From an uncultured Rhodospirillales bacterium (lineage in GTDB: Bacteria > Pseudomonadota > Alphaproteobacteria > Acetobacterales > Acetobacteraceae), in the NCBI GenBank assembly GCA_903927465.1, contig CAIYMY010000020.1:1-64000 (forward strand): 64,000 bases of DNA, given 5' to 3'. Shown here in pieces: positions 1 to 64,000 of the stretch; position 1 is the first letter of the stretch, and every line of letters starts with the position of its first letter. Position numbers and translations under genes: made by a program. Below the pieces are notes generated by a model. The model had not been told where the DNA came from and made no database searches. It worked only from the letters and a program-made list of their open reading frames with translations.

Positions 1-861
1 AAGGCCATCAAGGAACGCATCCTGCCCCGCGTGATTTCCGGCGATTGCATCCTGGCCATTTGCATGACGGAACCGCATGCGGGCACGGATGTTGCCAATT
101 ACCGCACCAATACCAAGCGCCATGGCAATCATCTGGTGCTGAACGGCACGAAAACCTTGATTTCTCGCGCCGAGGAAGCCGGCATGTTCGTTGTCTTCAC
201 CCGCGTGGATGGCAAGGCGGGGCGCGAAGGGATCGGCTGCGTTCTGGTGGAAAAGGGCACGCCGGGCCTTTCTGTCACCGGCACCTACCACACCATGGGC
301 GGTGAGAATCTGCACGAAGTACAATTCAATGATTGCGAATTGCCACCAGAAAACCTGGTGATTGAAACGGATGGCTTCAAGAAACTGCTGACCGCCTTCA
401 ATACGCAGCGCTGCCTTAACCCTAGTATTTCCCTAGGGCTCGCGGAAGGCGCCTTTGATGAGGCGGTGCGCTACGTGAATGACCGCAAGCTGTTTGACAA
501 ATCCATCGCGGATTTCCAAGGCATTCGCTGGAAATTCGCCGATATGTTCAAGGATATTGAAGCCGGGCGCGGTTTGCTCTACCGCGCTTGCCTCACCGCC
601 AACCCCTTCCCTGATCCCTTCATGGCAGCCACCGCCAAGGTGTTCTGCAATGAAATGTCGCTCCGTGTGACCAGTGAAGCCGTACAGGTGCATGGCGGCT
701 ATGGCTTCACCGACGAATATCCGGTCTCCCGCCTTTATCGCGGCGCGCGTTATGGTTCGCTTGGTGGTGGGTCTTCGGAATCGCTGCGTGATCTAATCGG
801 CAAACACATCCTGGCCGATGCCGGCGGTGTGGATGGCATTATGGGCCTTGATACCTATTGA
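1..861 (+). CDS. Acyl-CoA dehydrogenase, C-terminal part (5' end outside window)
   Basis: Frame open from base 1; motifs CMTEPHAGTD, QVHGGYGFTDEYPVSRLYR typical of acyl-CoA dehydrogenases. Confidence 0.9.
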   Translation, partial: KAIKERILPRVISGDCILAICMTEPHAGTDVANYRTNTKRHGNHLVLNGTKTLISRAEEAGMFVVFTRVDGKAGREGIGCVLVEKGTPGLSVTGTYHTMGGENLHEVQFNDCELPPENLVIETDGFKKLLTAFNTQRCLNPSISLGLAEGAFDEAVRYVNDRKLFDKSIADFQGIRWKFADMFKDIEAGRGLLYRACLTANPFPDPFMAATAKVFCNEMSLRVTSEAVQVHGGYGFTDEYPVSRLYRGARYGSLGGGSSESLRDLIGKHILADAGGVDGIMGLDTY

Positions 862-927
862 GAAGCCTTGCAGGGCGCAGCCCGGCTGTGGTTAAGCTTT
901 GAAAAAATTAACAACGGGAGGAATGTC

Positions 928-1905
928 ATGACCATGAAGCTCAGCCGTCGCGCCATCATGGGCGCTGCAGCACTCGCCCCTTTTGCTGTCCACGCGCAAT
1001 CCGATTGGCCTAATCGCCCGGTGCGCATTGTAGTGCCCTTCCCGCCCGGCCAGGCCGCTGACATTTTCACCCGCATCATCGCAGATGAACTTTCCAAGCG
1101 CTGGCCGCAGCGCGTGGTGGTGGAAAATCGTGCGGGGGGAGCGTCTGTTCCTGGCGTTGAATCCGTCGCGCGCGCGCCCGCCGATGGCTATACTTTGCTC
1201 ACCGGCACATCCGGCCCGCTTGGCGTGAACCCTTCCGTCATTCAGCGCCTGCCTTATGATGTCGAAAAGGATTTTGCCTTCATCAGCAATATCGTCATGG
1301 TGCCGTTATTGGTGATTGCGCATCCCTCCGTTCCCGAACGCACCATTCAGGAATTGGCCGCCAGCGCCAAGGCGCGCCCTGGGCAATTGGACATGGCTTC
1401 TGCGGGACCCGCCACCAGCCAGCACATGGCCGCCGAATTGCTCATGCTGCGCGCCGGCATTCGCTTCAACATTGTGCATTATCGCGGCAGTGGCCCCGCC
1501 ATTGCCGATGTCATCGCCGGCAATGTGAAGCTGATGACGGATTCCGTTGCCTCCGCCCTGCCGCATATCCAATCCGGCCGCGTGCGCCCGATTGCGCTTT
1601 GCAGCGCGCGGCGCGTGCCGCAATTGCCCGATGTGCCCACCATCGCGGAAAGCCTGGTGCCTGGCTATGAAGCCGCCGGCTGGTCCGGCCTTGTCGCGCC
1701 CACGGGCACGCCGCCCGAAATCATCAATCGCATCAATGCCGATGTGGTGGCCATCCTGCGTGATCCCGCCATTACCAAAAGGATCGAGGATATGGGCGCG
1801 GTGGCAGACCCGCTGACGCCAGATCAATTCGGCACATTCGTCCGCGCGGAAGTCGCCAAATGGCGCGAAGTGGCACGCGCGGGGAATGTAAAGCTGGAAG
1901 GCTAA
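928..1905 (+). CDS. Bug-family (TctC-like) tripartite tricarboxylate transporter substrate-binding protein
   Basis: Signal/TAT-like N-term MKLSRRAIMGAAALAPFAVHAQ, then WPNRPVRIVVPFPPGQAADIFTRI...VVENRAGG typical of Bug receptors; start moved to 928. Confidence 0.9.
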   Translation: MTMKLSRRAIMGAAALAPFAVHAQSDWPNRPVRIVVPFPPGQAADIFTRIIADELSKRWPQRVVVENRAGGASVPGVESVARAPADGYTLLTGTSGPLGVNPSVIQRLPYDVEKDFAFISNIVMVPLLVIAHPSVPERTIQELAASAKARPGQLDMASAGPATSQHMAAELLMLRAGIRFNIVHYRGSGPAIADVIAGNVKLMTDSVASALPHIQSGRVRPIALCSARRVPQLPDVPTIAESLVPGYEAAGWSGLVAPTGTPPEIINRINADVVAILRDPAITKRIEDMGAVADPLTPDQFGTFVRAEVAKWREVARAGNVKLEG

Positions 1906-1912
1906 ACTCGCG

Positions 1913-2356
1913 TCAGTTCAGCGCCATGCCGGCGGATACGCCATGCAGGCAGGCCATCAATAGCGAAAGCGGCAAGCGCAAGCGCCACCACCAAGCTGGC
2001 GCCATGCTTGCCGCCTGCGCTGCGCGATCCGCCAGAGGCAGCAGTGCGAAAATCACCGCGAGCAGCAATAGCCCCACCTGGGGCGGCAGCAGCAGCGCCA
2101 CCCAGGCCGCCAGCATGGGCAGGACGGAAGCCACCAGCCAGCGCGTCAGCGCCGTGCCCTCTGCCCTATTCGCCGCCAGGCCCCACCAGGCGCCGCCGAT
2201 GAAGCTCGCGATCAGCGCGCCATAGGCGGGGCCAGCCTGCAAAGTGAAGGCCGCCGCATCCCCACCCGCAGCCAGAAGCGGCGGCATGGCAAGGCTCGGC
2301 AGCAGGCCGGCGGCGCCCAGCAGCAATGCGGGGCGGGGGATGGAGGCATCGGACAT
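1913..2356 (-). CDS. DUF3429-like integral membrane protein
   Basis: Multiple TM segments; IASFIGGAWWGLA and LLPPQVGLLLLAVIFALLPLADR pattern. Confidence 0.7.
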   Translation of the reverse strand: MSDASIPRPALLLGAAGLLPSLAMPPLLAAGGDAAAFTLQAGPAYGALIASFIGGAWWGLAANRAEGTALTRWLVASVLPMLAAWVALLLPPQVGLLLLAVIFALLPLADRAAQAASMAPAWWWRLRLPLSLLMACLHGVSAGMALN

Positions 2357-2436
2357 GACCCTGCCCTCTCACAATTCAGGCGGTCAGGACAAGCCCCACC
2401 CTGGCGAAGCGCCGCCAATGGCGCCATCTTACGCCC

Positions 2437-4626
2437 ATGAATGTGATCGCCCCCGGCCCCGTGCTGTTCATGCCGGAAAAGCGCCCCGCGCCGCCAACGA
2501 CGCGGCGGCTCACCGTGACCGCGCCTTATGAACCGAATGGAGACCAGCCACGTGCCATCGCTCATCTGATTGGTGGCTTGGAGGCAGCGGAGCGGGACCA
2601 GGTGCTGCTGGGGGTAACCGGTTCCGGCAAGACCTTCACAATGGCCAAGGTGATTGAGGCTGTGCAGCGGCCAACCCTGATCCTGGCGCCGAACAAAACC
2701 TTGGCCGCGCAGCTTTACGGCGAGATGAAAAGCTTCTTCCCAGAAAATGCGGTGGAGTATTTTGTATCCTACTATGATTACTACCAGCCGGAAGCCTATG
2801 TGCCGCGCACCGACACCTACATCGAAAAAGACGCGCAGATCAACGAACAGATAGACCGCATGCGCCATTCCGCCACACAGTCGCTGCTGGAACGGAATGA
2901 CGTGGTGATCGTCGCCTCTGTTTCCTGCATCTATGGCATTGGTTCGGTCGAAACTTATTCCCGCATGGTCGTGAAGCTCGAAGCCGGCGGGAAGATTGAC
3001 CGGGATGTGCTGGTGAAGGGTCTGGTGGAACAGCAATATCGCCGCAACGATAATTTCTTCGCCCGCGGCACTTTCCGCATTCGGGGCGAAAGCGTTGACT
3101 TATGGCCGAGCCATTTGGAAGACCGCGCCTGGCGCGTTTCGCTTTTCGGTGATGAGATTGAAGCAATCCGCGAATTCGATCCGCTGACGGGCGAAATCAC
3201 CGCGGAGATGGAACGCGTTTCGATTTACGCGAATAGCCACTATGTCACCCCGCGCCCGACGCTCACCCAGGCCATCACGCGCATCAAGGATGAATTGAAG
3301 GAACATCTGGCGAAGCTGCATGCGGAAGGCAAATTGCTGGAAGCGCAAAGGCTGGAACAGCGCACCATCTTTGATATTGAAATGATGGAAACCACCGGTT
3401 CCTGCAAAGGGATTGAAAATTACAGTCGCTATCTGACAGGCCGCAATCCGGGCGAACCGCCGCCAACGCTGTTCGAATATTTGCCAGATAACGCTTTGCT
3501 GATCGTGGATGAAAGCCATGTTACGGTGCCGCAGATTGGCGGCATGTATCGCGGAGACTATGCGCGCAAAACCGTGCTTTCCGAATACGGCTTCCGCCTG
3601 CCAAGCTGCACGGATAACCGCCCGCTGAAATTCGAAGAATGGGATACCTACCGCCCGCCTTCCATCTTCGTCAGCGCCACGCCTGGCCCGTGGGAGATGG
3701 AACGCACCGGCGGTGCCTTCGCCGAACAGGTGATCCGCCCGACGGGTCTGGTTGATCCCGTCACGGAAATCCGCCCCGTCGAGAGGCAGGTGGATGATCT
3801 GCTGGCCGAATGTCGCGAAGTCGCCAAGCATGGCGGGCGCGTGCTGGTGACCACACTCACCAAACGCATGGCCGAAGACCTCACCGAATACATGACGGAA
3901 GCCGGTATTCGCGTGCGCTATTTGCATTCGGATATTGACACGCTGGAACGCATCGAAATCATCCGCGATTTGCGCAAAGGCGTGTTTGACGTGCTGATCG
4001 GCATCAACCTTCTGCGCGAAGGCTTGGATATTCCCGAATGCGCGCTTGTTGCGATTCTGGATGCGGATAAGGAAGGGTTCCTGCGCAGTACCACGTCGCT
4101 CATTCAAACCATCGGCCGCGCCGCGCGCAATGTGGATGGTCGCGTAGTTCTGTATGCTGATGTGATGACCAATAGCCTGCGCCGCGCCCTGGAAGAAACC
4201 GCGCGCCGCCGCGCAAGACAGCAAGCCTGGAATACGGAACACGGCATCACGCCGCAGACCATACGCCGCGATATCTCATCCGCCCTGCAATCCGTCTATG
4301 AACAGGATTACGTGACGGTTGACGCGCTTGAAGGCGAAGGAACCGCACAATTCATTGGCAAGGATCTGAAAGCCACCATCGCGGAATTGGAACGCAAGAT
4401 GCGCGCGGCGGCGGCTGATCTTGAATTCGAAACCGCGGCCAGGCTGCGTGATGAGATCAAGCGGCTGGAAAGCCTTGATCTGGGGCTTGCGCCCAATTTG
4501 GCGGGCCGGTCGCTCCAGGAAGCCAAGCCCAAGGCCAAGGCGGATTGGAAGCCAAAGCCCATGGGGCCAGGCGGCGGGGGTTATGATCCCAACAAGGTCA
4601 AGGGCGAGCGGCGACGCAAGGGCTGA
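2437..4626 (+). CDS. uvrB: Excinuclease ABC subunit B
   Basis: [12 protein letters not shown] Walker [29 protein letters not shown]-type region, C-terminal UVR motif. Confidence 0.98.
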
Positions 4627-4788
4627 TCCGCCCAAAAAACCGGCAGTCGAGGGTGCATATGCCTACAAACCGAACAGATTTCGGCTTTGCAACGCCCCCC
4701 CGCAGAGGTTAAGCCTTGCCCGGTCACGCCCAAGGGCGCAGAGACTTGGTATCAGGTCGCAGGGACCACGGAAAAAGGGAAAACCTCA

Positions 4789-5811
4789 ATGGCTCATGGC
4801 ATTTCGCGCCGCGCTGCGCTCATCGCTGGCACCTCGATCTTGGCGGCCCCGCTTGTGGCCCGCGCCCAGGCGCCGCGGCTGCGCTTCACGCTGGATTGGG
4901 CCTTCCAGGCCCCCAATGCCTTCGCGCTGCTGGCGCGTGACAAGGGCTATTTCCGCGACGCCGGGATTGATGTGCAGATTGACCGAGGCCAGGGCTCCGG
5001 CGGCGTGCCGGTGGCGCTTGCCGGCGGGTCTTATGACATGGGCTATGCGGATTTGAACCCGGCCATCAAATTCGTTGCCGAAAACCCGGATCGCGGCATT
5101 GTGGCGGTTGCCGTGCTGCATGATCGCAGCCCGCTTTGCGCCATTGTGCGCGCCGATGGCCCCATTCGCACGCCGAAGGATCTTGAGGGCAAGCGCCTAG
5201 CTGCGCCGGATTTCGATGCCGGCCGTCAGCTTTTCCCGGCCTTCGCCAAGGCTTCCGGGGTTGATGCCAGCAAGGTGACTTTCCTTTCAGTGTCTCCGGC
5301 TTTGCGTGAACCCATGCTGGTGCGCCGCGAAGCTGATGGCGTGACGGGTTTTGTCACTACCTCAGCGCTCGCGCTGAAGGGCATCGGGCTCGATCATCCG
5401 GCGCAGCGGGTGATGATGTATTACGACCATGGGCTGAACCTTTATGGCGGCGCCATCCTCACCACGCGCGCCTTCATTGAACGCAATCCGGCCGTGGTGC
5501 GTGGTGCGACGGCTGCGCTGATGCGCGGCTTCCGCGATACGCTCCGCAATGGTCAGGAAATGCTGGATAATCTGAAGCGCGTGGAACCACTGACGGATGT
5601 GGCGCTGGAACGCGAGCGGCATGAAATGAATGTCGCGCGCGTCATCATGTCTGACAATGTGCGCGCCAATGGGCTTTCATCCGTAGATATGGGCCGGCTG
5701 CAAACTGGCATTCGCGCGGTGGAAGAAGCCTATAATCTTCAGCCCCGCGTTCAGGCCGCGCAAATCTATACGCCGGAATTCCTGCCCGTCGCTGCCGATC
5801 GCGCGGTCTGA
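4789..5811 (+). CDS. ABC transporter substrate-binding protein (NMT1/ThiY-like)
   Basis: TAT-like leader SRRAALIAGTSILAAPLVARAQ; LRFTLDWAFQAPNAFALLARDKGYFRDAGIDV; followed by ATPase and permease. Confidence 0.88.
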   Translation: MAHGISRRAALIAGTSILAAPLVARAQAPRLRFTLDWAFQAPNAFALLARDKGYFRDAGIDVQIDRGQGSGGVPVALAGGSYDMGYADLNPAIKFVAENPDRGIVAVAVLHDRSPLCAIVRADGPIRTPKDLEGKRLAAPDFDAGRQLFPAFAKASGVDASKVTFLSVSPALREPMLVRREADGVTGFVTTSALALKGIGLDHPAQRVMMYYDHGLNLYGGAILTTRAFIERNPAVVRGATAALMRGFRDTLRNGQEMLDNLKRVEPLTDVALERERHEMNVARVIMSDNVRANGLSSVDMGRLQTGIRAVEEAYNLQPRVQAAQIYTPEFLPVAADRAV

Positions 5812-5820
5812 TCCAGCGCC

Positions 5821-6630
5821 ATGGCGCAGGCTTTCGTGGATATCTCCAATGTCGCCATGCGCTATGGCGGCGTTGAGGGAACGCTCGCGCTCAAAGGCAC
5901 CAGCCTTGCAGTGGCGGAAGGTGAATTCGTTGCCGTGGTTGGGCCATCTGGCTGCGGCAAATCCACACTGATGCGCCTGGTCACAGGGTTGTGGCCACCC
6001 ACTGAAGGCGAGGTTTTCGTGGATGGGCAGGAAGTGGATGGCCCACTTTCCATCGCCGGCATGGCCTTTCAGAACCCTACTTTGCTGCCGTGGAGGAACA
6101 TTCTGGATAATGTGATGCTGCCCTTGGAAGTGGTGCAGCCGCATCGCGGGCAGCTTCGCGCCAAGCGGGCCGATTATGAACGCCAGGCGCGCGAATTGCT
6201 CGCGCTTGTTGGGCTTGATGGGTTTGAAGCCAAGTTCCCCTGGCAGCTTTCGGGTGGGATGCAGCAGCGTGCATCGCTCTGCCGCGCGCTGATCCATCAG
6301 CCGCGTTTGCTGATGCTGGATGAACCCTTCGGCGCCTTGGATATCTTCACGCGCGAAGATCTTTGGGCGGTGATGCAAAAGCTTTGGTTGGCGCGCCGCC
6401 CTACGGTAATCCTGGTGACGCATGATTTGCGCGAAGCCGCTTTTCTCGCGGATCGCGTGCTGGTCATGTCTTCCCGCCCTGGCCGCATCATTGCGGAACG
6501 GCGCGTGGATTTCCCGCGAGAGCGGACCATGGAGACCACCTACACCAAGGAATTCCAGGATTTGGTGCATGAATTGCGCGATCGCATCAGCGATGCCCGC
6601 GATGCCGAGGAAATTGCCGATGCCCCGTAA
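5821..6630 (+). CDS. ABC transporter ATP-binding protein (nitrate/sulfonate/taurine type)
   Basis: GPSGCGKSTLMR, LSGGMQQRASLCRAL, LLMLDEPFGALD. Confidence 0.95.
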   Translation: MAQAFVDISNVAMRYGGVEGTLALKGTSLAVAEGEFVAVVGPSGCGKSTLMRLVTGLWPPTEGEVFVDGQEVDGPLSIAGMAFQNPTLLPWRNILDNVMLPLEVVQPHRGQLRAKRADYERQARELLALVGLDGFEAKFPWQLSGGMQQRASLCRALIHQPRLLMLDEPFGALDIFTREDLWAVMQKLWLARRPTVILVTHDLREAAFLADRVLVMSSRPGRIIAERRVDFPRERTMETTYTKEFQDLVHELRDRISDARDAEEIADAP

Positions 6631-7453
6631 AGCGCTCCGCAGCCCCGAAGCCTTGGCGGCTGCCGCGCGCCGCCGTCGCCGTTTGGAAGCCTGGCTGCCC
6701 TGGCTGGTGATTGGTGGCATGTTCCTGATCTGGGAAGCGGCGGTACGCATTTTTGCCATCCAGCCCTTCATCCTGCCCGCACCTTCGGCCATTGCCGCGA
6801 GCATGGTGAAATGGTGGCAGCCCTTGCTCACCAATTCATGGGCGACGCTGCTGACCACCGTGATCGGCTTCGCCATGGCGATTGTCTTTGGGCTATTGCT
6901 GGGGGTGGTGATCGGGTCTTCCGTGCTGGTTTATCGCGGGCTTTATCCGCTGCTGATCGCCTTCAATTCCGTGCCCAAAGTGGCGGTGGTGCCTATTCTG
7001 GTCATCTGGTTCGGCGCCGGCTTTTGGCCGGCCGTGCTGACCGCCTTTCTGATTTCCTTCTTCCCCATCGTCGTGAATGTCGCGACCGGTATCGCGACGG
7101 TGGAGCCTGAATTGCGCGATGTGCTGCGCGCCCTTGGCGCCAGCCCCACGGACATCATCCGCAAAGTGGGGCTACCGCGCGCCATGCCTTACTTCTTCGC
7201 CTCGCTCAAAGTTGCCATCACGGTTGCTTTTGTTGGGTCCATCATCAGTGAAACCGTCGCCGCTAATGAAGGCATTGGGCATTTGATGCTGGTCGCTTCC
7301 TCCCGCTTTGATGTGCCTTTGGTATTCGCCGGCCTGATCATCACTGGGGTGATGGGGGTCGCGATGTACTGGGTTGCGGTGACGATTGAAGAACGCACCA
7401 CCGGCTGGGCCACACGCGGCCAGCAGGACCCGCGCCTGGCTACTGGGGGCTGA
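6620..7453 (+). CDS. ABC transporter permease (BPD transport inner membrane component)
   Basis: Multi-TM; EAA-like LGASPTDIIRKVGLPRAMPYFFASLKVAI; ATG at 6620 overlaps end of ATPase gene. Confidence 0.92.
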   Translation: MPRKALRSPEALAAAARRRRRLEAWLPWLVIGGMFLIWEAAVRIFAIQPFILPAPSAIAASMVKWWQPLLTNSWATLLTTVIGFAMAIVFGLLLGVVIGSSVLVYRGLYPLLIAFNSVPKVAVVPILVIWFGAGFWPAVLTAFLISFFPIVVNVATGIATVEPELRDVLRALGASPTDIIRKVGLPRAMPYFFASLKVAITVAFVGSIISETVAANEGIGHLMLVASSRFDVPLVFAGLIITGVMGVAMYWVAVTIEERTTGWATRGQQDPRLATGG

Positions 7454-7456
7454 TCC

Positions 7457-8182
7457 ATGGCGGAAGCGCCGCTCCGGCTTGGCATGATGACGCCAAGCTC
7501 CAACACCGTGTTGGAACCCGTCACGGCAGCGCTATTGGCGCCAACCCCCTGGATCACGGCGCATTTCCAACGCCTGCGCGTGCTGGCCATCAATTTGGGT
7601 GCGGACGCCACCAGCCAATTTGACCCGCGCCCGATGGCCGATGCAGCGGCACTTTTGGCTGATGCGAAGGTGCATGCGCTTTGCTGGAATGGCACTTCCG
7701 GCGCATGGCTTGGGCTTGAAAGCGACCGCACACTTTGCGCCAGCATTACCAAGGAAACGGGCACACCCTGCACTACAGCAACCCTCGCGCTATTTGATGC
7801 GCTCGGCGCGCTTGGGGCGAAACGCATCGGCTTGGTCACGCCTTATCTGAACACGGTGCAGACCGCCATTATCGAAAATTTCGCAGGCCTTGGCGTGGAA
7901 ACAATGGTGGAACGCCATCTGGAAGACCCCGGCAATTATAGTTTTGCCGAACACAGCGCCGCCAAGGTGGATGCGCTGGTGCGCGAAGCCGCCGCTGCGA
8001 AGCCCGATGCCATTGTGATCCATTGCACCAATTTCCGCGGCCTACCCGGCGCAGTTGGGATCGAAGCTGAAACGGGCATTCCCATTCTGGATTCCATCGC
8101 CGTGGCGCTTTGGGGTGCCATTCGCGCGGCGGGCCGCGATCCTGCCATGATCAAGGGTGGCGGGCGGCTTTTCGCGCTCTAA
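7457..8182 (+). CDS. Asp/Glu racemase superfamily protein (maleate isomerase / arylmalonate decarboxylase-like)
   Basis: GMMTPSSNTVLEP N-term, CWNGTSGAW, ATLALFDALGALGAKRIGLVTPY, IHCTNFRG. Confidence 0.85.
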   Translation: MAEAPLRLGMMTPSSNTVLEPVTAALLAPTPWITAHFQRLRVLAINLGADATSQFDPRPMADAAALLADAKVHALCWNGTSGAWLGLESDRTLCASITKETGTPCTTATLALFDALGALGAKRIGLVTPYLNTVQTAIIENFAGLGVETMVERHLEDPGNYSFAEHSAAKVDALVREAAAAKPDAIVIHCTNFRGLPGAVGIEAETGIPILDSIAVALWGAIRAAGRDPAMIKGGGRLFAL

Positions 8183-8195
8183 AAACCGAGAAGCC

Positions 8196-10124
8196 CTATC
8201 GCGGCCCTGCCGCCGCGGTGCCTTCCGGCGCATGGGCGAATTCCGGCACCAGCCGGGCCAATTGCTGAAGCGCAAGCCGCGCATTCCCTGCCCGCCCCGC
8301 CGCCGCCATTTCATCAATGGCGCGGCCCACCAAAGCGGAATCCGCCGTGCGCGGGGTTGCCACCAAAAGCCCAGGGAAAGCGGTCGGGCGCGGCGGTTCC
8401 TGGCCGTGGAATAATTCCTCATAAAGTCGCTCACCAGGGCGCAGCCCAGTGAAGCGGATTTCCACATCCTCATCCGGGCGGAGCCCCGCCAGCCGGATCA
8501 TGCGCCGCGCCAGATCCACAATCTTCACGGGCTGGCCCATATCCAAAACAAAGATGCCACCTTCGGCCAATTCCGGCGGCTGGCCTTCGGGATCGGTGGT
8601 GCCGACAACACTCGCCTGCAACACCAGGCCCACCGCTTCACGCACCGTCATGAAATAGCGCCGCATATCAGGATGCGTGACGGTCAGCGGCCCGCCGCGT
8701 TCCAATTGCCGACGAAACAGCGGCACCACACTGCCGGTCGAACCCAACACATTGCCGAACCTCACCGTAATGCAGCGCATCCCCGCGCGGCCATGACGCG
8801 CCTCACGATCCAAAGCCTGGCAATACATCTCGGCCAGCCGCTTTGACGCACCCATCACCGATGTCGGGTTCACGGCCTTGTCGGTGGAGATAAATACCAT
8901 GGCCGCAGCGCCAACACTGCGCGCCGCTTCCGCCACCACGCGCGTGCCAAACGCATTGGTCAGCACACCTTCCAGCGGATCATTTTCCACCATCGGCACA
9001 TGCTTCAGCGCCGCCGCATGAAACACTAATTCCGGCTTGATGTCTTCGAACAGGCGCCTGATGCGTGCCTCATCACGCACATCGGCAAGCACTGCGCGGC
9101 GCGGCACATCCGGGTGTTTTTCGCGCAATTCCAGATCAATTTCGTAAAGCAGAAACTCGCCGTGATCGAGCAAGACCAGCATAGAAGGCCCCAGCGCCGC
9201 CACCTGCCGCGCCAATTCGCCGCCAATCGTGCCGCCCGCGCCCGTCACCAGCACGCGCCGGCCTTGCACCAGCCGCGCCATGCCTTCGCGGTCGAGCGGC
9301 ACTTGCGGGCGATCCAGCAAATCTTCAATCGAAATCGGGCGCAATTCCACACGGCGCGCGGCCTCACTCCCTGCCGGATCAAGCCGCGTCGGCGCCGGCG
9401 CACGGCGCAGCGGCACGCCATGCCGATCCGCCGCATCCAACAGCGCTTCCAAGGCCGCGCCTTCAATATCGGGACCAGAAAGCACAATCAGCCCAGGCAA
9501 ACGCCCTTCTGCGCGCAGCCGATCCAGCACCGCTTCGGCTTCCTCAACCGTGCCCAAGATCAGATGCCCCTGCATGCGCCGTCCCGCCTGACGCGCGCGG
9601 AGCGAGAGAATGCCAATCACCCGATAAGGCGCGCGCCGATCACGTTCCAGCGCGCGAATAAAAAGATCAGTGCCATCTGCCGCACCCACCAACAGCACCG
9701 CTTGCGCATCAGCCGCCGCTTCGCCGGCATGGCGCGTGGCCTGCACCAAAGCCAGAACCCGCGCGCCGATCAGCAGGGCGCCAAGCAGCACGGCATGGAT
9801 CAGCGGAAAGGCCGGATTGGCCGGCTGCCACCCGCCCAGGATTTGCCCGCCAATCCAGAACAGCAGCGCGCCACCCAAAGCCGCGCCCGCCACGGCAAGC
9901 AAATCGCGCAAGCCAACAAAGCGCCAATATTGCTGCGGCAGGCGCAACACCGCACCGGCCGCAAGCAAGGCCAGCATCGCCCCAGGGGCGGCCAACGCCC
10001 ACCAGGCACCAGAAGGCCAATGGCGCGGCGCAATCGCCCATACCGCCAGCACCAGCGCCAGCAGCGCAAGCAGGCCATCAAGGGCCAGATTCAGCAGAAT
10101 CCGATTGGAAGGGCGACGCATCAC
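8196..10124 (-). CDS. Membrane-anchored nucleoside-diphosphate-sugar 4,6-dehydratase/epimerase (CapD/WbpM/FlaA1-like)
   Basis: N-terminal TM segments, VLVTGAGGTIGGELARQ Rossmann, HAAALKHVPMVENDP, STDKAVNPTSVMGASKRLAE. Confidence 0.93.
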   Translation of the reverse strand: MMRRPSNRILLNLALDGLLALLALVLAVWAIAPRHWPSGAWWALAAPGAMLALLAAGAVLRLPQQYWRFVGLRDLLAVAGAALGGALLFWIGGQILGGWQPANPAFPLIHAVLLGALLIGARVLALVQATRHAGEAAADAQAVLLVGAADGTDLFIRALERDRRAPYRVIGILSLRARQAGRRMQGHLILGTVEEAEAVLDRLRAEGRLPGLIVLSGPDIEGAALEALLDAADRHGVPLRRAPAPTRLDPAGSEAARRVELRPISIEDLLDRPQVPLDREGMARLVQGRRVLVTGAGGTIGGELARQVAALGPSMLVLLDHGEFLLYEIDLELREKHPDVPRRAVLADVRDEARIRRLFEDIKPELVFHAAALKHVPMVENDPLEGVLTNAFGTRVVAEAARSVGAAAMVFISTDKAVNPTSVMGASKRLAEMYCQALDREARHGRAGMRCITVRFGNVLGSTGSVVPLFRRQLERGGPLTVTHPDMRRYFMTVREAVGLVLQASVVGTTDPEGQPPELAEGGIFVLDMGQPVKIVDLARRMIRLAGLRPDEDVEIRFTGLRPGERLYEELFHGQEPPRPTAFPGLLVATPRTADSALVGRAIDEMAAAGRAGNARLALQQLARLVPEFAHAPEGTAAAGPR

Positions 10125-10164
10125 AAGCCTTTCCTACCCTAGAATCGCCCAGGGTGGAATCGCT

Positions 10165-11346
10165 TCACGTCACGCCGGCATTTTGGCGGGGCATAAAGCC
10201 CGTCAGCCGGCCATAAAGTGCGACAAGCCGCTGCGCTTCCCCCGCCCAGGAGAAATGCGCCAAAGCAGCTTCCCGGCCCGCTTGGCCGAGTACCGCGCGG
10301 CTCATCGGGTTCGCCATGCGCTGCACTTCCTCAGCGATGGCGGCGGGATTGGCAGTGTCCACCAGGGCGCCGCAGCCAGCGGCCTCGATCACCGCCGCAA
10401 CCTCCTCGGCTTCAGCGGGCGCAATGACGGGCAGGCCGGCCAGCATGGCGTCGAACAGCTTATGGGGCAGAGCAAGCCGATGATTCTCCGCCCCCGGCTG
10501 AAACAGGATCAGCGCAATATCGCAGCGCGAAGCCGCCGCCAGCGCGGCTTCATGCGGCAGCCATCCCAAAGCCGTAATCCGCGCCGTGAGGCCAAGCGCT
10601 TTGGCCCTCGCCCAGAAATCCGCCTCACTGTCATCGGTGAAGCGGCCAATCAGGCAAAGCCGCGTCTCGGGCGGGCAAAGTGCCAGGGTGTCCAGCATTT
10701 GCGCCCAGCCGCGCGCGCGCGTCAGCGCCCCCAAATGCAGCAGCGTCAACGGCCCAGCGGCATGAACACGCGGCGGCACATCGCCAAGCGCGTAATTGCG
10801 CACCTTCACCACCCGCGCTTCACCGCCAAAAGGCGCTTCCAGCCCATCCTTCGCCACCACCACCGCATCGGCCGCCCGCCCCATCGCCCAACACACCCCA
10901 TGCAGCAGGCCGCGCAGCATGGGCCGCAGCAAGGCCGGCGCCCTGCCATCCAGCCGCGATGGGTAGTGTTCATGCACATCCAAAATGATGCGCGCGCCGG
11001 TCCACCAGCCGGCCAGCAAAGCCGCTGCCCAGGCATCGGGTTCCGAGGCATGGATCACCTCGGCCCGCTGCCGCGCTGCGCGCATGGCAAGGCGCGGAAT
11101 GCCAAAAAAGCGGCGTAAGCGACCGCGCCGCGCTGGAAAGGTGCTGATAGCCACCCCCGCCACCAGAAGGGGCGCTGTGCCAGATGATGGTTCGGGGCAT
11201 AAATGGCTGACCGCATAGCCGGCCTCAACCAGGCTCACGCCTTCCTTCATCACCACACGAATATCGGCAGGCGGGTGCGCGGCAGACAGCAGCAATACCT
11301 TCGGGCGCGCCAGCAAAACCGGGATCAGGCCACCATCGCGCGGCAT
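10165..11346 (-). CDS. Glycosyltransferase (GT4-like)
   Basis: PKVLLLSAAHPPADIRVVMKEG...; GT-B fold-like C-term LPHKLFDAMLAGLPVIAPAEAEEVAAVIE. Confidence 0.85.
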   Translation of the reverse strand: MPRDGGLIPVLLARPKVLLLSAAHPPADIRVVMKEGVSLVEAGYAVSHLCPEPSSGTAPLLVAGVAISTFPARRGRLRRFFGIPRLAMRAARQRAEVIHASEPDAWAAALLAGWWTGARIILDVHEHYPSRLDGRAPALLRPMLRGLLHGVCWAMGRAADAVVVAKDGLEAPFGGEARVVKVRNYALGDVPPRVHAAGPLTLLHLGALTRARGWAQMLDTLALCPPETRLCLIGRFTDDSEADFWARAKALGLTARITALGWLPHEAALAAASRCDIALILFQPGAENHRLALPHKLFDAMLAGLPVIAPAEAEEVAAVIEAAGCGALVDTANPAAIAEEVQRMANPMSRAVLGQAGREAALAHFSWAGEAQRLVALYGRLTGFMPRQNAGVT

Positions 11347-12431
11347 TCGTCACCTTCCAGCAGGGCTTGCAGATGATCACGCATGCGGATGCCCGCGCGC
11401 CCATCCCAAAGCGGAATGGGCCGCGCCTGGCGCAAGGGGCTGCTCAGGATTTCCATGACGTGCTGCGGCAATTCTTCAGGCGTGGCCAGCCTGTTCATAC
11501 CGGCGGCGATGGTGATGGGGCGTTCAGTGGCGCCGCGCAGCGTCAGGCAAGGCAGTCCAAGCGCGGTCGCTTCTTCCTGCACGCCGCCACTATCGGTCGC
11601 GACCAGCCGCGCGCGACACAGCAAGGATAGAAACTCCAAATACCCAAGCGGTGGCGTGATCCGGACACCATTGGGCGGCACAAAGCCAAAGGCCTTCATT
11701 TGCGCCGCCGCGCGCGGATGAATTGGCCAGACCAGCGGCACATGCCGCGCCGCAGCAGAAAGCGCATCAAGCAGCGCAATGAAGCGCTCGGGCTTGTCCA
11801 CATTGCCGGCGCGATGCAGCGTCACCAGCCCATACCCACCGCGTGTCAGGCCGCGCGGCAGGCGCTTTGCGCGCGCTGCCTGCAAATGGCGCATTTGCGT
11901 ATCCACCATGGCATTCCCCACCGCCTGCACCGCAGCGGCGGCATGGCCTTCCTGACGCAGCCGCGCGGCGGTCGCCTCATCCGGCGCCCAAAGAATATCG
12001 GAAATCGCATCAATGGCGCGGCGATTGATTTCTTCAGGCAAATCCCGTTCGCCCGAACGCAGTCCGGCTTCCAGATGGATTAGCGTAATGCCCATCTTGC
12101 GTGCAGCCAGAGCAGCGGCGAGCGCGCCATCCACATCGCCCGCCACCACCACAGCAGCAGGGCGCCGCGATTTCCAGACGGTTTCGCAGGCAATCATGGA
12201 ACGCCCCGTCAGCACCGCATGGCTGCCGCCAGAAACCCCAAGCGCGATATCGGGCGTGGGCAGGCCAAGATCGGCGAAATGGACGCCGAACATGGCCGGG
12301 TCCTCATGCTGGCCGGTATGCAGCAAAATGGGTTGGCAAAAATCGGGACCAGCGGCCAGCGCATGCCAAAGGGCGGCGAGTTTCGGCAAATTGGGCCTTG
12401 CGGCAGCAACGAGATGCACCTCGGGCAGCAT
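11325..12431 (-). CDS. wecB: UDP-N-acetylglucosamine 2-epimerase (non-hydrolysing)
   Basis: HTGQHEDPAMF, HLEAGLRSGERDLPEEINRRAID, TDSGGVQEEATALGLPCLTLR. Confidence 0.93.
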   Translation of the reverse strand: MLPEVHLVAAARPNLPKLAALWHALAAGPDFCQPILLHTGQHEDPAMFGVHFADLGLPTPDIALGVSGGSHAVLTGRSMIACETVWKSRRPAAVVVAGDVDGALAAALAARKMGITLIHLEAGLRSGERDLPEEINRRAIDAISDILWAPDEATAARLRQEGHAAAAVQAVGNAMVDTQMRHLQAARAKRLPRGLTRGGYGLVTLHRAGNVDKPERFIALLDALSAAARHVPLVWPIHPRAAAQMKAFGFVPPNGVRITPPLGYLEFLSLLCRARLVATDSGGVQEEATALGLPCLTLRGATERPITIAAGMNRLATPEELPQHVMEILSSPLRQARPIPLWDGRAGIRMRDHLQALLEGDECRAMVA

Positions 12432-12433
12432 GA

Positions 12434-13693
12434 TCAGCGCCTTCCTGAAACGGCTAAACGGTTTGAGGTTGAGAGGCCCCTGGCAGGCACGGGGATGGCT
12501 TCCACCAGCGCCGCGAAACGTGCCGCCAGCAGGCGCCGATCATGCTGGCGGACAGCAATACTGCGCGCCGCCGCCCCCATCGCCGCGCGGCGTGCAGGGT
12601 CTTCCACCAGGCCCATCAGCGCTGCAGCCAAGCCCGCAGCGTCGCCAGGCGGCACGGCGATGCCGCAGCCGCCTTCGGCCAATAGCCGCGCGGCCTGACC
12701 AGGCGCGGTGCTGATCACGGGCCGTCCCGCAGCCAGGCCATCCATCAGCTTATTGGGTGCGGTCCATTCGGCGAAGGCCGCGCAATCGGCCAGGATATGC
12801 AAACCAATTTGGCTGCCCGCGAAAAGCCGCGCCACATCGCGCTTGGGCATGGGCGGCAGGAAAGTCAGATTGGGCAGGCCGGCCGCCTGCTGGATAAGTC
12901 CGGTTTTCTCAGCACCTTCACCCACCAGCAGGATGCGGAGCCGGGTCTCGCCCCTGGCGGCCAAAAGCCGCGCGGCTTCCACCACCTCACCAAGCCCATT
13001 CGCCTTGCCATGCGCGCCGGCATAAAGCGCCAGCACTTCCCAGGGCGCGGCCTCGGGCGGGCGCCAGGGCGCGATATGGGGCCCAAAAAGGTCCAGGTCG
13101 CAGCCATTGCCGATCACCTGCACCCGCGAGGGGTCCGCGCCGCGCGCGAGGGCTGTTTCCGCCATGCCATCCGATAATGCGACCACTGCCGCCGCATGGC
13201 GGCAGGCCCGATTGGCCAGGGCGTCAAATACCGGGACGAGCGGCGCCGGCAGCACCCCCATGGCGCGCGGCAATTCCGGCCAGGGGTCACGGATTTCGAA
13301 AATGAAGGGAATGCCGCGCAAACCCTTGGCCAAAAGCGCCGGCATAGCAACGGTTAGCGGGGTTGAGGACGCGATAATCAGATCAGGCTTCACACGGAAC
13401 GCAAGGCGCGCCGCCGCCGCCGCATAGCGCAGAAACGCCGCGCCACGGGCCGTAACACCCATTGCATTGGCGTAAGGGATATCGAATTCCACTACCTGGA
13501 AGCTGGCCACGCGGCCTTCCCGCCTTCCCTTCCGAAAGGTGCCGCTGAGCCCGGTTTCAGCGCCCTGATAGCGCCCGGTCGCGAGCGTCACGCGATGACC
13601 GCGCGCGGCAAGGCTGCGGGCGAAGGCGAAGCTCCGTGTCGCGGTACTGCCCTCGGGCGTGCTGAAATGCTGATGCAGGTAAAGGATGTGCAT
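12434..13693 (-). CDS. Glycosyltransferase family 4 (WbuB-like)
   Basis: MHILYLHQHFSTPEGSTATRSFAFARSLAARGHRVTLATG; IASSTPLTVAMPALLAK; FEIRDPWPELPRAMG. Confidence 0.9.
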   Translation of the reverse strand: MHILYLHQHFSTPEGSTATRSFAFARSLAARGHRVTLATGRYQGAETGLSGTFRKGRREGRVASFQVVEFDIPYANAMGVTARGAAFLRYAAAAARLAFRVKPDLIIASSTPLTVAMPALLAKGLRGIPFIFEIRDPWPELPRAMGVLPAPLVPVFDALANRACRHAAAVVALSDGMAETALARGADPSRVQVIGNGCDLDLFGPHIAPWRPPEAAPWEVLALYAGAHGKANGLGEVVEAARLLAARGETRLRILLVGEGAEKTGLIQQAAGLPNLTFLPPMPKRDVARLFAGSQIGLHILADCAAFAEWTAPNKLMDGLAAGRPVISTAPGQAARLLAEGGCGIAVPPGDAAGLAAALMGLVEDPARRAAMGAAARSIAVRQHDRRLLAARFAALVEAIPVPARGLSTSNRLAVSGRR

Positions 13694-13698
13694 GGAAC

Positions 13699-14898
13699 TC
13701 AGCCGCGCGCCGCGGCGCGGATGGCGCGGATCACGCGGTGCTGCGCGTCTTGCCCCAAGCCGCTACCAGAGGGCAGGCAAAGCCCGCGCGCAAAGAGCGC
13801 TTCCGCCACCGACCCGCCGACACGCGGCGCATCACGAAACACCGGCTGCATATGCAAGGGCTTCCAGACTGGGCGGCTTTCAATGCCGTCGGCGGCCAAA
13901 ACGCGCCGCAACCCATCGGCCTGCATGCCGAACCCTTCAGGGTCAATCAGCATGGCGGAAAGCCAGCGCGTTGCCCTGCCCCAAGCGGCTTCGGGCATGA
14001 AGGAAATGCCCGGCAAATCCTCCAGCCCTTCCTGGTAGCGCGCGAAAATCGTGCGTCGTCCGGCTACTCGGTCGGCAAGCTCGGGTAATTGCGCGAGCCC
14101 CACAGCCGCCAATAGGGAAGACAGACCGAAGGAATAGCCGGTGGTCTCGTGCTCATAATGCGGCGCCGGGGTTTTGGCTTGATCGGCCAGGGCGCGGGCG
14201 CGGGCGATCAAAAGCGCATTATCGGAAGCGAGCGCCCCGCCGCCGCCAGCCGTTATTATCTTATTGCCATTGAAGGAAAAGGCCGCGAGCAAGGCCCCCT
14301 TGCCGGCAGAAAGCCCCGCCTGGGTGGCGCCCAGCCCCTCGGCGCTGTCTGAGATCAGCGCCACGCCAAAGCCAGCGCAAAGCGGGGCAATTTCATGCAG
14401 CGCGGCGCATTGGCCGTAGATATCCACCGCCACCACCGCCTTCGGCAGCCGGCCCTGCCGCGCTGCGTGGCGAAGTTCCGTGGCCAGAAGCGTGGGGTCG
14501 AGCGTCCAGCTTGCTGGGCAGACATCCAGAAAACGCGGCCTGGCGCCCAATTGCACTGCCGGCGCGATGGAGGCGATGAAAGTAAAGCCCGGCACCCAAA
14601 CCTCATCCCCCGGGCCGATCTCCAGCACGCGGAAGGCCAGCGTCAGCGCTGCCGTGCCGGAAGCAACACCAAGCACATGGGCGAAGCCCGTATCCTTGGC
14701 CAAGGCGGCTTCAAAAGCGCGCGGAATTGGGCCCGCCGGCGCCAACCAGCCCGAGGCGAGGCTCGCTTCGATCGCGGCCTTCTCCCGCCCCGTCAACTGC
14801 GGCGGCGAGAGCAGGATGGGTGCCGCCAAATCATGCGCTGGCCTGGGCGGCTTGGGCAGCAGGCGCCCAGCTTGGGCGGGGGAGAGCATCGCGGTCAC
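13699..14898 (-). CDS. DegT/DnrJ/EryC1/StrS family PLP-dependent sugar aminotransferase
   Basis: GVASGTAALTLAFRVLEIGPGDEVWVPGFTF; SFNGNKIITAGGGGALASD (lysine motif). Confidence 0.93.
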   Translation of the reverse strand: MTAMLSPAQAGRLLPKPPRPAHDLAAPILLSPPQLTGREKAAIEASLASGWLAPAGPIPRAFEAALAKDTGFAHVLGVASGTAALTLAFRVLEIGPGDEVWVPGFTFIASIAPAVQLGARPRFLDVCPASWTLDPTLLATELRHAARQGRLPKAVVAVDIYGQCAALHEIAPLCAGFGVALISDSAEGLGATQAGLSAGKGALLAAFSFNGNKIITAGGGGALASDNALLIARARALADQAKTPAPHYEHETTGYSFGLSSLLAAVGLAQLPELADRVAGRRTIFARYQEGLEDLPGISFMPEAAWGRATRWLSAMLIDPEGFGMQADGLRRVLAADGIESRPVWKPLHMQPVFRDAPRVGGSVAEALFARGLCLPSGSGLGQDAQHRVIRAIRAAARG

Positions 14899-15524
14899 CG
14901 ATTGAGCCCCGGCATGACCGGCGCCGCCCCTTGGGCGAGCACGTCATCAAGGCGCGCCGAGGTCGCATGGCCGGGCATGGTGGCGCCATGGCCGCGAAGC
15001 AGCAGGGCGCAGCAAGCAACGGCAAGTTTCAGGTCTGTCATAAATTCAATGCCTTGCCGTATATATTGAACATCACAATAAAGCCGCCGCGCCCAAGGCA
15101 GCGCATTGCGGCCTTCCGCCTGGGCAAGACCAAACAAGCCGGGCCTCACCCAAAGCCGACGCGCCTCGGTTTCACTAAACAGGGGCGTGTAGTCGCAAGG
15201 CAAAGGCCGCGGACCGACCAAGCTCATTTCACCACGCAAGATATTGATCATTTGGGGCAATTCATCGAGGCCACTGGCCCGGAGCCAGCGCCCGAACCCG
15301 TTGAGCCGCGTGGCATCCGGCGCCCCCCCTTCGTGCATGGATCGGAATTTTAATAGGGTAAAGGCCGCGCCATGCCGCCCAGCGCGGCGTTGGCGAAACA
15401 GGATGGGGCGGCCCAGGGCCAGCAGCACCGCCAGCGCGAGCAGGGCAAGGATTGGCGCCCCCAGTACCAGGACCAGCGCGGCCACTACGCGGTCAAACGC
15501 AGCCTTACCCCAAAGCGCGTACAT
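14895..15524 (-). CDS. Bacterial sugar transferase (initiating phosphoglycosyl transferase)
   Basis: FDRVVAALVLVLGAPILALLALAV TM; LLKFRSMHEGGAPDATRLNGFGRWLRASGLDELPQMINILRGEMSLVGPRPLP. Confidence 0.95.
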   Translation of the reverse strand: MYALWGKAAFDRVVAALVLVLGAPILALLALAVLLALGRPILFRQRRAGRHGAAFTLLKFRSMHEGGAPDATRLNGFGRWLRASGLDELPQMINILRGEMSLVGPRPLPCDYTPLFSETEARRLWVRPGLFGLAQAEGRNALPWARRLYCDVQYIRQGIEFMTDLKLAVACCALLLRGHGATMPGHATSARLDDVLAQGAAPVMPGLNR

Positions 15525-16776
15525 GCGAAGCCTCCTTCCCCGGCGCTTCGGCGCGCAGCCCAAGCCCCAGCGCCAACCCAAGCGTGAGCCAAGCCATGCG
15601 ATTGCCAAGATCGGTTGAGACCTGAAGCGTCACCGCCATGGGCAGGCAGAGCATCAGAATCCGCGCCACCCGCCAGGATGGCGCGGCCCCGCCAAGCCGC
15701 CAGACCACCCAGACCGCACCGCCAAAAGCAATCAGCCAAAGCACGAAGCCAGGCAGGCCGGCCTCAGCCAATGCTTCAAGCGCCAGATTATGGGGGTGCC
15801 GCCCGCGCCATTCACCAAACCCCGCCGCCAGGCTGAAGCCGCCAGTGCCCAGGCCAAAGGGCATGGTCTGACCCGCCAAGGCCAAGGCCGCACCCCAAAG
15901 CGGCAAGCGGCCGGAGCTTTCCAACGTGTTGGGCGCAAAGAAACGTTCCAGAGCGCGAGCGTGCTGAGTTACCTCGGTTCCTATGAACAGCACCGCGCCA
16001 CCGGCAAGGCAGAACAGCCCAAGCAGCCACAGCACCGCCTGCCCGCGCTTTTGTTGCTTGAACAGGATCAATGCCGGACCGCATGCCAGGCAAAGCCCAA
16101 GCGCCACCAGCGCCGCCCGCCCGCCGGGCAGCAAAGCGCCAAGCGCCAAGGCCAGGGTAGTGCCCAACCAAAAAAGCCCCGTCGATGCACCACGCGCTTC
16201 AGCCCAATACACAGCCGCGAGCGCCGCCGCCATGGCAATGGCAAGTCCCGTCACCTGATAGGCAATACGCCATTTCTCGGGATCGGCATCGGGCAGCCCG
16301 CCCAGGGCGACACTCCCTTGTGCGAGATTATTGGCAAGGCTGAGCGCAACCGCTGCGCCAGCCCCAAGCACACCGGCACAAAAGCCGCGGAGCGCCGTGT
16401 CATCCCCGGCCACCACCAAACCAGCGAAAAGCATGATGGGCCCAAGCAGGGTGATTTCCGGCAATTTGGCGGCAAGCACAGCGCCCGAGGCGCTCCAACA
16501 GCCGGCCAACACCAGCCAAAGCCAAAGCACTCCAATCGCGGCAAGCGGCAGGCCAATGTCCGGTGCCACCACCCAGCGCCGCGTGATGGCGCAAAGCGCC
16601 AGCAAGGGCAGCGCCAGGGCAGCGCTGAATATCGTAAAATCAATGGGTAAAGCGCCAATCAGGGGGATGGATTTCAAGGCCCCCGCCAAGTGCAAAAGGG
16701 CGGTAGCGGCCCCTGCCAACCACGCCAGCGCATCATGGGGCGGCGCTACGACCATGCCATCCACCCGCACCCTCAA
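15505..16776 (-). CDS. O-antigen ligase/polymerase family membrane protein (Wzy_C)
   Basis: About 10 TM segments; GLGTGGFSLAAGFGEWRGRHPHNLALEALAEAGLPG motif. Confidence 0.85.
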   Translation of the reverse strand: MRVRVDGMVVAPPHDALAWLAGAATALLHLAGALKSIPLIGALPIDFTIFSAALALPLLALCAITRRWVVAPDIGLPLAAIGVLWLWLVLAGCWSASGAVLAAKLPEITLLGPIMLFAGLVVAGDDTALRGFCAGVLGAGAAVALSLANNLAQGSVALGGLPDADPEKWRIAYQVTGLAIAMAAALAAVYWAEARGASTGLFWLGTTLALALGALLPGGRAALVALGLCLACGPALILFKQQKRGQAVLWLLGLFCLAGGAVLFIGTEVTQHARALERFFAPNTLESSGRLPLWGAALALAGQTMPFGLGTGGFSLAAGFGEWRGRHPHNLALEALAEAGLPGFVLWLIAFGGAVWVVWRLGGAAPSWRVARILMLCLPMAVTLQVSTDLGNRMAWLTLGLALGLGLRAEAPGKEASHVRALG

Positions 16777-17654
16777 TCCCCCTGCATAGCCGGGCTGCGC
16801 GTGACCAGCGCGGCGTCACGAAACGCGATACGCGTCAGCAAGACGCCCGCTGCTGCCATGAAGACCGCGAAAGGTACCACCAGCAGCCAAAGGCCAAGCA
16901 AAAGGGGCCGGTTGGGCCGCGAAGCGCGGGCTTCCACCATGGGGGCGGCGATCAGCCGTGCTGCCACAGCCTCATCCGCCGCCACCACCAGCCCGGCGCG
17001 CTGCTGCTGCGCCAGAAGATCGTAAAGGCTATTGCGGAGGAAGATATCGCTTTCGCCGGATAGCCGCGCCTCAAGCGCCGCGACCCGCCGAGCAGCTTGG
17101 TCCGCCAGGTCAGCGCGTACCTTGGCCTCAGCAAAGCGATGCAGGCTGATCAGGCTTTGCAGCGCCAGCGCTGGGTCCCGATGCGTTACTTCAAGCGTCC
17201 AAGTAATGCTGCCAAGGTTCTGAGTTACCGATGAATAGCGTTCCAGCCAGGCCAGCACATCATCGGCATCCAGCGCCCGGTTAAGCCCAAGCAAAACACG
17301 CAGCCCCCAAAGCGGCGAGTCTTGGCGGGCGCGCTCCATCGCCTGAAGCAGCGGGGTTTCGGTGGTCAGCATCCGCGCTGCCTCGGGCGAGCGCAACGCG
17401 GCCAGATAAATGGCGAAGTTTCCTCCGGGGCGCGTATCCAGCCCCTGCCCCAAGCTCAGCGGATGTGTCGATAGTAGGGACGAAACGGCGAAGGCCGTGG
17501 TTTCCGCCGGCGCCACCTGGGCGCGCGCCACATGGCCGCGCGGCCAAAGCAGGATCGCCGCCGCGCCCCCCACCCAAAGCAGCAGCAGGATCAGCGCCAA
17601 CCTGGCACGCCAAGCCCATAGCCCCATCAGCAGCAGCGGCAGCGGCATTAGCAT
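16773..17654 (-). CDS. Wzz-like chain-length determinant/polysaccharide co-polymerase without ATPase domain
   Basis: N- and C-terminal TM segments flanking a periplasmic helical region; cluster position; no Walker motifs. Confidence 0.6.
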   Translation of the reverse strand: MLMPLPLLLMGLWAWRARLALILLLLWVGGAAAILLWPRGHVARAQVAPAETTAFAVSSLLSTHPLSLGQGLDTRPGGNFAIYLAALRSPEAARMLTTETPLLQAMERARQDSPLWGLRVLLGLNRALDADDVLAWLERYSSVTQNLGSITWTLEVTHRDPALALQSLISLHRFAEAKVRADLADQAARRVAALEARLSGESDIFLRNSLYDLLAQQQRAGLVVAADEAVAARLIAAPMVEARASRPNRPLLLGLWLLVVPFAVFMAAAGVLLTRIAFRDAALVTRSPAMQGD

Positions 17655-19408
17655 CCACCCATTTTGGGAAGGGCGATATCAGTGAAAATCCGCCCAATCG
17701 GGCGATTGGCGCGGAGTTCCAGCACGGGCGCGGGCTCCACCCGCCCATAGGCCGGGCTTTCCCAACCGCGGATCAATTCCAGGGTGAAGGGCGCATTGGC
17801 GCTGAGCGTGATGCGCGCCTTGGCGCTTTCGATGCCATCGGGGATGCGTCGCCAATCGCCGGGGCAAAGCCGCCAGCGCAGCGCAAGACGCTGGAAATCG
17901 CCCCCGATGCGGTCTTCCACGCGCCAAAGGCGGCCACGGCATTCAATGCGCCGCGCATGGCGATTGCCGCGCCAATCGCGGGTTTTTGCGCCATCGGGAA
18001 TGGCACGGCAGCGCGGCCAGCGGCCAAACAGAAAGGGGCCAAGCCGCGGCATGGGCTCGGCATCATCAAAGGTGATCAGGTTATGCCCGGCCCCGCCGGC
18101 CAGCATGCTTTGCCACCAATCAAAGCCCGGCGGCGGCAGATAGGCGCCGCTGCCGCCATCGCGCAGCAGGTTCTCATCGCCATCCCAAAGGTCGAAATGC
18201 AGCAAATCCGCCTGACCAGGCCGGAAGCGGAGCGGCACGCCAGTGCGCAGCACCCCACGCGCGCGCCCTGCGCCGCTGAGCCCAAACCAGCCGGCGCTCC
18301 GCCAATGCGGTGCTTGAGGTGCCGGGGCGGCAGGCGTGGCAGCAAGACCAAGGGCGCGGCAGCCCGCATCATCGGGCAGCCCAGCATTTTCGCCGAGAAA
18401 CAGCCGCGAAGCGCGTTCCAGGCTGGCGCGCGCATCCTGCCCGCCAGCGCCGGAAAGATCGGCAAAGGCAGAATCATCGCAAGGCCCGATGCGCGGCAAA
18501 GCGCCATTTGGCGCCATGACGCGGCCAAGCCATTGGGTCGCCGATGCGGCTCGGGCGTTGAAGGGCGCCGCAAAGCCGGGCGCGCCATGGCGCCGGCGGA
18601 ACCATTCGGCAATCGCCAGCACATCCAGCATTAACCGGTGATAGGCGGGCGAGGCTTGGGCAAAGGCGCCACAGGGCGAGACCAGCCGCGCCACAGCCCG
18701 CTCCAGCCCCCGCGCCCCGGCGCGTTGGTCCCGCGCCCGGCCCAAAAGCAGCCCGCAAACGAATAGCCCCGCCGCTTCGCTGATAGGGTGGTTGTTATCC
18801 TGCGCTGCCCCATAAGCACGCGTGGCGCGGATGCGTTGTGCATGGAGCGCGAGCAATTCACGCGTGCCGGGGCTCAGCCCGCGATCCGCGCCCAGCAAGG
18901 CAAGGGCCAGGCTGATGCCCATGGCGCGCAGCGCCGCTTCCTGCGCACAGCCCCAGCCGGGGCCGCGAAAGGGCGGGTTGGCGGTGGCCCAATCGGCCAA
19001 AAGCGCCTCGGCCTCGTTCAGATGATTACCTTCAGGGTCGCGCTGCGCCGTAAGCGCCAGGGTGAGCAAAGGGGGGAGGCGATGGGTCTCCCAGAGCGCG
19101 CGGATATCAGCGCCGGGTTGCGCCAACACATCCAGCGCATGGGCTTCTGGGTTGAAGGGTCCGTGCCAGTCACGCTGGATGCCTGGAAAGGCCTGGGTGT
19201 TCGGCAGGAAGGGGCCGCGCGGGGCTGGCAGATCAGGCAAGGCGCGATGGGCAAGCCCCAAGCGAAGGCGCAGGCGATGCCAAGCGAACAGCGCCACCGG
19301 GCGCAGGCCGAGCCGCCAAGCCGCATCAGCACGCAGCCACCAGCCGCGCCAGCCGGGAAGGCCAGCTTCAGGGTGATTGGTTTCGCCAAGAACCGTATCA
19401 CCGGGCAA
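17648..19408 (-). CDS. Heparinase II/III family protein
   Basis: NTQAFPGIQRDWHGPFNPEAHALDVLAQ, DNNHPISEAAGLFVCGLLL, DGGSGAYLPPPGFDWWQSMLAGGAGHNLITFD. Confidence 0.85.
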   Translation of the reverse strand: MPGDTVLGETNHPEAGLPGWRGWWLRADAAWRLGLRPVALFAWHRLRLRLGLAHRALPDLPAPRGPFLPNTQAFPGIQRDWHGPFNPEAHALDVLAQPGADIRALWETHRLPPLLTLALTAQRDPEGNHLNEAEALLADWATANPPFRGPGWGCAQEAALRAMGISLALALLGADRGLSPGTRELLALHAQRIRATRAYGAAQDNNHPISEAAGLFVCGLLLGRARDQRAGARGLERAVARLVSPCGAFAQASPAYHRLMLDVLAIAEWFRRRHGAPGFAAPFNARAASATQWLGRVMAPNGALPRIGPCDDSAFADLSGAGGQDARASLERASRLFLGENAGLPDDAGCRALGLAATPAAPAPQAPHWRSAGWFGLSGAGRARGVLRTGVPLRFRPGQADLLHFDLWDGDENLLRDGGSGAYLPPPGFDWWQSMLAGGAGHNLITFDDAEPMPRLGPFLFGRWPRCRAIPDGAKTRDWRGNRHARRIECRGRLWRVEDRIGGDFQRLALRWRLCPGDWRRIPDGIESAKARITLSANAPFTLELIRGWESPAYGRVEPAPVLELRANRPIGRIFTDIALPKMGGC

Positions 19409-19539
19409 GGCACTCTCCTAAGGTGATTTTGGTCGTTGAAAAGCAATCTATGGTTGTGTTAAGGAAAAATCAATATTCTTTTTAGGTGTGTTAAATGTTA
19501 TGTTTCGCCAAAATGGAAAAGCCATTCGAGGCGTCCGTA

Positions 19540-22143
19540 ATGCGCCTTAGTACCCTGATTTTTGGTCTTTTATTCGCCATAACACCCGCCGCAGCGCAGC
19601 CCGGCGCGCAATTCCTGGCTCCGCCGAGCCTTCCCCCAAGCCTGCCGGGCGGCGCCAATCTGCCGAACCTCCCGCCCGGCGCGCAGCGCGATATTCTCGC
19701 CCGAGTCCTGGAAGCTGCCATCGCCCAACCGACAGCACCCTCGGTCCCCACGTCGCAAGCGGCACCCCCCAACCCGCGACCAGCACCGAACCTTTCCAGC
19801 ATCGAGGCTTTCTTTGCCGATAGGCTGGAACAGACGGAACTCCGCCAATTTGGCTATGAGACCTTTCGCGGCGGCGCCGCGCCGCCGCCGAGCTTTGGCG
19901 CCCTGCCTGGTTCTTATGTTTTAGGACCGGGGGATGAGGTGGTGGTGGCGCTGCGTGGCCGCGCGCGGCAGACGCTCTCGGTCAGGATTGGGCGGGATGG
20001 CATGCTGCTGCTGCCCGAATTGCCGCCCATCCCGGCTGCCGGGCGCAGCCTTGCCGATCTGCGCGCCGATATGGAAGCCCGCGCCGCGCGGGAGCTTGGC
20101 GGTTCCGAGGTGTTCCTTTCCATCGGCGCGATCCGCCAGATCAGCGTTTTCGTGGGCGGCGAGGTGATGCGCCCCGGCTTTCAAACCCTGACCGCGCTGG
20201 CGAGTGTTTTAGACGCATTGGCAGCGGCTGAGGGCGTGCGGCGGAGCGGGTCTCTGCGTGCCATCAGGATCGAGGGGCCGGCGGGCTCTCGGCAGGTTGA
20301 TCTCTACCCGCTTTTGGCCGATGCGCCCGGGGAGGCTGACCTGACGCTGCGGGAGGGTGAGCGCATTCTGGTGCCCCCGCTGGGTGGCGTGGTGGCGATT
20401 GCCGGCGATGTGGCGCGGCCCGGGATTTACGAATTGCCGGCCAAACAGGGTTTTATGCCGCTAACAGACGCGCTGGTGCTGGCCGGCGGGCCGCTGCGGC
20501 CCAGTGGCAATCGGCTTTTGGTGCAGCAAAGCGACGCTCAAGGGCGGCGGAGTTTCGCGGAGCTTGGGCTCAATGCCAGCCTCAGGCGCGGCGATGCGCT
20601 GCTGGTCCGGCCAGGGGCCGATGTGGCGGCCAATACCATTCGCCTTTCCGGGCATGTGGCGATGCCGATCACCCGCGCGGCCGGTGGGCGGCAGGGGCTT
20701 TCGGTGCGTGGCCTGATTGCGGATCATCGTCAATTGGGACCTGACCCCTATACGCGCTTCGCCGTGGTGCTGCGCCCGGATCAGCGGAGCGGCCAGCGCC
20801 ATTTGCTGCCCTTCGATCTGGCGCGCGCGCTGGAAGGGCGCGGCGGCCCCGCCTTGCGCGATGGGGATGAGGTGATTGTCTTCGCCCGCGCGGATATCCA
20901 ATGGCTTTCAAGCAGCGCTATCCAGCGCGCCTTGCGGGGCGAGGCAACCGCGATGCAGGGCGGGGAATGCGTGGCGCTGACGCAGATTGCCCAGGCGGCG
21001 CAGGCATCCCCTGCCCGCTTCGCCCATGCGCGGGCCACGGGCTTTCCCGAAATGGGCGAAGCGCGCTGCCCGCGCATTTTCCAGGAAGTGCCAGAATTGG
21101 CGGGCTTCCTGCTGGACCACGCCGCCTTGATGACAGGCGAGGTGCGCGCCCCTGGCTTGTATCCCATGCTGGAAAATACGCCCTTGGCCGATGCGCTTTC
21201 GATCGCGGGGGGTGCGACGACGCTGGGCAATGCAAGCGCGCCGGATGTGGCGCGCGACGTGCCAAACCCCGCGCTCACCGGCCAGGTCACGCGCGTCAGC
21301 CTTGGTGGCGGGGCAAGGCTTGTGTCTCCGCGCCAGAGCCTGCGGATACCTCGGCGCGAAGATGCTTTGGATACCGGGCCGGTGCTGCTGGTTGGCGAAT
21401 TCCGTAACCCCGGCAGCTATGAGTTGCGCCGTGGGGAGCGGCTTTCGGAAGTGATCGCGCGCGCCGGCGGGCTGACGCCAGAGGCCTTCCCTTATGGCGC
21501 GGTCTTCACCCGCGAAAGCGTGCGCCAGCGCCAGCAGGAAGGCTTTGCGCGCACCGCGCGGGATCTGGAAAGCAGCCTGGTGCAATTGGCCGCGGGCCAG
21601 ACGCTGCCAGGTGCCCGGGGTGGTACTAGCGATGTTGGCGGCGCGATGAGGGCCGGGCGCGAATTGGCCGCCACCATGCGGGAAGCCCGCGCCGCCGGGC
21701 GCGTGGTGGTGGAAGCCAATCCAGTGATACTGATGGCGCGGCCCGATTTGGACATGCTGATGGAACCAGGCGATGTGATTGCCATGCCAAAGCGTCCGCA
21801 GGATGTGACAGTTGTGGGCGCGGTGCTGAACCCCGGCAGCCTGCCCTTCCGCCAGGGTTGGCGCGCGGCGGAATATATCCAGGCCTCGGGCGGGGCGCAG
21901 CGCTTTGCCGATTCGTCACGCGTTTTCGTGGTGATGCCCAATGGCGAAGCCGCGCCGGCGAACCAGGGATTTCTGCAAGATGGCGGGCCGCCCTTGGCGC
22001 CAGGGAGCCTGGTGATGCTGCCGCAAGACCCAGCACCGTTCGAGACCTGGGGCTATATTCGCGACATGACGCAGATATTGGGGCAGCTCACGATTTCATC
22101 TGCGGCGCTGGCGGTGATTGCGCGGGAAGCGCGGAGTAATTAG
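19540..22143 (+). CDS. Polysaccharide export protein with multiple SLBB domains (Wza-like)
   Basis: Signal peptide MRLSTLIFGLLFAITPAAAQ; YVLGPGDEVVVALRGRARQTLSVRIGRDGMLLLPELPPIPAAG; repeated SLBB-like segments. Confidence 0.9.
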   Translation: MRLSTLIFGLLFAITPAAAQPGAQFLAPPSLPPSLPGGANLPNLPPGAQRDILARVLEAAIAQPTAPSVPTSQAAPPNPRPAPNLSSIEAFFADRLEQTELRQFGYETFRGGAAPPPSFGALPGSYVLGPGDEVVVALRGRARQTLSVRIGRDGMLLLPELPPIPAAGRSLADLRADMEARAARELGGSEVFLSIGAIRQISVFVGGEVMRPGFQTLTALASVLDALAAAEGVRRSGSLRAIRIEGPAGSRQVDLYPLLADAPGEADLTLREGERILVPPLGGVVAIAGDVARPGIYELPAKQGFMPLTDALVLAGGPLRPSGNRLLVQQSDAQGRRSFAELGLNASLRRGDALLVRPGADVAANTIRLSGHVAMPITRAAGGRQGLSVRGLIADHRQLGPDPYTRFAVVLRPDQRSGQRHLLPFDLARALEGRGGPALRDGDEVIVFARADIQWLSSSAIQRALRGEATAMQGGECVALTQIAQAAQASPARFAHARATGFPEMGEARCPRIFQEVPELAGFLLDHAALMTGEVRAPGLYPMLENTPLADALSIAGGATTLGNASAPDVARDVPNPALTGQVTRVSLGGGARLVSPRQSLRIPRREDALDTGPVLLVGEFRNPGSYELRRGERLSEVIARAGGLTPEAFPYGAVFTRESVRQRQQEGFARTARDLESSLVQLAAGQTLPGARGGTSDVGGAMRAGRELAATMREARAAGRVVVEANPVILMARPDLDMLMEPGDVIAMPKRPQDVTVVGAVLNPGSLPFRQGWRAAEYIQASGGAQRFADSSRVFVVMPNGEAAPANQGFLQDGGPPLAPGSLVMLPQDPAPFETWGYIRDMTQILGQLTISSAALAVIAREARSN

Positions 22144-22250
22144 CGGGCAGGGTCGCCCCTATTCTGCAGTGATGTCGCAAAACCAGGGGCTTGCGGGCGC
22201 GGTCCGGGCGCCGCAAGCTTGCCGCCATAATCGGGAAACGGACAAAAAAC

Positions 22251-23243
22251 ATGAATTTCACCTCAACGCGCCGCGCGATGCTCACGGCGCTTGCCGCAAC
22301 GCCGATGCTGTCCCCGTCGCTTCGTGCGCAGGGCGCCTTCCCCGATAAGCCCATCCGCCTGATCGTGCCCTTCGCACCGGGCGGGAATTCGGACCTGACA
22401 GCGCGCGCCTGCGCGCCGGCCATGTCGGCGAAGCTTGGGCAGCCAGTGGTCGTGGAAAATCGCGCGGGGGCGGGCGGCAGTGTTGCCGCACAGCAGGTCG
22501 CGCGCCTGCGGCCAGATGGGTATACGATCCTTCTTGGTTCGAATGGGCCGCTGACGATCAATCCTTCGGTGCAGACCAATCTTGGCTATGACCCGCTGCG
22601 CGACTTCATGCCGATTGGGCTTTTCGTGCGCACACCGATGGTGATTGCCGTGCATCGCAGCCTGCCGGTGCAGTCGGTTGCGGAGCTTGTGGCGTATTCA
22701 AAGGCCAATCCCGGTAAGCTTGGCTTCGGTTCGTCTGGCATTGCCAGCACGGCGCATCTTTCGCTTGAGATGTTCAATGCGGCGACCGGGGCAGGCATTA
22801 CCCATATCCCCTATGGCAGCGGTGGGGCGATGACGCCTGATCTTTTCTCCGGCACCTTATCCGGCGCCATTACGGAAATTTCGACGGCGCTGCCGTTGCA
22901 CCGGGAAGGCGCAGTGCGGATTTTGGCGGTGGCGGCGGCGGATCGGCTGCCGCAAGCACCCGAATTGCCAACCGCGACCGAGGCCGGCGTTGCCGGTTAT
23001 CAAGCCGCCGCTTTTGTTGGCATTGTGGCGCCTACAGGCCTGCCCGAAAATGTCGCGAAGGCGCTTGGCGAGGCTGTTGCCGCCGCCGTCGCCGACCCCG
23101 CAGTGCGCGCGCGGCTGGAAGGCATGGGCAGCCTGATGGCAAGCGCGACCGAGGCAACCCCGCCTGGCTTTGCCGCCTTTCTGCAACGGGAGACGGCATG
23201 GACCCGGGCAGCGGCGGAACGCGCGGGGCTGCGGGCGGGGTGA
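22251..23243 (+). CDS. Bug-family tripartite tricarboxylate transporter substrate-binding protein
   Basis: FPDKPIRLIVPFAPGGNSDLTAR...VVENRAGAGGSVAAQQVARLRPDGYTILLG. Confidence 0.92.
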   Translation: MNFTSTRRAMLTALAATPMLSPSLRAQGAFPDKPIRLIVPFAPGGNSDLTARACAPAMSAKLGQPVVVENRAGAGGSVAAQQVARLRPDGYTILLGSNGPLTINPSVQTNLGYDPLRDFMPIGLFVRTPMVIAVHRSLPVQSVAELVAYSKANPGKLGFGSSGIASTAHLSLEMFNAATGAGITHIPYGSGGAMTPDLFSGTLSGAITEISTALPLHREGAVRILAVAAADRLPQAPELPTATEAGVAGYQAAAFVGIVAPTGLPENVAKALGEAVAAAVADPAVRARLEGMGSLMASATEATPPGFAAFLQRETAWTRAAAERAGLRAG

Positions 23244-23264
23244 GGGTAGTGCCAAGGAGCATGT

Positions 23265-23355
23265 CCGAGCCAAGTGAGATCACTTGGCTCGGAAAATGCA
23301 ACCAAATAACGGTTTAGAGCGTGTCCCGTGAGCGAACGTGAACGGGGAATGCTCT
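23265..23355. repeat. Dispersed palindromic repeat, copy 1 (two hairpins)
   Basis: 13-bp perfect arms CCGAGCCAAGTGA/TCACTTGGCTCGG (23265-23292), then imperfect arms AGAGCGTGTCCCGT/ACGGGGAATGCTCT (23316-23355); similar sequence at 40451-40546. Confidence 0.8.
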
Positions 23356-24616
23356 ATTGGCTCCGCAGCCCATTGGCGGGCACCTCACGCGGCAATAAAT
23401 GCGCACGCCAGAACAGCGCAATCGCAAGCGTGCACAAGGCCCCAAACCCCGCATAAAGCGCGCCAGCATCGGCGAAGCCTATCTCACCCACCAAGGGCCC
23501 GGCCATCATCAGCCCAACCGGCAAGCCATAAACCGCCAGCATGCGCAGCCCCATCACGCGGCCGCGAAAATCCTGTAGCGTGATCCTCAGCAGCAGCACC
23601 GCCAGCGGCACCATGCAAAAGCTTTGCACAAACCCCGCCAAAGCCAGCACCACGCCGCCAAGCACGGGGTCCGTCAGGCGCGCGAAAATCAGCAATAGCA
23701 AAAACCAGGAAAGCGCCGCCGCCAGCATCGTGCGCGCCGGCGGAAGCCCGCCTCCCCTCGCGCTGATGAAAAGTGAGCCCAGCATCGCGCCGCCTGCGAA
23801 GCTCGCTGAAAGATAGCCAAGCCCGGTGCGATCCAGCCCATAAACATCGCGCGCCACATGCGGCAGCAGACCTCCGCTGATCGGATAGGCCGCGAAATTG
23901 GCAAGGCACGCCAGCAGCAAAGCCGCCAGCACGGGCGGCGTTGAGCGCGCATAGGCAATGCCATCACCAAGATCGGCCCAGGGCGTTTTCATCGCCACAC
24001 CTTGGGCGGCGCGGGTTGGTGGTTCATCCACCTGCAAGGTCAGCACAAAGGCGCAAAGGTATATCGCCGTCACCGCCATATAGGCCGGACCAATGCCGAG
24101 GAACGCGACCAAGCCCGCACCGGTCAGCGCACCAATCACGCGGGCACTATCGGCGCTCATGCGTTCAATCCCCATCGCGCCCATCAACAGCGGGGAAGGC
24201 ATGCCGGCTGCGATCAGCGCGTTCCGCATGCCCATATCGGAAGGCCGCACCAGGCCGCACAGCAAGGCCACGCCACAGACAAGCCAGGGGGAAAGCAGCC
24301 CCGCCATGGCGCAGGCCGTGAGCACCGCCGCCAGCACCGCATACCAGGCACGCATGGCCGATAGTACGCGCCGATGCCCGACCCTATCGCCCATCACGCC
24401 AAACATGGGCGACAGCAGCGTACCGATCAGCAGAAGGGACCCGAATATGGCAAGCCAGGTGACTGATCCCGTCTCAGTCAGCACATACCAGCCCAGGATC
24501 AGCGTCTCCATCTCAAATGCCCAGGATGTGGCAAGATCAGCCGGCCATTGAAACCGAAAGCCGCGCTGCCCGAAGGGCGCAAGAACGCCGGTGGCGCGGA
24601 GCTTCCCGCCTGCCAT
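23354..24616 (-). CDS. MFS transporter
   Basis: About 12 TM segments; LLIGTLLSPMFGVMGDRVGHRRVLSAMRAWYAVLAAVL. Confidence 0.88.
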   Translation of the reverse strand: MAGGKLRATGVLAPFGQRGFRFQWPADLATSWAFEMETLILGWYVLTETGSVTWLAIFGSLLLIGTLLSPMFGVMGDRVGHRRVLSAMRAWYAVLAAVLTACAMAGLLSPWLVCGVALLCGLVRPSDMGMRNALIAAGMPSPLLMGAMGIERMSADSARVIGALTGAGLVAFLGIGPAYMAVTAIYLCAFVLTLQVDEPPTRAAQGVAMKTPWADLGDGIAYARSTPPVLAALLLACLANFAAYPISGGLLPHVARDVYGLDRTGLGYLSASFAGGAMLGSLFISARGGGLPPARTMLAAALSWFLLLLIFARLTDPVLGGVVLALAGFVQSFCMVPLAVLLLRITLQDFRGRVMGLRMLAVYGLPVGLMMAGPLVGEIGFADAGALYAGFGALCTLAIALFWRAHLLPREVPANGLRSQ

Positions 24617-24734
24617 ATTGTTTCCCCCTAGCCGCGCTGATCCGGCGGCCTTGGCCCATGATGCCCGAACCAGGGGCGCGCGCCAGGGGGCGGGCTGATT
24701 TCATTCACGCGGCTTCTGGGTTAGGCTTGGGCCC

Positions 24735-25925
24735 ATGCTGTCTGGTCGCAAAATCCTGCTGATCGTCTCTGGCTCCGTCGCCGCCTATAAGGTGCTGGAA
24801 TTCACGCGGCTTGCGCGCAAGGCGGGGGCTTCTGTCACCGCCATTCTAACCGCGGGCGGGGCGCGCTTTGTCACCAAGGAGGCGCTTGCCGCCATTACCG
24901 GCCAGGCAGTGCATGATGATCTTTGGGCGGCCGAGGCCGAGATTGGCCATATTCGCCTGGCGCGCCTGCCCGATCTGGTGCTGGTGGCGCCGGCTTCGGC
25001 TGATTTGCTCGCGAAAATCACGCATGGCTTGGCGGATGATCTGGCGACATGCGTGCTGCTCGCGACACGCGCGCCGATCATGGTGGCGCCAGCGATGAAC
25101 CCTGCCATGTGGGAGAACCCGGCGACGCAGGCGAATATCGCAACGCTACGGGCGCGCGGCATTATGATCGCCGGGCCGGAAGTGGGCGCCATGGCGGAAC
25201 CGGAATCGGGACCGGGCCGGTTGATTGAACCGGCGGCGCTTTTGCAAGCGGTAGAGGCAGCATTGACGCCAACCGCGCAGCCCCTGCAAGGCCGCCATGT
25301 GCTGGTGACCAGCGGTCCGACGCATGAACCCATTGACCCGGTGCGCTACATTGCCAATCGCAGCAGCGGCAAGCAGGGCCACGCCATTGCGGCAGCGCTT
25401 GCGGCACTTGGGGCGCGGGTGACGTTGGTCTCTGGTCCTGTGGCGCAGCCGGACCCGAAGGGAGTCACCGTGCGGCGTGTGGAATCAGCGCGCGATATGT
25501 TGGCGGCTTGCGAAGCGGCACTGCCCGCTGATGTCGCGATTTGCGCCGCCGCCGTTGCGGATTGGCGGAGCGCTGCAGCCGCGGATCAGAAAATGAAAAA
25601 GATCGCGGGGGAAGTGCCGCCGCCGATCGCCCTGGCGCTCAACCCCGATATTCTGGCGACACTTTCCGCCACCGGGCCGCACCGGCCTAAGCTGGTGGTG
25701 GGTTTCGCGGCGGAGACCGAAAAGCTGGAAGAACATGCGCAGGCCAAGCGTAAGAAGAAGCGCTGCGATTGGATAGTGGCCAATGATGTCTCGGGCGATG
25801 TGATGGGGGGCGCGGAGAATACCGTGCTGCTGATCACGCCAAAGGGCACGGAAGCCTGGCCGCGCATGAAAAAGGAAGACGTCGCGGCGAAGCTTGCCGC
25901 GCGCATTGCAGAGGCTTTGGCATGA
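24735..25925 (+). CDS. coaBC: Bifunctional phosphopantothenoylcysteine decarboxylase/phosphopantothenate-cysteine ligase
   Basis: [63 protein letters not shown]. Confidence 0.97.
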
Positions 25926-26374
25926 CCCCGGAAATTACAGTGATACGCCTGCCCCATGGCGCGGATTTGCCGCTGCCAAGCTATGCGACGGAAGGTGCCG
26001 CGGGGATGGATTTGCTGGCGGCGATCAGCGCGCCAGTGGTGATCCCGCCCGGCGGGCGCGCCTTAATTCCAACGGGGCTCAAAATGGCGATCCCGGCGGG
26101 GTATGAGATTCAGGTGCGGCCCCGGTCAGGTTTGGCGCTGAAGAATGGCATTACGCTGCCCAATAGCCCCGGCACGATAGACGAGGATTATCGCGGCGAA
26201 TTGGGCGTGATTCTGATGAATGCGGGGAACGAGCCCTTCACCGTGGAACGCGGCATGCGCATTGCCCAGGCCGTGCTGGCGCCGGTGACGCGCGGCGTTT
26301 GGCGCGAAGTGGCCGAACTGCCGGAATCCGCGCGCGGGGCAGGCGGTTTCGGCAGTACCGGGACAAAGGCCTGA
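25922..26374 (+). CDS. dut: dUTP diphosphatase
   Basis: [51 protein letters not shown]; overlaps coaBC by 4 bp. Confidence 0.97.
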
Positions 26375-26380
26375 ACCTGC

Positions 26381-26848
26381 TTAATCGAGCACGCGGAAAA
26401 TCGCCTCGATCTCCACCGGGATTTGATTGGGCAGGCTGCCAAAACCAACAGCGGAGCGCGCATGCTGGCCATTATCACCCAGCACCGCGACGAAAAGGTC
26501 CGAACACCCATTGATGATGCGCGGATGTTCACGAAATTCCGGCACCGCATTGACCATGCCAAGCACCTTGAGCGCACGCAGCCTGGAAAGCCCGCCGGCC
26601 GCGGAAGCCGCCACTGACAGCAAGGAAAGCCCAACCCGGCGCGCGAGTTGATAGGCTTCATCAATGCTGACTTCGGTTGGCACCTTGCCGCTGATGGGTT
26701 TGCCTTCCGCATCGCGCGGCCCCTGGCCCGAGAGATAGATGATGTTCCCATCGCGCCGGAAGGGCACATAGGTGCCAAGCGGCTTCGGCGCCGGCGGCAA
26801 CACCAGGCCAAGTGCTGCCAGGCGGGCTTCGGGGGTGTCTTCGGACAT
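26381..26848 (-). CDS. RidA/YjgF family protein
   Basis: IIYLSGQGPRDAEG, VNAVPEFREHPRIINGCSDLFVAVLGDNGQHARSAVGFGSLPNQIPVEIEAI. Confidence 0.88.
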   Translation of the reverse strand: MSEDTPEARLAALGLVLPPAPKPLGTYVPFRRDGNIIYLSGQGPRDAEGKPISGKVPTEVSIDEAYQLARRVGLSLLSVAASAAGGLSRLRALKVLGMVNAVPEFREHPRIINGCSDLFVAVLGDNGQHARSAVGFGSLPNQIPVEIEAIFRVLD

Positions 26849-26933
26849 TTATCGCTCCGTCTTGTTGGTCCTTATACTCGACACGGCTTCGCCAAGGCTG
26901 GCAAGCTTTGGGACTAAATGTTGGAGTTTGCCC

Positions 26934-28283
26934 ATGCCCCAGGATCAGCACGGCCTTGCCATTACCAGCGCATCGGATGCCGCAACGCGCGCTTACGATC
27001 ATGTGCTGACAGGCTATTTGAAATATCGCGCCGATACGCCCGCGCGGATGAAGGCGCTGCTGGAAGCGGATGGCGACATGCCGATGGCGCGGGTGTTGCA
27101 GTCGGCGCTCACCTTGCTTGGCTATAAGGCCGCGCTGCTGCCTGCCGCGCGCGAAGCGGCCGCCAACGCCACACGCCTTGCCGCCAAGGCCAACGCGCGC
27201 GAAGCAGCGCATGCCGCCGCCGTGACCGCCTGGGCGGCAGGGGATTTGGACAAAGCGCTGGCGGGGTGGGAGGCGATTTTGCAAGACCACCCGCATGACA
27301 TCCTGGCGTTTCGGCTGCACCACTTCAACGCCTTTTGGCTGGGGCGTGTTGGCGTGATGCAGCGCGTCGTGGATGGTGTTTATCCGCGCTGGACAGCCGC
27401 CTTGCCCGCCTATGGCAGCATTCTGGCCTGTCGCTGTTTCGCGCATGAGGAGTGCGGCAATTACCAGGTGGCGGAAGAAAGCGGGCGTGCGGCGATTGAT
27501 CTTGACCCGGGCGATTTATGGGCCGCGCATGCGGTGGCGCATGTGATGGAAATGCAGGGCCGCCGCGGTGAAGGCATTGCCTGGCTCGCGGGCTTGGAAA
27601 AGCATTGGGAAGGCGCTTCCAACCTGGCGCATCATTTGTGGTGGCACCGCGCGATGTATCATCTGGAACGCGCGGAATCGGAAGAAGTGCTGGCGCTTTA
27701 TGACAAGGGCTTTCGCAATCTGAAAAGTCCGCTCACGGAAGCGGCGCCTGATTTGTATATTGATGTGCAAAATGCCGCTTCCATGCTGTTTCGCTTGCAG
27801 CGCCAGGGCGTGAATGTGGGTGGGCGCTGGGAAGAATTGGCCGATAAGGCAGAAGCGCGGATTGGCGATTGCCTATCCGCCTTTACACTGCCGCATTGGA
27901 TGATGGCGCTGACAGCCGCCGGACGCTTCCAGGCGGCAGCGCGGCTATTGGATGGGATACGTGATGCCATCGCTGCTGGCGGCACACTCGCCCCCATTCT
28001 GCGCGATGCGGCGCTGCCGGTGTGTGAAGCTGTGCTGGCGCATGGGCGCGGTGATCATGCCCGCGCCGTTACCGTGATGCGCCCGGCCATTGGCGTGATG
28101 CACCGCATGGGCGGCAGCCATGCGCAGCAGGATGTGCTGGAACAGCTTTTCCTGGATGCGGCTATGAAGGCCGGCATGTTGGCCGATGCGCGCCTGCTGC
28201 TGGAACGCGTGGCCGGGCGCCATCCTGTGCCGCCGGAACGTCGTGTGGGTTATGCCAGCGCCGCCGCCGCCGTGATGCATTGA
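26934..28283 (+). CDS. Tetratricopeptide-repeat protein (TTC38-like)
   Basis: AHAVAHVMEMQGRRGEGIAWLAGLEKHWEGASNLAHHLWWHRAMYHLE resembles the TPR38 family; start at 26934. Confidence 0.75.
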   Translation: MPQDQHGLAITSASDAATRAYDHVLTGYLKYRADTPARMKALLEADGDMPMARVLQSALTLLGYKAALLPAAREAAANATRLAAKANAREAAHAAAVTAWAAGDLDKALAGWEAILQDHPHDILAFRLHHFNAFWLGRVGVMQRVVDGVYPRWTAALPAYGSILACRCFAHEECGNYQVAEESGRAAIDLDPGDLWAAHAVAHVMEMQGRRGEGIAWLAGLEKHWEGASNLAHHLWWHRAMYHLERAESEEVLALYDKGFRNLKSPLTEAAPDLYIDVQNAASMLFRLQRQGVNVGGRWEELADKAEARIGDCLSAFTLPHWMMALTAAGRFQAAARLLDGIRDAIAAGGTLAPILRDAALPVCEAVLAHGRGDHARAVTVMRPAIGVMHRMGGSHAQQDVLEQLFLDAAMKAGMLADARLLLERVAGRHPVPPERRVGYASAAAAVMH

Positions 28284-28297
28284 AAGGATAATGAGCC

Positions 28298-28636
28298 ATG
28301 ACTGAAGTCAAGGATTGGGCCAAGTACAGCGCCGGTCTGAAGGCGCGCGGCAAGGAATTGGGGCAATTACACCCTGATATCGTCAAGGGTTTTGTGGCGC
28401 TTTCAAACGGCGCTGCGCAAACCAAGCATCTGGATGCCAAGACGCGCGAATTCATCGCCCTTGCCGTTGCCATCACCACAAAATGCGATGGCTGCATTGA
28501 TGCCCATGCACGCAAGGCCAAGGCCGCCGGCGCCACCAAGGAAGAAATCGCCGAGGCGCTTGGCGTCGCCATCGCGCTTAATGCCGGCGCGGCCTATACC
28601 TATGCGCTGCATGTACTGGATGCGGTAGGGGATTAG
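28298..28636 (+). CDS. Carboxymuconolactone decarboxylase/AhpD-like family protein
   Basis: LDAKTREFIALAVAITTKCDGCIDAHARKAKAAGATKEEIAEALGVAI (CxxC-H motif). Confidence 0.92.
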   Translation: MTEVKDWAKYSAGLKARGKELGQLHPDIVKGFVALSNGAAQTKHLDAKTREFIALAVAITTKCDGCIDAHARKAKAAGATKEEIAEALGVAIALNAGAAYTYALHVLDAVGD

Positions 28637-28642
28637 CCTTGT

Positions 28643-29521
28643 TCACCCTAGGCTTTTCTTGGCCACTGCAAGGGCAGTCCGCTGTTCCTTGGTGACCGTG
28701 GGGTAATGCAGGTCAAGCTTTTCGAGCGCTTCGATGATGGCGGCCCCCACCACCAGGCGCGTGAACCATTTGGCATCTGCCGGCACCACGAACCAGGGCG
28801 CATGAGGGGCGGCTGTGGCGCTTATCGCGGCCTGGTAGGCCTTCATATAATCATCCCAATGGGCGCGTTCCGCGACATCATTGGGTGAGAATTTCCAGTT
28901 CTTCTCGGGTTCTGCGATACGGGACAGGAAGCGACTTTTCTGTTCTTCCCTGCTCACATTCAGGAAGAATTTCAACACGACCGTGCCCTGCCGCGCCAGA
29001 TAGCGTTCATAAGCCGCGATATCTTCCAGCCTTTCATCCCAGATTTTCTTGCCGATCAAGGATGGCGGCAGTCTTTGACGCGCAAGCAATTCAGGATGAA
29101 CGCGCAGCACCAACGCTTCCTCATACCAAGAACGGTTATGGATACCAATGCGCCCGCGTTCCGGTAACGCAGTGGAATGGCGCCACAAGAAATCATGGTC
29201 CAATTCCATTGGCGTAGGCACCTTGAAGGAATGCACCTGGCAGCCCTGCGGATTGACGCCTGAAAACACATGCTTGATGGCGCCATCTTTCCCTGCGGCA
29301 TCCATTGCCTGGAAGATGCATAAGACCGACCAGCGATCCTGCGCATAGAGCTTGTCCTGCATCTCCGCGAGCCGCACGATACCCTGTTTCAGCAGCGCCT
29401 CAGCTGCGGTTTTTTCCATCTCAAGCGCGGCGGTATCGCCAGGGTCATAATCCTTCAGGCGAAAGCCGCGCCCCTTGGTCACCCGATAGCGATCCAGGAT
29501 TTTGGTCACTCGTTTTTCCAT
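28643..29521 (-). CDS. Polyphosphate kinase 2 family protein
   Basis: FQAMDAAGKDGAIKHVFSGVNPQGCQVHSFKVPTPMELDHDFLWR; GRIGIHNRSWYEEALVLRVHPE. Confidence 0.95.
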   Translation of the reverse strand: MEKRVTKILDRYRVTKGRGFRLKDYDPGDTAALEMEKTAAEALLKQGIVRLAEMQDKLYAQDRWSVLCIFQAMDAAGKDGAIKHVFSGVNPQGCQVHSFKVPTPMELDHDFLWRHSTALPERGRIGIHNRSWYEEALVLRVHPELLARQRLPPSLIGKKIWDERLEDIAAYERYLARQGTVVLKFFLNVSREEQKSRFLSRIAEPEKNWKFSPNDVAERAHWDDYMKAYQAAISATAAPHAPWFVVPADAKWFTRLVVGAAIIEALEKLDLHYPTVTKEQRTALAVAKKSLG

Positions 29522-30756
29522 CACGCGGGTTCCTTTCGTGCTTGCCACCAGGGCATGAAAATCCACAGCGCTGCTGCCAATTGAATGGAAAATGTCATGC
29601 CCAGCGCCCAGACATAACCCTCCGGCGCCCAGCCGCCAGTCGCGTTCCGGGGCCAGAGGTCAAGAATAGCACCGATCCCTGTCTGGAAGACGAAAACCAC
29701 GCAGAGCATCAGGAAATTGATGGCAGTGGAAACGCGCCCTGCCAAAGCCGGCGGAAAGCCTTGCGCAATCGCGGCATAGCCTGCAGGCCCGACAGAGCCT
29801 GAGAAGGAAAAGAAAAACCAGAGGAAGGCCATGACCCAAAAATTACTCGGCCCTAACATCAGTATGGCCTGAGCAAAAAGGCAGCCCGCAACACCGATAT
29901 AGGGCATCAACATGGGCGAAAAGCCGCGCGCTTGCGCGAAGGACGCCGCCTGCCCTGTGAAAAGACTGCCAAACATCATGCCAAGCGCGTAGATCAGCAA
30001 AGCAGCAGCGCGCGCGCCATCATCCAAGCCGCCGACATCACGCAACCAAGGCCCAGCCCACAGCCCCTGATAGGTGAAGTTCAGCGTAGAGAGCATGCCA
30101 ACCGTCGGCACCAAGCGCAGAAACACTGGGTCTTTGAAGATGCGGCCATATTCAGCGATTTCCTGGCGTAAGCTGCGGCGCGGTGCTGGCACGACACCGG
30201 GCGGCGCATTGGGCACGGAAAACCAGACCCAAGCGGAAACCATGACGGCAAGCAGCGCTAGCACGGCAAAAACCCCGCGCCAGCCAATGAAGGGCAGCGC
30301 CCATTGCACCGGCATGGTCGCGGCGAGCCCGCCCATGGAAGCGAAGAATAAGCCCGCGCCGGTCACTGCCGCAACACGGTCCCTGGGGTACCATTGCGTA
30401 TTGGCCTTCAGCATGGCCATCAGCCCCGCCGCAACGCCAACCCCCGCCACGCAACGCCCCACGGCCAGCGTCAGCACATCGTCCGAAAAGGCGCTGATGA
30501 TGAACCCGGTGGCGGCAATCAGCGCCAATGTCGCCTGCACGCGCCGCGGGCCTTTCAAATCAAGCGCAAGCCCAATCGGTAATTGCGCCATGGCGTAGCT
30601 TGCGAAAAAACATGCTGCCAGCAAGCCAAGCTCAGCCGCTGTCAGGCCGAATTCAAGCGCAAGCAAGGGCCCAATCACCGCAACCAGGGAACGATTGGCC
30701 TGATTGATGAAATTGATCGCGGCCAGCGGTAGGGTGATGCGGGTGAAAAGCGACAT
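29521..30756 (-). CDS. MFS transporter
   Basis: 12-TM pattern; YAMAQLPIGLALDLKGPRRVQ. Confidence 0.9.
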   Translation of the reverse strand: MSLFTRITLPLAAINFINQANRSLVAVIGPLLALEFGLTAAELGLLAACFFASYAMAQLPIGLALDLKGPRRVQATLALIAATGFIISAFSDDVLTLAVGRCVAGVGVAAGLMAMLKANTQWYPRDRVAAVTGAGLFFASMGGLAATMPVQWALPFIGWRGVFAVLALLAVMVSAWVWFSVPNAPPGVVPAPRRSLRQEIAEYGRIFKDPVFLRLVPTVGMLSTLNFTYQGLWAGPWLRDVGGLDDGARAAALLIYALGMMFGSLFTGQAASFAQARGFSPMLMPYIGVAGCLFAQAILMLGPSNFWVMAFLWFFFSFSGSVGPAGYAAIAQGFPPALAGRVSTAINFLMLCVVFVFQTGIGAILDLWPRNATGGWAPEGYVWALGMTFSIQLAAALWIFMPWWQARKEPA

Positions 30757-30800
30757 GGGCCGAGCATGGCACGCCTGCCCCGCCCCGCCCATAGGACCCT

Positions 30801-31670
30801 TCAGGGCAGGCTGAGCCGGACGGAGATCGGGCAGTGATCGCTGATCACATCACGCAGCGCCGGATCACGTTCCGTATAGGACAAAACACGAAAGCTATCC
30901 TTTATGAGCCAATCCGATGCATGGAGGCCAAGCAGGATGTGGTCAATGAAAGCACGCCCCTGCCCATCCCGAGACCAACAGGGATTGGAAAAACCTTCCG
31001 TGGCACGGCGCATAGGTGATGCGGCATTCAGAATGGAAAGCACATCGTCGTCCCGCGAAAAACGCCGGTTGAAATCACCCAGAATGACAAAGGGGATATT
31101 CTCCCGGCGTCTATCAGCGATCCAATCCGCCAGGATATGCGCCTGCTGGCCAAGGCTTTGGCAATCGCTGTTATTGGGCTGGCGCACGGAACCCTGTGAG
31201 CATCCGCCATCCAGGTGAATCGAAAGTAATCGCAGCCGCGCACCATTCTCGCCATGCAGCGTGATATCAGCGCCCCGCCGCAAAGAACGCCGCGCGGTCG
31301 GGCGAAGATCAAGCGCCATCAGGTCAGGATTGCGCGTGACATTGAGCCCCTTGCGCCAGGCAAAGCCCGCGCGCTGCACATCACTTTCGGCCGGAAAGTG
31401 AAAATCATAAGCGGTGGAATCAAACACCCGCGCCGCCGCCAAAGGCCCATCCACTTCCTGCAGCGCAATCACATCCGCCGCCAGCCGCTCAGCATAGGCA
31501 CGCAGCCGGGCAAAATCCTGTTCTGTCCTAGTGGTCAGATCGCGCGGGAGGTCTGGATGGCCGGCGGGCTTGGTGGTGAGCCAGGCGATATTCCAGGTGG
31601 CGAGTTTGATTTCCTGCGCCCATGCGGGCAGCGTCAGAAACATCAGTGCCAGAAGGATCAGCGCGCGCAT
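30801..31670 (-). CDS. Endonuclease/exonuclease/phosphatase family protein (secreted)
   Basis: Signal peptide; LATWNIAWL, VIALQEVDG, VILGDFNRRF, SDHCPISVRL. Confidence 0.9.
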   Translation of the reverse strand: MRALILLALMFLTLPAWAQEIKLATWNIAWLTTKPAGHPDLPRDLTTRTEQDFARLRAYAERLAADVIALQEVDGPLAAARVFDSTAYDFHFPAESDVQRAGFAWRKGLNVTRNPDLMALDLRPTARRSLRRGADITLHGENGARLRLLSIHLDGGCSQGSVRQPNNSDCQSLGQQAHILADWIADRRRENIPFVILGDFNRRFSRDDDVLSILNAASPMRRATEGFSNPCWSRDGQGRAFIDHILLGLHASDWLIKDSFRVLSYTERDPALRDVISDHCPISVRLSLP

Positions 31671-31677
31671 GGTGGCC

Positions 31678-33687
31678 TCATAAAAGCTGCGCCAAATAGG
31701 GCGCGGGGTCTGGTTCTCTGGTTAAAGCTTCAAGGGGCCGCGCGCCAGAGGCCAACAGGAAATCAGCCAGCGCATCCATCTCGGCTGCCTGGCGCGTGAT
31801 GTCGTGGAAGGGATCATCGGCGGCGGAACCGGGCGGGACCCAGATGATCGTCTTATACCGCGCACGCGTCAGCAGCACGCGATAAGTATTCAGGATATAG
31901 CGCTGTTCCTCAGCGCCACGCACGATCTGCCATTGATGGCCGGCAAAGCGCCGCGCGCGCCATTGGCTGGCATGGCGCAGAAAATCGCCTCCCCAGGCCA
32001 GGCCCACCACATCCAATTCCAAACCCTGGCAATCATATTCGGTGGCAAAGGTTTCAAGCGCTTCGGAAGAACGGATATCCGGCCAGCGCTTCAGGAACCA
32101 ATCGGCAATATCGGGCACCTGCACGCCGAGCCCCTCTGCGCGCAAGCGCCGCGCGCCGGCGGAAGCAACAAGGCCAGCACGGCGCAAGCCCCTTGTGCGG
32201 GCGCGCAAGGCCGCGCGCCAAGCGATCAGGTCGCGCGTGATGTAATAGGGCCATTCCGGCGTCGCTTCCGCAATGGCACGCGCGGCGGGCGCATCACCTT
32301 GCAAGACCGCATCCACCCATTCGGTACCCCTGCTGGTGCGCAGGCTGCGAATGGGGGTTTGCAGGTCCAAATCATCATCGAAGCTGAGCCAAGCCGGCGT
32401 GCCTTCGGCTAGGCGCTGCGCGGGCTCGGCAGCCGTAGTGCTGCGCCGCGCAGCTACCGCACGCCAGGAAGATGAAGCCGCAATTACGCGGCCCCATTCG
32501 GCGAGGCCGGCTTCACCCGTATTGATTTCCTGGCCATTGCCAATCAACGCAACAATCACGGCCCAGCCATCATGCCGCCCCATGATTTCTAGCGTATGGG
32601 CGGGTTCGCTCATGGTCAGGTGGCTTTTGCGGCGCTGGCCATCGCGTGTTGCTTGCGCTTCATCCCAGGCGCGCTGTGCTTCGTCGAAAACGATGATGCG
32701 CGCTTCGGGCACTTCATGCGGATGCACCACATGATGTTCCAGAAAGCGATGTACATTTTGCAGCGCCGTGCGCGCGGCGCGTTCCGCTGCCAGAAAGGCT
32801 GCGCCGCCTTGGGGTGCCGCATCGCGCGCCAAGGCTTCACGTAGCACTGTCACCAGCGGCACATTGCCGGAAAGGAAGGCCGCGCCCGCTTCCCGAAGCG
32901 CGCCAAACACAAGATTGAGGCCGCAAAGCGTTTTGCCCGCCCCGGGTATGCCAGTGACGAAAACGACATAGCGCCCACCTTCCACACGCGCCTGCGCGAT
33001 CACGCGCGCAATGGCGTCGGTGGTGCGGGTCAGGTTATGCGCATCGGCGCGTGTGGCGCCGATATCGGGCACAGCATTGCGCCGGTACAAAAGCCGCGCT
33101 GCCTCCAGCACGCTTGGCACGGGGCGATAGGCGGAACGCGCCCAGGAATCGGGGTTAAGCGGCGCCGCTGGCGGAGCGATGGCCGCCTGCGCGCGGGCCA
33201 CAATACCCCGCAGCATGGTGCCATTAGCCACCATCACCGGCACAACGCCGTGCCAAAACAACGGTAATTCGAGATCACGCTGTGGCAAGCTTGGGGCGAT
33301 CAGCACAGGAATGATCGGCACGCCACGGCTGCCGGCGTGGAAATCATGCAAATCCATGGCGTAATTATCGGTCTGGCGCAGATCAGCCAGGTCCGGCTTC
33401 TGCGCGCCCATTTTGAACTCCAGCACAAAAATCGCGCGATCAGTCAGCAGAATGGCATCGGCGCGTTTTTCCAGACGCAGCAAATCGCATTCCATGAAGA
33501 TGTGCCAGGAAGCGTCGCCCTCAGCCAGCGCATCCTGCAACAGGGCCGCGCTGGCTTCCCAGGAATCGCGTTGTTGCACTTCAAGCGCGGCAAACCGCGC
33601 TGCCTGTTGATAGGCTAAGGCAGCGGCAATTTGCGCCGGTGTCTGACGGCGAAATTCTCCAAGGCTTTGCGCGAACCACGGCCTCAT
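31678..33687 (-). CDS. DUF2075 P-loop helicase-like protein with N-terminal nuclease-like region
   Basis: GIPGAGKTLCGLNLVFGA Walker A, IIVFDEAQRAWDEAQ Walker B; ATEYDCQGLELDVVGLAWGGDF; N-term DRAIFVLEFKMG resembles a PD-(D/E)xK E-x-K core; start set at MRPWFAQ. Confidence 0.82.
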   Translation of the reverse strand: MRPWFAQSLGEFRRQTPAQIAAALAYQQAARFAALEVQQRDSWEASAALLQDALAEGDASWHIFMECDLLRLEKRADAILLTDRAIFVLEFKMGAQKPDLADLRQTDNYAMDLHDFHAGSRGVPIIPVLIAPSLPQRDLELPLFWHGVVPVMVANGTMLRGIVARAQAAIAPPAAPLNPDSWARSAYRPVPSVLEAARLLYRRNAVPDIGATRADAHNLTRTTDAIARVIAQARVEGGRYVVFVTGIPGAGKTLCGLNLVFGALREAGAAFLSGNVPLVTVLREALARDAAPQGGAAFLAAERAARTALQNVHRFLEHHVVHPHEVPEARIIVFDEAQRAWDEAQATRDGQRRKSHLTMSEPAHTLEIMGRHDGWAVIVALIGNGQEINTGEAGLAEWGRVIAASSSWRAVAARRSTTAAEPAQRLAEGTPAWLSFDDDLDLQTPIRSLRTSRGTEWVDAVLQGDAPAARAIAEATPEWPYYITRDLIAWRAALRARTRGLRRAGLVASAGARRLRAEGLGVQVPDIADWFLKRWPDIRSSEALETFATEYDCQGLELDVVGLAWGGDFLRHASQWRARRFAGHQWQIVRGAEEQRYILNTYRVLLTRARYKTIIWVPPGSAADDPFHDITRQAAEMDALADFLLASGARPLEALTREPDPAPYLAQLL

Positions 33688-34574
33688 GCCTTGCCCTTTC
33701 GCGGCCAGGTTGCAATCAACACGCTCAGCATCATCAGCGCGAAGCCTATGGCGTGGATGGTGGTAAAGGCTTCCTGCAAGATCACCACTGCCACCAGCGC
33801 AGCGGTCGCGGGCAGGAAGGCAGTGAAGATGCCAGCAACACCGGCACCCACACGCTTCAGGCCCGCGTACCAGAGCAGCAGGCAAAGCACACTCGCCGTC
33901 ACGCTATGAAACACCAGCAACGCCGCAAGGCGAGGATCTGCCAGCGCGGCGATGCTGGCAATATCCGGCAAGGCAAAGGGGGCGAGCATCATGGCTGAGA
34001 AAATCTGCATCCAAAGGCTTGCCGTGATCACGCCAACGCGGCCCACGATGCGCCGCGCCAGCAGCACGTAAAGCGCTTCGCCAATCACGCCGCCGAAGAT
34101 CAGCAGATTGCCAAGGACAGACCCCGCAGTCCCCTCACTGTTGCGCGCAATCGTCATCGCCGCCATGCCGAAGGCCGCCAGGCTGACCGCAATCCATTGG
34201 GGCGGCATCAGGCGTTCGCGCAGCCAAAAGGCGCTGCCCAAAGCGACCACCGCGGGCAGGCTTGCCAGCACCAGCCCGCCTTCCAACGCCGAGGTCAGGC
34301 GCAAGCCCGCCAGCAAGCCCGCATTATAGATCACGGTGCCAAATAGTGCCTGCCAGGCAAGGTTGCGCATGACCCCGCCCTCAGGCCGTGGCGCAGCTTC
34401 CAACAGGCGCGCAAGGGGCCAGAGCAATGCCACCGCCAAAACGCAACGCAAAAAAGCGATCATCGGAATGGGCAGCGCTTCCGCGAGCAATTTTGCAACC
34501 GCGACATTGGCGCCGACCAGCGCCATGGACGCCGCCAATTGCAGATAAGCGATGCGCGGCGCGCCCGGCGTCAC
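33684..34574 (-). CDS. DMT/EamA family transporter
   Basis: 10-TM pattern, two EamA-like halves. Confidence 0.9.
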   Translation of the reverse strand: MTPGAPRIAYLQLAASMALVGANVAVAKLLAEALPIPMIAFLRCVLAVALLWPLARLLEAAPRPEGGVMRNLAWQALFGTVIYNAGLLAGLRLTSALEGGLVLASLPAVVALGSAFWLRERLMPPQWIAVSLAAFGMAAMTIARNSEGTAGSVLGNLLIFGGVIGEALYVLLARRIVGRVGVITASLWMQIFSAMMLAPFALPDIASIAALADPRLAALLVFHSVTASVLCLLLWYAGLKRVGAGVAGIFTAFLPATAALVAVVILQEAFTTIHAIGFALMMLSVLIATWPRKGKA

Positions 34575-35734
34575 GCCGTCTCATCCGCCTGACGAAAGGG
34601 GGAAAGTGTGGCGAGCGCGGCCATTTCGCGTTCCATCGCCGAGCGTTCGCGCGCAAGGAATTCATCCACCGCGCGGGACAGCCCGGGATGTGCGATCCAA
34701 TGCGCGGAATAGGTCGGCACGGGCAGATAGCCGCGCTGGATTTTATGCTCACCCTGCGCGCCCGCTTCGACGCGCGGAATGCCATGCGCAATCGCGAAAT
34801 CCATTGCCATGTAATAGCAAAGTTCAAAATGCAAAAAGGGCACATCCACAATGGCGCCCCAGTTGCGGCCATAAATCGCATCGCGCCCGATCAGATTAAG
34901 CGCAGCGGCGACGGGTTCTCCATCACGCTCCGCCACCATTAGCAGCACGCGATCACCGAGCCTTTCACCAAGCAGTGGCCAAAAAGCCCGCGTGAGATAG
35001 GCGCTGCGGCCCCATTTCTTGTCAGTGGTGGCCTGATAGAAGCGGTGAAAGGCCTGCCAATGGCGGGGCGTGATTTCTGCCCCGCGCAATGTGCGCAGCG
35101 TCAGCCCTGCCGCCTGCACATCTCGCCTTTCACGCTTCAGCGCCTTGCGCTTGCGCGATGCCAAAGCGCCCAGGAAATCATCAAAATGGCGATAGCCCGG
35201 ATTGGCCCAATGGAACTGCGTGCCAAGCCTTTGCAGCCAACCGGCATCACCCAAGGCGCGCCATTCGGCTTCTGTGCAGAAGGTGGCATGGACCGATGAT
35301 GCGCCAATACCCTCGCAGGCCTGCACCAAGGCGCCAGCCAAAACATCCGGCCCAAAGCCGGCTTCGGGATGGATCAGCAGGCGCGGGCCGGGCACAGGGC
35401 TGAAGGGCGCGGCCACTTGCAGCTTTGGATAGTAATCCCCACCGGCGCGTTCCAAAGCATCCGCCCAGCCATGGTCGAACACATATTCGCCCTGGGAGTG
35501 GGATTTGGCATAGGCCGGCGCGCAAGCAAGCACGCGCCCGGCGGCGTCACGCAACGCGGCGTGTTGCGGCAGCCAGCCACGTTCAGCAACCGCGCTGCCG
35601 CTTTCTTCCAGCGCCAACAGAAAGGCGTGGCTCACAAACGGATTGTTACCGCCCGCACAGGCATCCCAATCGCACGCCGGGATTTCAGCAATGGCGCGAT
35701 GCAGGGTCAGCGACAATTCGGATGGGCTGGTCAT
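34571..35734 (-). CDS. GNAT-family/peptidogalycan-biosynthesis-like N-acetyltransferase (DUF482-like)
   Basis: HATFCTEAEWRAL, QFHWANPGYRHFDDFLGALASRKRKALKRER, GAQGEHKIQRGYLPVPTYSAHWIAHPGL. Confidence 0.88.
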   Translation of the reverse strand: MTSPSELSLTLHRAIAEIPACDWDACAGGNNPFVSHAFLLALEESGSAVAERGWLPQHAALRDAAGRVLACAPAYAKSHSQGEYVFDHGWADALERAGGDYYPKLQVAAPFSPVPGPRLLIHPEAGFGPDVLAGALVQACEGIGASSVHATFCTEAEWRALGDAGWLQRLGTQFHWANPGYRHFDDFLGALASRKRKALKRERRDVQAAGLTLRTLRGAEITPRHWQAFHRFYQATTDKKWGRSAYLTRAFWPLLGERLGDRVLLMVAERDGEPVAAALNLIGRDAIYGRNWGAIVDVPFLHFELCYYMAMDFAIAHGIPRVEAGAQGEHKIQRGYLPVPTYSAHWIAHPGLSRAVDEFLARERSAMEREMAALATLSPFRQADETA

Positions 35735-35779
35735 GCCCCTTGATGTCGTCACGGTGCCGGAGACAGCAAGCCCCGCACG

Positions 35780-36244
35780 TCACCCAATCTCAAACATGCC
35801 TTCCACTTCCACCGCCGCATCACCGGGGAGCGAAGGCACGCCAATGGTGGTCCGCGCATGGCGTCCGACATCGCCAAACACTTCCACCGCCAGATCGGAA
35901 GCGCCATTCATCACCAGCGCATGCTGGGTAAATTCAGCCGGTGCGGCAATGAAGCCGCCAAGGCGCACAACGCGCGTCACGTTATCCAGATCTCCGGCGG
36001 CGGCCTTCAACTGCGCCAGCAGATTGATAAAGCAAAGCCGCGCCGCCTCGCGCCCCACTTCAATGGAAACGCCCGCGCCCAGCTTGCCAGTATAGGCAAT
36101 CTTGCCATCACGCACCGGCACCTGGCCGGAAATCACCACCAGCTTTCCGCTGATATTGAAAGGGATGTAATTCGCAATCGGTGCCGCCGGCGTTGGCAAT
36201 ACAATGCCAAGGGTAGCAAGCTTCGCTTCGATTTTACCGGCCAT
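35780..36244 (-). CDS. RidA/YjgF family protein (second copy)
   Basis: LVVISGQVPVRDGKIAYTGKLG; GDVGRHARTTIGVPSLPGDAAVEVEGMFEIG. Confidence 0.88.
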   Translation of the reverse strand: MAGKIEAKLATLGIVLPTPAAPIANYIPFNISGKLVVISGQVPVRDGKIAYTGKLGAGVSIEVGREAARLCFINLLAQLKAAAGDLDNVTRVVRLGGFIAAPAEFTQHALVMNGASDLAVEVFGDVGRHARTTIGVPSLPGDAAVEVEGMFEIG

Positions 36245-36269
36245 GATCCTGTTCCTTAAAAGGCGCCAA

Positions 36270-37766
36270 TTACGCTGCAGGGCGCAAATGGCGGCGCAAC
36301 CGAGGCGAAGGATGCGCCGGCAATTCCAACGGAAGCAAGGGCAGCACCGTGGGGCGCGGTTGCAGCGTTTCTTCTTCTACCGGGTCCGGCAAATCCTCGC
36401 GCCCCAGATAATCGCGCGCTAGCCGCCTAAAGGCCCAATCCAGCACGGAAGTCGCGCGGCGAATGCCCGCATCGCCTTCCACCGCACCGCCATGGCCAGG
36501 CGCATAGGCATGGGCGTTGACGAAGCTCGCCAAGGGCACGCCCTGCGCCAGGCCAAGCGATACGGCCTGGGCCAGGGCTTCCATCAAGGCGCGCGTCATC
36601 GCCGCTTCACGTGGGAGGGAGAAGGAAATCTCCCGCAAATGGCCGCGATCATCTTCAATGGCGCGCATCGCCACCCGATTGCCGGCAATGGCCACGCGCC
36701 AGCAGCGATTGACTGGCACATGGATCGGCCGCGGTGCAGCGCGGCGGACTTCGAGCATATCCGCCGGGGCGGGCATCGCGGGCGGCGGCGCATCCAGGAA
36801 GGGCATGACTGCCGCTTCCATCGCGCGGCGGGCCTGCGGTGCCACGGGGGCGAGCAGCCATGCGGCATCAACGCCGGCGCGTTCAGCCGCGCGGGTTGGC
36901 ACTTGCGTGACGCGCCCATCCTCGCCGCGCGCTGGGCGGCTTGCGCCAGGGGCTGGGGCAATGCCGGCGCTTTCCGCGCCAATCAAAGCTTCAACCGCAT
37001 CGGCGGGGGCCAAGGCAATACAGCCGCGATGCCGCAAACCGGGGGAAGAAGCCGCCGCCGCCAAAGCCGCACGCGCAGCCTTGGCAAGGCCAGGGATGGC
37101 GGTTTCCTCGGGTGGGGTCGGGCAGATCAGCGCCACCGCATGGCGTGGGCCGAAACGGGTGGCGAGCCGGCCGGATTCCGCCTCAGCAGCACCACGCGTC
37201 AGGCCGGCAATGGCTGCGGCGACATCGCGCGCCTCATTGCTGTCATAACCCAGGCCGAAACCGGCCAGCAGCCCGGCCAAATCGGCAAAGCCAAGGCGCA
37301 GGCTTTCCACCTTGCCATGGCCCCAAATATCGAGCGTTTGCACCGCAAGCTGACAGGCCGCGCGATAGGCCGGCGCGTCGAAGCCGCCTTCCCCATCCAG
37401 GAAGGCCGGCAGGTTGAGCACAAAACGCCCCTCAGCGCGGGCATCGCGCCAGATCTCGGCCCCGGGCGCGCCGCGCCGGGCCAGAATCAAGGAACGCAGG
37501 CCAGCGGCCAGGCTTTCCGCCGCATCGGCGCCATCCAACAAGCCAAGGCGCCGCCCGCGGAGCGTCAGGCGTTGAATCCAGGCCTCCGCCACGCTTGGTA
37601 ACGTGGCCGGGCCGCTCCCTGGGGCGAGCGCTGCCAGCGCCTCCCCGGCTTCATCTTCCCAAGGCACGGGGATAGCCACAGCGCGTGGCGGCGAATCAGG
37701 ATCCGCCCCCGCTTTCAAGCGCCGCAGCGCAACCCCAGCCCAGATGGTTCCAACAATGCCTGCCAT
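36270..37766 (-). CDS. TSCPD-domain protein: truncated, apparently non-catalytic class II ribonucleotide reductase (NrdJ) relative
   Basis: FVLNLPAFLDGEGGFDAPAYRAACQLAV...VESLRLGFADLAGLLAGFGLGYDSNEARDVAAAIAGLTRGAAEAES and C-term GHLREISFSLPREAAMTRALMEALAQAVSLGLAQGVPLASFV...VEGDAGIRRATSVLDWAFRRLARDYLGREDL match NrdJ blocks; catalytic NPCGE loop absent. Confidence 0.8.
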   Translation of the reverse strand: MAGIVGTIWAGVALRRLKAGADPDSPPRAVAIPVPWEDEAGEALAALAPGSGPATLPSVAEAWIQRLTLRGRRLGLLDGADAAESLAAGLRSLILARRGAPGAEIWRDARAEGRFVLNLPAFLDGEGGFDAPAYRAACQLAVQTLDIWGHGKVESLRLGFADLAGLLAGFGLGYDSNEARDVAAAIAGLTRGAAEAESGRLATRFGPRHAVALICPTPPEETAIPGLAKAARAALAAAASSPGLRHRGCIALAPADAVEALIGAESAGIAPAPGASRPARGEDGRVTQVPTRAAERAGVDAAWLLAPVAPQARRAMEAAVMPFLDAPPPAMPAPADMLEVRRAAPRPIHVPVNRCWRVAIAGNRVAMRAIEDDRGHLREISFSLPREAAMTRALMEALAQAVSLGLAQGVPLASFVNAHAYAPGHGGAVEGDAGIRRATSVLDWAFRRLARDYLGREDLPDPVEEETLQPRPTVLPLLPLELPAHPSPRLRRHLRPAA

Positions 37767-37799
37767 GGAGGAATGCTAGGCGCGACTCAAAAGCCTGGG

Positions 37800-37847
37800 A
37801 AGCCTTATTTAGTGGTTTTTTGGGGGTTGACCCACAATATCCTGTGG
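37800..37847. promoter_or_regulatory. Putative tandem NrdR boxes
   Basis: CCACAATATCCTGTGG (37832-37847; 12/16 to acaCwAtATaTwGtgt by hand) and AAGCCTTATTTAGTGG (37800-37815; 10/16), 16-bp gap, between divergent NrdJ-like and NDUFA12 genes. Confidence 0.55.
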
Positions 37848-37931
37848 ATAGCTTGTTCATCGCTTTGGTTTTGCGTGACCCGCGCGGCTGTGCGATTATA
37901 CGCGTCGTTTCGCTTTCACCGGGAAGCCGCC

Positions 37932-38273
37932 ATGCAGTTGCTCAGTACTCTGTTTATCCGCCTCACCAGCCGCAAGGTTGGGCAGGACCGCTTTGGGAAT
38001 ACCTATTGGGAAGCCCGCGGCCGCCGGGATTCCTATGGCCGCCCCATGCGGCGGGTGCTTTACGCGAAGGAAGCCCAAGCTTCTGCCGTGCCGGCGGAAT
38101 GGTGGGGCTGGCTGCACCACACCACGGAAAACCCCCTGCCCGAGGATGCGCCGCGCCGCGCCTGGCAGAAGGAGCATCTGCCCAATATGACCGGCACGCC
38201 CGAAGCCTGGCGGCCAGTGAACCCCGTGACCAACCGTGGCGGGGATTACGAAGCCTGGACCCCGGGGCGCTGA
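37932..38273 (+). CDS. NADH:ubiquinone oxidoreductase 17.2 kDa (NDUFA12-like) subunit
   Basis: VGQDRFGNTYWEARG...DSYGRPMRRVLY, WWGWLHHTTENPLP, PYNMTGTP-like region; ATG at 37932. Confidence 0.93.
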   Translation: MQLLSTLFIRLTSRKVGQDRFGNTYWEARGRRDSYGRPMRRVLYAKEAQASAVPAEWWGWLHHTTENPLPEDAPRRAWQKEHLPNMTGTPEAWRPVNPVTNRGGDYEAWTPGR

Positions 38274-38299
38274 CTTCGCCCTTTTGAAAGCCCATTCCA

Positions 38300-38794
38300 A
38301 TGCAAAAGCGCAGTCTGGCTGAGATTTTGACCGGTTTGGTCGTGCTGGCCATTGCCGCAACCTTTCTGGGCTATGCCGTGACCAGCACGGGGCGCAGCCT
38401 TTCTGGGCCCGGGATGAACCTCACCGCGAAGTTTGATCGGATTGATGGGCTCGGTCAGGGCGCCGATGTGCGCATTGCCGGCGTGAAGGTTGGGCAGGTT
38501 GTGGCGCAACGCATTGATCCGGCAAGCTTCCTGGCTGTCCTGACGCTGCGCGTAGATGCTGGGCTGAAGCTGCCGCATGACACCTCGGCCGAGATTTCCA
38601 GCGAAGGTTTGCTCGGCGGCAAATATGTTGCGCTGGTGCCGGGTGGCGATACGCGCATCCTGCGGGACGGCAGTGAGATCACCATCACGCAAAGTGCTAT
38701 CAATCTGGAAAGCCTGTTGGGGCGGTTCATTTTCTCGGCGGGTGAGACAAATCAGCGCGGCAATCAGGAAAACGCGCCGGCCACGCCACGATGA
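38300..38794 (+). CDS. mlaD: Outer-membrane lipid asymmetry protein MlaD (MCE domain)
   Basis: LTAKFDRIDGLGQGADVRIAGVKVGQVV; GLLGGKYVALVPGGD. Confidence 0.93.
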   Translation: MQKRSLAEILTGLVVLAIAATFLGYAVTSTGRSLSGPGMNLTAKFDRIDGLGQGADVRIAGVKVGQVVAQRIDPASFLAVLTLRVDAGLKLPHDTSAEISSEGLLGGKYVALVPGGDTRILRDGSEITITQSAINLESLLGRFIFSAGETNQRGNQENAPATPR

Positions 38795-39015
38795 AGCCCT
38801 TGCCCAAGCCACCTGCCGCCTGGCCTGGGGCGGATGGGAAGCCTGTGTCATGCAATGAAAAACTCAAGATGCTCACGGAAAACCACAAGGAAGCGGTAAC
38901 GGTCCTGCACGATATTCTTGAAGACGCCGTGCTGATGGGCGTTGATGAGGCTGCGATGCGCGCGATTTTGCAGGAACTGATCGCGGCTTTGCCCAGCCCG
39001 AAGCGGGGCGCATGA
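38791..39015 (+). CDS. Small uncharacterised protein, 74 aa
   Basis: ATGA overlap with mlaD and 4-bp overlap with following DUF2155 gene. Confidence 0.7.
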   Translation: MKPLPKPPAAWPGADGKPVSCNEKLKMLTENHKEAVTVLHDILEDAVLMGVDEAAMRAILQELIAALPSPKRGA

Positions 39016-39371
39016 AAAAGCTTTTGGCTTTGGCGCTGTTTTGCCTGCCAAGTCTTGCGCAGGCGCAGGATTGGGTGCCGCGCCAGCAGGCACGCGTCCA
39101 GGCTTTGGATAAGGTGACCGCGCGTGTGACGGTACTGGAAGGCCGCGTTGGGGAAAGCCTGCGCTTTGGCACGCTCACGATCCGCATCGGCGCCTGCCAA
39201 GCGCGCCCGCCCACCGAAGTTCCAGATTCCGCCGCCTGGTTTGAAATGACCGATAGCCGCGCGCCGCGGGGCAGCCCGCCCGCCTTTCGTGGCTGGATGT
39301 TCGCCGATGCGCCGGGCGTGAGCATGTTGGAACACCCTGTCTATGATGTGCGTATTCTAAACTGTCGCTGA
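39012..39371 (+). CDS. DUF2155 domain-containing secreted protein
   Basis: Signal peptide; ARVQALDKVTARVTVLEGRVGESLRFGTLTIRIGACQARPP; FRGWMFADAPGVSMLEHPVYDVRILNC. Confidence 0.92.
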   Translation: MKKLLALALFCLPSLAQAQDWVPRQQARVQALDKVTARVTVLEGRVGESLRFGTLTIRIGACQARPPTEVPDSAAWFEMTDSRAPRGSPPAFRGWMFADAPGVSMLEHPVYDVRILNCR

Positions 39372-39439
39372 TTCGAAGATTTCCTTTCTGCAAAGGGCCG
39401 AACCAGCTACATTAGCTTACGCTTCAGGAAGGCCAGCCC

Positions 39440-40327
39440 ATGTCAGCCACAGCGAATAGCGCCCGCATCCAGCCGTTTTTTGATGAGGCGACCAATACGG
39501 TCAGCTACTTGGTCTTCGACCCCGCTACACGCCAAGGCGCGGTGATTGACCCTGTACTGGATTGGGACCACCGCAGCGGAGAAGCGGATACGCGTTCCGC
39601 TGATCGGCTGATTGAAGCCGCGCGGCAGGAAGGGGTTGCGATTGCGTTGATCCTGGAAACCCATGCCCACGCGGATCATCTGACAGCCGCACCCTATATC
39701 AAGCAGCGTTGCGGCGGGCAGATTGGCATTGGCGAATACATCAAAGATGTGCAGCGCATCTTCCGCCCTGTCTTCGCGGCTGAGGATGTGAAGCCCGAAG
39801 GTGGTGATTTCGATCTGCTGTTTCGTGACGGCCAGCATATCACGCTTGGATCACTGGATATTGAGGTGATCCATACGCCGGGCCACACACCAGCCTGTGT
39901 TTGCTACCGCATTGGTGATGATGTTTTCGTGGGCGATACGCTTTTCATGCATGATTACGGCACAGCGCGCGCTGATTTTCCGGGTGGCGATGCAAGGCTG
40001 CTATTCCGTTCCATCAAGCGCCTGCTGGCACTACCGCCGCAAACCAGGCTGTGGATGTGCCATGATTACAAGGCACCAGGGCGAGATGATTATGCTTGGC
40101 AAAGCACGGTGGCCGAACAGCGCGCCCATAACCCGCATGTGAAGGATGGCGTGACCGAGGATGAATTCGTGGCCTTCCGCCAAACCCGCGATGCGAAGCT
40201 TGCCGCACCCACGCTATTGTTGCCCTCGATCCAGGTGAATATCCGCGCCGGGCGCTTCCCGGAAGCTGAGAGCAATGGCGTGCGTTATTTGAAGATACCG
40301 GTGAAGCTACGCAGCGGGCTTGCGTGA
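39440..40327 (+). CDS. MBL-fold metallo-hydrolase (ETHE1/sulfur dioxygenase/glyoxalase-II-like)
   Basis: LETHAHADHLTAAPYIK, HTPGHTPACVCY, VGDTLFMHDYGTARADFPGGDA, CHDYKAPGRD. Confidence 0.92.
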   Translation: MSATANSARIQPFFDEATNTVSYLVFDPATRQGAVIDPVLDWDHRSGEADTRSADRLIEAARQEGVAIALILETHAHADHLTAAPYIKQRCGGQIGIGEYIKDVQRIFRPVFAAEDVKPEGGDFDLLFRDGQHITLGSLDIEVIHTPGHTPACVCYRIGDDVFVGDTLFMHDYGTARADFPGGDARLLFRSIKRLLALPPQTRLWMCHDYKAPGRDDYAWQSTVAEQRAHNPHVKDGVTEDEFVAFRQTRDAKLAAPTLLLPSIQVNIRAGRFPEAESNGVRYLKIPVKLRSGLA

Positions 40328-40450
40328 AGGGCGTGACGGGGTTGTTCTTGACTCCGCCGCCGTGCAGGTGCGCGATAATCGCCTGCGCGGCATTGTCATT
40401 ACGTGGCCGGCGCCTTTCACCGCTTTTCCCGATATTCCAATCTTGGCTGA

Positions 40451-40546
40451 ATGTGGAACCACTTGGTGACTCGGAAAATGCGACTAAAAAGAGCTTAGAG
40501 TGTATCCTGTGAACGAATGTGAATGGGATACACTCTAAGCATTTTC
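40451..40546. repeat. Dispersed palindromic repeat, copy 2
   Basis: 15-bp perfect arms GCTTAGAGTGTATCC (40493-40507)/GGATACACTCTAAGC (40526-40540), outer GAAAATGC/GCATTTTC; resembles 23265-23355. Confidence 0.8.
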
Positions 40547-40561
40547 AGGCGCCCAGCTTGT

Positions 40562-41356
40562 TCAGTCCTTCGGTTGCAGATGAAGGGCAACTACTTCACC
40601 CCCCTGCCCTGCCACTTCCGGAAAGCGCCGCCGTACATCCGGGTCATGCCCAGGAATCACGCGACTATCATCACCCCCCGCCAGCTTCTTCGCCGCGCGC
40701 CAGCCGGCCGCCATCGCCCCCAGATCGAAAATGATCGGGAAGGGATTGCCGCTGAGCGCATTGGCGTAGAAATGCATGGCGTCTGAGGCCAGCACCACAG
40801 GCCCGCGCGCGGTTTGCACACGCACCACTTGTAGCCCATCCGAATGGCCACCGACGCGATGCACGGAAACGCCCGCTGCCACTTCGCCATCGCCATCATG
40901 GAACACGACGCGATCAGCATAAAGCGCCTTCACCATGGCGACCACATGCGCCGCTTCGAAAGGCAGGCGAATGGCATGCACGCACATGTGCCGGCCAGTT
41001 GCGAAGTGCATTTCGCGTTCCTGCAAATGGAACTTCGCACCGGGGAACATGCCAAGCGACCCCGCGTGATCATAATGCAAATGCGTGATGATCACGTCTG
41101 ATACGCGGGCGGCATCCGTGCCCATGGCCTTCAGGCTATCACGCACATTGCGCGAAATGGTGCGGCCTCGGCCGGCAGCAGTTTCCTCATCAAAGCCAGT
41201 ATCCACCACAATTTCCTGCCCATCCGGCGCACGCAGCAACCAGATGAAGTAATCAAGCGGCATGGCTTCATGCGCATCGGGCACGGGCAGCAGAAAATTC
41301 GTCTGCGCCGTGCGCTCATGCCGCCCATAGCGGATGGCATAGACTTCCCAATTCAT
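40562..41356 (-). CDS. N-acyl-homoserine-lactonase-family MBL-fold hydrolase
   Basis: VIITHLHYDHAGSLGMFPGAKFHLQEREM, GHSDGLQVVRV, VLASDAMHFYAN; start at MNWEVYAIRYG. Confidence 0.88.
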   Translation of the reverse strand: MNWEVYAIRYGRHERTAQTNFLLPVPDAHEAMPLDYFIWLLRAPDGQEIVVDTGFDEETAAGRGRTISRNVRDSLKAMGTDAARVSDVIITHLHYDHAGSLGMFPGAKFHLQEREMHFATGRHMCVHAIRLPFEAAHVVAMVKALYADRVVFHDGDGEVAAGVSVHRVGGHSDGLQVVRVQTARGPVVLASDAMHFYANALSGNPFPIIFDLGAMAAGWRAAKKLAGGDDSRVIPGHDPDVRRRFPEVAGQGGEVVALHLQPKD

Positions 41357-42261
41357 GATTCTTGATTTCCTCCGAGTACCGTGCCGGTCATTTGTTCCAG
41401 CATTTTTGCAACCGCGGTGTGATCCACGCCTGGGCCAAGCGTGGTGGCCGCAGCCAACCACATTTCCCGACAAAGCGCTGAGAATGGTGCGGGTGTTGTT
41501 GTTTCACGCCCCACTTCAAGCGCGATGGACAGATCCTTCACCATTAGATCAAGCCCAAACCCTGCATCGAAGCGCCGGGAAAGCACATATTCCTTGAACT
41601 TCTTCTGTGTGGAATTATTCATGCCGGAACTGGCATTCAACACATCCACCATTGTCGTCGGATCAAGCCCGAAGCGCTGGCCGATCAGAAGGGCTTCGAT
41701 CCCGATCAGGTACCCGCCGGCCGAGACCAGATTATTCAGCGCCTTCATCGCCTGACCGGCGCCAATATCACCGCAGCGATAGACGGATGTGCCCATCGCC
41801 TTGAGCACAGGCTCCGCGCGGTCAATCTCTGCCTCCGGGCCACCCACCATGATGGCAAGCTGGCCGGATTTGGCGCGCGGCACGCCACCCGAAACAGGGC
41901 AATCAATCATCGGCACGCCATGGCCTTCCAGCATCGCCGCGATTTCCCGCGTGCGGCCTGGCTGACCCGATGTCATGTCAATCACCAGCATGCCGGGCTT
42001 CAGCGATGGCAGCATGGCTTCCACCGCCTCCCCAACCTGCTTGCTGGTGGGCACAATGATCACCACGCAATCCGCACCGGCGGCGGCTTCTGCCGGCGTT
42101 GCGGCGGCTTTCGCCCCGGTTTCTGTGGCGAAGGATGCGGCGCGGCCTGGCACCACATCGCATACCGTCACATCGAAACCCGCCTTCACCAGATTGGCCG
42201 CCATGGGCCAGCCCATATTGCCGATGCCGGCAAAGGCGATGCGCTTCAGTGCTGCCGGCAT
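41353..42261 (-). CDS. NAD(P)-dependent oxidoreductase (3-hydroxyisobutyrate dehydrogenase family)
   Basis: IAFAGIGNMGWPMAANLVKAGFDVTVCD; DCPVSGGVPRAKSGQLAIMVGG; GQAMKALNNLVSAG. Confidence 0.93.
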   Translation of the reverse strand: MPAALKRIAFAGIGNMGWPMAANLVKAGFDVTVCDVVPGRAASFATETGAKAAATPAEAAAGADCVVIIVPTSKQVGEAVEAMLPSLKPGMLVIDMTSGQPGRTREIAAMLEGHGVPMIDCPVSGGVPRAKSGQLAIMVGGPEAEIDRAEPVLKAMGTSVYRCGDIGAGQAMKALNNLVSAGGYLIGIEALLIGQRFGLDPTTMVDVLNASSGMNNSTQKKFKEYVLSRRFDAGFGLDLMVKDLSIALEVGRETTTPAPFSALCREMWLAAATTLGPGVDHTAVAKMLEQMTGTVLGGNQES

Positions 42262-42659
42262 CACTTCTTCCCCGGAATCGCGCCTTCGGCGATCAGCACC
42301 TCATGCGCGGCCTTGAAGGCATCAAGCCCAGCCGGAATGCCGCAATAGGCCGTGGCATGCAGCAATGTGGCTTTGATTTCATCCACGGTGACGCCGTTAT
42401 TGAGCGCGCCCTTCACATGCAGTTTCACTTCCGGAATTTTGCCGAGTGCCGTCAGCATCGCAAGATTCAGCAGCGAACGGGTCTTGCGGTCCAGCGTCGG
42501 GTCGCCCCAGGCCCAGCCCCAGGCCCAGGCGGTGGTGGCGCGCTGGAAGGACATCATGAATTCATCGGCCTTCGCCATGGAAGAATCCACATATTCCGGG
42601 CCCAGCACCGCACGGCGGATGGGCAAACCTTTATCGAACAGCGCCTGATCGTCGGACAT
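42261..42659 (-). CDS. Carboxymuconolactone decarboxylase family protein
   Basis: LDRKTRSLLNLAMLTALGKIPEVKLHVKGALNNGVTVDEIKATLLHATAYCGIPAGLDAFK. Confidence 0.92.
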   Translation of the reverse strand: MSDDQALFDKGLPIRRAVLGPEYVDSSMAKADEFMMSFQRATTAWAWGWAWGDPTLDRKTRSLLNLAMLTALGKIPEVKLHVKGALNNGVTVDEIKATLLHATAYCGIPAGLDAFKAAHEVLIAEGAIPGKK

Positions 42660-42738
42660 TCTTATGCTCCTTCTGGATTGGATGGGGCAGGCTGGCGTGA
42701 TGGCGCCATGCGGTCAACCAGGGTGGTTTGCGCGAAAG

Positions 42739-43329
42739 CTATTCCGCCTTTTTCGGTTCATACCAAGGCCAGCGCTGCTTCACGACAGGGCTGTCTGGCG
42801 CATAGGCGATGCAGGTGCCAATCAAGGCCGGCCTAACCTTTTTTTCATCTACCACTTCACCAGCCGCGCGGCGCGCGGCGGCCTGTTCCACTTCCAGCTG
42901 GCGGCGCACGGGGTAGAGCGTTTGGAAGGCAACCGTGCCCATCTGGCCGATCACTTCGCGCAAATGTGTGCAGCCATGGATGCCGCCAACCCGTTCATTC
43001 ACCGCGCGCACAAAGCCAGGCCCGATCTTCAAGCCAGCGAGGCGCGCAAAATTGGGCGCGGCAGCCGGGCAGACATCATAGGGCGTGAAATCAGATGCGG
43101 CTTCGCAGGACAGCACCTCAAAATCCTCAGTGATGGTCATGCGGATCCACATGTCATGCAAAGCCTCACCTGGTTCGATCCAGCCTCGGCCTTCATTGTT
43201 GAAACCGTAACTTTTCGTGTCCACCAGATGGGCTTCGATATCGAAAAGCCCATCCTTGCGCTGATAGCCGCGCAACTGGATGTCGCGTAGATGAAGCAGG
43301 TTACGCTCGGCGGGGTCAGAAAGCGGCAT
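42739..43329 (-). CDS. DUF2889 domain-containing protein
   Basis: RDIQLRGYQRKDGLFDIEAHLVDTKSYGF; FVRAVNERVGGIHGCTHLREVIGQMGTVAFQTLYP. Confidence 0.88.
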   Translation of the reverse strand: MPLSDPAERNLLHLRDIQLRGYQRKDGLFDIEAHLVDTKSYGFNNEGRGWIEPGEALHDMWIRMTITEDFEVLSCEAASDFTPYDVCPAAAPNFARLAGLKIGPGFVRAVNERVGGIHGCTHLREVIGQMGTVAFQTLYPVRRQLEVEQAAARRAAGEVVDEKKVRPALIGTCIAYAPDSPVVKQRWPWYEPKKAE

Positions 43330-43394
43330 GGGTTAATATCCGGTTACGCTGCAATGCAGCACCCTTCTGCCATGATGCGCGGATTAGGACCAGA

Positions 43395-44216
43395 TCAGGC
43401 GGCGGTCAGGCGAATGGTGCCGCGCAGCGATTGGCCTTGCGCCAGTACGCGCATGGGTGCGGCGGCGCCAAGCGCCGTGCGGTTGGGCGCATCGGGCATG
43501 TGGCTGACGGGTTCCACGCAGATCACGAGCCGCGTGGGTGGCGCATAAACCTGAACGCCCGCAGCGAAATCGCCGGTGGCGGTGAGCGTGATGATGCCGG
43601 CGGGTGTAACGAGGCGCGCCACGCCATCCCAGCCGGCAAAGAAGTTATCGAGCCCGATCAGCCCAGCCTCATCAGCCGCGATGCCGGTGCAGGGTGTGAA
43701 GTCTTGCGGCAGCCCGCGCGCATCATGGCTGGCGCGTTGCGCGGATTTCAGATGCAGTGATGAGGCAGCGTTACGGGTGAACCAGGGGTGCCAGCCCATG
43801 CCATAGGGCGCGGGCGCAGCGCCTTCATGGCGCAACTCCATTTCCATGAGCACGCCATCTGCATCGAGCGAAACCGTAAGCCGCGCCGTGTAATCAAAAG
43901 GCGCGAAGGTCAGTCGTTGTTGCAGAACCACCTGATCCGGCGCGGCGCTTGTCACTTCCCAAAGCAAATCACGCGCCAAGCCATGAATGGCAGTGCCTTC
44001 CGCCGGGCGATTGATCGGCATGGCGTGGCCCGCGATGCGCCCACCATCCAGCCGATTGGCCCAGGGCAGCAACCAGAAGGCGCCATAGCTACCCGGATGG
44101 CGCGCGCCTTCAGGTGTTGTCACCAGAACATCACGCCCGCGCCATCGCAGGCTTGAAAAAGCCGCGCCCTGTTCCGAGCAGATCAGCGCCTGCCAATCAC
44201 CATGATGCAGCTTCAT
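43395..44216 (-). CDS. Aldose 1-epimerase family protein
   Basis: GSYGAFWLLPWANRLDGGRI, AIHGLARDLLWEV, GMGWHPWFTR, FFAGWDGVARL. Confidence 0.9.
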   Translation of the reverse strand: MKLHHGDWQALICSEQGAAFSSLRWRGRDVLVTTPEGARHPGSYGAFWLLPWANRLDGGRIAGHAMPINRPAEGTAIHGLARDLLWEVTSAAPDQVVLQQRLTFAPFDYTARLTVSLDADGVLMEMELRHEGAAPAPYGMGWHPWFTRNAASSLHLKSAQRASHDARGLPQDFTPCTGIAADEAGLIGLDNFFAGWDGVARLVTPAGIITLTATGDFAAGVQVYAPPTRLVICVEPVSHMPDAPNRTALGAAAPMRVLAQGQSLRGTIRLTAA

Positions 44217-45052
44217 TCCGACCCAAAGTGATCCCGCGGAGAGGGCGCGCTACGCGAATATTCAATGGCGGTATAGGCGCCGCCCTGATAGCGTTCTGAA
44301 ATCGGATCAGATGTGATGCCTTCAAGCTCCGCCCGCCAAGCTTCGGCATTATCCTGCGGCAGCCAACCGATACGCGCGCGATGATCCTCTCCCCAATAGC
44401 CAGTCGGGTTATTGGATTGCCCCCAGATCACCGCATGACCCACCTTTTCCGCGAACACACAGCATTCAATCAGCCGCGTGAGATCAGGATAGGACAACCA
44501 GGTGGACAGCATGCGCCGATCAAGCGGCTTTGGCTGGCAGGAACCGATACGAAGGTTGATGTTCTCAACGCCATGCTTGTCCCAATACATCCGCCCCATC
44601 ATCTCGCCATAGACTTTGGAGATTCCGTAGTAGCCATCGGGGCGGAAGGCACAATCCGCATCAAGCTTCGCATCATTGCCGCACGGGCGTTCATGAAAGC
44701 CGATGGTGTGGTTGGAACTTGCGAAAATCACGCGCGCCCCTTCGCGTCGCGCGGCTTCATACACGTGATAAAGCCCGCGCAGATTGGGGCCGAGGATTTC
44801 CTCAAAGGGGCGCTCAACACTCACCCCGCCGAAATGCAGAATGGCGCCGCAGCCTTCCGCTTGGCGGAGCATCGCGACACCATCATTCAAATCCACCTGC
44901 ACAAAGCGCGCGGATGGCGGCAGCGGATCGGGAAAGGGCGCGATATCCGTCAGGCGCAATGCCCAGCCAAGCGCGCCCAGGCTTTGCGTGAGGTGTCGCC
45001 CCAGCGCGCCGGAAGCGCCGGTTAACAGTACAGGTTTTGATGGTGCATTCAT
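44213..45052 (-). CDS. udh: NAD-dependent uronate dehydrogenase-like epimerase/dehydratase
   Basis: VLLTGASGALGRHL, ILHFGGVSVERPFEEILGPNLRGLYHVYEAARREGARVIFASSNHTIGF, IGSCQPKPLDRRMLSTWLSYPDLTRLIE. Confidence 0.88.
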   Translation of the reverse strand: MNAPSKPVLLTGASGALGRHLTQSLGALGWALRLTDIAPFPDPLPPSARFVQVDLNDGVAMLRQAEGCGAILHFGGVSVERPFEEILGPNLRGLYHVYEAARREGARVIFASSNHTIGFHERPCGNDAKLDADCAFRPDGYYGISKVYGEMMGRMYWDKHGVENINLRIGSCQPKPLDRRMLSTWLSYPDLTRLIECCVFAEKVGHAVIWGQSNNPTGYWGEDHRARIGWLPQDNAEAWRAELEGITSDPISERYQGGAYTAIEYSRSAPSPRDHFGSE

Positions 45053-45056
45053 GGCC

Positions 45057-46355
45057 TTAGCCTCCATAGCCAAGCAGCAGGCGCGGCAGCGTCAGTGACA
45101 TGGCCGGCCAATAGGTGGTGAGCACCAGTGCGAGCAATATGGCGCCGTAAAAGGGCCAGATGGTACGCATGACCTGTTCCATGGGTATTCGGCCTATCGC
45201 ACAACCGACAAACAGAACTGCACCCACTGGTGGTGTGGTCAACCCCAAGCCGAGATTCATCATCATCACCATACCGAATTGCACCGGATCAACACCAATG
45301 GCGGTGACTACGGGCAGGAAGATCGGCGTCGTGATCAAGATCAGCGCCGCCATATCCATCACGCAGCCCAGCAACAGCAAACAGACATTGATCATCAACA
45401 GGATCACGATGGGATTGGCGCTGATGGCGAGCATCCCCTCGGTCAGCAATTCCGGCAGGCGATACATGGCCAGCAGCCAAGCAAAAGCCGTTGCCGTACC
45501 AACCAGCAAAAACACAACTGATGTCGTGCGCACACTGGCCTTCACCGCGATCAGAAAATCAGGCCAGGACAGATTGCGATAGACCAGCAATGTGACCACC
45601 AGCGCCCAAATCGCGCCGAAGGCAGCACTTTCGGTCACGGTAAAAACGCCAGACAGCACGCCGCCCAGAATGATCACCGCCGTCAGCAATCCGGGCAACG
45701 CATCAATGAAGGTCCAGAACAAATGTCGGAACCCAGCCCAGCCTTCGGAGGGGTAGCCGCGCCGCACCGCCATGACATAGGCCGCGATGCCAAGGAAAAG
45801 GCACATGACAATGCCAGGCACAATGCCCGCGATGAACAGCGCGCTCACCGAAATGCCGCCCCCCGCCGCCAGCGAATAGAGAATCATATTATGGCTGGGC
45901 GGAATCAAAATGCCGGCGATGCTGCTGGTGACGGTGAGTGACACCGCATAATCCACGCCATACCCCTTGGCTTTCATTGCCGGGATCAGGATGGTGCCAG
46001 TGGCCGAGGTATCCGCCACGGCAGAACCGGAAATCCCACCAAACAGCATGGAGGTTGAAACATCCACCATCCCCAAGCCGCCGCGCATCCAACCCACACA
46101 GGATGAAGCAAGCGCAATCAAGCGGCGCGCAATGCCGCCATGGAGCATGATCTCCCCGGCAAAAATGAAGAAGGGAATGGCAAGCAGGGAGAAGATGCTC
46201 ATGCCACTCGCCATTTGCTGAAAGGCAACAGCAGGGTTCAGCCCTTCATAAATGAAGCCCACCACAGCAGCGATGCCAAGGCAGAAGGCCACGGGCACTC
46301 CGGCTACGACGCCTGCGGCAAAGACGGCAAAAATCAGCAAAAGCCCAAATTCCAT
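45057..46355 (-). CDS. dctM: TRAP transporter large permease (DctM)
   Basis: LLAIPFFIFAGEIMLHGGIARRL; IGVDPVQFGMVMMMNLGLGLTTPPVGAVLFVGCAIG. Confidence 0.97.
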   Translation of the reverse strand: MEFGLLLIFAVFAAGVVAGVPVAFCLGIAAVVGFIYEGLNPAVAFQQMASGMSIFSLLAIPFFIFAGEIMLHGGIARRLIALASSCVGWMRGGLGMVDVSTSMLFGGISGSAVADTSATGTILIPAMKAKGYGVDYAVSLTVTSSIAGILIPPSHNMILYSLAAGGGISVSALFIAGIVPGIVMCLFLGIAAYVMAVRRGYPSEGWAGFRHLFWTFIDALPGLLTAVIILGGVLSGVFTVTESAAFGAIWALVVTLLVYRNLSWPDFLIAVKASVRTTSVVFLLVGTATAFAWLLAMYRLPELLTEGMLAISANPIVILLMINVCLLLLGCVMDMAALILITTPIFLPVVTAIGVDPVQFGMVMMMNLGLGLTTPPVGAVLFVGCAIGRIPMEQVMRTIWPFYGAILLALVLTTYWPAMSLTLPRLLLGYGG

Positions 46356-46360
46356 TGCCG

Positions 46361-46921
46361 CTACTCCAGGAAGGCCGCGGCGGGGCCGCGTTTTTCCGGC
46401 GCCTCAGGCACGAAGATATCGCGCAGCACCTGTTCCACTGCGAATAGGGCAATCAAGACACCGCCCACCACCATCGGCACATAGGTCCAACCCTGGCTGA
46501 TACCGAGCAGAGGGATACGGAAATTCATCACCATTTCTACCAATTCCCAAGACCATATCGCCATGCCAACACCAAACAGGCCGACAATCGCATCACAGCC
46601 AAGGGCAATCCAGCGTTGCGTGCTGGGCGGAAGCGATTCACGCAGCCCAAGGACAGAAAGATGAAAGCGTTCACGGATACCCACGGCCGCCACCGGCATG
46701 GAAATCGCCAGAATCGCCAAAGTTGCGCCGCGTTCGATCCAGGTTGGCGTGTCATTCAGCACATATCGGCCAAAGACCAGCCAACCCATCATCGCAATCA
46801 AAAAAACCAGCGCCAGACCAGCCAAGCCGATGGTCAGCCCCGCCAGCAGATCAAGCGCGCGCGAAAAAGCCCGCAGCGGCGCAGGCAATGCCCTGCGCCC
46901 TGCGTCATCGCTACCTGTCAC
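46361..46921 (-). CDS. dctQ: TRAP transporter small permease (DctQ)
   Basis: 4-TM protein between DctM and DctP; VFGRYVLNDTPTWIERGATLAILAISMPVAAVGIRERFH. Confidence 0.93.
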   Translation of the reverse strand: MTGSDDAGRRALPAPLRAFSRALDLLAGLTIGLAGLALVFLIAMMGWLVFGRYVLNDTPTWIERGATLAILAISMPVAAVGIRERFHLSVLGLRESLPPSTQRWIALGCDAIVGLFGVGMAIWSWELVEMVMNFRIPLLGISQGWTYVPMVVGGVLIALFAVEQVLRDIFVPEAPEKRGPAAAFLE

Positions 46922-47919
46922 CGGGTTTCCCGAATGCGCTTCAACAAATCCGCCATGCGCGGAGTTGACGCGTATTTGGCATAAACCGGTTCCATCACCG
47001 CCTGCCAGGGACCACGATCAGCCACTTCGATCACCGTAGCACCCCCAGCCACCACGCGATCACGTGATGATTTTTCACGCTCCGCCCAAAGCTGACGTTG
47101 GAATACCGCGCTTTCACGCGCTGCATCACGCAGGATGGCGCGCTCGGCTTCATTCAGCCGCTGCCAGCGTTGCCGGCTGATGGCCAGGATTTCCGGCACA
47201 TTGGAATGTTCGGTCGTGGTGTAGAATTTCGCCACTTCGAAATGCCGCGTGCTTTCATAGGACGGCCAATTGTTTTCCGCGCCATCAATCACGCCGGATT
47301 GCAGGCTGGTAAAGACCTCACCAAAGGGCAGCGGTGTCGGGTTGGCACCCATGGCACGCATAATGTCAATCCAAAGATCTGATGTCTGCACGCGGATCTT
47401 CATGCCACGCACATCAGCGGGTGTCCGCACCGGGCGGGTTGTATACAGGCTCCGTGCACCCGCATCATACCAGGCAAGGGTGATGATGCCAATCGCTTCC
47501 AGATCGCGCGCAATATCTTCCCCAATCGCACCATCCACAACGCGATGGCTATGGCCGACATCGCGGAACAGGAAGGGCAACGTCAGGATCGCGGTGGAGG
47601 GCGCCAGATTGTTCAACGGCGAAAGATTGAAATTGGCGAAATCAATCGTGCCAAGGCGCATTTGCTGAATGGCCTCATCCTGCTGGCCAAGCTGCGCGGA
47701 ATGGAAGCTGCGCATGCGGATGCGGTTATTGGTGCGCTGGCCCACCAGCTCCGCAAAGCGGTCCATGCCGCGGCCATTCGGGTAATCGGCGGCATGGATA
47801 TTCCAGCCGCGCCATTCCTGCGCCGATGCCTGGCCAGGCGCGAAGGCCATCAGCGAAAGCGCGGCAGCGGCCACGGCACCAAGCAAGCCACGGCGACGGG
47901 GTTTTGAAAGCAAGGACAT
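46918..47919 (-). CDS. dctP: TRAP transporter substrate-binding protein (DctP)
   Basis: Signal peptide; GRGMDRFAELVGQRTNNRIRMRSFHSAQLGQQDEAIQQMRLGTIDFAN. Confidence 0.95.
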   Translation of the reverse strand: MSLLSKPRRRGLLGAVAAAALSLMAFAPGQASAQEWRGWNIHAADYPNGRGMDRFAELVGQRTNNRIRMRSFHSAQLGQQDEAIQQMRLGTIDFANFNLSPLNNLAPSTAILTLPFLFRDVGHSHRVVDGAIGEDIARDLEAIGIITLAWYDAGARSLYTTRPVRTPADVRGMKIRVQTSDLWIDIMRAMGANPTPLPFGEVFTSLQSGVIDGAENNWPSYESTRHFEVAKFYTTTEHSNVPEILAISRQRWQRLNEAERAILRDAARESAVFQRQLWAEREKSSRDRVVAGGATVIEVADRGPWQAVMEPVYAKYASTPRMADLLKRIRETR

Positions 47920-48080
47920 GATGTTTCCTCCAGCCGGGCGGTCCTGCCGCCCTGTTCTTCGGTTTGAATGGCTGATCCTGACCGGATGCGCACTGCCCCG
48001 TCAATGCGAAACCGGTTGGGGAATGGTCAAGCAGGGCGCCCAATGGCAAGCTATCCGCGACAGACGCAAGGAAACAGCCC

Positions 48081-49808
48081 ATGGCGCGCAAGAAACCCGA
48101 AGAACTCCGCAGCCATCGCTGGTTCGGCGTGGAGGATGTCCGTGCCTTCGGCCACCGTTCACGCATGCTGCAGGCCGGCTATTCCGAATCGGATTTCCGC
48201 GGCAAGCCGGTGATCGGCATCATCAATACCTGGTCGGAACTCAGCCCCTGCCATTTCCATTTTCGCACCAGGGCCGAGGAAGTGAAGCGTGGCGTCTGGC
48301 AAGCCGGCGGCTTTCCGGTGGAATTGCCCGCGCATCCAGTGACGGAACAATACCAGAAGCCGACATCCATGCTCTATCGCAATCTTCTGGCGATGGAGAC
48401 GGAAGAACTGGCCCGCAGCCAGCCTTGCGATGGGCTGGTGCTGCTGGGCGGCTGCGACAAAACGCCGCCTGGCTTGATGATGGGCGCGATCACCGCTGGC
48501 CTTCCCTGCATTTTCGTGCCAGCCGGCCCAATGCTGCGCGGCAATTGGCGCGGCAAGACGCTCGGTTCGGGCAGTGATGTCTGGAAATATCACGCCGAAT
48601 TGCGTGCCGGGAACATCACCGAAGCGCAATGGAAGGATATGGAAGGCGGCATCGCGCGCAGCTTTGGCACCTGCATGACCGCCGGCACTGCAGCCACCAT
48701 GATGCTGGCCGTGGAAGCGCTTGGCTTCACCCTGCCTGGCGCTTCTTCCATTCCCGCCGCCGACTCCGCGCATCCGCGCATGGCGACCGAAACCGGCAAG
48801 CGCATTGTGGACATGGTCTGGGAAGATCTGACACCAAGATCCATCATTACCCAGGCAAGCATAGACAATGCGGTGACCGCCACCATGGCCTTTGGCGGTT
48901 CCACGAATGCCATTCCGCATCTGATCGCGATCGCCCGCCGCGCCGGCGTGCCGCTTGATTTGGAACGCTTCGATGCGCTGTCGCGCCGCGTGCCGCTGGT
49001 CGCGAACCTCCGCCCCAATGCCGGCGAAAAGCTGATGGAGGATTTCTTCTATGCCGGCGGCGCGCAGGCACTGTTCCATCGCATCCGTGATTACCTCGAC
49101 CTTTCCGCGCGCACCGTCACGGGGCATACGCTTGGTGAAAACATTGCTGGCGCTGAGATTTTTGATGAGGAAGTGATCCTGCCTTTGGATCGCCCCTTGC
49201 AAGCAGAAGGCGGGCTTGCGGTTCTGAAGGGCTCCCTCGCGCCACGAGGTGCGGTCATCAAAACCTCAGCCGCCGAACCTCGCTTGCTGAACCACACCGG
49301 CCCGGCGGTAGTGTTTGAAGATTACGCTGATCTGAAAAAGCGCCTGGATGATCCGGATTTGCCGGTGACACCTGATTCTGTTTTGGTGCTCAAGCAGGCG
49401 GGGCCACAAGGCGGGCCAGGCATGCCGGAATGGGGCATGCTGCCACTACCCAAGAAGATGTTGCAGCAAGGCGTGCGCGACATGGTGCGCATTTCCGATG
49501 CGCGCATGTCCGGCACCTCCTATGGCACTTGCGTTTTGCATGTGGCACCGGAAAGCCATGTGGGTGGGCCGCTCGCCTTCGTACAGAATGGTGACTTGAT
49601 CCGCCTTGATGTCGCCAATCGCAAATTGGATTTGCTGGTGGATGAGGCGGAAATGGCCCGCCGCCGCGCTGCCTGGACGCCGCCCGCGCGCCGCTATGCG
49701 CGGGGCTGGACATCGCTATATTTGGATAATGTGACCCAGGCCGATGAGGGATGCGACCTCGCTTTCCTGGAAGGCCAGCAACCCACGCCGGAGCCGGATA
49801 TCTACTGA
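48081..49808 (+). CDS. IlvD/Edd family dehydratase (sugar-acid/L-arabinonate dehydratase-like)
   Basis: IINTWSELSPCHFHFR, LLGGCDKTPPGLMMGAI, SFGTCMTAGTAATM, AFGGSTNAIPHLIAIAR. Confidence 0.93.
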   Translation: MARKKPEELRSHRWFGVEDVRAFGHRSRMLQAGYSESDFRGKPVIGIINTWSELSPCHFHFRTRAEEVKRGVWQAGGFPVELPAHPVTEQYQKPTSMLYRNLLAMETEELARSQPCDGLVLLGGCDKTPPGLMMGAITAGLPCIFVPAGPMLRGNWRGKTLGSGSDVWKYHAELRAGNITEAQWKDMEGGIARSFGTCMTAGTAATMMLAVEALGFTLPGASSIPAADSAHPRMATETGKRIVDMVWEDLTPRSIITQASIDNAVTATMAFGGSTNAIPHLIAIARRAGVPLDLERFDALSRRVPLVANLRPNAGEKLMEDFFYAGGAQALFHRIRDYLDLSARTVTGHTLGENIAGAEIFDEEVILPLDRPLQAEGGLAVLKGSLAPRGAVIKTSAAEPRLLNHTGPAVVFEDYADLKKRLDDPDLPVTPDSVLVLKQAGPQGGPGMPEWGMLPLPKKMLQQGVRDMVRISDARMSGTSYGTCVLHVAPESHVGGPLAFVQNGDLIRLDVANRKLDLLVDEAEMARRRAAWTPPARRYARGWTSLYLDNVTQADEGCDLAFLEGQQPTPEPDIY

Positions 49809-51157
49809 TGCCCAAAACCGTTTTTGAAGCCGCCGCCGCGCTCGCCGCCGGGCGCACGACATCCGCCGCCTTGGTGGAGGAAGCGCTGGCGCGCATCGCC
49901 GATCCTGCCGGTGAGGGCAGCCGCGCCTTCGTGGTGGTGCATGGGGAGGCCGCCCGCGCGACAGCCACCGCGATGGATACGCTGCGCAAGGCGGGGCGCG
50001 CGCCAAGCCCTTATGCCGGCATCCCAATCAGCGTGAAGGATTTGTATGACGAAGCGGGCGTGACCTCGCGCTCCGGTTCTGTCGTGTTGAAGGGCAGCGC
50101 GCCGGCGAAGCTGGATGCACCAACCGTGCAGCGCCTGCGTCGCGCCGGGTTTGTTGTGCTGGGGCGCACCAATATGGTGGAATTCGCCTTTTCCGGCCTT
50201 GGTGTGAATCCGCATTACGGCACGCCGAAAAGTCCTTGGGATCGCGCGACGGGCCGCTTGCCAGGTGGTTCTTCTTCCGGCGCGGGTGTTGCGGTGGCGG
50301 ATGGCATGGGCTTTGTTGGGCTTGGCACGGATACCGGCGGTTCCTGCCGCATTCCGGCAGCACTTTGCGGCGTTGTCGGCTGGAAGCCCACCGCGCGGCG
50401 CGTGCCGATCACTGGCATTCTGCCGTTATCACCTTCGCTTGATTCCGCTGGGCCTTTGGCGCGCTCGGTCGCGGATTGTGCGCTGATTGATGGCTTCATG
50501 GCCGGCGAAGAAACGCCCACACGCCCTGCCCCGCCCCCGATGCAAAGCCTGACCTTCGGCCTGCCGCGCGGCACCTATTTGATCGATGGCATGGATGGCC
50601 ATGTCGCTGCGGCGTTTGAAATCGCCTTGCGCAAATTGTCGCTTGCCGGTGCCCGCATCATTGAAGTCGATCTGCCGGAATTGGCCGAGCTTCCCCAAGT
50701 GACCGCCGCCGGCGGCTTCCCAGCGAGTGAAGCCTTGGCCTGGCATCGCCGCCTGATCGCGGATAAAGCCGATGGCTATGACCCGCGCATCCTGAAACGC
50801 ATCCGCCGTGGGGAAGGCATGTCAGCCGCGGATTATGTGGACCTGGTCAATGCGCGCGCACGCATCATCGCAAGTGTCGCGCCACGCACCGCGCCGTTTG
50901 ATGCGCTGATCTGCCCAACCTGCCCGCTTATCCCGCCCACCATCACGGAAGTTGAGGATGAGAAAGAATACAACCGCATCAACATGATGCTGCTGCGCAA
51001 TACGAGTGTCGGTAATTTCCTCGATCGCTGCTCGATCAGCCTGCCCTGCAATGCGCCGGGGGAGGCACCAGTCGGGCTGATGTTGACCGGCGCGCATGGC
51101 GCGGATCAGCATCTTTTCGCGGTATCAGCAGCGGTTGAGGCGGTGCTCGCGGCGTGA
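49808..51157 (+). CDS. Amidase (amidase signature family)
   Basis: GIPISVKDLYDEAGVTSRSGSVVLKG; GGSSSGAGVAVADGMGFVGLGTDTGGSCRIPAALCGVVGWKPT; ATG overlaps preceding TGA. Confidence 0.95.
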   Translation: MPKTVFEAAAALAAGRTTSAALVEEALARIADPAGEGSRAFVVVHGEAARATATAMDTLRKAGRAPSPYAGIPISVKDLYDEAGVTSRSGSVVLKGSAPAKLDAPTVQRLRRAGFVVLGRTNMVEFAFSGLGVNPHYGTPKSPWDRATGRLPGGSSSGAGVAVADGMGFVGLGTDTGGSCRIPAALCGVVGWKPTARRVPITGILPLSPSLDSAGPLARSVADCALIDGFMAGEETPTRPAPPPMQSLTFGLPRGTYLIDGMDGHVAAAFEIALRKLSLAGARIIEVDLPELAELPQVTAAGGFPASEALAWHRRLIADKADGYDPRILKRIRRGEGMSAADYVDLVNARARIIASVAPRTAPFDALICPTCPLIPPTITEVEDEKEYNRINMMLLRNTSVGNFLDRCSISLPCNAPGEAPVGLMLTGAHGADQHLFAVSAAVEAVLAA

Positions 51158-51483
51158 CGGCGCCGCGCTTTGGGTCATTGCATGAGGGCGCCGCGCTGGA
51201 ACAGGGCGCGGAAAGTTTTGTGGAATTGGCGCGCGCTGGTGGGGCGCGCGTGGAACGCATCGCGTCCCGCGCTGTCACGGATGGCGAATGGTATGAGCAA
51301 GCCTGGCCAGAATTTGTGCTTCTGGTGGCTGGCAGCGCAAAGCTGGAATTCGCTGATGGCAGCAGGCGTGAAATGAAGCCAGGCGATTGGGCGCTATTGC
51401 CTGCGCTTTGCCGCCATCGCGTGGCTTGGACCGATCCTGCGGGCGAGACGCTTTGGCTTGCGGTGCATCTGCCGCCGGGTTGA
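51154..51483 (+). CDS. Cupin-domain protein
   Basis: WYEQAWPEFVLLVAGSAKLEFADGSRREMKPGDWALLPALCRHRVAWTDP. Confidence 0.88.
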   Translation: MTAPRFGSLHEGAALEQGAESFVELARAGGARVERIASRAVTDGEWYEQAWPEFVLLVAGSAKLEFADGSRREMKPGDWALLPALCRHRVAWTDPAGETLWLAVHLPPG

Positions 51484-51491
51484 AACGCGCT

Positions 51492-52394
51492 TCAGCCCTT
51501 TTTCTCATCCCCTGGCAAATCAATCCCCGTCAGCGCCTGCCAAACACGAATGACAAAACCATCATCCGCGCCGCCCTGGCCGATGGCGCGCGCAGCGGTG
51601 AAAAGCTGCTGCGCTTGCGCGGCCAAGGGCACCGGGAAATTCAGGCCGCGTGCCATGTCATTCACCAGGCCAAGATCCTTCACGAAAATCTCAACTGCGC
51701 TACGCGGTGCGTCATCGCCGGTCAGCACACGTGCCATGCGGTTTTCGAACATCCAGGAATTGCCGGCGGCACTTGTCACCACATCATATAGCGCTTGCGG
51801 ATCGGCGCCGGCGCGAATGCCAAGCGCCATCGCCTCGGCTGCAGCGGCGATATGCACACCGGCCAGCAATTGATGCACAACCTTCACCGTGGCGCCGATG
51901 CCGATCTCGGCACCTAGCCGCCAAACTTTGCTGGCGATGGCATCAAGCACGGGCGCGGCCTTGGCAAAGGCGGCTTCACTGCCGGCACCCATCACCGTCA
52001 TTTCACCCGCACGGGCCTTGATCGCGCCACCAGACACTGGCGCATCAAGATAAAGCAGCCCCTCAGCTTCCGCCTTCGCAGCCAAAGCGCGCGCCGCATC
52101 CGGCGCCATGGTGGCGGAGGAGATAATCACACCGCCCTTCTCCATGCGTGGCGCCGCACCTTCAGCGCCAAAAACGGCGGCTTCGGTTTGCGCGGCATTC
52201 ACCACAAGCACCACCAGCGCTTCCATCCCCACCGGCAAATCGCTCGCTTCCGCAACGGCAGCACCGCCGGCAGCGATAAATTCATCACACGCTGAGGTGC
52301 GGGGATCGCAACCCGTCACCTCCACCCCCGCGCGCAATAGGCTGAGCGCCGCGCCCATGCCCATGCTGCCTAAACCAATCACCCCAACGCGCAT
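51492..52394 (-). CDS. NAD(P)-dependent oxidoreductase (3-hydroxyisobutyrate/L-threonate dehydrogenase-like)
   Basis: VGVIGLGSMGMGAALSLLRAGVEVTGCD; LDAPVSGGAIKARAGEMTVMG. Confidence 0.92.
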   Translation of the reverse strand: MRVGVIGLGSMGMGAALSLLRAGVEVTGCDPRTSACDEFIAAGGAAVAEASDLPVGMEALVVLVVNAAQTEAAVFGAEGAAPRMEKGGVIISSATMAPDAARALAAKAEAEGLLYLDAPVSGGAIKARAGEMTVMGAGSEAAFAKAAPVLDAIASKVWRLGAEIGIGATVKVVHQLLAGVHIAAAAEAMALGIRAGADPQALYDVVTSAAGNSWMFENRMARVLTGDDAPRSAVEIFVKDLGLVNDMARGLNFPVPLAAQAQQLFTAARAIGQGGADDGFVIRVWQALTGIDLPGDEKKG

Positions 52395-52408
52395 CACGGA
52401 CTTCCTTT

Positions 52409-52495
52409 TCAAAATAGCGCGCGCAGCACCTGCACCAGCGCCGTGATTACCAGCAGCACCAGGATAATACGCTGCAATGTTTCTTTAGACGGCAC
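52409..52495 (-). CDS. Putative 28-aa single-TM micropeptide (GTG start) MPSKETLQRIILVLLVITALVQVLRALF
   Basis: Manual translation of the 52394-52505 gap; Shine-Dalgarno-like GGTGG upstream; not in the ORF track because of length and start. Confidence 0.4.
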   Translation of the reverse strand: MPSKETLQRIILVLLVITALVQVLRALF

Positions 52496-52504
52496 CGCAC
52501 CACC

Positions 52505-53359
52505 CTAAGCCGCACGGAACGCCAAAATCACGCCATGCGCCGCCGCTGGTGCTACGGCAATGCCGCCGCCGGGGATGGTGCTGAAGGGCAGCCCCGCTTT
52601 GGTGAGGCATGCTTGCGTCGCCGCCAGATCGGCAACCGTGATGCCAAGCGTCACCGGCCCGGCATCGGGCAGCCCGGCCAGATCAAGCGCGCCATAACGT
52701 GCTGTAAGCGCGGCGCGGTTCAGCACAATGATCGGCGCGGCACTGGTCGGCACACTCAGCACGCCATCACCCATTTGCTCCGGTGCGCTATCCAGCAACT
52801 TGGCGATGGAAGCGGCGACCGAAGCAGGGTCACCCGCCAACACCTCAAGCCCAGTCAGCCCTTTCGCGGTATTCGCATGCGTCATGCTGCCGGGCACCCA
52901 AGTGGTGCCAGGCGTCAAATGTTGGCAGGCGAAAATCCGCAAGCCGGGTGCGACAGGATCAACCAAATGAAACGTATTGAAGCGCGTTTCCGTGCGCGAT
53001 CCATCGGGCATGTCAACGGGCCTGCCAAAGCGCATCACCGGCATGGTCGGAATGCCGCGCGCCGCGACCTCGGCCGCGCCTTTCTCAGCATCATGCGCGC
53101 GCATGGCAATCGCGGTCATGCCTTCGCGCGTTTCCAAGACAGCGCGCCATTTGGCGTTGGCTTCCGTGGGCGTCAGTACGCCCAGAATTTCGAAGTAATC
53201 CTTCTCCAGCATCACGCAATTATTGCCGGTGCCCATATGGGCGGAATGTACGCCGCGCGGCGCCACGGTGAAGCCGGCACGCGCAAAGGTCTCAGCCGCC
53301 TTGTCCAAATCCCTGACCAGCACAACGCAATGGTCAATGCCGCCGACATGTTCCAGCAT
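52505..53359 (-). CDS. VOC/glyoxalase-like family protein
   Basis: MLEHVGGIDHCVVLVRDLDKAAETFARAGFTVAPRGVHSAHMGTGNNCVMLEKDYFEILGV. Confidence 0.9.
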   Translation of the reverse strand: MLEHVGGIDHCVVLVRDLDKAAETFARAGFTVAPRGVHSAHMGTGNNCVMLEKDYFEILGVLTPTEANAKWRAVLETREGMTAIAMRAHDAEKGAAEVAARGIPTMPVMRFGRPVDMPDGSRTETRFNTFHLVDPVAPGLRIFACQHLTPGTTWVPGSMTHANTAKGLTGLEVLAGDPASVAASIAKLLDSAPEQMGDGVLSVPTSAAPIIVLNRAALTARYGALDLAGLPDAGPVTLGITVADLAATQACLTKAGLPFSTIPGGGIAVAPAAAHGVILAFRAA

Positions 53360-53369
53360 GGTTTGCCCC

Positions 53370-54224
53370 TCAGCCCGAAACGGGCACAAGCCGCGTGAGC
53401 CGCGGCGGGTTTTGTTCTGACAAGAATATGCTGCCATCGGGCGACAGCCACATGCCATGCGCACCATTCAACACCGGGCGGCAACGGCCAATCAGCGTGC
53501 CATCCTGCGCCAATAGCGAAAGCCGCGGCACTTGATCCGTGACATAAAGCGTACCGCCCGGCCCACCATGCACCGACATGGGCTTGTGATGATCCTCCCA
53601 ATCCGCCAGCCATTCGCCATCACTGGTGAAAACCTGCACGCGATTGTTTTCGCGATCCGCCACGGTCACGCGGCCATCGGGCAGCACCCAAACTGAATGC
53701 GGTGTGGAGAATTCGCCCGGGCCCGAACCAGGCCGCCCCCAATGTCCCATCGGCGTGCCATCCGCGCTGAAGCGATGCACAACCGAAGCGCCATAGCCAT
53801 CCGCCACGTAAATTGACCCATCCGGCCCGAAGGCGACATCGCAGGGCGCGTTGAAGGGCTCACCTGGACGGTGCCGCTTGCCAAGCCCGCCCAGCCTTTT
53901 GCCGTGGCGATCGAAAATGATGATTTCCTGCGCGTCGCGATCCACCACAAAAACCCGCCCATCAGGATGGACGGAAAGCATATGGCCATCCGCCACTTCT
54001 TCCCCACCCCAGGCAGCGATGCGCTTGCCGTCTGGGGACAACACCACAACGGCAGGACCCGCAGCACCCACGTAAGGGTCTTGCCGCAACTGGCAATAGA
54101 CATTGCCATCTGCATCGCACGCCACATCGGAAGGCGAACCCGCCCCCATTGGCACATCGCCCCAGGGGCGTTCAATGCGATAGAGCGCCTCGGCAAGGCG
54201 AACGAAAAGTGTGTGGCGGGTCAT
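53370..54224 (-). CDS. NHL-repeat beta-propeller protein (peptidyl-alpha-hydroxyglycine alpha-amidating-lyase-like)
   Basis: GSPSDVACDADGNVYC, FNAPCDVAFGPDGSIYVADGYGASVVHRFSADG, FSTPHSVWVLPDGRVTVADRENNRVQVF repeats. Confidence 0.88.
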   Translation of the reverse strand: MTRHTLFVRLAEALYRIERPWGDVPMGAGSPSDVACDADGNVYCQLRQDPYVGAAGPAVVVLSPDGKRIAAWGGEEVADGHMLSVHPDGRVFVVDRDAQEIIIFDRHGKRLGGLGKRHRPGEPFNAPCDVAFGPDGSIYVADGYGASVVHRFSADGTPMGHWGRPGSGPGEFSTPHSVWVLPDGRVTVADRENNRVQVFTSDGEWLADWEDHHKPMSVHGGPGGTLYVTDQVPRLSLLAQDGTLIGRCRPVLNGAHGMWLSPDGSIFLSEQNPPRLTRLVPVSG

Positions 54225-54341
54225 GCGGTTATCCTTCATCGCTGGCTCGTTCGCATCATGCATGAAGCGCGCCATGGCGTCGAATGCCGTGCGCTATTTT
54301 AGGGCTTGGAAGGCATGGCCCAAAGCTTTACCTAAGCAGCC

Positions 54342-54734
54342 ATGGCCAAAGACCCGCTGGTAACCCTGCAAAAGCTCCGACGCATGGAAGCCCAGGCAGA
54401 AAGGCGCGCCTTGGCCGAAAGGCTGGCCGCAGAGGAATCCGCCCGGCAGGCCACGGCTGCGGCTGATAGGGCGCTCCGCCAGGAAAGCTCAGAAGGGTTG
54501 AACCCGAATCTCGGCGCCTTCATCCAGAAAGCGCTTCTCGATCGCGCCACCGCCCAAGAAGCGGAAGAAAGCGCGCGGCAAGCAACGGATCGGCAGCGGC
54601 AAATGCTGGCTGATGCGCGCGCCGCTGAACGCGTAGTGGAAAAGCTCCGCGAAAACCACGCGGCGGAGGCGGCGCGGGAAGAAGCGCGCCGCGAACAGAA
54701 CCGGATGGATGAAGCGGCGCGCAAGCCTGTGTGA
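54342..54734 (+). CDS. Ala/Glu/Arg-rich coiled-coil protein
   Basis: 130 aa, predicted almost entirely helical from composition; fills gap between minus-strand genes. Confidence 0.55.
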   Translation: MAKDPLVTLQKLRRMEAQAERRALAERLAAEESARQATAAADRALRQESSEGLNPNLGAFIQKALLDRATAQEAEESARQATDRQRQMLADARAAERVVEKLRENHAAEAAREEARREQNRMDEAARKPV

Positions 54735-54740
54735 AGGGCG

Positions 54741-55523
54741 TTACTGCCCTTTGAAGATTGGCTTGCGCTTTTCTGCGAATGCCCGCTGCGCTTCGCGCGT
54801 ATCTTCAGTGCGCGACAGCGCCGCGGTTTGCGTCTGTTCGTAGCGGTAACCTTCTGACAGCGGCAGATATTCGGTCAGCGTAAAGCCGCGCTTGGCCGCT
54901 TCCACCGCAAGCGGCACCTTGGATGCAATCTCAGCCGCCATGCCCTGCGCCGTCGCCAGCAATTGATCCTGCGGCACACAGGCGGAAGCGACATTCATCC
55001 GATAAAGGTCCGGCCCATAAAAACGCCGCGCGGTATAGAGCATCAACCGCGCATTGGATTGGCCGAAATGGCGCAGCACATGGCGCACGCCACCAGCGAG
55101 CCCAACCTCCACCTCCGTCATGGACATGAAGCTGTCTTCGGCCACAACAATGATGTCGCAAACAAGTGCCAGCACGCAGCCCGCGCCAATCGCCGCACCA
55201 TTCACCGCGGCAATCACCGGCTTGCCGCACTCCATGACGCAATCAAAGCCAGCGCGCACCAGGCGGTTATGGCGCGGAAAGGCGCCGGGCCGCGTTACAT
55301 CCGGCCTGTCCTTCAAATCCGCACCTGCCGAGAAATTCCGCCCCTCACCCGTCAGCACAATGGCGCGCACTTCTGGCATTTCGTGGAAAGCATCGAAGAT
55401 GCGCGTGATTTCATCGCGGAAGGCACTGTTCTGCGCATTCACGGGAGGGCGCGCGATCATCACCGTTGCGACGTAATCGGTGATGCTGACCTTGAAGGCT
55501 TGCAGATCGGGAAAGGGATTCAT
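54741..55523 (-). CDS. Enoyl-CoA hydratase/isomerase family protein
   Basis: AIVLTGEGRNFSAGADLKD, GKPVIAAVNGAAIGAGCVLALVCDIIV. Confidence 0.94.
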   Translation of the reverse strand: MNPFPDLQAFKVSITDYVATVMIARPPVNAQNSAFRDEITRIFDAFHEMPEVRAIVLTGEGRNFSAGADLKDRPDVTRPGAFPRHNRLVRAGFDCVMECGKPVIAAVNGAAIGAGCVLALVCDIIVVAEDSFMSMTEVEVGLAGGVRHVLRHFGQSNARLMLYTARRFYGPDLYRMNVASACVPQDQLLATAQGMAAEIASKVPLAVEAAKRGFTLTEYLPLSEGYRYEQTQTAALSRTEDTREAQRAFAEKRKPIFKGQ

Positions 55524-55526
55524 TGG

Positions 55527-56495
55527 CTACTCCAATTTGATATTGCCGGCGCGGACCACCTGACCCCAGCGCGCGCTGCCTTCACGAATGGCTTGGGTGA
55601 ATTCATCCGGTGTGCTGCCAACAAGCGTGCCGCCCTGTGCGGCGAAGGCCTGGCGCGTTTCAGGGTCATTCAGCGCCGCCACCATGGCATTGCGCAATAG
55701 CGTGATGCGCTCGGGCGGCGTACCGGCAGGTGCCACCAGTCCATAGCTGGTATCGCAAATCATCTCGGGCAGGCCGGCTTCGATCAGGGTTGGCAAATCC
55801 GGCAGGATATCCAGCCGCTTTGGTGCGCTGATACCAAGCGGGCGCAGCGTGCCGCCACGAACTTGCGAGAGAATCGCCGGCACATCCGCCATCAGGATTT
55901 CAATACGCCCCGCTACCGCATCGGTCACCGCCGGCGCCGCACCGCGATAGGGCACATGCACCACATCAATACCACTGAGTTGCTTCAGCAATTCCATGGA
56001 CATATGCAGCGACGAACCAATTCCCGCCGAGCCATAGGAAAGCTTGCCCGGTTCTGCCTTGGCGCGGGCGATGAATTCGCGCAGGTCTCGCACCGGCAGG
56101 TTTGGGTTCACCGTCAGGATTTGCGGCACGGAAATCACCATGCCGATCGGTGCCAGATCGCGCAAAGCATCAAAGGGCATTTGCTGCGTCAGATGCGGCT
56201 GCACGGTGAGCACACCAGAACTGGCAAGGCCGATGGTCAACCCATCAGGCCGCGACCGCGCTACCGCTTCAATACCAACCAAGCCACCGCCACCCGAGCG
56301 ATTTTCTACAATCACCGGCTTGCCAAGCTTGTCGCCCATGACACGCGAAATGAGCCGCCCGATGATATCCGCAGGTCCCCCAGGCGGAAACGGTACAATC
56401 AGCCGTATCGGCTGATCCGGAAATGCTTGAGCAAGTGCCGGCATGGGCAGGGCCGCCATCAGGCCAAGCGCGCTTCTGCGAGAGAGTTTCATCAC
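55527..56495 (-). CDS. Bug-family tripartite tricarboxylate transporter substrate-binding protein
   Basis: FPDQPIRLIVPFPPGGPADIIGRLISRVMGDKLGKPVIVENRSGGGG. Confidence 0.93.
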   Translation of the reverse strand: MMKLSRRSALGLMAALPMPALAQAFPDQPIRLIVPFPPGGPADIIGRLISRVMGDKLGKPVIVENRSGGGGLVGIEAVARSRPDGLTIGLASSGVLTVQPHLTQQMPFDALRDLAPIGMVISVPQILTVNPNLPVRDLREFIARAKAEPGKLSYGSAGIGSSLHMSMELLKQLSGIDVVHVPYRGAAPAVTDAVAGRIEILMADVPAILSQVRGGTLRPLGISAPKRLDILPDLPTLIEAGLPEMICDTSYGLVAPAGTPPERITLLRNAMVAALNDPETRQAFAAQGGTLVGSTPDEFTQAIREGSARWGQVVRAGNIKLE

Positions 56496-56556
56496 CTAGC
56501 CTCCGATTTCGTAGTGCAAGAAAGCATCAAATACGGGCGTCACGCGGCGCATCGTA

Positions 56557-57183
56557 TCAATCATCCACCACGGTAGTAGCCATGAAGGATGGCCGCGCCA
56601 CCGCTGCCGCATGCCATGCGCTCAGCTCTGGATTTCCGTCACGCCATTGCAGCGCATCAAACCGGAAATCGAGGTAGGATAGCGCGCAAGCAATCGCGAT
56701 ATGGCCAATGCCGAAATCATCCTGTGCCAAGGACAGTGCCTCGGCCTCCAGCGCCTTTATCGTGGCTGCGTGCTTCAGTTCAGACCCTTCAATCATGCCC
56801 GGATTCGGCGCAGTGCGAGAGGCTTCATTGCGCCAGGTCAGCAGCATATCCAGATAACCAGTGCCAAGCGCATGGCGGCGCAGCGCCTTGAAGCGCGCGG
56901 GGCCTGAGGGCGGGAATAGCTTTGGCTTGGCGGCGATGCTGTCCAGGTATTCGCAGATCACTACCGAATCATACAAAATCGTCCCATCGGTCAGGATCAG
57001 CGTTGGAATCTTGCCAAGCGGGTTGTCGCTCAGCAGCCCCTTATGCACCTGATTGGTCGCAACGCGCGTACGCGTCGTTTCAATCTGATCCGCCAGGCCC
57101 AATTCATGCGCGGCGATCATCACCTTGCGGACAAAGGGTGAGCGCGGCGACCAATGCAGTCGCATCTTATTTGTGGTGGCCAT
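56557..57183 (-). CDS. Glutathione S-transferase family protein
   Basis: LHWSPRSPFVRKVMIAAHELGLADQIE, NPLGKIPTLILTDGTILYDSVVICEYLD. Confidence 0.92.
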   Translation of the reverse strand: MATTNKMRLHWSPRSPFVRKVMIAAHELGLADQIETTRTRVATNQVHKGLLSDNPLGKIPTLILTDGTILYDSVVICEYLDSIAAKPKLFPPSGPARFKALRRHALGTGYLDMLLTWRNEASRTAPNPGMIEGSELKHAATIKALEAEALSLAQDDFGIGHIAIACALSYLDFRFDALQWRDGNPELSAWHAAAVARPSFMATTVVDD

Positions 57184-57249
57184 GTGGCGGCTCCGGTTCG
57201 TTTCCTCTGGGCCAAGCTTCCGCGCTCGCCGCCTGGCTGTCCAGCCCTG

Positions 57250-58221
57250 TCAACTGATCGAAAGCCCCGTCGCGGCCACAATGCGCCGCGCGACTTCGCG
57301 GTCCTTGGCGATCACGGCCTGATAGGCGGCGGGGGAGGATATCACCGGGTCAGCCCCGGTCGCTTCCAGCCGCGCCTGAATGGCCGGGTCCTTCAGCGCG
57401 TGATGAATGGCCGCGACAAAGCGATTCTGCGCTGCTTCCGGTGTGCCGGCGGGCGCGAAACACCCTGTCCAGGACACCAGATCATAGCCGGGATAGGTCT
57501 CAGCAATCACGGGGATTTGCCGCAGGCTGGCTTGCCGTTCGGCGGCGGTGCTCGCCAGCAAAGTCGTACCGCGTTCCACCGCGGGCCGCAGGCTTGAAAA
57601 GGAAATGATGCCCGCATCCAGCCGCCCACCCGCCAATTCGCGCGCCACATCGGCACCGCCGCGATAGGGGATGTGTTCCAGCTTGATGCCTGCCATCAAT
57701 TGCAGCAAGTCGCCCATGAAATGCCCAATATGCGCAACCCCTGGCGTACCGTAGGTGATCTCGCCCGGCCGGCGCTTGGCTTCCGCCACAAACCCCGCCA
57801 TATCGCGCGCCGGAAAACCCGCGCGCACGGCGAGCATATAGGGCTGCGTTGTGACCTGCACGACGGGCATAAAGGCCGAGGTATAGTCAATCGGCAGGCT
57901 CCGGCTCACCAAAGGCAGAGTCGCGAAGGTCGCACCTTCAAACAAAAACGTATGGCCATCGGCGGGGCTTTGCGCGACCGCCATGGCGCCGATGGAACCC
58001 GATGCGCCAGTGCGGTTTTCGATGATGAAGGATTGGCCTAGATGTTCCGCCACTTTCGGCTGAATAATGCGCGCAATGGTATCGGCAACACCGCCCGCAC
58101 TATAGGGCACAACCATGCGCACAGGCCGGTCCGGATAACTGCCCTGTGCCCAAGCCCGCCGCGCCAGCAAAGGTGCGGCCAAACCCAAGCCTGCCAGCCC
58201 GCGCCGCGTGATCCGCGCCAT
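57250..58221 (-). CDS. Bug-family tripartite tricarboxylate transporter substrate-binding protein
   Basis: YPDRPVRMVVPYSAGGVADTIARIIQPKVAEHLGQSFIIENRTGASG; start at 58221. Confidence 0.93.
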   Translation of the reverse strand: MARITRRGLAGLGLAAPLLARRAWAQGSYPDRPVRMVVPYSAGGVADTIARIIQPKVAEHLGQSFIIENRTGASGSIGAMAVAQSPADGHTFLFEGATFATLPLVSRSLPIDYTSAFMPVVQVTTQPYMLAVRAGFPARDMAGFVAEAKRRPGEITYGTPGVAHIGHFMGDLLQLMAGIKLEHIPYRGGADVARELAGGRLDAGIISFSSLRPAVERGTTLLASTAAERQASLRQIPVIAETYPGYDLVSWTGCFAPAGTPEAAQNRFVAAIHHALKDPAIQARLEATGADPVISSPAAYQAVIAKDREVARRIVAATGLSIS

Positions 58222-58273
58222 GTTACCCCTCCGCCCGCTTGACCGCGCATCTTTGGCGCGGCGTGATAGAGTC

Positions 58274-58304
58274 TGACGGTGCGGTGCCAGTGGTGCCGCC
58301 GTCA
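58274..58304. promoter_or_regulatory. Imperfect inverted repeat in divergent Bug/leuC-like intergenic region
   Basis: TGACGGTGCGG...CCGCCGTCA with a small bulge, just 5' of the leuC-like start. Confidence 0.3.
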
Positions 58305-58322
58305 AGCATTAGGGGAATGAAC

Positions 58323-59726
58323 ATGCCAGCGACGCTGTTTGACAAGATTTGGGACCCGCATGTGATCGCGGATCTTGGTTCCGGCTGGTCGCTGCTGCAT
58401 TGCGACCGCGTGCTGCTGCATGATCTCTCGGGCGGGCGGGCGCTGCGCGAAGTGGGGGAAGCGGGATATGCCGTGCCGCACCCGGAACTTGCTTTCGCCA
58501 CACCTGATCACGCGGTGGCGACATCGCCCGGGCGTACCGCCGAAACCTTCCCGAAAGGTGGCGAGCTGATCGCAGGTTTGCGCAAGCGGGCCGCTGATAC
58601 CGGTGTGCGCCTTTTTGATCTTGGCCAGGATGGCAATGGCATTGTGCATGTGATGGGGCCAGAACTTGGCATTGTGCTGCCAGGCACCACCGTGGTGTGC
58701 GGCGATAGCCATACCTGCACCAATGGCGGGCTTGGCGCCTTGGCCTTTGGCATTGGCGCATCAGAATTGCGCCATGTGCTCGCCACACAAACCCTGCCGC
58801 AAAAAAAACCAAAGCGCATGCGCATTCGCTTTGAAGGCGCGGCGCCGGCCGGCGTCACGCCGAAGGACATGATCCTGCATGCCATTGGCCGTTTCGGCAC
58901 CGCTGCTGGCACAGGTTACGCGGTGGAATATGCGGGTTCCGCGGTGCGTGCCCTTTCCGTGGAAGGGCGACTGACGCTTTGCAATCTTTCCATCGAAATG
59001 GGCGCCAAGATGGGCATGGTGGCGCCCGATGATGTCACATTTGAATGGCTGGCTGGCCGACGCTTCGCGCCCAAGGGGGCGGCCTGGGATGCGGCACTCG
59101 CCCATTGGCGCAGCCTGCCGAGTGATGCCGATGCAGTCTTCGATTCCGATCTGTTGATTTCCATGGCGGATATCGCCCCGCAAATCACCTGGGGCACCAG
59201 CCCGGAACAGGTGCTGCCCGTCACGGGCCACGTGCCGGACCCGGCATCAACGCCAGACCCGATCCGCCGTGCCGCTTATGAAGCGGCCTTGGCCTATATG
59301 GGCCTGACACCCGGCCAGCCGATTGCGGGCACCAAGATTGATTGGGTCTTTATCGGTTCCTGCACCAATTCGCGGATCGAGGATTTGCGCGCTGCCGCCG
59401 CCGTACTGCGCGGGCGGAAAGTGGCGCCGCATGTCACGGCCTGGGTCGTGCCTGGTTCTGAACGCGTGAAGAAGGAAGCCGAAGCCGAAGGGCTGGATGC
59501 TGCCTTCACCGCCGCAGGCTTTGAATGGCGAGAACCTGGTTGCGCATTATGTGTCGCCGCGAATGGAGAAGCCGTGCCGCCTGGTGCGCGCTGCGTTTCC
59601 ACATCGAACCGCAATTTTGTGGGGCGTCAGGGCCCGGGGGCGCGGACGCATCTGGCATCTCCGGCCATGGCTGCGGCAGCGGCGCTGGCGGGCGCCATTG
59701 CCGATGTGCGGCAATTCGCAGCGTAA
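58323..59726 (+). CDS. leuC: LeuC-like aconitase-superfamily large subunit (3-isopropylmalate dehydratase family)
   Basis: VVCGDSHTCTNGGLGALAFGIG, HVLATQTLPQKKPK, FIGSCTNSRIEDLRAAAAVLRGRKV, REPGCALCVAANGE (4Fe-4S ligands), STSNRNFVGRQG. Confidence 0.88.
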   Translation: MPATLFDKIWDPHVIADLGSGWSLLHCDRVLLHDLSGGRALREVGEAGYAVPHPELAFATPDHAVATSPGRTAETFPKGGELIAGLRKRAADTGVRLFDLGQDGNGIVHVMGPELGIVLPGTTVVCGDSHTCTNGGLGALAFGIGASELRHVLATQTLPQKKPKRMRIRFEGAAPAGVTPKDMILHAIGRFGTAAGTGYAVEYAGSAVRALSVEGRLTLCNLSIEMGAKMGMVAPDDVTFEWLAGRRFAPKGAAWDAALAHWRSLPSDADAVFDSDLLISMADIAPQITWGTSPEQVLPVTGHVPDPASTPDPIRRAAYEAALAYMGLTPGQPIAGTKIDWVFIGSCTNSRIEDLRAAAAVLRGRKVAPHVTAWVVPGSERVKKEAEAEGLDAAFTAAGFEWREPGCALCVAANGEAVPPGARCVSTSNRNFVGRQGPGARTHLASPAMAAAAALAGAIADVRQFAA

Positions 59727-59739
59727 AGGGGCTGGTATC

Positions 59740-60366
59740 ATGAAAAAATTCACCAAACTTGCTGGCCCTGCCGCGCCCTTGATGCGCGCCAATGTGGATA
59801 CGGATTTGATTATCCGCATCCAGCGCCTGGTTGGTACCGGGCGCACCGGGCTTGGCCCCTACGCCTTCGAGAATCTGCGTTTTCTGCCCGATGGCTCAGA
59901 AAATCCGGATTTCGTGCTGAACAAGGCGCCTTATCGCGAAGCGCCCATTCTACTGGCAGGTGCCAATTTCGGCTGCGGATCATCGCGCGAAGGTGCCGTT
60001 TGGGCGCTGATGGGGGCGGGCATTCACTGTGTTATCGCGCCAAGCTTCGGCGACATTTTCCACAATAACTGCTTCCAGAACGGCCTGCTGCCGATTGCCC
60101 TGCCCGAGGAAGTGGTGAAGCAAATCGCCGCTGAAACCGAAGCAAGCCAAGGTGCGCGCCATACCGCGATTGATCTAGTGCGCCAGGTGGTGATTACGCC
60201 GGAAGGCGCTGAAATTCCTTTCAGCATTGATGCGCGCAAGCGTGACGCAATGCTGGAAGGGCTGGATGATATCGCGCTGACGATGCGCCTGAAGGACCAG
60301 ATTGAAGCCTGGCAAAAGGCGGATCACGCCAAACGCGGCTGGGTCTGGGAAAGCGTGAAGCTGTAG
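59740..60366 (+). CDS. leuD: LeuD-like small subunit (3-isopropylmalate dehydratase family)
   Basis: RANVDTDLIIRIQRL, FGCGSSREGAVWALMGAGIHCVIAPSFGDIFHNNCFQNGLLPI. Confidence 0.9.
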   Translation: MKKFTKLAGPAAPLMRANVDTDLIIRIQRLVGTGRTGLGPYAFENLRFLPDGSENPDFVLNKAPYREAPILLAGANFGCGSSREGAVWALMGAGIHCVIAPSFGDIFHNNCFQNGLLPIALPEEVVKQIAAETEASQGARHTAIDLVRQVVITPEGAEIPFSIDARKRDAMLEGLDDIALTMRLKDQIEAWQKADHAKRGWVWESVKL

Positions 60367-60404
60367 AAGTAATCGGGCGGGTGATGAGCCCGCCCTTTGT
60401 CGCT

Positions 60405-60716
60405 TCAGCCCTGCGGCACCATGCGCTGGGCGGTTTCCTGCAATTCCTTGGCTTTCTTCACCGCGCGGTCAATTTCGGTCGCGGTGCGGTCCAAAGCGTC
60501 ACGATAGGCCACCATCCCATCCTGCATGCCGCCAACCTTGGACTTCAATTCACCCATGGCAGAGCGGAAATCGGAGGTGGCGCGCGCCTGGGCGCGCAGC
60601 GCCTCATCCAGCTTATGCAGCGCGATGCGCAACCGATCCTGCGGGCGCTGCGGGAAGGCAAAAACCTCAGCCGCCTTGGCTTCGATTTCTGGAAGGGTGA
60701 TGGTGGATGCGCTCAT
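60405..60716 (-). CDS. Uncharacterised coiled-coil/phasin-like small protein
   Basis: 103 aa, helical amphipathic composition; AT-rich upstream region. Confidence 0.6.
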   Translation of the reverse strand: MSASTITLPEIEAKAAEVFAFPQRPQDRLRIALHKLDEALRAQARATSDFRSAMGELKSKVGGMQDGMVAYRDALDRTATEIDRAVKKAKELQETAQRMVPQG

Positions 60717-60905
60717 CGCTCCGGTCTCCGTTTGGTTAATCGAAGACTAAGATATTTTAAGAGATTTTTCCACGATTTTTTTAAGAAAAATAAAAATTCG
60801 TGAAGAAGTTTCTGAAGACTTTGTTTTATAAGAAAATTATTTGACTTAAATTTACCAAATAAAACTCTAGATAAAATATGATTTACTTCAATTCAACCAA
60901 AGGTT

Positions 60906-60941
60906 CTGCCCCCTGCCGCGCGCGCGCGAAACAGGGGGCAG
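60906..60941 (-). terminator. Hairpin likely terminating the minus-strand enoyl-CoA hydratase gene
   Basis: 10-bp perfect arms CTGCCCCCTG/CAGGGGGCAG immediately 3' of the 60948 stop, followed by AT-rich DNA. Confidence 0.65.
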
Positions 60942-60947
60942 CCGCGT

Positions 60948-61724
60948 TTACCGATTCGTGAAAGCCGCCTTCCGCTTTTCTGCAAAAGCCGACATGCCTT
61001 CCTTCTGATCCGCCGTCGCAAACAGGGAAAGGAACAGGCGCCGTTCCGTGCGCACACCTTCTGTCAGGCTGCTTTCGAAGGCGGCGTTCACAGCTTCCTT
61101 CGCCATGGCAACCGAAGGCCCGGAAAGGGCTGCGATCTTCTCGGCAATCTTCAGCGCTTCCGCGATCAATTCCGCCGCCGGCACCACGCGGCAGACCAGA
61201 TTGGCGCGTTCCGCTTCCTCGGCATTCATCATCCGCCCGGTCAGCACCATTTCCATGGCCTTGGACTTGCCGATGGCGCGCGTCAGCCGCTGCGTGCCGC
61301 CGGCGCCCGGGATGATGCCCAGATTGATTTCCGGCTGGCCGAACTTCGCCGTGTCAGCCGCGATGATCAGGTCACACATCATCGCCAATTCGCAGCCACC
61401 ACCCAGCGCAAAGCCGGATACGGCGGCAATCACGGGCTTTTGGATTTCCAGTACCGTTTCCCAATTGGCGCCGATGAAATCATTGAAATAGACGCCTGGA
61501 AAATTGCGATCCTTCATTTCCTTGATATCAGCACCCGCCGCGAAAGCCTTTTCGCTGCCGGTGATGATAATGGCGGCAATCGCCGGGTCCTTATCAAAGG
61601 CGCGCAAGGCAGTGCCGAGTTCGATCATCAATTGATCACACAGCGCATTCAGCGCCTGCGGCCGGTTCAGCCGGATCATCCCGGTTTTGCCGTGGGTTTC
61701 AACCAGGATCATTTCAGGGGCCAT
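60948..61724 (-). CDS. Enoyl-CoA hydratase
   Basis: [57 protein letters not shown]-type motif. Confidence 0.95.
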
Positions 61725-61809
61725 GGCGGTTCTCCTTCATCTGTTGTGCTGCATAAGGCCATAGCACAGCCCTGAAGAAAACTGCCCAGTGCGGGGCAGC
61801 GCCTGATGC

Positions 61810-62283
61810 TCAGATTTTCTCCACCCGCGTCAGCCAGCATCCCGGCCGTGCGGTGTGGATATTGACATAGGCCACACGCGGGTCGCCGATCCGCGCGCGC
61901 AGCGCTGCCTCGGCCTCCTCCCCCGGCACGACAACGCCAAGGTCATACAGGCACATGCCCGCTCCATCGTAATGGCGCAGGCTGATGATGCTATTGACCA
62001 GCACGGTTTCGGGCAGCGCATCTTCAAGCGCTGCCCCACCGCAATCATTGGCATGCAGAAACACCGGCGAAGGTGTCCAATAAGGCCCCTGCGGCAGGGG
62101 CAAATCCCAGGATGCCAAAAGCATGGCCTCGCCCGGCTGGCCCAGGCGCAGGCAGGCCCGGCAGGGGTAGCCAGGCCCATCCACCTGGCGGGTCTGAACC
62201 GCCCCGCCGCGATCATCGCGACGGGAAGTGCGAAAACGCTGGGCGGCATCGGGGTCCATGGGGACGCAGCGGAAACGTGTCAT
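61810..62283 (-). CDS. DUF1203-like protein
   Basis: PCRACLRLGQPGEAMLLASWDLPLPQGPYWTPSPVFLHANDC; start at MTRFRCVPMD. Confidence 0.8.
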   Translation of the reverse strand: MTRFRCVPMDPDAAQRFRTSRRDDRGGAVQTRQVDGPGYPCRACLRLGQPGEAMLLASWDLPLPQGPYWTPSPVFLHANDCGGAALEDALPETVLVNSIISLRHYDGAGMCLYDLGVVVPGEEAEAALRARIGDPRVAYVNIHTARPGCWLTRVEKI

Positions 62284-62357
62284 GGGTGGAAATCTGCCCC
62301 AGACAGCGCGGACAGACCATCCGTTTCTTGCGCTGACTTGCCCCCCTTTGGAAAGGC

Positions 62358-63254
62358 TCAGCGCTGCCGCACCGGGCAGAAAAAGCTTGATCGGCCGGAT
62401 TGCACAATCCGCTTGATCCCCAAGCAATCCGCTTGGCCCGGACAGCCAGGGCAGGCTTCCCCTTCCCGTCCATAGACGGCGAAATTCTCCTGAAAGCGCC
62501 CAATCTCGCCATCGGCGCGGACGTAATCGCGGAGACTCGACCCGCCAGCGGCAATCGCCTCCTGCAACACAGCTTTGATGGCGGGCGCCAACCGTGCCGC
62601 CCGCGCCCCCGCCACCGTGTGGGCGGAACGGCGGGGGGAAATGCCGGCGCGGTACAGCGCCTCACAGACATAGATATTGCCAAGCCCGGCGATTACCCGC
62701 TGATCCAAAAGCGCTGCCTTGATCGGGGTGCGCTTGCCCGCCAGCGCCGCGGAAAGCCAGGAAGGGGTGATCTCAGGCCCAAGCGGTTCCGGGCCAAGGT
62801 CAGCCAATAGCTTGTGTTGGTCCTCGGCCTCGGTCGCCACCAGATCCACGCTACCGAAGCGGCGCGGGTCCACAAAGCCGATATGCCAGCCGCCATCGGT
62901 GCCGAAGGCGAGGTGTTCATGCGCCTCGGGCGGGGCGTTATGGCCGCGCGCGTCAGAAAAGACGCCCTGCTTACCCTGCCGAGGCTCAACCGCCGCGCGT
63001 TCCCGCCGCGCCACCATCCGGCCTGACATGCCAAGATGGATCAGCAGACTCTCCCCGCCTTCCAGCCGCATCAGGATATATTTCGCCCGGCGGCGAAAGC
63101 TGATCACGCGCCGCCCGCGCAACCGTTCCGCCAGGCGCGGCGGGAAGGGAAAGCGCATGCCATCGCGCCGGGTTTCAGCCCAGACGATGCGCTCATGCTC
63201 CAGCACGGCCTGAAGGCCGCGCATCACGGTTTCCACTTCCGGCAATTCGGGCAT
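62358..63254 (-). CDS. mutM: Formamidopyrimidine-DNA glycosylase
   Basis: [15 protein letters not shown]-terminus, [30 protein letters not shown]-terminal CxxC zinc finger CPGCPG... Confidence 0.97.
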
Positions 63255-63295
63255 TGCCCCTCCCCTTTCCGCCGATTGGCGCCTATGTTGACGCC

Positions 63296-64000
63296 ATGAA
63301 CGACACCGCCGCCCCAGAGACAGATTTCGGTTACCGCAAAATCCCCAAGGCCGAAAAGGCCGGGATGGTGCGGGCCGTGTTTGAAAGCGTCGCACCCAAA
63401 TATGATGTGATGAATGATTTCATGTCGCTTGGCGTGCATCGCATCTGGAAACGCATTTTTGTCAATGCCATTGGCGCAGGGCCGCATGATACCTTGCTCG
63501 ATCTTGCGGGCGGTACCGGAGATATCTGCTTCCTTGCGATGGAACGCGGCGCGGGACGGGTGATCCTGACGGATGTGAACCCGGCCATGCTGGAAGTGGC
63601 GCAAGGGCGTGCCCTGTCACGCGGCTTGGTCAGCGGGCTTTCCTTCATGTGCGTGGATGCAGAACGCATTCCGCTGCCTGATCGTAGTGTGGAAAGGGTT
63701 TCCATCGCCTTTGGGCTGCGCAATTGCACCGACAAGGATGCGGTACTGGCCGAGGCGCGGCGTGTGCTCCGCCCCGGTGGGCGCTTTCATTGCCTGGAAT
63801 TCTCAAAGCTTGAGGTGGCTGCCTTGGATGCGCTTTATGATGCCTGGTCCTTCAAGGCGCTGCCGGTGATTGGCCAGTATGTCGCGAAGGACCGCGCTTC
63901 CTATGAGTATTTGGCCGAGAGCATTCGCATGTTCCCAGATCAGGAAACCCTTGCCGGCATGATGCGCCGCGCGGGGCTGGAACGCGTTTCCTATCGCAAC
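63296..64000 (+). CDS. ubiE: Demethylmenaquinone/ubiquinone methyltransferase, 3' end outside window
   Basis: Manual translation [53 protein letters not shown]...[11 protein letters not shown]...[32 protein letters not shown]. Confidence 0.95.

Follow-up and report, generated by a model that had tools for sequence, protein, structure and literature searches.

Class II ribonucleotide reductases and inactive homologues

The class II ribonucleotide reductase (RNR) NrdJ carries a C-terminal re-reduction array of six cysteines, and the redox pair of the S. nassauensis enzyme is formed by Cys933 and Cys945 (PMC5704485). The C-terminal domain is also needed for the NrdJ oligomers that are induced by dATP and dGTP, and a third effector site has been inferred for S. 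nassauensis NrdJ (PMC5704485). The first half of this domain is predicted to be IscU-like and has been proposed to cause oligomerisation through dimerisation, and according to a 2022 survey of RNR extensions no role has been reported for this domain in class II RNRs (PMC9669993). The TSCPD region is equated here with the IscU-like C-terminal domain reported for long class II RNRs (PMC9669993). In Pseudomonas aeruginosa the class II RNR is split, and NrdJb forms its separate C-terminal subunit (PMC4520616). The cytomegalovirus proteins UL45 and M45 are inactive homologues of the RNR large subunit with new functions (PMC5469499). The literature covered, with subscription papers and preprints outside its scope, describes neither a family of dead bacterial NrdJ nor a repeated origin of one.

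The gene considered here, referred to as pseudo-NrdJ, lies in a stretch of 64,000 nucleotides from an uncultured member of the Acetobacteraceae (the window). The best explanation overall, with a probability of roughly 0.6, is that it is a remnant of nrdJ kept in place as a non-catalytic binding or oligomerisation module.

Anatomy of the window gene

The pseudo-NrdJ gene occupies positions 36270..37766 on the minus strand; the reading frame starts with ATG and encodes 498 amino acids, and these coordinates are exact. The annotation is based on Pfam, NCBIfam, profile-profile alignment and a dN/dS of 0.06-0.09 against close relatives; no dedicated Pfam or NCBIfam entry was found. In Pfam, residues 117-272 match the post-finger-loop half of the RNR barrel (2.5e-5, just under the gathering score) and residues 370-452 match TSCPD (PF12637; 5.2e-5; 23.9 bits vs a gathering score of 22.8). 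The NCBIfam model of alphaproteobacterial B12-dependent RNR, NF005736, matches at 1e-28, best over NrdJ 983-1087. A sequence-only reading of the window had aligned the product by eye with the NrdJ blocks that follow the finger loop, and this homology is confirmed by hhalign profile-profile alignment against 31 full-length NrdJ sequences (E 5.7e-44; residues 116-470 against NrdJ 510-1112, collinear, with internal deletions), in which APADAV aligns with APTGTI and AGIAP with TGIEP. A second hhalign match, residues 8-108 against NrdJ 33-177, is weak alone (E 0.012) and collinear with the first. The profile of 34 relatives reaches the solved NrdJ chains 7b9p and 7b9q at 3.3e-14 and enters at chain residue 492, just past the finger loop.

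The N-terminal segment, residues 8-108 (37443..37745, minus strand), contains the invariant DPD, P33, W36 and W106 and is a probable remnant of the NrdJ N-terminal domain by that second match; the first ~100 amino acids are thus probably NrdJ-derived as well. It is followed by a junction at residues 108-116 (37419..37445, minus strand), placed by the hhalign end points and by motif positions in the reference NrdJ L125, where NrdJ ~178-509 is missing. The barrel remnant at residues 116-276 (36939..37421, minus strand) corresponds to NrdJ ~510-700 in Pfam, hhalign and the 7b9p/7b9q match, and its APTGTI loop is degenerate. The TSCPD or IscU-like domain spans residues 350-460 (36387..36719, minus strand; NrdJ ~988-1100) and is supported by alignment, by a low-confidence model and by PF12637 matches in 34/34 members of the window family at E <= 0.01. 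The C-terminal tail, residues 461-498 (36273..36386, minus strand), replaces the zinc ribbon and cysteine array of NrdJ and has a conserved LPL motif, in which L478 and P479 do not vary among 34 members. Taken together, the alignments describe pseudo-NrdJ as NrdJ that has lost ~178-509 at one junction and much of ~700-985, with the cysteine array exchanged for a short tail.

The tail motif in the zinc ribbon's place, PLLPLDLP...LRLV (window 36273-36386), is conserved in the family and might be a short binding motif.

Structure prediction was limited by the shallow alignment of related loci, and the whole-protein model (pLDDT 43) is too poor for use. A model of TSCPD only (pLDDT 58) has IscU/SufU as its best Foldseek matches at E 0.16 or worse, a result that is of low confidence and not significant alone. 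A sequence search of the PDB gave no relatives of the TSCPD domain.

Loss of catalytic residues and the question of nucleotide sensing

The first deletion spans the active-site cysteines (218 and 506), the NPCSE loop (493-497) and specificity loop 2 (GGTTRR, from 290), in positions of the reference NrdJ L125. Profile-profile and motif alignment found no counterpart in pseudo-NrdJ of the NPCSE/TACNL finger loop or of the C-terminal cysteines. The finger-loop thiyl cysteine with its Asn and Glu neighbours (NPCSE) is absent from the sequence, both positions of the active-site redox cysteine pair are missing or substituted, and the re-reduction cysteine array was not found in the tail. The window protein has four cysteines, none conserved among relatives, and two of the relatives, L052 and L082, are cysteine-free, which excludes thiyl-radical catalysis in those members. 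The sequence-only reading was correct that the radical loop and C-terminal cysteines are gone and that the four remaining cysteines are non-catalytic. From its residues, pseudo-NrdJ is predicted to be unable to reduce nucleotides.

These losses also bear on the proposal of the sequence-only reading that pseudo-NrdJ is a nucleotide sensor, here one which binds dNTP or ATP and signals elsewhere. The proposal draws on S. nassauensis NrdJ, with its dATP/dGTP-induced oligomers that depend on the C-terminal domain and its inferred third effector site (PMC5704485), but the canonical specificity loop lies inside the deleted stretch and Pfam finds no ATP-cone in pseudo-NrdJ or in the host's own NrdA. 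With the RNR allosteric sites gone, sensing through them is unlikely. The C-terminal domain itself may have a dNTP site, given the third effector site inferred in PMC5704485, but a sensor of any kind is considered quite improbable.

A locus shared with full-length nrdJ

The neighbours of pseudo-NrdJ were identified by Pfam and synteny. A RidA-family gene (35780..36244, minus strand; PF14588/PF01042) lies 25 bp downstream on the same strand, and a FemAB-like gene (34571..35752, minus strand; PF04339) is the second conserved downstream neighbour. The locus markers on the other side are on the plus strand: the divergent NDUFA12 gene (37932..38273; PF05071; start codon from sequence), the MlaD gene (38300..38794; PF02470) and the DUF2155 gene (39012..39371; PF09923). 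Across 23 Acetobacteraceae loci and the window, nearly every pseudo-NrdJ adjoins MlaD-DUF2155 (with NDUFA12) and is transcribed away from it; RidA and then FemAB usually come next downstream.

In other alphaproteobacteria, most of the loci compared have full-length nrdJ (~1,200 aa) flanked by these markers, and the RidA gene adjoins both pseudo-NrdJ and full NrdJ across genomes. Pseudo-NrdJ sits in the ancestral nrdJ locus and would therefore be nrdJ itself, shrunk in place; a 799-aa version at the same locus in another Acetobacteraceae genome (G038) is an intermediate of this shrinkage. Orthology in place is the simplest reading of the shared locus. On alignment and synteny together, descent of pseudo-NrdJ from NrdJ in this position is regarded as virtually certain.

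A frameshift or assembly artefact was considered as a source of the short frame and rejected. The adjacent catalytic piece that would have made this a broken gene was looked for and is not there: the neighbours are RidA and NDUFA12, and the same form occurs in most of 140/150 genomes.

Selection on pseudo-NrdJ

A pseudo-NrdJ match is present in 140/150 sampled Acetobacteraceae genomes and in 58/60 of a high-quality set. The matches are normally full-length frames of ~500-600 aa and stop-free in nearly all genomes; in a few the gene is missing or interrupted. Nei-Gojobori comparison of the window with close relatives gives a dN/dS of 0.06-0.09 over the whole coding sequence, with no region exceeding 0.17; for two more distant relatives, at dS above 1, the value is ~0.2. 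The 34 members share 24 invariant columns at identities down to 28%. As read from these sequences, pseudo-NrdJ is under purifying selection across the Acetobacteraceae, and the suggestion of an exapted pseudo-reductase gains support from both its NrdJ ancestry and this constraint.

Selection of this kind speaks to two further explanations. Pseudo-NrdJ could be a decaying gene with no function, as its large deletions, the loss of all catalytic residues and the few family genomes in which it is absent or interrupted would suggest; the low dN/dS, the near-universal presence of mostly stop-free frames and the invariant columns leave this hardly credible. Alternatively, the frame could be kept for its position, with translation through pseudo-NrdJ setting the expression of the downstream ridA-femAB genes. 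The 25-bp gap to ridA and the conserved gene order fit such a role, but it would conserve neither the protein sequence at dN/dS 0.06-0.09 nor the TSCPD motif, and it is given only a slim chance.

In the otherwise complete genome G126 pseudo-NrdJ has an in-frame TGA or split frame (C1:19411-20981), which could be a recent loss. For control by NrdR, the 300 nt upstream of the window gene and of 22 relatives gave no NrdR-box-like palindrome by strict core match, which is a weak negative.

Repeated decay in other alphaproteobacteria

Beyond what the sequence-only reading proposed, not only has the ancestral nrdJ shrunk in place but the same decay is repeated in the class. Outside the Acetobacteraceae, most matches of the window-family profile are to the C-terminus of intact NrdJ. 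At least eight alphaproteobacterial families besides the Acetobacteraceae carry degenerate NrdJ at this locus: f27 (1190 aa), f86 (1015 and 912 aa), f155 (808 aa), f141 (807 aa), f46 (801 aa), f73 (663 aa; its genome G221 is rated 10% contaminated), f7 (278-293 aa) and f72 (272-274 aa). The NPCSE loop is absent from the degenerate NrdJ of all eight families, and the positions of the catalytic cysteines are either missing or occupied by other residues. In an rpoB tree of 30 genomes, with sparse sampling and long or compositionally odd branches for f69, f7 and f72, the dead-NrdJ label changes seven times; well-supported branches force at least five of these changes, and a single origin appears in no bootstrap tree. 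NrdJ decay thus appears to have arisen several times within the alphaproteobacteria, with at least five changes of origin or loss.

Most dead NrdJ copies outside the Acetobacteraceae keep the TSCPD (IscU-like) domain. The f7 and f72 proteins contain little beyond the TSCPD region, which is near-identical in alignment to that of active NrdJ. In f7, f46, f86 and f141 the zinc ribbon survives with its four zinc-ligand cysteines in the CxxC...CxxC form, and both redox-pair positions, judged against Cys933 and Cys945 of S. nassauensis NrdJ, are lost. With zinc ligands kept and the redox pair lost, electron delivery has thus been dropped and the fold is, from these residues, probably retained.

The dead NrdJ loci that keep the zinc ribbon are L163, L165-L168, L171 and L116 (f86, f141, f46 and f7). 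Barrel remnants without TSCPD were also seen at the same locus, at L220:4895-6538 (G125, Acetobacteraceae genus g46), L174:5673-7865 (G235, f87) and L175:5778-8669 (G240, f92); these copies keep the barrel and lose TSCPD, the reverse of the usual pattern. In G217 (f69) a 956-aa NrdJ (L176:5703-8573) retains most catalytic residues, but its thiyl cysteine is replaced by Phe (NSFAE) and TSCPD is missing; this may represent an early stage of decay.

The working RNR of the host

Apart from pseudo-NrdJ, the window genome has a single RNR barrel, that of a 634-aa NrdA on a separate contig, where NrdB lies close by. No NrdJ, other class II RNR or NrdJa partner was found in this genome, and the working RNR, judged from gene content, is class I NrdAB. 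The earlier idea that pseudo-NrdJ is a partner of the true RNR, meaning NrdJ, therefore fails for this genome. NrdB is present in 58/60 Acetobacteraceae genomes. In G076, of this family, NrdB is absent, a different RNR-like frame is present and pseudo-NrdJ is kept.

Two genomes of one Acetobacteraceae genus, G053 (L222:4412-8011) and G130 (L223:4640-8218), have an intact full-length NrdJ besides pseudo-NrdJ. These full-length genes lie away from the ancestral locus, without its markers, and were probably re-acquired. NrdB was not detected in G130, in which pseudo-NrdJ is still kept.

Across a class sample of 116 genomes, NrdB occurs in 7/7 genomes with dead NrdJ vs 20/69 with full NrdJ (Fisher p 4e-4, a guide only since related genomes are not independent). 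This association, by which NrdAB accompanies dead NrdJ wherever it is found in the sample, has led to a further explanation: pseudo-NrdJ may bind NrdA or NrdB and regulate the class I enzyme, giving the overall-activity control that is missing from an NrdA with no ATP-cone. The 355-aa NrdB, read by eye, has no room for an N-terminal ATP-cone either. However, relaxed selection on catalysis alone would give the same association, the pseudo-NrdJ gene is not near nrdAB, and pseudo-NrdJ is kept both in G130, which has its full-length NrdJ elsewhere, and in G076, each with no NrdB. G053, with its full-length NrdJ away from the locus beside pseudo-NrdJ, also counts against a role specific to NrdAB. 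Regulation of NrdAB is considered unlikely.

A retained non-catalytic function

It is very probable that some portion of the former enzyme serves another, undescribed role. Under the preferred reading, in which the nrdJ remnant is a binding or oligomerisation module, NrdAB would supply dNTPs, making NrdJ catalysis dispensable while a non-catalytic property of NrdJ was still needed. The retained property would reside mainly in the C-terminal TSCPD/IscU-like domain, which probably self-associates, docks to a cellular partner, or both, and the barrel remnant would serve as its platform. Such a partner would predate the loss of catalysis; RidA, encoded by the co-directional neighbour, is one candidate. 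Binding or oligomerisation as the specific mechanism is put at even odds. Two observations count against a role centred on TSCPD: the degenerate same-locus copies in G235, G240 and L220 have barrel remnants only, so that the domain can be dispensed with, and purifying selection is uniform along the whole window protein, which argues against TSCPD as the sole functional part.

A wider proposal is that, in class II RNRs, the TSCPD (IscU-like) domain serves a conserved cellular function separate from ribonucleotide reduction and general among alphaproteobacteria, for which it is kept in situ and nearly or wholly stand-alone after independent losses of catalysis. This generalisation is tentative, with slightly less than an even chance. 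The retained function is not universal, since 32/59 NrdB-bearing genomes of the class lack both intact NrdJ and any copy belonging to the seven-genome set of TSCPD-keeping dead NrdJ; three of the 32 (G217, G235 and G240) have NrdJ remnants with no TSCPD.

Evolution has in effect repeated a separation experiment in which NrdJ catalysis was removed and the IscU-like domain kept. In carriers of pseudo-NrdJ that depend on NrdAB, the domain could be deleted cleanly with DNA-precursor synthesis untouched. In Acetobacteraceae, as in several further families of alphaproteobacteria, matches to NrdJ or TSCPD models should not be equated with B12-dependent RNR activity.

Comparison with known systems

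The closest known relative is the long alphaproteobacterial NrdJ (NF005736; NrdJd-type with a CRD, PMC5704485), which shares the locus, a homologous post-finger-loop barrel and TSCPD, and probably the N-terminus. In contrast to this enzyme of ~1,220 aa, the window protein has 498 aa and lacks the thiyl cysteine, the redox cysteines, the specificity loop and the C-terminal cysteine array. The NCBIfam family NF005401, 'ribonucleotide reductase-like protein' (PRK06948), is also short and RNR-like, but it matches weakly (23 bits vs a cut-off of 906) and only over the barrel stretch at residues 158-291.

NrdJb is likewise a C-terminal domain without the catalytic chain, and the 270-290-aa proteins of f7 and f72 resemble it most. 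Unlike NrdJb, the window protein keeps barrel remnants, has no NrdJa in its genome and lacks the redox cysteines on which NrdJb function is based. The IscU/SufU scaffolds are linked to it by the IscU-like character reported for the C-terminal domain in long class II RNRs (PMC9669993) and by the low-confidence model, which matches IscU/SufU first at E > 0.1, whereas the window family has no conserved cysteine ligands.

UL45 and M45 offer a parallel in which an RNR large subunit gave up catalysis and persisted in a protein-protein role. Inactive RNR homologues (UL45, PMC5469499) and a separate C-terminal subunit (NrdJb, PMC4520616) were already known. The cytomegalovirus proteins are viral, derived from class I and have unrelated partners, whereas pseudo-NrdJ is bacterial, derived from class II, recurrent and in situ.
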